This document shows positions 1-22,136 of a stretch of 22,136 bases of DNA, piece by piece. Within the stretch, counting starts at the first letter, position 1. Each line of letters begins with the position of its first letter. The stretch comes from a virus. Location of the stretch: the IMG/VR virus record IMGVR_UViG_3300035698_010079, positions 1 through 22,136 of that record; one strand, given 5' to 3'. A program made the position numbers and the translations under genes. The notes under the pieces were generated by a model that saw only the letters and a list, made by a program, of their open reading frames with translations, was not told the DNA's origin and made no database searches.

Positions 1-34
1 GACCCCTTGTTTCTTTTTTATTTGTGATTTTCAT
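1..34 (-). CDS. 5' end of a leftward gene, cut by the window edge
   Basis: An ATG on the minus strand at 34-32 opens a frame that stays open to the window edge and begins MKITNKKETRG. It lies 25 bases downstream of the stop of the helicase fragment, in the same direction and with similarly short spacing. The upstream purine stretch (AAGAAAGA) is a weak ribosome binding site. Only eleven codons are visible, so no function can be given. Confidence 0.35.
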   Translation of the reverse strand, partial: MKITNKKETRG

Positions 35-59
35 GGGGATTCTTTCTTAGGTGGGTTAA

Positions 60-506
60 CTATACAACAACCAAGCAATTACTAGGTCGAGTGACTGCCA
101 CATATAGCATTTGCATCATTTCTCTATTGTTTTGATTTTTCAAAATATCGTTCATCATTAAAAACTGATTTTGAAAAGTTGATCCCTGAGAACAATGAAC
201 GGTCATGGCGTAGGGGTGGCGCAAATCAGCAAAAAAATCTAGATAGTCATAAAATAATTGCCAAACATCACTATTTATTTTTGCCAGTTTACGAAGAGCA
301 TTAATATTTTCATTGTGCGTAGTTTTATCTATAACATGATAAGCTACTTCTGTACTTTCTCCATCTGAAAGACCGATAGCATAACATCTTACTGGTTTAA
401 TTGAGTTGACGTTTGCTAGATATGTCAATATAAATCCTTCACCTCTTGGAGAGTACGCAACCTCTTGAACCTGTAACTTCAAAAAAACCTGGAGCGTGAA
501 TATCAC
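60..506 (-). pseudogene. C-terminal fragment of a Dda/UvrD-like DNA helicase
   Basis: The 148-aa product resembles only the last third of Dda/RecD2-type superfamily 1 helicases. Visible motifs are WQLFYDYLDFFADLRHPYAMTVHCSQGSTFQNQF (in pieces: DLRHPYAMTVHCSQGST is the motif V-like block) and MLYVAVTRPSNCLVVV, the terminal LLYVAxTR block. Family members are about 440 aa or longer. The Walker A and B blocks and domains 1A/1B are absent, and no helicase-like sequence lies upstream. The only start at this end is GTG at 506 just after an in-frame TAG, without a clear ribosome binding site, and it lies inside the 36-aa reading frame at 439-549. I read it as a decayed remnant. A free-standing 2A-like domain or a sequencing frameshift is possible. 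ATPase activity is not expected. Confidence 0.6.
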
Positions 507-549
507 TCTGAACTAAGTGCACTCTACCGCCTTTTTTAAACTCTAACAT
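439..549 (-). CDS. Small basic 36-aa phage protein, unknown
   Basis: A short frame from ATG 549 to TGA 439 starts MLEFKKGGRVHLV and continues with a KOW-like run FFEVTGSRGCVLSKR. It has a strong GAGGGG ribosome binding site 7 bases upstream, which is the tail of the previous gene (stop at 554). The same binding site style occurs before the neighbouring leftward genes. Its 3' half overlaps the helicase fragment in another frame. It could be a complete small protein or the N-terminus of a longer gene broken by a frameshift. No function is assigned. Confidence 0.5.
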   Translation of the reverse strand: MLEFKKGGRVHLVQSDIHAPGFFEVTGSRGCVLSKR

Positions 550-553
550 TGTG

Positions 554-712
554 TTACCCCTCTATCTGTAAACTTATTAACCACCCAACCATCCAGATGG
601 AACTTAATATTTTCGTGGAATCATCTAATGTACCAGCAAAAAAATTGACTATAGCTATGAAACACCACGCCATCGTGGCAACAAATAGAATATTTCCTGC
701 ATGTTTTCCCAT
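554..712 (-). CDS. Small two-helix membrane protein, unknown
   Basis: A 52-aa frame from ATG 712 to TAA 554, preceded by GGGAGA at a good distance. The product starts MGKHAGN and has two hydrophobic segments: about residues 8-27 (ILFVATMAWCFIAIVNFFAG) and about 37-49 (LSSIWMVGWLISL), separated by an acidic turn with DD. It lies 11 bases after the 105-aa gene and 4 bases before the 36-aa gene, so it fits the operon. Small inner-membrane proteins of phage early regions often act in exclusion or host takeover, but nothing here identifies the role. Confidence 0.6.
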   Translation of the reverse strand: MGKHAGNILFVATMAWCFIAIVNFFAGTLDDSTKILSSIWMVGWLISLQIEG

Positions 713-723
713 TACAATTCTCC

Positions 724-1041
724 CTAAATATATTTTTCTGGATGTGATTCGAAGGCTACGTGTGTGTGATATTCTTTGTCATCCTCTTCCTGCCGTTCGT
801 ACGCATCACATATTTCTGGTAAGTCGAAGGATACGTCAGTCGCCAATTTTGACAATGGAACTGATTCACCATCAACTAAAAAATGCATTTTAAATATCCT
901 GTCATCAAGGACAGAAACCTCCAAAATACCCTCAATCTGTATGACGTCTAATTCATTGCCATCGTGGAGGAATACTAATTCTAGGTGGTCGTCTGTTTTT
1001 ATTATTGCTGTGTTAAAGTCTAATGCGTAATTATATTTCAT
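724..1041 (-). CDS. Conserved-looking hypothetical protein, 105 aa
   Basis: The frame starts at ATG 1041 with a GGGGGA ribosome binding site about 5 bases upstream and follows the 78-aa gene after 14 bases. The product is acidic, with a beta-rich N-terminal two-thirds (alternating hydrophobic strands such as LELVFLHDG and IFKMHFLVDGESV) and a charged C-terminus rich in E, D and H (ERQEEDDKEYHTHVAFESHPEK). No family is recognised and there is no signal peptide or membrane segment. Position suggests a leftward early operon. Confidence 0.65.
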   Translation of the reverse strand: MKYNYALDFNTAIIKTDDHLELVFLHDGNELDVIQIEGILEVSVLDDRIFKMHFLVDGESVPLSKLATDVSFDLPEICDAYERQEEDDKEYHTHVAFESHPEKYI

Positions 1042-1055
1042 GCTATCCCCCTATG

Positions 1056-1292
1056 TTAAATATGTTCTGAAATTTTATTTAATAACTTCTCAATAGTATC
1101 GTACATCCATTCACGACACCCCAGCGTGCACTCAAACCCGCCCCCTAATGCCTCAATAAAATAAACAATATCGTACACCTCACTCTCGACAACATATAGA
1201 TTTAGAAACTCAAAATGCTTATCTTCTAAATTGTCTAATATATACTGTTCCTCAAAATCGTTTGCTTTTCTGAATTTGGGTAGTGTTTTCAT
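1056..1292 (-). CDS. Hypothetical protein, 78 aa; first gene of the leftward operon
   Basis: The frame runs from ATG 1292 to a stop at 1056 and has a strong AGAGGGGA ribosome binding site 6 bases upstream. The product is acidic, mainly helical by eye, with a Gly-Gly-Gly turn and two cysteines (GGGFECTLGC) near residues 51-60. No family is recognised. It is the first gene of the minus-strand cluster and lies about 100 bases downstream of a promoter-like sequence at 1394-1421. Confidence 0.65.
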   Translation of the reverse strand: MKTLPKFRKANDFEEQYILDNLEDKHFEFLNLYVVESEVYDIVYFIEALGGGFECTLGCREWMYDTIEKLLNKISEHI

Positions 1293-1393
1293 CTGATTTC
1301 CCCTCTGTTGTTTGCATCTTATTTTTTAAAAGTAGCCCATCTAATTTATTTTTGCAACAGAAAAAGAGGGGAATTTAATTGCTTTGTTCGGTA

Positions 1394-1421
1394 ATTATAT
1401 TATCCCTTAAAATCGCACAAA
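1394..1421 (-). promoter_or_regulatory. Candidate promoter of the leftward operon
   Basis: On the minus strand TTTGTG (1421-1416) and TATAAT (1399-1394) are separated by 16 bases. The -10 box matches the sigma-70 consensus exactly and the -35 is weaker. It lies about 100 bases before the first leftward gene. AT-rich DNA makes chance matches common, so this is tentative. Confidence 0.35.
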
Positions 1422-1443
1422 ATCGCGGAAAAAAGCAGGCAAT

Positions 1444-1456
1444 TGTAATCATTACA
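1444..1456. promoter_or_regulatory. 13-bp palindrome, operator-like
   Basis: TGTAATCATTACA is a perfect palindrome around one central base. It lies just upstream of the candidate leftward promoter. A related half site TGTAAT recurs at 1546-1551, followed by TTAC. Length and symmetry fit binding by a dimeric helix-turn-helix repressor, which is not present in the window. Confidence 0.4.
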
Positions 1457-1468
1457 TTTTCCTTATAG

Positions 1469-1480
1469 CGTATCGATACG
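1469..1480. promoter_or_regulatory. 12-bp palindrome CGTATCGATACG
   Basis: A perfect 12-bp palindrome, 12 bases from the previous one and in the same divergent region. It differs in sequence from the 1444-1456 palindrome, so it would be a site for a different protein. It may also be a chance palindrome. Confidence 0.35.
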
Positions 1481-1750
1481 GTGTGTTGAATATGATTTTA
1501 AATGATTTAAAATACAACTTTTAATTAAAATCAAATACATAATATTGTAATGTTACGTATGGTCCCACCCCCATCTAGCGCAACTTTATTCCACTATAAC
1601 CTCAACCGAAAACCCATTGACCCTTGAACCCATAACACGAGTGCCGTGCCTATTTAATTATGTAACTCCTACCTCCCCCCAACGCGACGACAGGTTGGCC
1701 GACCAATAGTACCAACGGTTAACTCAATTACAACCAAAGTAGGTCGACAG

Positions 1751-1781
1751 AGGTAGACATGCTTTTTCCCTTTAATATCAA
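1751..1781 (-). repeat. 31-bp repeat, copy 1 (inverted)
   Basis: Read on the minus strand it has TTGATAT, 18 variable bases ending GCATGT, then CTACCT. The bases just before it on that strand include GGTTGGCAA, as before copy 2. It is the only copy in inverted orientation. Confidence 0.7.
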
Positions 1782-1848
1782 ACACTTGCCAACCTACACT
1801 ACCTTTTCCTATATTTTTAGTATAGTTTAGTAAGTATATAGAGGAGAC

Positions 1849-1872
1849 CACACGTATATATACGCGCGCGCG
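1849..1872. other. 24-nt alternating purine-pyrimidine tract
   Basis: The bases alternate pyrimidine and purine without a break, including a perfect palindrome CGTATATATACG (1853-1864) that runs into CG repeats up to 1872. Such tracts can adopt Z-DNA or cruciform structure. It lies between the inverted and the direct copies of the 31-bp repeat. Confidence 0.5.
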
Positions 1873-1957
1873 AGATTTTTCAGTTTTTAGTTTTCCTGAT
1901 CTTTTTCTAGGTCTTCTTCAAATTTCGACCCGAGGTAGGCACATGGTTGGCAACCCT

Positions 1958-1988
1958 TTGATATCATTGACGAATAGTATGTCTACCT
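1958..1988 (+). repeat. 31-bp repeat, copy 2
   Basis: TTGATAT, then an 18-base middle beginning CATTGA and ending TATGT, then CTACCT. It is preceded by GGTTGGCAACCC and followed by a TTTTGGGG word shared with copy 4. Confidence 0.75.
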
Positions 1989-2033
1989 ACCTTTTGGGGA
2001 GGTTGGCAGGATTTTCTCCAAACTTGTAACCTA

Positions 2034-2064
2034 TTGATATTGCTACATATTAGCATGTCTACCT
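2034..2064 (+). repeat. 31-bp repeat, copy 3
   Basis: TTGATAT, an 18-base middle ending AGCATGT, then CTACCT and GTTTCGGG. It starts 76 bases after the start of copy 2. The preceding GTAACCTA resembles GCAACCCT before copy 2. Confidence 0.75.
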
Positions 2065-2097
2065 GTTTCGGGCTGATTTTTGGCGTCTTTTAACTTA

Positions 2098-2128
2098 TTG
2101 ATATCATTGAGAAAAACCATGCCTACCT
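2098..2128 (+). repeat. 31-bp repeat, copy 4
   Basis: TTGATAT, an 18-base middle starting CATTGA as in copy 2 and ending CCATGC, then CTACCT and GTTTTGGGG. It starts 64 bases after the start of copy 3 and about 120 bases before the first rightward gene. Confidence 0.75.
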
Positions 2129-2246
2129 GTTTTGGGGTTGCATTGCTCTCAAATTTAGCTCACAGTGTGGTTGTAACTTTTTTGGGGTAAATCATGCATA
2201 GACTGCAACTGGACACACTCACGGGGCAAATTTGGGGCGGCACGGC

Positions 2247-2492
2247 ATGAATGAAACCCATTCTCCCATCCAGATGTGTCCCTCTCAGCAGCATGAGAGT
2301 TTCCCCGAGGAAAGAATATTGTGGTTAGCTATAATAAATCAGAGAAAAAAAGAGGCAGAGGAAGGAGATCAATACGCGCTCAAATGGTTTTTCCACAGAG
2401 ATTATGACGATGATTTTACAGAGATATGCGACTATGCTATGCTGAATGCAGATTATGTAAGAAGAAAGTTAAAAGAAAAGCTAGGGTTATGA
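2247..2492 (+). CDS. Small phage protein upstream of the terminase, 81 aa
   Basis: The product begins MNETHSPIQM. The start is ATG 2247 with GGGGCGG about 8 bases upstream; a TTG five codons earlier would lie on that binding site. The core (about residues 22-81) reads ERILWLAIINQRKKEAEEGD, then ALKWFFHRDYDDDFTEICDYA and NADYVRRKL. This pattern of a helix, a W-FF-D-F-IC block and a YVRRKL tail recurs in small phage proteins next to terminase genes, from memory; I cannot name the family. It is probably helical and may bind nucleic acid. It is the first gene of the rightward cluster, 33 bases before terS. Confidence 0.65.
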   Translation: MNETHSPIQMCPSQQHESFPEERILWLAIINQRKKEAEEGDQYALKWFFHRDYDDDFTEICDYAMLNADYVRRKLKEKLGL

Positions 2493-2525
2493 TAAAAATT
2501 TTGACACCGAAAGGAGTTTTTGATT

Positions 2526-2906
2526 ATGGAAGATAAAGAAATACCGCGTTTTTATACCATAAAGTTTGATACGCCGGAGAAGCGCAAACAATTATGCAAA
2601 GATTGGTGCGAACATTTGGGCAAGGGATTTACCCGTGAATGCTTTCCACCCTGCGACCCTCAAACTTTCAAGAAATATGCAAAGAAATTTCCAGAGGATT
2701 TCCCCAAGGCGGACCGCGATGAGGCAGATAGAAATCAATTAATTGCATGGGAGGAAAGGTTGCATAAAAATGCTGATAAAGATACAGGCAATGCATCATC
2801 AATAAAATTCGGTCTCATGAATATAAATAAAGTTTTCAAAAACACCGAGGACACTTCTCTGACCATAAAAATAGAATTAGTGGATGCCTGTGGAAGTAAA
2901 TCTTAA
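2526..2906 (+). CDS. terS: Probable terminase small subunit (TerS)
   Basis: TerS binds the packaging start on phage DNA and directs the large subunit. The 126-aa product has an N-terminal helix-turn-helix-like block around residues 20-58 (LCKDWCEHLGKGFTRECFPP, then CDPQTFKKYAKKFPEDFP) in which a cysteine replaces the usual turn residue. A later block, WEERLHKNADKDTGN with IKFGLMNINKVFK, matches the helix and F-L-N-x-N pattern common in phage small terminases. ATG 2526 is preferred over TTG 2520 because AAGGAG at 2511-2516 is well spaced only from the ATG. It overlaps the start of terL by 23 bases, and the four 31-bp repeats upstream are possible targets. The identification rests on position plus the HTH-like block. 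Confidence 0.65.
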   Translation: MEDKEIPRFYTIKFDTPEKRKQLCKDWCEHLGKGFTRECFPPCDPQTFKKYAKKFPEDFPKADRDEADRNQLIAWEERLHKNADKDTGNASSIKFGLMNINKVFKNTEDTSLTIKIELVDACGSKS

Positions 2907-4170
2907 ACTACCTAGAAAAATGGGGGAGCTTCTACAGGGGGAGGCACGTTGGCGCGTTGCCTATGGTGGCCGAGGCTCTACAAAGTCATGGTCATTTGCA
3001 GCGGGCCTGTTGATACGCGCCCTACAGCCTGACATGAAGGGCTTCAATGTTCTTTGTGGCCGTGAGCTTCAGAAATCCATTAAAGATTCCGTCCATGCAT
3101 TGCTGATTAAACAAATTGGAATATTAAAATTAGAAAATTATTTTGAGTGGGGTGAGTCGTATCTTAGGACAAAAACAGGCACTAGTTTTATTTTCCTTGG
3201 CTTGAAATCTAACATTGATGGCGCAAAATCTCTCGAAGGGTGTAAAATATTATGGATTGAAGAGGCTCATAATATTTCTAAAAAGTCATGGTTAACGCTT
3301 GAGCCGACTCTACGGGAAGCAGGCTCAGAAATATGGGTATCATTTAACCCAGACCAAGAGGAAGATGAAACATATCAAAAATTAGTTGTTAACACCCCCC
3401 CAAGATGTAAAAGGGTGTTTATCTCATGGCGTGACAATCCTTGGTTTTCTCAAGAACTGGAAGAACAACGCGCTTATATGCGAGAGAATGATCCAGATGC
3501 ATATGAGCATGTATGGGAAGGTGGCTTTAACAAGAGGTCACACGCTCAAATATTCCTTGGTAAATGGAGGGTTGAGCACTTTGAACCGCAAGACACATGG
3601 AAAGGCCCGTATGATGGCGCGGATTGGGGTTTCTCTCAAGATCCGACTGTTAGGGTGCGTGTTTACATAGATGATGAAGATGAAAATAATAAGATATTAT
3701 ATATATACAAAGAAGCTTTTGGATACCACACAGACCTTGACGCTATACCAGAATTGTTTGATGAATTTCCTGACAGTCGCAAGGTAAGAATCCGCGCGGA
3801 TAACTCGCGCCCTGATACTATTAGGCATGTGCTTGGTAAGGGATTTGACATTATCGGTGCAGAAAAAGGGCCGGGATCTGTGGAAGATGGCATTGCTTGG
3901 ATACGCTCATTTAGAAAAATTATCATACATCCTGAGTGCGAGAACACAGCGCAGGAATTCAGACTATACAGCTATAAAATTGACAAAGCGACAGAAGATG
4001 TATTAACTGCTATAGTTGACAAGTGGAATCATGCAATAGACAGTATACGTTACGCCTGCCAACCTATGATCAAGGCGGTTAAAGCTGGTTTCACAAAGAA
4101 GCAGGCTAGAGAAACGAAGCGGGCGGCCAAGACTACAATTGCCCCAACAATGGATGAGGAATCATGGTAG
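2884..4170 (+). CDS. terL: Terminase large subunit, PBSX-type (Terminase_3)
   Basis: TerL is the ATP-driven motor and nuclease that fills the procapsid. In the 428-aa product the Walker A-like loop YGGRGSTKS is at residues 27-35, Walker B ILWIEEAH at 122-129, and the coupling motif WVSFNP at 151-156. The C-terminal RNase H-like nuclease shows acidic positions in GADWGF (D247), IRADNSRPD (D306) and DKWNHAIDSIRYA (D379, D386). Length is normal for the PBSX/SPP1 group, which mostly package by headful. It starts inside terS and its stop overlaps the portal start (ATGGTAG), so the three are probably co-translated. It is not the Mu gp28 type expected with the Mu-like head genes that follow. Confidence 0.93.
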   Translation: MPVEVNLKLPRKMGELLQGEARWRVAYGGRGSTKSWSFAAGLLIRALQPDMKGFNVLCGRELQKSIKDSVHALLIKQIGILKLENYFEWGESYLRTKTGTSFIFLGLKSNIDGAKSLEGCKILWIEEAHNISKKSWLTLEPTLREAGSEIWVSFNPDQEEDETYQKLVVNTPPRCKRVFISWRDNPWFSQELEEQRAYMRENDPDAYEHVWEGGFNKRSHAQIFLGKWRVEHFEPQDTWKGPYDGADWGFSQDPTVRVRVYIDDEDENNKILYIYKEAFGYHTDLDAIPELFDEFPDSRKVRIRADNSRPDTIRHVLGKGFDIIGAEKGPGSVEDGIAWIRSFRKIIIHPECENTAQEFRLYSYKIDKATEDVLTAIVDKWNHAIDSIRYACQPMIKAVKAGFTKKQARETKRAAKTTIAPTMDEESW

Positions 4171-6398
4171 GAATAAGAGATTTTTTTCGTAAAAGCTTTG
4201 ATTTTAACCGCAAGGTTTCAAAGAAGCCCGTAACTATGCAGCCCTTAGGCACATCCGGTACAGATATTTTCTCACGTATGTTTGATGAGGAGTATTTGGC
4301 AAAGCTTTTAAGAGAGAGAGGCATTGAGGTTTTCGACCAGATGCGCCGCTCTGATGGCATCGTTGCTATGCTGCTTAAGGTGGTTAAAAACCCTATTAAA
4401 TCTGCAAAATGGACTATCGAATCTGCTGAAAAGGGTGATGAAGAAGAAGACAATATTGCTGAATTTATAGAGCATGTTTTATTTGATGATATTGTCACGA
4501 AGGCAGGCAAGCGTACTACATTCCAAGATTTCATAACCGAGGTTCTAACCGAGATTGAGTTCGGTCATTCTGTCTTCGAGGTGATCCATAAAGTCGTTAA
4601 GGGTGATCCTAAATTCGGTGATTATCTTGGTATTGCCGACCTTGGTTTCAGACACCAGCGCAGTATCCTTGAATGGCAGTTGCTCCATGACGGAACGATT
4701 GAGTACGTGAGGCAACAGGTACACGGCGACTTGCGAACGGATGTATTAATCCCCGGTCAGCACCTATTGGTATTTAGCATGGACAAGGAGGGCGATAACT
4801 ATGAGGGCATCTCCATGTTGCGCCCTTGTTATGGCTCATTCTTCAGGAAAAACATTTACCGCAAGCTACAGGCTATCGGCATAGAGCGTGCATCAAAGGG
4901 CGTGATTGTAGGCGTGATCCCAGAGGATATGATAACAAGAGACGACTATGAGAGTCAGCGTCAGGAGTTCCAAGCTTTGTTAGACAAAGTGTCCTCACAT
5001 GACATAAGTAACTTCGTTCTAGGTGCTGGATTTGATGTTAAAGAGCTTAAAGTTACGCATGATTCCGAAAAGGTGCAGGCGGTTATTGAGGGCGAAAATA
5101 ACGAAATGGCATACGCTTTTGTGGCCAACTTTATGCTGCTTGGAACGGGTGGAAACAGTGGTTCATTTGCTCTAGGGCAGGATTTATCACAGATATTCTT
5201 ATCCGGAATACAGAATATAGGCGTTGGTATTGCAGATAAAATTAACTTGCAGCTTATCCGCCCTCTTGTGGATGCTAAATTCGGCCCACGAGATAAGTAT
5301 CCTAAGCTCAAGGTTTCAGGCATAGCGGATAAGGCTGGAGAAACTAAGGCAAATACACTCTCCACGCTTATTAGTTCGGGTGCGGTACAAAAGAGCCCCG
5401 CCCTACAGGAGCATGTACATAAGATATTTGAGTTACCAGATATTGACGAGGATTTAGCAGAAGCTGACATGGAAGACCCTGATGATGCGCCTGATGATGG
5501 TGGAGAGCCGGAGGGTGGTTCAGATCCTGTCACCGCTTCTGAAGAGTGTAAAAAAAAACTCCATGACGGGTGCTGTGGCCCAATAAAGCTACAAGACCAG
5601 CAGCGCGAGGACTTCCCTGTATCTGCATACATTGAGGATAGGGCGGATGTATTAACACCACTGATGCGGAATAGTTTAACTACCCGCGCGAATGCTATGG
5701 TCAGGCAGATTGCTATAATCATGGATAGCGGGAGCAGTGAATCTAGCATACGCAAGGCTGTATTGGCTGTTAAGATGCCAAATAGCACACAATATGCGGG
5801 CGAGCTCAGGACTTGGACATCCTTAACAATTGACGGCGCGGCGCGTGACGTTACGCGCGAGTTGCGAGACAGTGAGCAATTTGACGAGATAAGTAAATTG
5901 CCTAAGGACCAACGCGATAAAATAATAGCTGATATTGTTCTGGTGGCGGACGCGCAGAATGTTGATTATGAGAAGGCTGTGCATTTCACGTTCAATGAGT
6001 CGTATGGAAGGTCTCCTGACGATGTTACCATATCAGAGATGGAGTTAGCCGTTGTGAGGCAGTCGTCAAAGAGAGTTATAGAAACTGCTGCAACTAATAC
6101 ATCCGCCAAGGTTGTCAACACCACAAGGGAGAATATATTCTTCAGAGACAATGTTCTTGATGAGATTGAGTCATTCGTTTTCACAAACCCAGATCCAAGA
6201 AGTGCGATATGTCAAACTCTAACAGGCAGGGTATTCACCAAAGAAGAATACGAGAACACATCAAATATTCCTCCACTCCACCACAACTGCAAGAGCTTTA
6301 TAGTCGCTCAAACGCTGGGCGCAACTGGCAATAAAGGGTTAACCAGCGGTGGCTTGGGGGTAACTGACCCAGCCATCTTAAAAACTAAAACATTATAA
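4164..6398 (+). CDS. Mu gp29-like portal (DUF935) fused to a MuF-type head morphogenesis domain
   Basis: The portal forms the dodecameric DNA entry channel at one capsid vertex; MuF-type proteins sit inside or beside it and aid head assembly. Residues about 30-420 match the DUF935 portal pattern, for example MRRSDGIVAMLLKVVKNPI, EFGHSVFEVIHK and NYEGISMLRPCYGSFFRKN. An acidic linker (about 425-460) and a Cys-rich stretch ECKKKLHDGCCG follow. The last part has the MuF signature: DPRSAICQTLTGRVF, then IPPLHHNCKSFIVA near residues 680-715. At 744 aa it is about the sum of Mu gp29 and gp30, which are separate in Mu. No toxin domain is appended. GAGGA lies just before the ATG. Start and product class are clear; exact domain edges are estimates. 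Confidence 0.88.
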   Translation: MVGIRDFFRKSFDFNRKVSKKPVTMQPLGTSGTDIFSRMFDEEYLAKLLRERGIEVFDQMRRSDGIVAMLLKVVKNPIKSAKWTIESAEKGDEEEDNIAEFIEHVLFDDIVTKAGKRTTFQDFITEVLTEIEFGHSVFEVIHKVVKGDPKFGDYLGIADLGFRHQRSILEWQLLHDGTIEYVRQQVHGDLRTDVLIPGQHLLVFSMDKEGDNYEGISMLRPCYGSFFRKNIYRKLQAIGIERASKGVIVGVIPEDMITRDDYESQRQEFQALLDKVSSHDISNFVLGAGFDVKELKVTHDSEKVQAVIEGENNEMAYAFVANFMLLGTGGNSGSFALGQDLSQIFLSGIQNIGVGIADKINLQLIRPLVDAKFGPRDKYPKLKVSGIADKAGETKANTLSTLISSGAVQKSPALQEHVHKIFELPDIDEDLAEADMEDPDDAPDDGGEPEGGSDPVTASEECKKKLHDGCCGPIKLQDQQREDFPVSAYIEDRADVLTPLMRNSLTTRANAMVRQIAIIMDSGSSESSIRKAVLAVKMPNSTQYAGELRTWTSLTIDGAARDVTRELRDSEQFDEISKLPKDQRDKIIADIVLVADAQNVDYEKAVHFTFNESYGRSPDDVTISEMELAVVRQSSKRVIETAATNTSAKVVNTTRENIFFRDNVLDEIESFVFTNPDPRSAICQTLTGRVFTKEEYENTSNIPPLHHNCKSFIVAQTLGATGNKGLTSGGLGVTDPAILKTKTL

Positions 6399-6399
6399 T

Positions 6400-6428
6400 T
6401 TGACGAAATACATAAACGTGGGTAATAA
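6400..6428 (+). promoter_or_regulatory. Candidate sigma-70 promoter before the protease gene
   Basis: TTGACG (6400-6405), a 17-base spacer, and TAATAA (6423-6428) lie between portal and protease. Transcription would start about at the protease ATG (6435), implying a leaderless message; the gene indeed lacks a good ribosome binding site. It is a sequence match only. Confidence 0.35.
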
Positions 6429-6434
6429 TTAGAC

Positions 6435-7508
6435 ATGAAGAAAAATATTTATATTCTTGAGCACGAAGGTGAAGATGACCAATTTCTTATCAGAGATGAT
6501 GATACTGACATCTCACACGTGCAACTTATGCGTACTGGTGAGTTCGATTATTGGGGCGATGGCTCTAAGTTAGAAATTACGCCTGAGATGTTCAGGACAT
6601 TCAAGAAGAATTTTGATGCACGGGTTCTTGGCGTCGATATAATGATTGATTATTTTCACCAAAGCGGTGGCGAGGCTGCCGGTTGGATACGGGAGATAAC
6701 CCTCAAAGAAAATGATACGCAACTGTGGCTTCAGGTTGAATGGACAGAGCGTGCAAAAGAGAAAATAATGGCAAAAGAGGTGCGGTATTTGTCCGCTGAT
6801 TTCTCAATTGACTGGAAAAATCCTGAAACGGGCGACTCACATGGCCCTGTTTTACATGGCGGTGGACTGACAAACCGTCCATTTTTAAAGGGTATGAGAG
6901 CTATTTTGCATGATTTGAACGAAAAACTTGACGAAAACGATGTTACGGTTGAAGATATAATTAGCGGTTTAAAAAATTGTCAGGTAGAAAAAAAGGAAAA
7001 CATAGATATGAAACTTTCTGAATTGAAGCAAGCAGCAATTGTTTTGAGTGATGCTGATCAAAAGGAACTTGGTGTTGCTATTGGTCTTGTGCCAGAAGAC
7101 ACCAAACTTGCAGATGATAATAGCAGGCTACAGATTGAGCTTGCTGCTGAAAAGCAAGCTACTGAAAAATTAACCAAGGAAATTGAAATTCAGAAAAAAG
7201 AAGCAGCTTTTGCTACGCTTATGTCTGAGGGTCGTGCAGTTGAGGCGCAGAAAGAGGCTTACCTAGCCGGAGATATGGATTCATTCTTGAAGCTGGCAGT
7301 TCCTGTAAATCTTAGCGGCACTGGTGACGGTGGCAAGGTTGTTGACAAGGAAGTGTTGCCCACAACAAGGGAAGATGCCGATGTCGAGCTCATGAAATTA
7401 TCGGATGCGAAAATTGAAACTAACCCGAAGTTGACAATTGCTAAGGCTTTGAGCCTTGCTATTGCTGAGAATCCAAAGCTTGCAAAAATTGCACAGCGTG
7501 ATGTTTAA
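6435..7508 (+). CDS. Mu gpI-like prohead protease with C-terminal scaffold
   Basis: This protein should be the capsid maturation protease, cutting the scaffold and itself inside the prohead. Residues 1-160 fit the Mu-like I protein family (PF10123): DYFHQSG with candidate catalytic His75, AAGWI at 81-85, YLSADFS with candidate Ser120, and GGGLTNRPF at 142-150. Residues about 190-357 are charged and helical with a coiled-coil run (AAEKQATEKLTKEIEIQKKE in pieces), typical of an internal scaffold. The 357-aa length matches Mu gpI (about 360 aa). An internal start at 7008 may make the scaffold alone. The upstream region lacks a strong ribosome binding site; GGGT lies 10 bases before the ATG. Confidence 0.85.
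   Translation: MKKNIYILEHEGEDDQFLIRDDDTDISHVQLMRTGEFDYWGDGSKLEITPEMFRTFKKNFDARVLGVDIMIDYFHQSGGEAAGWIREITLKENDTQLWLQVEWTERAKEKIMAKEVRYLSADFSIDWKNPETGDSHGPVLHGGGLTNRPFLKGMRAILHDLNEKLDENDVTVEDIISGLKNCQVEKKENIDMKLSELKQAAIVLSDADQKELGVAIGLVPEDTKLADDNSRLQIELAAEKQATEKLTKEIEIQKKEAAFATLMSEGRAVEAQKEAYLAGDMDSFLKLAVPVNLSGTGDGGKVVDKEVLPTTREDADVELMKLSDAKIETNPKLTIAKALSLAIAENPKLAKIAQRDV
7008..7508 (+). CDS. Nested scaffold protein from an internal start (candidate)
   Basis: An in-frame ATG at codon 192 of the protease gene (MKLSELKQAAIVLSDADQKE onward) is preceded by AAGGAA at 6993-6998, nine bases upstream. This is a better ribosome binding site than that of the full gene. The 166-aa product would be exactly the helical scaffold part without the protease. 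In Mu, gene Z is made this way inside gene I, and lambda Nu3 inside C. The sequence shows the start and site; the expression is inferred. Confidence 0.55.
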   Translation: MKLSELKQAAIVLSDADQKELGVAIGLVPEDTKLADDNSRLQIELAAEKQATEKLTKEIEIQKKEAAFATLMSEGRAVEAQKEAYLAGDMDSFLKLAVPVNLSGTGDGGKVVDKEVLPTTREDADVELMKLSDAKIETNPKLTIAKALSLAIAENPKLAKIAQRDV

Positions 7509-7523
7509 AAGGAGATATTAAAA

Positions 7524-8300
7524 ATGGTTAGCATAATCAAACCAAATACTATTAGCGTTCTAACACTTGGCGAAGATCTTTCTGCCTTAACAAAGCTTAC
7601 AAGAAACGTAGCTGTTGCGCTTGATGCGGACGGCGATGTTACTACGGCTGGAGCGAATGACCAAAATTTCCTTGGCTTCATGCAACATGGATCTCCTAGT
7701 AATAACAAGCCCGTTGAAATTGCAGGCCCTGCCGGTGGTGCTCATGCGATTGCTGGTGGAACTATTACGGCTGGCGATTTTCTTAAGACGGATGCAAACG
7801 GTCACGTAGTTTCAATTGGTGTACATGAGACAGCTTACGCGGTTGCCATGGCGATTGATTCCGCTGTTGACAATGATGTGTTCGGTGTTTACGTGCTGCC
7901 AACTGGTTTCCAAGCCGGTGCTACAAGCGCACTTGGAGCTCCTATGTTTATTCAGGTTACGGCAACACTTGCGGAAGTTAATGCAGGAACTGAGTTGCTG
8001 GCTGGTGTAACAGGGCGTAAAATTTACCTTAACGGAATGACAGCTATGCCTAATGGATCGTTTGCGGTTGGAACTGCAATCGTGCTTGAAGACAGCACGA
8101 CAGGTACGGACTTTGTTAGTATTGCACAAGCTCAAGCCTCAGATAATGCATTGTTAGTGCCGGGTGTTACTGGTGTGACTCTTGCGGCTGCATGGGGTGA
8201 CGGTGGTGCGGCTGGTGAAGGTTTGACAGTTAATAAAACCGGATCAGATTTCACAACTGCCACAGACATAAAGTTTAATCTGCTAGTAAATTACGTTTAA
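7524..8300 (+). CDS. Capsid decoration/cement protein, DUF2190-like
   Basis: Decoration proteins sit on the outer capsid lattice and stabilise it. The 258-aa product has a beta-rich N-terminal half of the DUF2190 type: a repeated Gly/Ala-rich pattern NVAVALDADGDVTTAG, then FLGFMQHG, GGTITAGDFLKTDANGHVV. The second half (from about residue 135, GAPMFIQVTATLAEVNAG) looks like a second small beta domain with KIYLNGMTAMPNGSF. AAGGAGAT lies 7 bases before the ATG, which suits a highly expressed protein. It sits between protease and major capsid, the usual place. The role is inferred from fold pattern and place; the class is fairly secure. Confidence 0.7.
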   Translation: MVSIIKPNTISVLTLGEDLSALTKLTRNVAVALDADGDVTTAGANDQNFLGFMQHGSPSNNKPVEIAGPAGGAHAIAGGTITAGDFLKTDANGHVVSIGVHETAYAVAMAIDSAVDNDVFGVYVLPTGFQAGATSALGAPMFIQVTATLAEVNAGTELLAGVTGRKIYLNGMTAMPNGSFAVGTAIVLEDSTTGTDFVSIAQAQASDNALLVPGVTGVTLAAAWGDGGAAGEGLTVNKTGSDFTTATDIKFNLLVNYV

Positions 8301-8321
8301 TAAGGGAAAGGAAATTAAATA

Positions 8322-9272
8322 ATGGGTACTCAGAATAGAGCGTTTATTGACCAACTTCTAACGCAACACAGTAATGGGTTGTTTAACGATGACATGGGCT
8401 TCATTGCAGAACAGATTCTGCCAATGGTTGCGGTTAGAGAAACAACTGGTTTAGTTCCAGCATACGGAACATCACATTTACGCCTTGTGAATACGGTTCA
8501 TGTTGGCGTTGGTAAATACGCGCGCGTTGATACGCAAGTCCTTTCAAGTTCAACATATGAGATTATTGACCATGGTTTGGTTGAAGTTCTTACTGATAAT
8601 GTTCGAAGGAACACCCCAACACCATTCGATGCAGAAATAGACATCACAACTGCACTAACGTCTATGCAACATCTTGGGAAAGAAAAAGCTCTTGCTGATT
8701 TGTTGTTTTCAACTGCAACTGTCACGCAGAATACTACATTGACTGGCAACAACCGGTACAATAACCGGTCACACGCAGACTCAACACCTATTGAAGATAG
8801 AGATGTGGCATTTGCTGCTGTTGAAGATGCTGAGGGCGTAACTCCTAACGTTGCTGTCATGAATAGAAAAACAGCCCGTGCTCTACGGACACATCAGCAG
8901 TTGTTGGATAGCTTGGGCTTTAAATCTGCACGACCAAACGGCCTTAGTATGACTGAGCTTGCTAATGCTCTAGATGTTGACAGAGTTCTAATCGGTGATG
9001 CTAAATATGAGTCAGCGGCAGAAGGTCAAACATCTAGTTTGGCTAACGTCTGGGGTAATGACCTCGCTTATGTTTACGTAGCCCCGAACCTTGGCCTGCG
9101 TCAAAAGACTTTTGGTATTGAGATTCGTAAATCAGGGACAACACCGCGCGAAGTTCGTAAGTGGACTTTGAACGAGCCTAAAGATGCAATGGCTATTAAT
9201 GTTCTTGACAACTATGACCAAAACATCTTGAATGTTAACTGTGCGTACCTAATCAAAGACGCAATTGCTTAA
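8322..9272 (+). CDS. Major capsid protein
   Basis: The main shell protein, probably HK97 fold. The 316-aa product has a normal length and contains features seen in the Mu gpT/E-like group: an N-terminal arm with GFIAEQILPMVAV, a beta region KYARVDTQVLSSSTYEIIDHG, a helix DAEIDITTALTSMQHLGKEKA, and the DLLFSTATV, GVTPNVAVMNRKTARALRTH and EIRKSGTTPREVRKW blocks. No N-terminal scaffold delta domain is seen, which fits a separate scaffold in the protease gene. An AAGGAAA ribosome binding site lies upstream of the ATG and follows the decoration gene after 21 bases. Asn/Asp-rich C-terminus (NVLDNYDQNILNVNCAYL) is typical for the last strand of the A domain. Confidence 0.85.
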   Translation: MGTQNRAFIDQLLTQHSNGLFNDDMGFIAEQILPMVAVRETTGLVPAYGTSHLRLVNTVHVGVGKYARVDTQVLSSSTYEIIDHGLVEVLTDNVRRNTPTPFDAEIDITTALTSMQHLGKEKALADLLFSTATVTQNTTLTGNNRYNNRSHADSTPIEDRDVAFAAVEDAEGVTPNVAVMNRKTARALRTHQQLLDSLGFKSARPNGLSMTELANALDVDRVLIGDAKYESAAEGQTSSLANVWGNDLAYVYVAPNLGLRQKTFGIEIRKSGTTPREVRKWTLNEPKDAMAINVLDNYDQNILNVNCAYLIKDAIA

Positions 9273-9288
9273 TTTTTTAGGAGGCGAT

Positions 9289-9663
9289 ATGTCCAAGAAG
9301 AAAAAGAACAAAAATGTAGCCGTTGAATCTGCTGAAGCGGTTGTAGTTGCGGTTGAAGAATCTGCTGAAGCGGTTGAAGAGCCTGCACCTGCACCCGAAA
9401 CAGTTACTGAAGCGGATTTGGATGAGTCCCCTGAAGAGGGTGAACAAGATGTGGGTACAGGCTTTCATGCGCCCCTTGCTAGGGAAACCACCCCTGAGCC
9501 TGTACCCGTTGTTCCTGAGCCATACCCCGAAACAGTTCCAGATCCTACGTACGTTTGGGCACTTAACATGAACACAGGACAGCACAAGCCCGGTGATAAA
9601 TTTGATGGCAATGCTACAGAACTTGCCGTTGCTTGGGAAAAAGGATGGATCAAAAGTGAATGA
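9289..9663 (+). CDS. Acidic, Pro/Glu-rich small protein of the head module
   Basis: The 124-aa product starts with a basic patch MSKKKKNKN, followed by an acidic Ala/Glu region that repeats ESAEAV twice, a Pro/Glu-rich stretch (PEPVPVVPEPYPETVP) and a small ordered end, YVWALNMNTGQHKPGDKFDG with AVAWEKGWIKSE. ATG 9289 is chosen because AGGAGG lies immediately upstream; an alternative TTG at 9265 lies inside the capsid gene without a site. It overlaps the next gene by four bases (ATGA). The basic head and acidic tail may be mainly disordered. Function is unknown; its place suggests a capsid-associated or connector-associated role. Confidence 0.7.
   Translation: MSKKKKNKNVAVESAEAVVVAVEESAEAVEEPAPAPETVTEADLDESPEEGEQDVGTGFHAPLARETTPEPVPVVPEPYPETVPDPTYVWALNMNTGQHKPGDKFDGNATELAVAWEKGWIKSE
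9325..9376 (+). repeat. 19-bp direct repeat in the acidic protein gene
   Basis: GAATCTGCTGAAGCGGTTG occurs at 9325-9343 and 9358-9376, a period of 33 bases, so the reading frame is kept and the protein repeats ESAEAV. This fits a tandem duplication of a coding unit. Confidence 0.7.
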
Positions 9664-10112
9664 CCGATTATTGCGCACCCGCAGATATAGTAGGCAATTT
9701 AAAAGGCTTTGAGTTATCACCTACATCGCCCGGTGTAACATCCAGTACCCTTGATGATATGATCTCGCAGGAAAGTTCTGTGATAGATCAGCATGTCTCT
9801 TCTCGATATACTTTACCCGTTACCGATGCGACAGCTTTATTATTCTTGAAGAAGCTATGTATTGATTTGGTGGTTTACAGAGTTACAAAAGTATTACAGC
9901 CTAAAAATGCATTAGCTATTCCAAGCACAAGCGTAGTACAAGACATAAGCGATGTGACGGCTTATAGAATTGCTATGAAGATGTTGGGCAAAATCCTTGA
10001 CGGGGAAATGACGCTACCGGGGGAGGAAGTCAAGGACATTAATTTCTTTGCATCGACTGCGGTTGATTGTGACGAGACATCGGTCTTTGATTTCTCAGAG
10101 CAACAATGGTAA
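9660..10112 (+). CDS. Head-tail connector, Mu gp36-like (DUF1320)
   Basis: Head completion proteins of this group plug onto the portal and carry the tail joint. The 150-aa product fits the DUF1320/gp36 pattern: MTDYCAPADIVGNL at the N-terminus, ISQESSVIDQHVSSRYTLPV near residues 35-55, and a helical middle LKKLCIDLVVYRVTK. The C-terminal part is acidic with FFASTAVDCDETSVFDF. It starts in an ATGA overlap with the previous stop, and its own stop overlaps the next ATG. Length is usual for the family (about 140 aa). It is placed correctly between capsid and tail genes. Confidence 0.78.
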   Translation: MTDYCAPADIVGNLKGFELSPTSPGVTSSTLDDMISQESSVIDQHVSSRYTLPVTDATALLFLKKLCIDLVVYRVTKVLQPKNALAIPSTSVVQDISDVTAYRIAMKMLGKILDGEMTLPGEEVKDINFFASTAVDCDETSVFDFSEQQW

Positions 10113-10609
10113 TAGCCTCTTACAGTATTGAGAACGATAAGAAGTTCGGTGATTCACTCGATAAAGCAGCAAAAACGGTCGGAGATCTACGTATTGCTCT
10201 GGGTTTGATTGCGCGAGATTGGTTTAAATCTAACAAGGCGCAATTTAGTCTTCAGGGTTCAGGGCAATACCCTCCATTATCAGCTAAATATGCAGAGGCC
10301 AAGCGTAAATCTGTCGGTCGCAAGCCCATTCTTGTAAGGTCTGGAAAGCTTCGTGATAGTATGACAGATCTAGGCAGTGCAGACAGTATTGTAAAAATTG
10401 GCAAAACTTCTATGATGTTAGGGACGCAAGTTGCACATGGTATATATCATCAATCTGATCAACCGCGCAGTAAGATTCCATTACGTAAATTCTTGTTTAT
10501 TGGCCCAGAAGCTCCAAGATCCGCACCTTCGGCTATAACAGGAAGATTGCAACGGTGGATGAATATTCTTGATGCGGAAATAAATCGCAAGTTAAAGGCG
10601 GGTATATAA
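10106..10609 (+). CDS. Phage virion morphogenesis protein (tail completion, Mu gpG-like)
   Basis: This family (PF05069) completes the tail or joins it to the head. The 167-aa product has a helical N-terminal half (LDKAAKTVGDLRIALGLIAR) and the characteristic middle: FSLQGSGQYPPLSAKYAEAK, PILVRSGKLRDSMTD and TQVAHGIYHQSD, then PLRKFLFIGPE. This is the order of the Mu gpG/lambda Z-like completion proteins. It overlaps the previous gene by seven bases (ATGGTAA) and the next by one (TAATG), so translation is probably coupled. The family match is strong by eye. Confidence 0.82.
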   Translation: MVIASYSIENDKKFGDSLDKAAKTVGDLRIALGLIARDWFKSNKAQFSLQGSGQYPPLSAKYAEAKRKSVGRKPILVRSGKLRDSMTDLGSADSIVKIGKTSMMLGTQVAHGIYHQSDQPRSKIPLRKFLFIGPEAPRSAPSAITGRLQRWMNILDAEINRKLKAGI

Positions 10610-11085
10610 TGGCAAAATTCGATACAGAGGAATTTAGAGACTATTTCTTAAACCTATTTCAAACGAATATGGCTGCCAAGATTGCTGAAATTAACTCCGA
10701 AAAAGGTGACAGTGTTTTAGTTGATATCGATGCTGCTGCATATGTGGGTGGCATGAACGAAAAGGTTATGAACTACCTTGAGTTTATCGTTTATGAATTT
10801 TCTGGCATAATAAATACAGCTACAGTTGGGCAGAATTATTCAGAAGAAATAGATATGGCTTTCCAAGTGGTAGTGGTTGATGTTAATAATGCAGATAACT
10901 CGACAGAGACCAAGGTTATGCGCTATACTAGGGCATTGGCAGAAATTGCGGCATCAGCCGTCAATTCACGCCCCGAAATATCGGATTTGGAGATACAGAC
11001 TTTTTCTCCTGTTCAGTTGGTGCTACAACAAAATTCCCTTGTCAGAGTAGGGGGAATAACAATAAAAGGGACAATTGTTGGATGA
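10609..11085 (+). CDS. Tail terminator-like protein (candidate)
   Basis: Place and size fit a tail terminator that caps the tail tube and sets the head-tail joint. The 158-aa product begins MAKFDTEEFRDYFLNLFQTN and has an alternating helix-strand pattern with beta segments NYLEFIVYEFSG, MAFQVVVVDVNN and RVGGITIKGTIVG. Terminator proteins share this small alpha-beta fold and length, and a gene of this class usually lies just before the tail tube. There is no sharp motif, so the identification is based mainly on gene order. It begins at the TAATG overlap and ends with an ATGA overlap to the next gene. Confidence 0.5.
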   Translation: MAKFDTEEFRDYFLNLFQTNMAAKIAEINSEKGDSVLVDIDAAAYVGGMNEKVMNYLEFIVYEFSGIINTATVGQNYSEEIDMAFQVVVVDVNNADNSTETKVMRYTRALAEIAASAVNSRPEISDLEIQTFSPVQLVLQQNSLVRVGGITIKGTIVG

Positions 11086-11276
11086 AAGATTCACGTGAAA
11101 CAGTTAAAAAAACCGCGCGCGCATCTGTTGTGCTTGCGCTTAAAGATTGGCACATTTGCCACCCGCCACATTGCAATGTTAGAATAAAAGAAGGTGATGA
11201 TCTTTCCGATGTTCCTGAAATGTACCACGAGAATTTAAAAACAGAGGGCGTTATGCCTAAAAAGAAAGGACTTTAA
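11082..11276 (+). CDS. Small protein with a His/Cys-rich patch, 64 aa
   Basis: The short product starts MKDSRETVKKTARASVV and contains WHICHPPHCNVRIKEGDDLS, a patch of two cysteines and three histidines (H-x-C-H-x2-H-C), followed by VPEMYHENLKTEGVM. The shape, a HPP motif plus K-x-G-D-D-L-S-D-V-P and L-K-T-E-G-V, recalls small tail-region proteins such as the DUF7210 type. The start is coupled to the previous stop by ATGA. Function is unknown; metal binding is possible but not shown. Confidence 0.6.
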   Translation: MKDSRETVKKTARASVVLALKDWHICHPPHCNVRIKEGDDLSDVPEMYHENLKTEGVMPKKKGL

Positions 11277-11279
11277 GTT

Positions 11280-12161
11280 ATGACTTTATCACGTAATCAG
11301 TCAATATTTGGCATTCACTCAATTGCATTATACAACTTTGAAACACTACAGCCATATGGCATTTTCAAAACCGTGGGAAGCCTAACTCTATCAAACGCGC
11401 AAGAACAGATCCCGCTACATGGCGGCGCAAGTCCTTACCCTTGGGAAGTTGAAAGTGGTGTTAAAACGGCTGAAGGTTCTTTCCTTATTAGAGAGCTTCC
11501 TGATTCTGCATTCCTACCAATCGAAGGAACAGCGGCGACAACTAATGCTGCCGAAGCAAGTGGAGCTTCAACAGCTCTTGCCAATATTGGCGGAACATCT
11601 GTTGTGGCTTCTACAGGCATAGCTACTGTCGGCGTGGAAACAGGCAGTGAAGCTGATGTTAAGACTGGTATGTATCTTGTCAGGGTTGCCACAGCCACGA
11701 CAGTCGATGTGTACTCTTTGACAGACGTGGACGCATTGCGGGGAACTGACCTTGTATATCAAGATGATGCGCTTAAAATTACAGCTTCAGCCCTGACAAT
11801 CACAACATCAACCGCAGTTTCAATTCCAAATACTGGTCTTGAATTGACAGGAGGCAGTGGCACTATTGGAATGACGGTTGGCGACACAGCTTGGTTCGAT
11901 GCACGCTCTATTAATACGGGTTCAACAGATGTAACAGTTGGTGCTACGGGTGTTATTAGCCCTACGGTGGGCATCTTGTGTGCTGCACAGAAGAAAGGCA
12001 ACAATGAGATATTCTTGCTAGACATTATGAAGGCAACAACGGGTGGATTACCGTTTAACTTCACAGAAAAAGCATGGATGGAATCAGAAATTACATTCCA
12101 AGCGGCTTATAACTCTGTTCGTAATGGTGTATATCGTCATATCCGTGTAAATGGGTCATAA
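11280..12161 (+). CDS. Major tail tube protein
   Basis: Forms the inner tail tube, one hexameric ring per step. The 293-aa product opens MTLSRNQSIFGIHSIALYNF, typical of tail tube proteins whose N-terminus builds the beta barrel. A conserved-looking block near the start, SNAQEQIPLHGGASPYPWEVESGVKTAEGSF, and a similar end, EITFQAAYNSVRNGVYRH, are separated by an Ala/Thr/Gly-rich insert (about residues 85-200) that resembles an Ig-like or decoration domain. AAAGGA lies 12 bases before the ATG. Place just before the tail chaperones supports the call. Length is at the upper end for siphophage tube proteins, explained by the insert. Confidence 0.72.
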   Translation: MTLSRNQSIFGIHSIALYNFETLQPYGIFKTVGSLTLSNAQEQIPLHGGASPYPWEVESGVKTAEGSFLIRELPDSAFLPIEGTAATTNAAEASGASTALANIGGTSVVASTGIATVGVETGSEADVKTGMYLVRVATATTVDVYSLTDVDALRGTDLVYQDDALKITASALTITTSTAVSIPNTGLELTGGSGTIGMTVGDTAWFDARSINTGSTDVTVGATGVISPTVGILCAAQKKGNNEIFLLDIMKATTGGLPFNFTEKAWMESEITFQAAYNSVRNGVYRHIRVNGS

Positions 12162-12164
12162 TGA

Positions 12165-12575
12165 ATGCTGAATTTTGCATCTAAAAAAACTAGATTTAAG
12201 GTCAAATTGCAAGATGGTAAAAAGGTTGACTTAGAGTTCAGGCCATTTACCCTCGCTGATTTGGCTTGGCATCAAGAGTTTTTCCCTGATCAAGGGATAA
12301 AAATTGCTATTGAAGGTTTGAAGATTGAGAGCCTATGCCGAATTATCTGGCATCAAATGCATAATGATAGTCGTTCTGTATTTTTCCGAATAAAATACCA
12401 AAGATGGAATGAAGACACTGGCGAATTATATGATACTGAGCCAGAAGGTTGGGAGCGTTTCTGTGAGGCCGTCATTGACATGGACAGCATAACAGATGCT
12501 CTCGATGCCCTTATGAAATGCATGATAAAAAACGGTTTTATTGAAGACGGCAAACCTGAAAAAAAAAAAGCATAA
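12165..12575 (+). CDS. Tail assembly chaperone, gpG-like
   Basis: Cytoplasmic chaperones of this type coat the tape measure protein while the tube forms. The 136-aa product has a beta-strand start (RFKVKLQDGKKVDLEFRPF) followed by a helical acidic body with LADLAWHQEFFPDQGIK and a C-terminal EDGKPEKKKA. The gene ends in a run of 11 A (12559-12569), the expected slippery site for -1 frameshifting that yields the longer gpGT-like product. Overlap ATGAATG links its start to the tail tube stop. Identification rests on gene order (between tube and tape measure), size and the frameshift arrangement. Confidence 0.75.
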   Translation: MLNFASKKTRFKVKLQDGKKVDLEFRPFTLADLAWHQEFFPDQGIKIAIEGLKIESLCRIIWHQMHNDSRSVFFRIKYQRWNEDTGELYDTEPEGWERFCEAVIDMDSITDALDALMKCMIKNGFIEDGKPEKKKA

Positions 12576-12880
12576 GTGAATTAGATCCCAATGAATGGGC
12601 TGAAATTTATGACTTTGTTGCATCCTCATATGGCGTAACACCTGATGAATTTTTCTCATTTACTCCGCGACAATTACAGCTATCATTGGAAACACTCCGT
12701 GTGAGGACTCATAACGATAAGGCTTTCCTTGCCAATGTCGGTGGTCAGAAAATGGATTATATTTCTGTAGAGGCGGAATCCCTTAGGCGGCAAATAACAC
12801 GCCAACATATCGCGCAAGAGAATAAAATCCGTGATAAGATGGAAGAAGTTATGGAGGTTGCCAATGGCTACAAATCCTGA
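12165..12880 (+). CDS. Tail assembly chaperone, frameshifted gpGT-like product
   Basis: Slipping back one base in the A11 run (12559-12569) moves ribosomes from GAA AAA AAA AAA into the frame AGC ATA AGT, which stays open for 103 codons to TGA at 12880. This gives a protein of about 238 aa. The extension begins SISELDPNEWAEIYDFVASS, has helices and ends EEVMEVANGYKS. It has no well-placed start of its own: the first in-frame ATG with some context is at 12686. In lambda-like phages the G/GT ratio is set this way. The slip is inferred, though gene order and open frame support it. Confidence 0.72.
12559..12569 (+). promoter_or_regulatory. A11 slippery site for -1 frameshifting
   Basis: Eleven consecutive A sit just before the zero-frame stop TAA (12573-12575), in codons GAA AAA AAA AAA. 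The -1 frame is open across it. A homopolymer like this allows tRNA re-pairing, and it occupies the position of the lambda GGGAAAG site. Confidence 0.6.
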
Positions 12881-15230
12881 ATTAATTATTAAAATAGCTG
12901 GTAATTCCAAAGCCTTTCAAAAAGAGCTGGCCCAGCTAGAGATTCAAACGAAGTTATTTAACAAGTCAATCTCTAAAGATGAAGCTAAACACCAATCTCT
13001 TGCTTTGCAAAGGCAGGCTATTCAAGAGCGCAGATTAATTTCATCGTACAAACGTATAGCTGTGGCTGCTGCTTCTGTCGCTGTGATCGGTGTACTGTCA
13101 TTCAGGGAGTTTGCTAAATTTGAAGATGCATTAATCGGTGTACAGAAGACAACAGATATTGCAGGGAAAGAGCTTGAAGATTTCAAGGTAAATATTAAAG
13201 ACCTGTCAGTGGAAATGGCGCAATCCCAAGCATCTTTGCTAGGCATTGCTGAAGCTGCCGGACAACTTGGTGTCCGTGGTTCTCAAAACTTAACAAAATT
13301 TACAAAAACCATTGCCTTAATGAATGTTGCAAGTAAGACCTTGCAAGGTGAAGCCGCAGCGATTGCACTATCAAAAATCCTTACAATTACAGGAGAAGGT
13401 TTTGAGAATGTAGATAGGTTTGCTAGTGTTATCTTGCGTCTAGGTGATAATTTCGCAACGACAGAGGCGCAGATTGCACATATGACGGAGAATATCGTGC
13501 AGGCTGGCGGCGTATTTAAAACATCATCAACAGATGCCGCCGCACTCGCCGCTGCATTTTCACAATTGGGAATAAATCCTGAAATTGCTAGATCAACATT
13601 GGTTAAATTTGGGGTGTCATTAGAGAAAGTTATCGCCAATGGTGGTGATGATTTAAAAGCGTTAATGGCAATCACCAACATGACTGAGGAGCAACTACGC
13701 AAAACTTTCAAGGAAACGCCCGTTGAAGTATTTCAAGCGTTCACAAAGGGCTTAAAGGGCGTGATTGATAGTGGGGGAAGTGCCGCCAATGTACTTGATA
13801 TTTTCGGACTGGCTACCATAAGAGCTATTCCGTTGTTGACCACTGCTGCAAGAGGTAACGAGGAGCTCGCGCGTGCTCTGGAGTTAGCGCGTAAAGAATA
13901 TATTGATAATACAAAAGCAAGTGAAGAGTTTGCATTAAGAACAAGGGCAGCAAGTTTTAAAGTAGATGAGATGAAAACAGCTATCAGCAATTTAGCCATT
14001 CTTCTTGGAGATGTGCTAGCACCTGTTATGGTTGGTGCGATTAAGGGAATAACTTTTGTTCTAAATGATTTCGTTGATTCTTTAGCAGGCTCTGTTGTTT
14101 TTATAGGCTCGTCCCTCGAAGTAATAACTGAGCTTTTTAGAATTAGCATGTCTAAAATTAAGGATTTTATTGGTGGTGCTAAAGATGCTTTCATGGATTT
14201 CGTATTTACTACCTCTGAAAATGACATAGCAATCGCTGAGGCGGATTCTAAGTCTCAAATAAGTGCTATGAAAGAGGGTGCAGAATTTGAACGTCAAGCC
14301 TTAGCTGATCATTTGGCCAAGAAAAATCAAATGAAAAAGGATGCGTCCAATCAAGAGGTAGATGGACTTATTGAAACAGAAGAGAAAAAGCACACTGTTA
14401 GAGGTGATGCCAACAATGCAGAAATAGCACAGGATGAAGAAAACCAATCTGTTCTTAATGCCATTCTAGCTGAAAGAGCTGAGGAAGATCAGGAAAAAGA
14501 AGAAACTAAGCGTGAAGAAAAACTAGAACGTGAACAGCGGCAGTGGGAAGAGGATTTGTCTACTTTAGATGATCGCCTGAAACAAGCAGCAGATATGCGC
14601 GATACTGACCTAATTGAACAGGTTGCAAATGAAAGAACTATTCATTTAGCAAAAACAAAGCTGGGACAGGAACAGTTAAAAAGAGAAAAAGTTATAGCCG
14701 AGCAAAAAATATTGGTTTCTAAGTTTGAGTTTGTTGAAAAAATAGGAGCGTTTAGAGATTTTGTTTCCAAGGGGACAGCTCTATCTAAGGCATTATTTCT
14801 ATTCGAGAAGGCTGCTGCTGTTGCGTCGGCTGTAACTTCTGCTAATAAAGCTGCTGCAATGGCTCTTGCGCATCCACCCGGCCCACCAACAACGATACCA
14901 TTATCAAGATTAGCATTGGGAATGGGTTTAGCAAATGCAGCTGTTATTGCTGGTACTGCTATAAAAGGTATATCGGGCGCTCAAGAAGGCGGGCGCGTAC
15001 CCGGTGGATTTGGTGGCGGTGATAGAGTTCCGATGTTGCTTGAGCCCGGAGAAACTATCATACCTAAAAAATTAACCCCTACTTTTGAGGATTTTCTCCG
15101 TGAAGATAGAGGAACAGGTGGTGAGGGATCAGGTGGCGGTGAGGTAACTATTGCCCTTAACGCTGATGCAGCTAGACTGTTTACTTTACAACAGCGTGAA
15201 GATTCTACGTTAGGAGTACAGATAAAATGA
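12864..15230 (+). CDS. Tail tape measure protein, TP901 type
   Basis: Sets tail length and is ejected with the DNA. The 788-aa product starts MATNPELIIKIAGNSKAF at ATG 12864, chosen for GGAGG at 12852-12856; an in-frame ATG at 12831 lacks a site. Residues about 60-80 are hydrophobic. About 85-300 match the TP901 core (FEDALIGVQKTTDIAGKELE, EAAGQLGVRGSQ, AAAFSQLGINPE). About 380-600 are helical and charged (coiled coil), and the end carries GGRVPGGFGGGDRVPMLLEPGE, a motif common at tape measure C-termini. At roughly 0.15 nm per residue it predicts a tail of about 115-120 nm. It overlaps the end of the GT frame by 17 bases. Confidence 0.9.
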   Translation: MATNPELIIKIAGNSKAFQKELAQLEIQTKLFNKSISKDEAKHQSLALQRQAIQERRLISSYKRIAVAAASVAVIGVLSFREFAKFEDALIGVQKTTDIAGKELEDFKVNIKDLSVEMAQSQASLLGIAEAAGQLGVRGSQNLTKFTKTIALMNVASKTLQGEAAAIALSKILTITGEGFENVDRFASVILRLGDNFATTEAQIAHMTENIVQAGGVFKTSSTDAAALAAAFSQLGINPEIARSTLVKFGVSLEKVIANGGDDLKALMAITNMTEEQLRKTFKETPVEVFQAFTKGLKGVIDSGGSAANVLDIFGLATIRAIPLLTTAARGNEELARALELARKEYIDNTKASEEFALRTRAASFKVDEMKTAISNLAILLGDVLAPVMVGAIKGITFVLNDFVDSLAGSVVFIGSSLEVITELFRISMSKIKDFIGGAKDAFMDFVFTTSENDIAIAEADSKSQISAMKEGAEFERQALADHLAKKNQMKKDASNQEVDGLIETEEKKHTVRGDANNAEIAQDEENQSVLNAILAERAEEDQEKEETKREEKLEREQRQWEEDLSTLDDRLKQAADMRDTDLIEQVANERTIHLAKTKLGQEQLKREKVIAEQKILVSKFEFVEKIGAFRDFVSKGTALSKALFLFEKAAAVASAVTSANKAAAMALAHPPGPPTTIPLSRLALGMGLANAAVIAGTAIKGISGAQEGGRVPGGFGGGDRVPMLLEPGETIIPKKLTPTFEDFLREDRGTGGEGSGGGEVTIALNADAARLFTLQQREDSTLGVQIK

Positions 15231-16051
15231 GTATGTCGGGCGGTATAAGTTTCTACGATAAGAATAAAGCACTATTTGACGATGGTGCGGTTGCTGTTGC
15301 GTCAACAAATACAGCGGATCAGAATTTGCCATTGGGAACGAATAAATATTTCAGGTGGGAATCAAGTGGTAGCGATGACACAACAACGGAGACGTTAACA
15401 ATAACGCTTGAGTCGCCTGTTGCTATATCAAGGATATTTCTTGTAAATCATAATCTAAAGGAATATACGATACAATATGATAATGGGTCACCAACTGATT
15501 TCACAGGCGTTACCGGATTAGATAATTATAGTGATAGTAAAATAGCTGAACTGACTTATGCGGATAATACATCATACTATGAATTTGATTCTGTAACCAC
15601 TGATACGATTATTATAACGATGGAGATGACACAGACTGTAGATGCCGAGAAATTCATAACGCAATTTATAACTACAAATGAGATTGGGACTATGGACGGT
15701 TATCCCGGACTAAACGGCGTAACTTTAAGCAGAAATGACAGAAGAGAAAAATCAATTTCTGGACGTTCACACATTCAAAAGGGATATGAGACTGCTAGTT
15801 TCGGATTATCGTTAAGAACATATCCTAAGCAGGCGGATATTGATATTCTGGATGGCCTACACGATAGAGAAACGCCGTTTCTTGTGTGGTTAGTCGGTGG
15901 ATTGCCTGATCAATTTAGAATAAAGCAACGTGGCTTTAAACTTGAAGATGTTTACCAAATGAAGGTATCAGGCGCAATTCGCAACTCATATGACCGCAAT
16001 ATATACATAATGGGAGTTAACCAGACGTATAGCTTCATGGAGGTCGTTTAG
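15227..16051 (+). CDS. Distal tail / tail-tip protein (candidate)
   Basis: The first tail-tip gene after the tape measure, started in an ATGA overlap. The 274-aa product is beta-rich. The N-terminal half looks like a discoidin or carbohydrate-binding fold (FRWESSGSDDTTTETLTITL, VAISRIFLVNHNLKEYTIQY), as occurs in distal tail proteins. The second half has SGRSHIQKGYETASFGLSLR and LDGLHDRETPFLVWLVGG, which resemble the barrel domain of Dit-like proteins. It probably forms the ring joining tube to tip. The call is based on place and on strand pattern, not on a sharp motif. Confidence 0.55.
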   Translation: MSMSGGISFYDKNKALFDDGAVAVASTNTADQNLPLGTNKYFRWESSGSDDTTTETLTITLESPVAISRIFLVNHNLKEYTIQYDNGSPTDFTGVTGLDNYSDSKIAELTYADNTSYYEFDSVTTDTIIITMEMTQTVDAEKFITQFITTNEIGTMDGYPGLNGVTLSRNDRREKSISGRSHIQKGYETASFGLSLRTYPKQADIDILDGLHDRETPFLVWLVGGLPDQFRIKQRGFKLEDVYQMKVSGAIRNSYDRNIYIMGVNQTYSFMEVV

Positions 16052-17355
16052 TGGTTGGGATATATCCATTCCGCAATTATAGAGTGCTATTTACGCCATT
16101 AGTGGGTGTTAACACTTATGGTTCTGTCGTGGATGTCACCCAAGATATTGACCTGACAGATTTTATTAAGTCGTTCGGAAAAATTAAGAAAGAAATTGAT
16201 AACGGTGATTATGATATAGGAATTTTTACGTTTAGTGACATTACACTGGATGTCATAAACTATGACCGTAGATTCAATGGGCCAGAAGATCCACAAAGCA
16301 TATTTAAATTTACAAGAGATCGGTGCAAGGTTGAAATTGTATTTTTTGACGAGGATGGAAACGATAGCACTAGATTTAAAGGGCTCATTAATGACGATGC
16401 AACGCGCGTGGATTTCACAAGGAATACTATACGCTTTAGAATATTGTCGCTCGATAGTATTTTTAGACAGGTAGAAGTGCCGCAAGGTTCTATTGTTGAA
16501 GGTGACTTATTCTCTACGGCCATAAAGAAGATATTAAATGTGCCTGAGGTTACGACAACCCTGACATATGACGCGGCAAATGTGAATGTTGGCCTTGACC
16601 TTCAAATTGATGACGGAGATGTGTTCAGTTCAACATCTGCCCGTAATTCTCTAGAAGATTTATTGCTGGCTTCTAACTCCATAATGTTTGTCGATAATAA
16701 CGATACCATTTTTGTTAAGGCAAGGCGGGAAAGTGTCAATGTGTTTGAGCTTTTCGGGCATGGTGATATTTTAGGGCGTGAGAATGTCCTGCAAATTAAA
16801 GATTATAACAATGGGTTGCATAGAGCTTTCAGTAGTGCGCTGGTTAACACAAATGGTCTATCCACAAGTGATGCTTGGGTCGCGCAGTATGGTTTCAGGC
16901 AAAAAACGGCTTCCTTTGCTTTCATCACTACTGAATCGAAAGAAACTTTAATAGCAGATAAAATTGTTGAAGAATTTAAAGTACCTAAGACAGAGTTAGA
17001 GATCGAGGTCACAACAAAATCTGTTGAAAATATAGAGCTATTGGATATGGTGATACTAGATTATAACCGTAGAATAAGCCCCTTTCCCGGTGATGACCAC
17101 GCTCCAACATGGGGTGCGGAGACATGGGGGGCTTTTAACTGGCCAATAACTGAAGGGGCAGTCAGGATACATCACACAATAAGATGGAAAGTTATTTCTA
17201 TAATAGAAGACCCTATAAATTTTGTAACAACACTTAAATTGCGGCAAGCAGGCACAGAGACACAAGAAGGCTTTTTAATATCGATTAAAAATCCAATATC
17301 AGGAGCGCGGATTGTTAATCCTGACACTGGCGCATTTATAATAAATCCTGTATAG
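16051..17355 (+). CDS. Tail-tip hub-like protein (candidate)
   Basis: The 434-aa product starts at GTG 16051, overlapping the previous TAG by one base. It is rich in beta strands and lacks a signal peptide. Early parts show VDVTQDIDLTDFIKSFGKIK and LDVINYDRRFNGPED, a hub-type fold pattern with DITLDV barrels as found in gp27-like/tail hub proteins. A Trp-rich stretch PTWGAETWGAFNWP lies near residues 354-370, and the C-terminus carries a short motif repeat, NPISGARIVNPDTGAFIINP. It follows the distal tail candidate and precedes the fibres, so it should be the baseplate or tail-tip hub. The function is inferred from order and pattern. Confidence 0.5.
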   Translation: MVGIYPFRNYRVLFTPLVGVNTYGSVVDVTQDIDLTDFIKSFGKIKKEIDNGDYDIGIFTFSDITLDVINYDRRFNGPEDPQSIFKFTRDRCKVEIVFFDEDGNDSTRFKGLINDDATRVDFTRNTIRFRILSLDSIFRQVEVPQGSIVEGDLFSTAIKKILNVPEVTTTLTYDAANVNVGLDLQIDDGDVFSSTSARNSLEDLLLASNSIMFVDNNDTIFVKARRESVNVFELFGHGDILGRENVLQIKDYNNGLHRAFSSALVNTNGLSTSDAWVAQYGFRQKTASFAFITTESKETLIADKIVEEFKVPKTELEIEVTTKSVENIELLDMVILDYNRRISPFPGDDHAPTWGAETWGAFNWPITEGAVRIHHTIRWKVISIIEDPINFVTTLKLRQAGTETQEGFLISIKNPISGARIVNPDTGAFIINPV

Positions 17356-17373
17356 TATGAGTATGAGGTATAA

Positions 17374-18624
17374 ATGAGCACAACAGAAGATTTTAACAGT
17401 TATGATAATTTAGCATCTTTACTAGATGCGGACGAATTTGCTGTATTTCGTCCGGGAACGGGCATGAGAAATGTGCTATTTTCGACTCTAGCTTCCGGTT
17501 TAAGTAGATTGTCAAACCACGCAGTAGATACAGGTGGGGCGGACGCTTATGTAATTGCGCCGAGTCCTGCAATTACTGCCTACGCGCTGGGGCAATTAGT
17601 TACATTACTGCCCGCAAATGTAAACACTGGTGCGTCAACATTAAATGTAAATGCATTAGGTGCAATAAGCATTAAAATGCCGGATGGAACTGATCCATCG
17701 GCAGGAGATATCGGTGCAAGCGCTGTCCACCTCCTAATGTATGATGGCACGAATTTTATCAGCATCGGGGGAGGTAGTTCATTAGATCTTCTCGATGAAG
17801 ATAATATGTCGAGCGACAGCGCGACGGCCGTACCATCACAACAGTCTGTTAAGGCGTATGTTGATAATAATAGTGGCGGGTATTTCGGTGCGCGTATGGA
17901 TTATGGCGGGATGAACTTTGATGGGTCTACGGATTATCTTAATAACAATGCATTGTCTGGAATTTCCAATTCAAAGGTAGGGAGTTTTTTTGCAATTGTT
18001 AGGTTTTCAGGTGCGTCCGGTGGATCTTCGGATTATTTTTTTGCGAATACGGGTGAAACATATTCTGTGTTTAGATTGACATCTGGCGCGATTAGATTTT
18101 TTGGGAGGAATTCTAGTAATACAGAGATATCAAGATTCGAAACAACGGATCCGATTTGTGCAGCGGCTGGTACGTACGCAATTGCTGTCTCTTTTAATAT
18201 GGCGGCGCCGGGTTCGGCAATTTTAAGGGTCGTTAATCTTCAGACAGGTCAGGAAGCAACAGCCTTGACAGAGACGACTTTTACGAATGATACGATAGAT
18301 CATACGGTTTCCGAGTGGTCTGTTGGCGCGCGCTCGTCCGGCTCAAACAAATTCACAGGTGATATTTACTCCGTATGGTTTGATCCGACAACAAATCTTG
18401 ATTTTATCGATGATGATATTTGGAGCAGGTTTCTAACGACGAATTATGTGCCTGTTTATCTTGGAGCTGACGGTTCACTTCCTACAGGAGCGCAACCTAT
18501 ACTATTTCTTGGGTATACGGCGGGTACTGGATGGGCTGTGAATTTAGGTTCTGCCGGCAACTTTACGGTGCGCGGTTCCCCTGTTGCTGTGATCACGACT
18601 CTTCGTGGCGAATATAATAATTAA
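17374..18624 (+). CDS. Tail fibre with LamG/concanavalin-like domain
   Basis: Probable receptor-binding fibre. The 416-aa product has an N-terminal attachment part with LASLLDADEFAVFRPGTGM, a thread-like middle (INVNALGAISIKMPDGTDPS-like strands), then the motif SSDSATAVPSQQSVKAYVDN near residues 145-165, widespread in phage fibre proteins. From about 180 a LamG-like jelly-roll begins: FDGSTDYLNNNALSGISNSK, FFAIVRFSG, VSEWSVGARSSGSNKFTGDI with VWFDPTTNLDFIDDDIW. Such domains bind glycans. GAGG lies 5 bases before the ATG. The domain call is moderately strong; receptor binding is inferred from place and fold. Confidence 0.68.
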   Translation: MSTTEDFNSYDNLASLLDADEFAVFRPGTGMRNVLFSTLASGLSRLSNHAVDTGGADAYVIAPSPAITAYALGQLVTLLPANVNTGASTLNVNALGAISIKMPDGTDPSAGDIGASAVHLLMYDGTNFISIGGGSSLDLLDEDNMSSDSATAVPSQQSVKAYVDNNSGGYFGARMDYGGMNFDGSTDYLNNNALSGISNSKVGSFFAIVRFSGASGGSSDYFFANTGETYSVFRLTSGAIRFFGRNSSNTEISRFETTDPICAAAGTYAIAVSFNMAAPGSAILRVVNLQTGQEATALTETTFTNDTIDHTVSEWSVGARSSGSNKFTGDIYSVWFDPTTNLDFIDDDIWSRFLTTNYVPVYLGADGSLPTGAQPILFLGYTAGTGWAVNLGSAGNFTVRGSPVAVITTLRGEYNN

Positions 18625-18634
18625 GGGGCGAGCA

Positions 18635-19786
18635 ATGACTGAAGAAAATACACATAAGCTGACAGACGGCGTGTTGACAACATTGGATGGCGCGGTAGTG
18701 GTTGATAAAAAGATCTTAGCGGATAAAACTATAACTATCGGCTCTGGATTGGATTATGACACAGCACAAGAAGCAATTGACTATGTTAATGAATGTACTT
18801 TAGTAAATGGAATTATAGTAACCCTTGAATTTGAGGGCGGAGTACATGCTTCTAACGATGAAGAGATGATATGGTCACACCCACAAGGCTCACAGTTCGT
18901 GTGGAAGAGTGCAGAATCAAATGTAGCACTTACATATGATAGCGTTGTTTCAGTTACAAATAATGCTAATTCTGATTGGAGTGTAGTGCTTGAATTTGAT
19001 GATGTTAGCGATGCCGAAGTAGGTGGTATTCTTAAAATTGTTAATCCGACAGGTACTGGTCACTATGGCATATTTGCAGGTGCTTACCCAATAACGAATG
19101 TAGACACTGGCAACGACAGAATAACAATTCGTATGCGTGTAGTTGGCGGAACATTCCCTACATACACCTTAACAGGCGCGACATATTTTACATTAGTTGC
19201 TACAACCCTACCTTTTGCAAGTATGGTTGTTCCTTCAGGAGGAGAATTTGCAGGCTTGAGAATTAGTCGTGGTGTTGCTCTGGGCCAGATAGAGAATATT
19301 GCAATCGTTGGTGATTATGGCACTGATGATACAATAGGTATTATTTTAGAACAGGGTGCAAGCATAAAAAATGCTGGTGCGACGTGTGTCAGTGAATGGG
19401 GACGGTATGGTGCATTAGCACAGGGATTAAATCTTGTGTGGTTAACAGGATTCGCATCTTCAAACAACAGATCAAATGGCGGATATTTTAATAATAATAG
19501 TGCTGCTATTCTTAACGATAGCGACTTTACTTGCAATGTTTTTGGTATTGGGTTGGTTCTAAATCAAGGAACGTCTGGCACAATCCCGAACGTAAATTGC
19601 TCTGGCAACAGTAAGGGCATGCAGTTTGCTTTAGAATCACATGGTACGGGCGGTAATTGTATCTTGCACGGGAACTATGGTCAGGATGTCAGGGTAACTT
19701 ATGCTGGATTAGCGTGGGGAACTGGTTGGGATTATGCTGGAAGCTCAAATAACTACCATGATAATACAGGATACATGAATGTTTAG
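18635..19786 (+). CDS. Beta-helix-like tail spike/fibre protein
   Basis: A 383-aa product beginning MTEENTHKLTDGVLTTLDG, at ATG 18635 with AAGGGGCGAGC upstream; an earlier in-frame GTG at 18605 lies inside the previous gene. From about residue 35 the pattern TIGSGLDYDTAQEAIDYVNE resembles the start of pectate-lyase-type right-handed beta helices, followed by many short strands and Asn/Gly turns (NNNSAAILNDSDFTCNVFG, NVNCSGNSKGMQFALES). This suggests a trimeric spike that may bind or cut surface sugars. No catalytic triad can be named. It follows the LamG fibre and precedes the large fibre. Confidence 0.6.
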   Translation: MTEENTHKLTDGVLTTLDGAVVVDKKILADKTITIGSGLDYDTAQEAIDYVNECTLVNGIIVTLEFEGGVHASNDEEMIWSHPQGSQFVWKSAESNVALTYDSVVSVTNNANSDWSVVLEFDDVSDAEVGGILKIVNPTGTGHYGIFAGAYPITNVDTGNDRITIRMRVVGGTFPTYTLTGATYFTLVATTLPFASMVVPSGGEFAGLRISRGVALGQIENIAIVGDYGTDDTIGIILEQGASIKNAGATCVSEWGRYGALAQGLNLVWLTGFASSNNRSNGGYFNNNSAAILNDSDFTCNVFGIGLVLNQGTSGTIPNVNCSGNSKGMQFALESHGTGGNCILHGNYGQDVRVTYAGLAWGTGWDYAGSSNNYHDNTGYMNV

Positions 19787-19869
19787 AGGTGAAAAATGAG
19801 TGGTAATACTTTAGTTCAAGCAAGTGGCGCGGCAACTGCTGACGATGTTAATCAGTTTTTCACCTCTAA
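19783..19869 (+). promoter_or_regulatory. Inverted repeat able to hide the fibre ribosome binding site
   Basis: TTAGAGGTGAAAAA (19783-19796), which contains the AGAGGTG ribosome binding site and the A of the start codon, pairs perfectly with TTTTTCACCTCTAA (19856-19869) inside the fibre coding region. Arms are 14 bases, the loop 59. In mRNA the stem would mask the start of the large fibre. The sequence match is direct; the regulatory effect is inferred. Confidence 0.5.
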
Positions 19870-21826
19870 CACCGGAAATTTCTTACCACGTAATGCAACA
19901 ACTGGGGCTATTGAGGACGCGACACATGATCTAGGTCAGTTAGCGACACAATGGGCTAACGGATATTTTAATAATATATTTTTAAACGGTACTTTGTTTG
20001 ATCCTTCAGCATCTGTCGGTGGTACTGATACAAATAACGCAATTGTATCAGGCAGAACACGTACAACATCCGCACAGCCTGATTTCTTAAGGGCTTCTGG
20101 TTCTGGTGCGAATATGACCATACTAGCAACTGATACCCCGTTGCAGATAACAGCTAATGCAAACAGTGTGACTGTATCTGCGGACATTGCAGTATCCAGT
20201 TTAACGGTCGCACCAAGCAGTAATAATACCTGTTTGGTGGCGGATACCTTGCTATCAGATCAAGCGTCAAGTTTTTTTACTGGTGAGGCATTCGATGACC
20301 CCCTTACAGTTGACACAATGGGCAGTGAGATTACTAGCAGAGTTGGGGAATATGTTTGTTTGCTGAGCGAGAATGGCGATTACATGCTTGCTTTTGTAGA
20401 GAGCACAACAAAATTAACCCGCATATATCGTGGATTTTTCCTAGACAGTAGTGCTGTTCCATTGCCTAGAGAGTCATTAAATAACAACGATGTTTTAACT
20501 TTAATGTCACTTGGTTGGGTTTTCCTTGATGCTAACGGTACGACTGTCGACATATCTTACAAAAGCCCTATTTATGATTTTGAAGAGCCTGCCAGTGCGA
20601 CTCTGGACGATTATTGGTTTGACACAGTAAATTTACAATGGAACCGTTATAGTGGTTCGGCGTGGGTGCAAGTTGACCGCATGCTTATAGGATTAACTGT
20701 CATTGATGCTACAGATTGTGTAGCTACCAGATCATTTGATTTTTCAAAAGCGTTTGGTGCGCACAATACGGTTACAGGATTAAGATTCAGCAACACCCAA
20801 ATTTATTCAAATTACGGTAGGTCTGTTGTATCTGTCTATGGCGTTTTGCAATCATTCCTCGGCGGCCCAATTCTCTGGGATATTGCTACTGATTTAGAAT
20901 CTGGTGTCAGTGAAACAAACTCTACTACTTATTTTTTATATGTGTCTGAAGGTGGTGAAGCTATCATGTCAGATATAAAACCACATGACCGTACATCTGA
21001 CTTGCGCGGATGGTATCACCCTCATAATTCTTGGCGTTGCGTAGGAGAATTTTTTAATGATTCATCCGGTCACATTGCCGATGTTAAAGATATTGTACCC
21101 ACTGTAAATATTCAGAGCTTCACAACAAGTGGGACATGGATTAAACCTCCCAAAGGAACTCTCGCTATTATAAGAGCATGGGGTGGTGGTGGATCTGGTG
21201 GTGGAAATACCACAACTGGTGGCGGTGGCGGTGGTGGTGCTTCATACGTTGATTTATTTATTCCCCTATCAAATTTAACTGATGAAGAGACTGTCACAAT
21301 AGCCGCCGGCGGTGCTGGTGTTGCTTCTACTAATGGCAACGCTGGAGGTGATACTACATTCGGAAGTCATTTAACGGCTAAAGGTGGCGGACGTGGTGGC
21401 GGTGGCGGTAGTCAAGGCGCTGGTGGTGGTGGTGGTGGCACTATAGGGCAAGGTGGTGATGCTTCAGGTTCAACGGCCGGAGCAGGTGGCAGTGGCGGTG
21501 GTGGCGCCGGTGCGACCTCAGTTGGAACAGTTGGATTTTCGCCTGACAACAAAGATGCGGGCGCAGGCGGCGGCGCGGGTGATACTGGAACAGGAGGCAA
21601 TGGGCAAGATGCTTTTTATGGTGGTGCGGGTGGTGGTGCGGGTGGTGCTTCAACAGGTGGAAACGGCGGGACTAGCTCACAAGGCGGTGACGGTGGTGAC
21701 GGCGGCGGTGGTGCTTCGGATAACGGAGGGTCTGGTTCTGTTCCCGGTGGTGGCGGCGGTGGTTGTGAAGCTTCTTCTACATCGGGCGCGGGCGGTGATG
21801 GTCAGTGTATAATTTATGTGTTTTGA
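19796..21826 (+). CDS. Large tail fibre with polyglycine C-terminal adhesin domain
   Basis: The 676-aa product starts MSGNTLVQASGAATADDVNQ, with AGAGGTG before the ATG. Residues 1-440 are beta-rich and include FNNIFLNGTLFDPSASVGG and YWFDTVNLQWNRYSGSAWVQ, a fibre-shaft pattern. From about 440 (SFTTSGTWIKPPKG) a glycine-rich domain runs to the end, with long runs of Gly blocks separated by short strands such as SYVDLFIPLSN and QCIIYVF. This layout matches the glycine-rich adhesin domains of phage fibres such as T-even gp38-type proteins, where polyglycine-II helices form a sandwich that presents loops to the receptor. It is probably the main receptor-binding protein. Confidence 0.75.
   Translation: MSGNTLVQASGAATADDVNQFFTSNTGNFLPRNATTGAIEDATHDLGQLATQWANGYFNNIFLNGTLFDPSASVGGTDTNNAIVSGRTRTTSAQPDFLRASGSGANMTILATDTPLQITANANSVTVSADIAVSSLTVAPSSNNTCLVADTLLSDQASSFFTGEAFDDPLTVDTMGSEITSRVGEYVCLLSENGDYMLAFVESTTKLTRIYRGFFLDSSAVPLPRESLNNNDVLTLMSLGWVFLDANGTTVDISYKSPIYDFEEPASATLDDYWFDTVNLQWNRYSGSAWVQVDRMLIGLTVIDATDCVATRSFDFSKAFGAHNTVTGLRFSNTQIYSNYGRSVVSVYGVLQSFLGGPILWDIATDLESGVSETNSTTYFLYVSEGGEAIMSDIKPHDRTSDLRGWYHPHNSWRCVGEFFNDSSGHIADVKDIVPTVNIQSFTTSGTWIKPPKGTLAIIRAWGGGGSGGGNTTTGGGGGGGASYVDLFIPLSNLTDEETVTIAAGGAGVASTNGNAGGDTTFGSHLTAKGGGRGGGGGSQGAGGGGGGTIGQGGDASGSTAGAGGSGGGGAGATSVGTVGFSPDNKDAGAGGGAGDTGTGGNGQDAFYGGAGGGAGGASTGGNGGTSSQGGDGGDGGGGASDNGGSGSVPGGGGGGCEASSTSGAGGDGQCIIYVF
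21181..21820 (+). repeat. Low-complexity GGT/GGC-rich coding tract
   Basis: About 640 bases made largely of GGT, GGC and GGA codons with short breaks, encoding the polyglycine domain. Its base content is clearly more GC-rich than the neighbouring DNA. Runs such as GGTGGTGGTGGTGG make slippage possible. Confidence 0.75.
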
Positions 21827-21837
21827 GGAGCTTTTAA

Positions 21838-22077
21838 ATGAAAAGAAGAATGGCACTTGTTAATCAAGATGGTGTTATTGAAAACATCATTGTTGTAAGG
21901 GATAAATTTACTCCCCCTGAGAATCTCATACTTGTAGACATGGAAGAGGGTTGCGGAAGGTCTTGGACATACGTTGATGGGAAATTTATTCCACCTGTTG
22001 AAAGACCTCCACAACAACGCGAACTTACGGACATAGAAAAAAGATTAAATAAAATTGAAGAAATCCTTGCTATGTAG
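21838..22077 (+). CDS. Small fibre-associated protein, 79 aa
   Basis: The ATG at 21838 has GAGGAG upstream and lies 11 bases after the fibre stop. The 79-aa product reads MKRRMALVNQDGVIENIIVV, then a middle CGRSWTYVDGKFIPP, followed by a charged helical tail ELTDIEKRLNKIEEILAM that looks like a short coiled coil. The pattern INxxVVxD with W-x-Y-x-D-G-x-F-x-P-P is common in small phage proteins encoded after tail fibres. It may be a fibre assembly factor or accessory; function is not proven. Confidence 0.65.
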   Translation: MKRRMALVNQDGVIENIIVVRDKFTPPENLILVDMEEGCGRSWTYVDGKFIPPVERPPQQRELTDIEKRLNKIEEILAM

Positions 22078-22089
22078 CATAATGATCGT

Positions 22090-22136
22090 ATGGCTAATTC
22101 AACACCAATAAATATTACAGACAATACTACTGGAAC
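22090..22136 (+). CDS. 5' end of a further gene, cut by the window edge
   Basis: ATG 22090 opens a frame to the window end reading MANSTPINITDNTTG. It follows the 79-aa gene by 12 bases. The upstream sequence lacks a clear ribosome binding site, and an alternative ATG at 22082 closes after nine codons. The Thr/Asn-rich start resembles phage tail proteins, but only fifteen codons are visible. Confidence 0.4.
   Translation, partial: MANSTPINITDNTTG

Follow-up and report, generated by a model that had tools for sequence, protein, structure and literature searches.

Outside lambda, little is understood of how a small terminase (TerS) chooses the DNA of its own phage. In lambda cosB, the R2 box is oriented opposite to R3 with a site for IHF, a DNA-bending protein of bacteria, between the two, and the bend made by IHF lets a dimeric TerS dock (PMC4669245; PMC4856287). 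Measured in the same way as the locus reported here, cosB shows a 13-bp inverted pair (R3 at 53–65 and R2 at 108–120) spaced 55 bp, with a 12/13 match to the IHF consensus at 79, between R3 and R2, and it lies directly before nu1. In SPP1 pac (pacL-pacC-pacR), binding regions bracket a central segment (PMC4856287). Specific binding of TerS to pac has been hard to show in vitro for headful phages (PMC9611059), and a site whose sequence predicts a need for IHF would permit a direct test of TerS binding with and without IHF.

The window analysed here is the whole stretch of 22,136 bases, which is an entire IMG/VR virus record and a linear fragment. Its non-coding gap at 1293–2246 (about 954–955 bp, from the ORF list, with flanks assigned by Pfam and PHROG matches) holds the repeat array. 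To the left of the gap are leftward early-type genes, namely a Dda-like helicase represented by its C-terminus only and small ORFs. To the right, genes run rightward from 2247 and encode an 81-aa protein (ATG at 2247, between the array and the presumed terS), the presumed TerS, a large terminase (TerL) of the Terminase_3 family (2884–4170, plus strand; PF04466, E 1e-34; PF17288) and a Mu-type portal, followed by a Mu-like protease, a capsid protein and tail genes. The 126-aa ORF at 2526–2906 (plus strand) is weakly identified as TerS, by its place before TerL and a weak likeness to gp43 of phi1422 (E 0.017 by phmmer among six sequences), which itself matches a terminase-small-subunit PHROG. 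The ORF has no database match of its own and no Pfam match, and a single-sequence AlphaFold model of it was unusable (pLDDT 45). An Rfam search gave no matches.

The repeat array and its two halves

The initial annotation described four copies of TTGATAT-N18-CTACCT, one of them inverted, and exact matching bears this out: copy 1 is at 1751–1781 on the minus strand, and copies 2, 3 and 4 are at 1958–1988, 2034–2064 and 2098–2128 on the plus strand. With two mismatches allowed, the chance expectation for the window is 0.51 matches, and none of 100 shuffles gave more than three. When any spacing from 5 to 30 is searched, no other 7+6 dyad has four copies in the gap, and in the whole window just one other does, a GGT-rich low-complexity run. 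The 31-bp extent first given to the unit is right in that both ends are exact, but the unit starts earlier, with YAA at −7 to −5 in 4/4 copies, and conservation, counted from TTGATAT, extends from about −9 to +31 and no further. The array was also said to fill the non-coding DNA directly before terS. It does lie inside the gap, but it occupies only part of 1293–2246, and it ends 118 bp short of the ORF at 2247 and about 400 bp short of the presumed terS (ATG at 2526). Copy 1 points left and copies 2–4 point right, unit orientation following gene direction. Copies 1 and 2 make up a 44-nt inverted repeat (75%) with its midpoint at 1869.5, centred on an alternating TATATATACGCGCGCG tract; a palindrome search places this purine-pyrimidine tract, CGTATATATACGCGCGCGCG, at 1853–1872. 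A second word, GGTTGGC, is found four times in the gap (at 1692, 1788 on the minus strand, 1945 and 2001) and only twice elsewhere in the window, and may be a further binding site.

The earlier start of the unit gives its first half a familiar form. YAA-N4 precedes TTGATAT in 4/4 copies, which yields YAANNNNTTGATW, the reverse complement of the IHF consensus WATCAANNNNTTR as given in PMC7581858. All four copies match this 13-bp consensus exactly, as a match in sequence only: site 1 (TATCAAACACTTG, copy 1) at 1776–1788 on the plus strand, and site 2 (TATCAAAGGGTTG, copy 2) at 1951–1963, site 3 (TATCAATAGGTTA, copy 3) at 2027–2039 and site 4 (TATCAATAAGTTA, copy 4) at 2091–2103, all three on the minus strand. 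Four exact sites in the gap compare with 0.098 expected and a maximum of two in 1,000 dinucleotide shuffles, and no cluster of three exact sites within 500 bp was found in the other loci (556 kb). IHF sites carry an A/T-rich element at a set offset (PMC7581858), and each copy has this 5′ element, as a 6-mer 8 nt beyond TTGATA with 4–5/6 A/T: AAAAAG at site 1, GAATAG at site 2, TATTAG at site 3 and AAAAAC at site 4.

The second half of the repeat stands apart as a box of its own, (C)ATGYCTACCT. No hexamer is more enriched in the gap than CTACCT/AGGTAG, which has 8 copies there versus 9 in the other 21 kb and 0.34 in shuffles (Poisson P 3e-8, uncorrected for some 2,080 words). Four of the 8 copies fall outside the 31-bp units, at 1669(+), 1799(+), 1933(−) and 1987(+). 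Around IHF site 1, the box of copy 1 (1751–1756, minus strand) and a box at 1799–1804 (plus strand) are the left and right arms of an inverted pair with centres 48 bp apart. Around IHF site 2, the left arm is a box at 1933–1938 (minus strand; CATGTGCCTACCT) and the right arm is the overlapping boxes of copy 2 at 1983–1992 (plus strand; CTACCTACCT), with centres 50 bp apart. Inverted hexamer pairs also arise around IHF sites by chance, at 14/122 sites in other loci. IHF sites 3 and 4 are flanked by direct boxes, those of copies 3 and 4 lying at 2059–2064 and 2123–2128 on the plus strand, and one outlying plus-strand box at 1669–1674 has no IHF site. In 4/4 copies the box stands 28.5 bp from the IHF centre. 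The IHF matches, the box enrichment, the fixed spacing and the inverted pairs are all present in the DNA itself, and the repeat is very probably a composite of a candidate IHF site and a separate box. With a consensus IHF site as half of the repeat, the picture shifts from an array for one protein to a bent nucleoprotein complex.

Packaging and the alternatives

The best explanation of the whole, which we hold tentatively, is that the array is an IHF-assisted recognition site at which DNA packaging starts. A TerS or pac site had been among the first suggestions for this DNA and is still the best single guess, although the IHF half had been missed. Each unit would be an IHF site plus an adjacent 6–10 bp box, (C)ATGYCTACCT, for a DNA-binding protein made by the phage. 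By folding the DNA at four points, host IHF would set neighbouring boxes side by side (inverted at sites 1 and 2, direct at sites 3 and 4) for a multimeric protein, the likeliest candidate being the small terminase from the adjacent gene. The array would then be a packaging-start recognition site with cosB-like geometry, in which copies 1 and 2 perhaps have a cleavage region between them. We infer binding by IHF and TerS and a function in packaging; among the uses considered, packaging initiation ranks first, at somewhat less than even confidence. A fuller version is doubtful, namely that a Terminase_3 (headful-type) terminase works on a scaffold of four IHF bends, each with its TerS box, two of them as cosB-like inverted pairs that bracket the cut region. 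If it is true, IHF-assisted docking of TerS would have originated in, or reached, phages far outside the lambda-like cos group, and the locus L106 described below would be a second case.

Against packaging stands the TerL family, Terminase_3, which differs from that of lambda. Members of this family studied elsewhere are usually headful packagers. In the TerL-related loci, the density of exact IHF sites is much the same upstream of terL (0.100/kb) as elsewhere (0.090/kb). Across the non-coding DNA of 91 dereplicated TerL loci, short-word arrays occur about as often in other intergenic regions (15/136) as before terS (5/43; P 0.55). A window-based profile of the loci gave a rise in arrays about 600–700 bp before terL, which consists partly of repeats inside terS genes and is gone in the non-coding test.

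Control of transcription is possible though unlikely: a phage activator or repressor would sit on the boxes and IHF would loop the DNA, which would govern the divergent operons, early to the left and late to the right. The array does lie between divergent gene blocks, with its copies pointing accordingly, and a sigma-70-like 10/12 match occurs at 1786–1815, but promoter-like matches are at chance level (6 versus 4.4) and no conserved −10-like element follows the boxes. TTGATA resembles a −35 element, with no −10 at 16–18 nt. The good precedent is the Caulobacter GTA promoter (GafY and IHF elements upstream of gtaT), where an IHF site and a second box likewise stand before packaging genes; there, however, one IHF site per promoter is usual (PMC11150451), in a single composite with recognised −35 and −10 elements, as against four composites here without a conserved core promoter. 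Two other promoter types were set aside on inspection. A sigma-54 reading of TTGGCAA-N-TTGATA has its spacing off by one and no TTGC, and a Bacteroidetes-type promoter misfits in spacing and in the −7 element, the phage using Shine-Dalgarno sites.

A replication origin, with an initiator on the boxes and IHF as architectural factor, is distinctly improbable. A Dda-like helicase is encoded nearby on the left, AT-rich DNA lies at about 1490–1550, and the cumulative GC skew of the first 5 kb has its minimum inside the array, near 1900; this minimum is confounded, because gene direction changes at the place where the skew switches. The array has no DnaA box, the single one (at 2389) being within an ORF. 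The iterons proposed in the initial annotation are unlikely in their classical form, since the units are 64 and 76 bp apart, unlike contiguous iterons, and each has its own IHF site; the combination of close repeats, AT-rich segment and DnaA boxes that typifies an iteron origin is not what is found here. Whether the array is a control region or an origin, it would still be an unusually dense and regular IHF composite.

An attP site of a tyrosine integrase, in which the CTACCT boxes are arm sites and the IHF sites shape the intasome, is very unlikely. Lambda attP uses three IHF sites (PMC7581858) together with arm sites, but at varied spacing, against the strict box-IHF register of four units here; no integrase is among the ORFs with matches in the window, which is an incomplete genome, and the window has no tRNA or tRNA-like T-arm core. 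Least probable is the partition centromere of a phage-plasmid: in P1 parS, ParB boxes of two types, heptamer and hexamer, lie around an IHF bend (PMC5016525), but at one IHF site versus four here, and no parA or parB was found in this incomplete genome.

Arrays and the motif in other loci

No close relative of the window phage was found, and none of the relatives found by TerS, portal, MCP or tail proteins shares the array region; the locus L067 shares only the portal (48%) and has a different terminase. Searches of viral contigs with tandem and extended motif patterns gave no matches. Seven other viral contigs with one motif copy were rejected as chance, all copies lying in long open frames, with no YAA and no TerL relative. 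A tandem-copy match in an Actinomycetota MAG (L065, 7245–7386) was also put down to chance: it is a perfect 71-bp tandem duplication in a 108-aa ORF, adjoining cytochrome oxidase-type genes.

The closest parallel comes from L106, a locus found through its TerL (41% identity) that pairs a Terminase_3 TerL with a Terminase_2 TerS. Its non-coding DNA directly before terS reads TACAACCTTACTA - IHF - TAGTAAGGTTGTA, a pair of perfect 13-bp inverted arms around an exact IHF site with 39 nt between the arms, together with a third copy of the box (TAGTAAGG) and a second exact IHF site, the array lying 130–240 bp before terS. Among 122 IHF sites in other loci, this is the only one with a 10-bp inverted pair at that spacing. 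The L106 box is unlike that of the window, in keeping with the idea that every TerS recognises a box of its own. L106 is a single case and was found after the idea had formed; it is therefore support, not proof. Separately, positions 1–400 of L106, upstream of the packaging genes, are a pentapeptide-repeat-like coding region with GATCTCA 19 times in 400 bp.

NrS-1 (AB746912), whose TerL (47%) is among the nearest relatives that have a name, has dense AAGTGTAACC boxes in both orientations at 6206–6600, including 11 copies of GTGTAAC, directly before terS. NrS-3 lacks this array though its TerS protein is nearly the same; an array in front of terS is thus not necessarily a TerS site. The NrS-1 array overlaps the annotated hypothetical gene NRS1_29; what was annotated as a gene may instead be a regulatory or packaging array. 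Short-box arrays also lie inside two related terS genes (ATTCGCA in L144, 5329–5510; CTGCGCA in L123, 5364–5619), reminiscent of pac sites inside terS, and five GCGGGGATC boxes in both orientations lie in non-coding DNA at 250–520 of L016, before the ORF that precedes terL.

Comparison with P1 parS, SPP1 pac and lambda cosB

P1 parS resembles the array in having short boxes on either side of an IHF site, and differs in its single IHF site, its two box types and its position beside parAB. The SPP1 pac site is alike in its bracketing of a central segment by binding regions and in having a TerL of a headful-type family. Its pacL and pacR share no sequence identity, whereas the bracketing units here are near-inverted copies, and no IHF is described for SPP1.

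Lambda cosB (R3-I1-R2-R1, bound by gpNu1 and IHF) is also alike. Both arrays are directly upstream of packaging genes with further boxes towards terS, and in both an IHF site is flanked by short inverted boxes, whose centres are 48 and 50 bp apart here versus 55 in lambda. The geometry resembles that of cosB, though hexamer pairs occur by chance and one small ORF lies between the array and terS. It differs in having four IHF sites versus one, in its 6–10 bp boxes, which are unrelated in sequence, and in its terminase: TerL is of the Terminase_3 and not the GpA type, and the presumed TerS is not of the gpNu1 type, for gpNu1 gives PF07471 and the presumed TerS gives no Pfam match. No cosN was identified in this fragment. 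With a TerL in Terminase_3, the array cannot be filed under lambda-type cos. The array may therefore work like cosB without belonging to that family.
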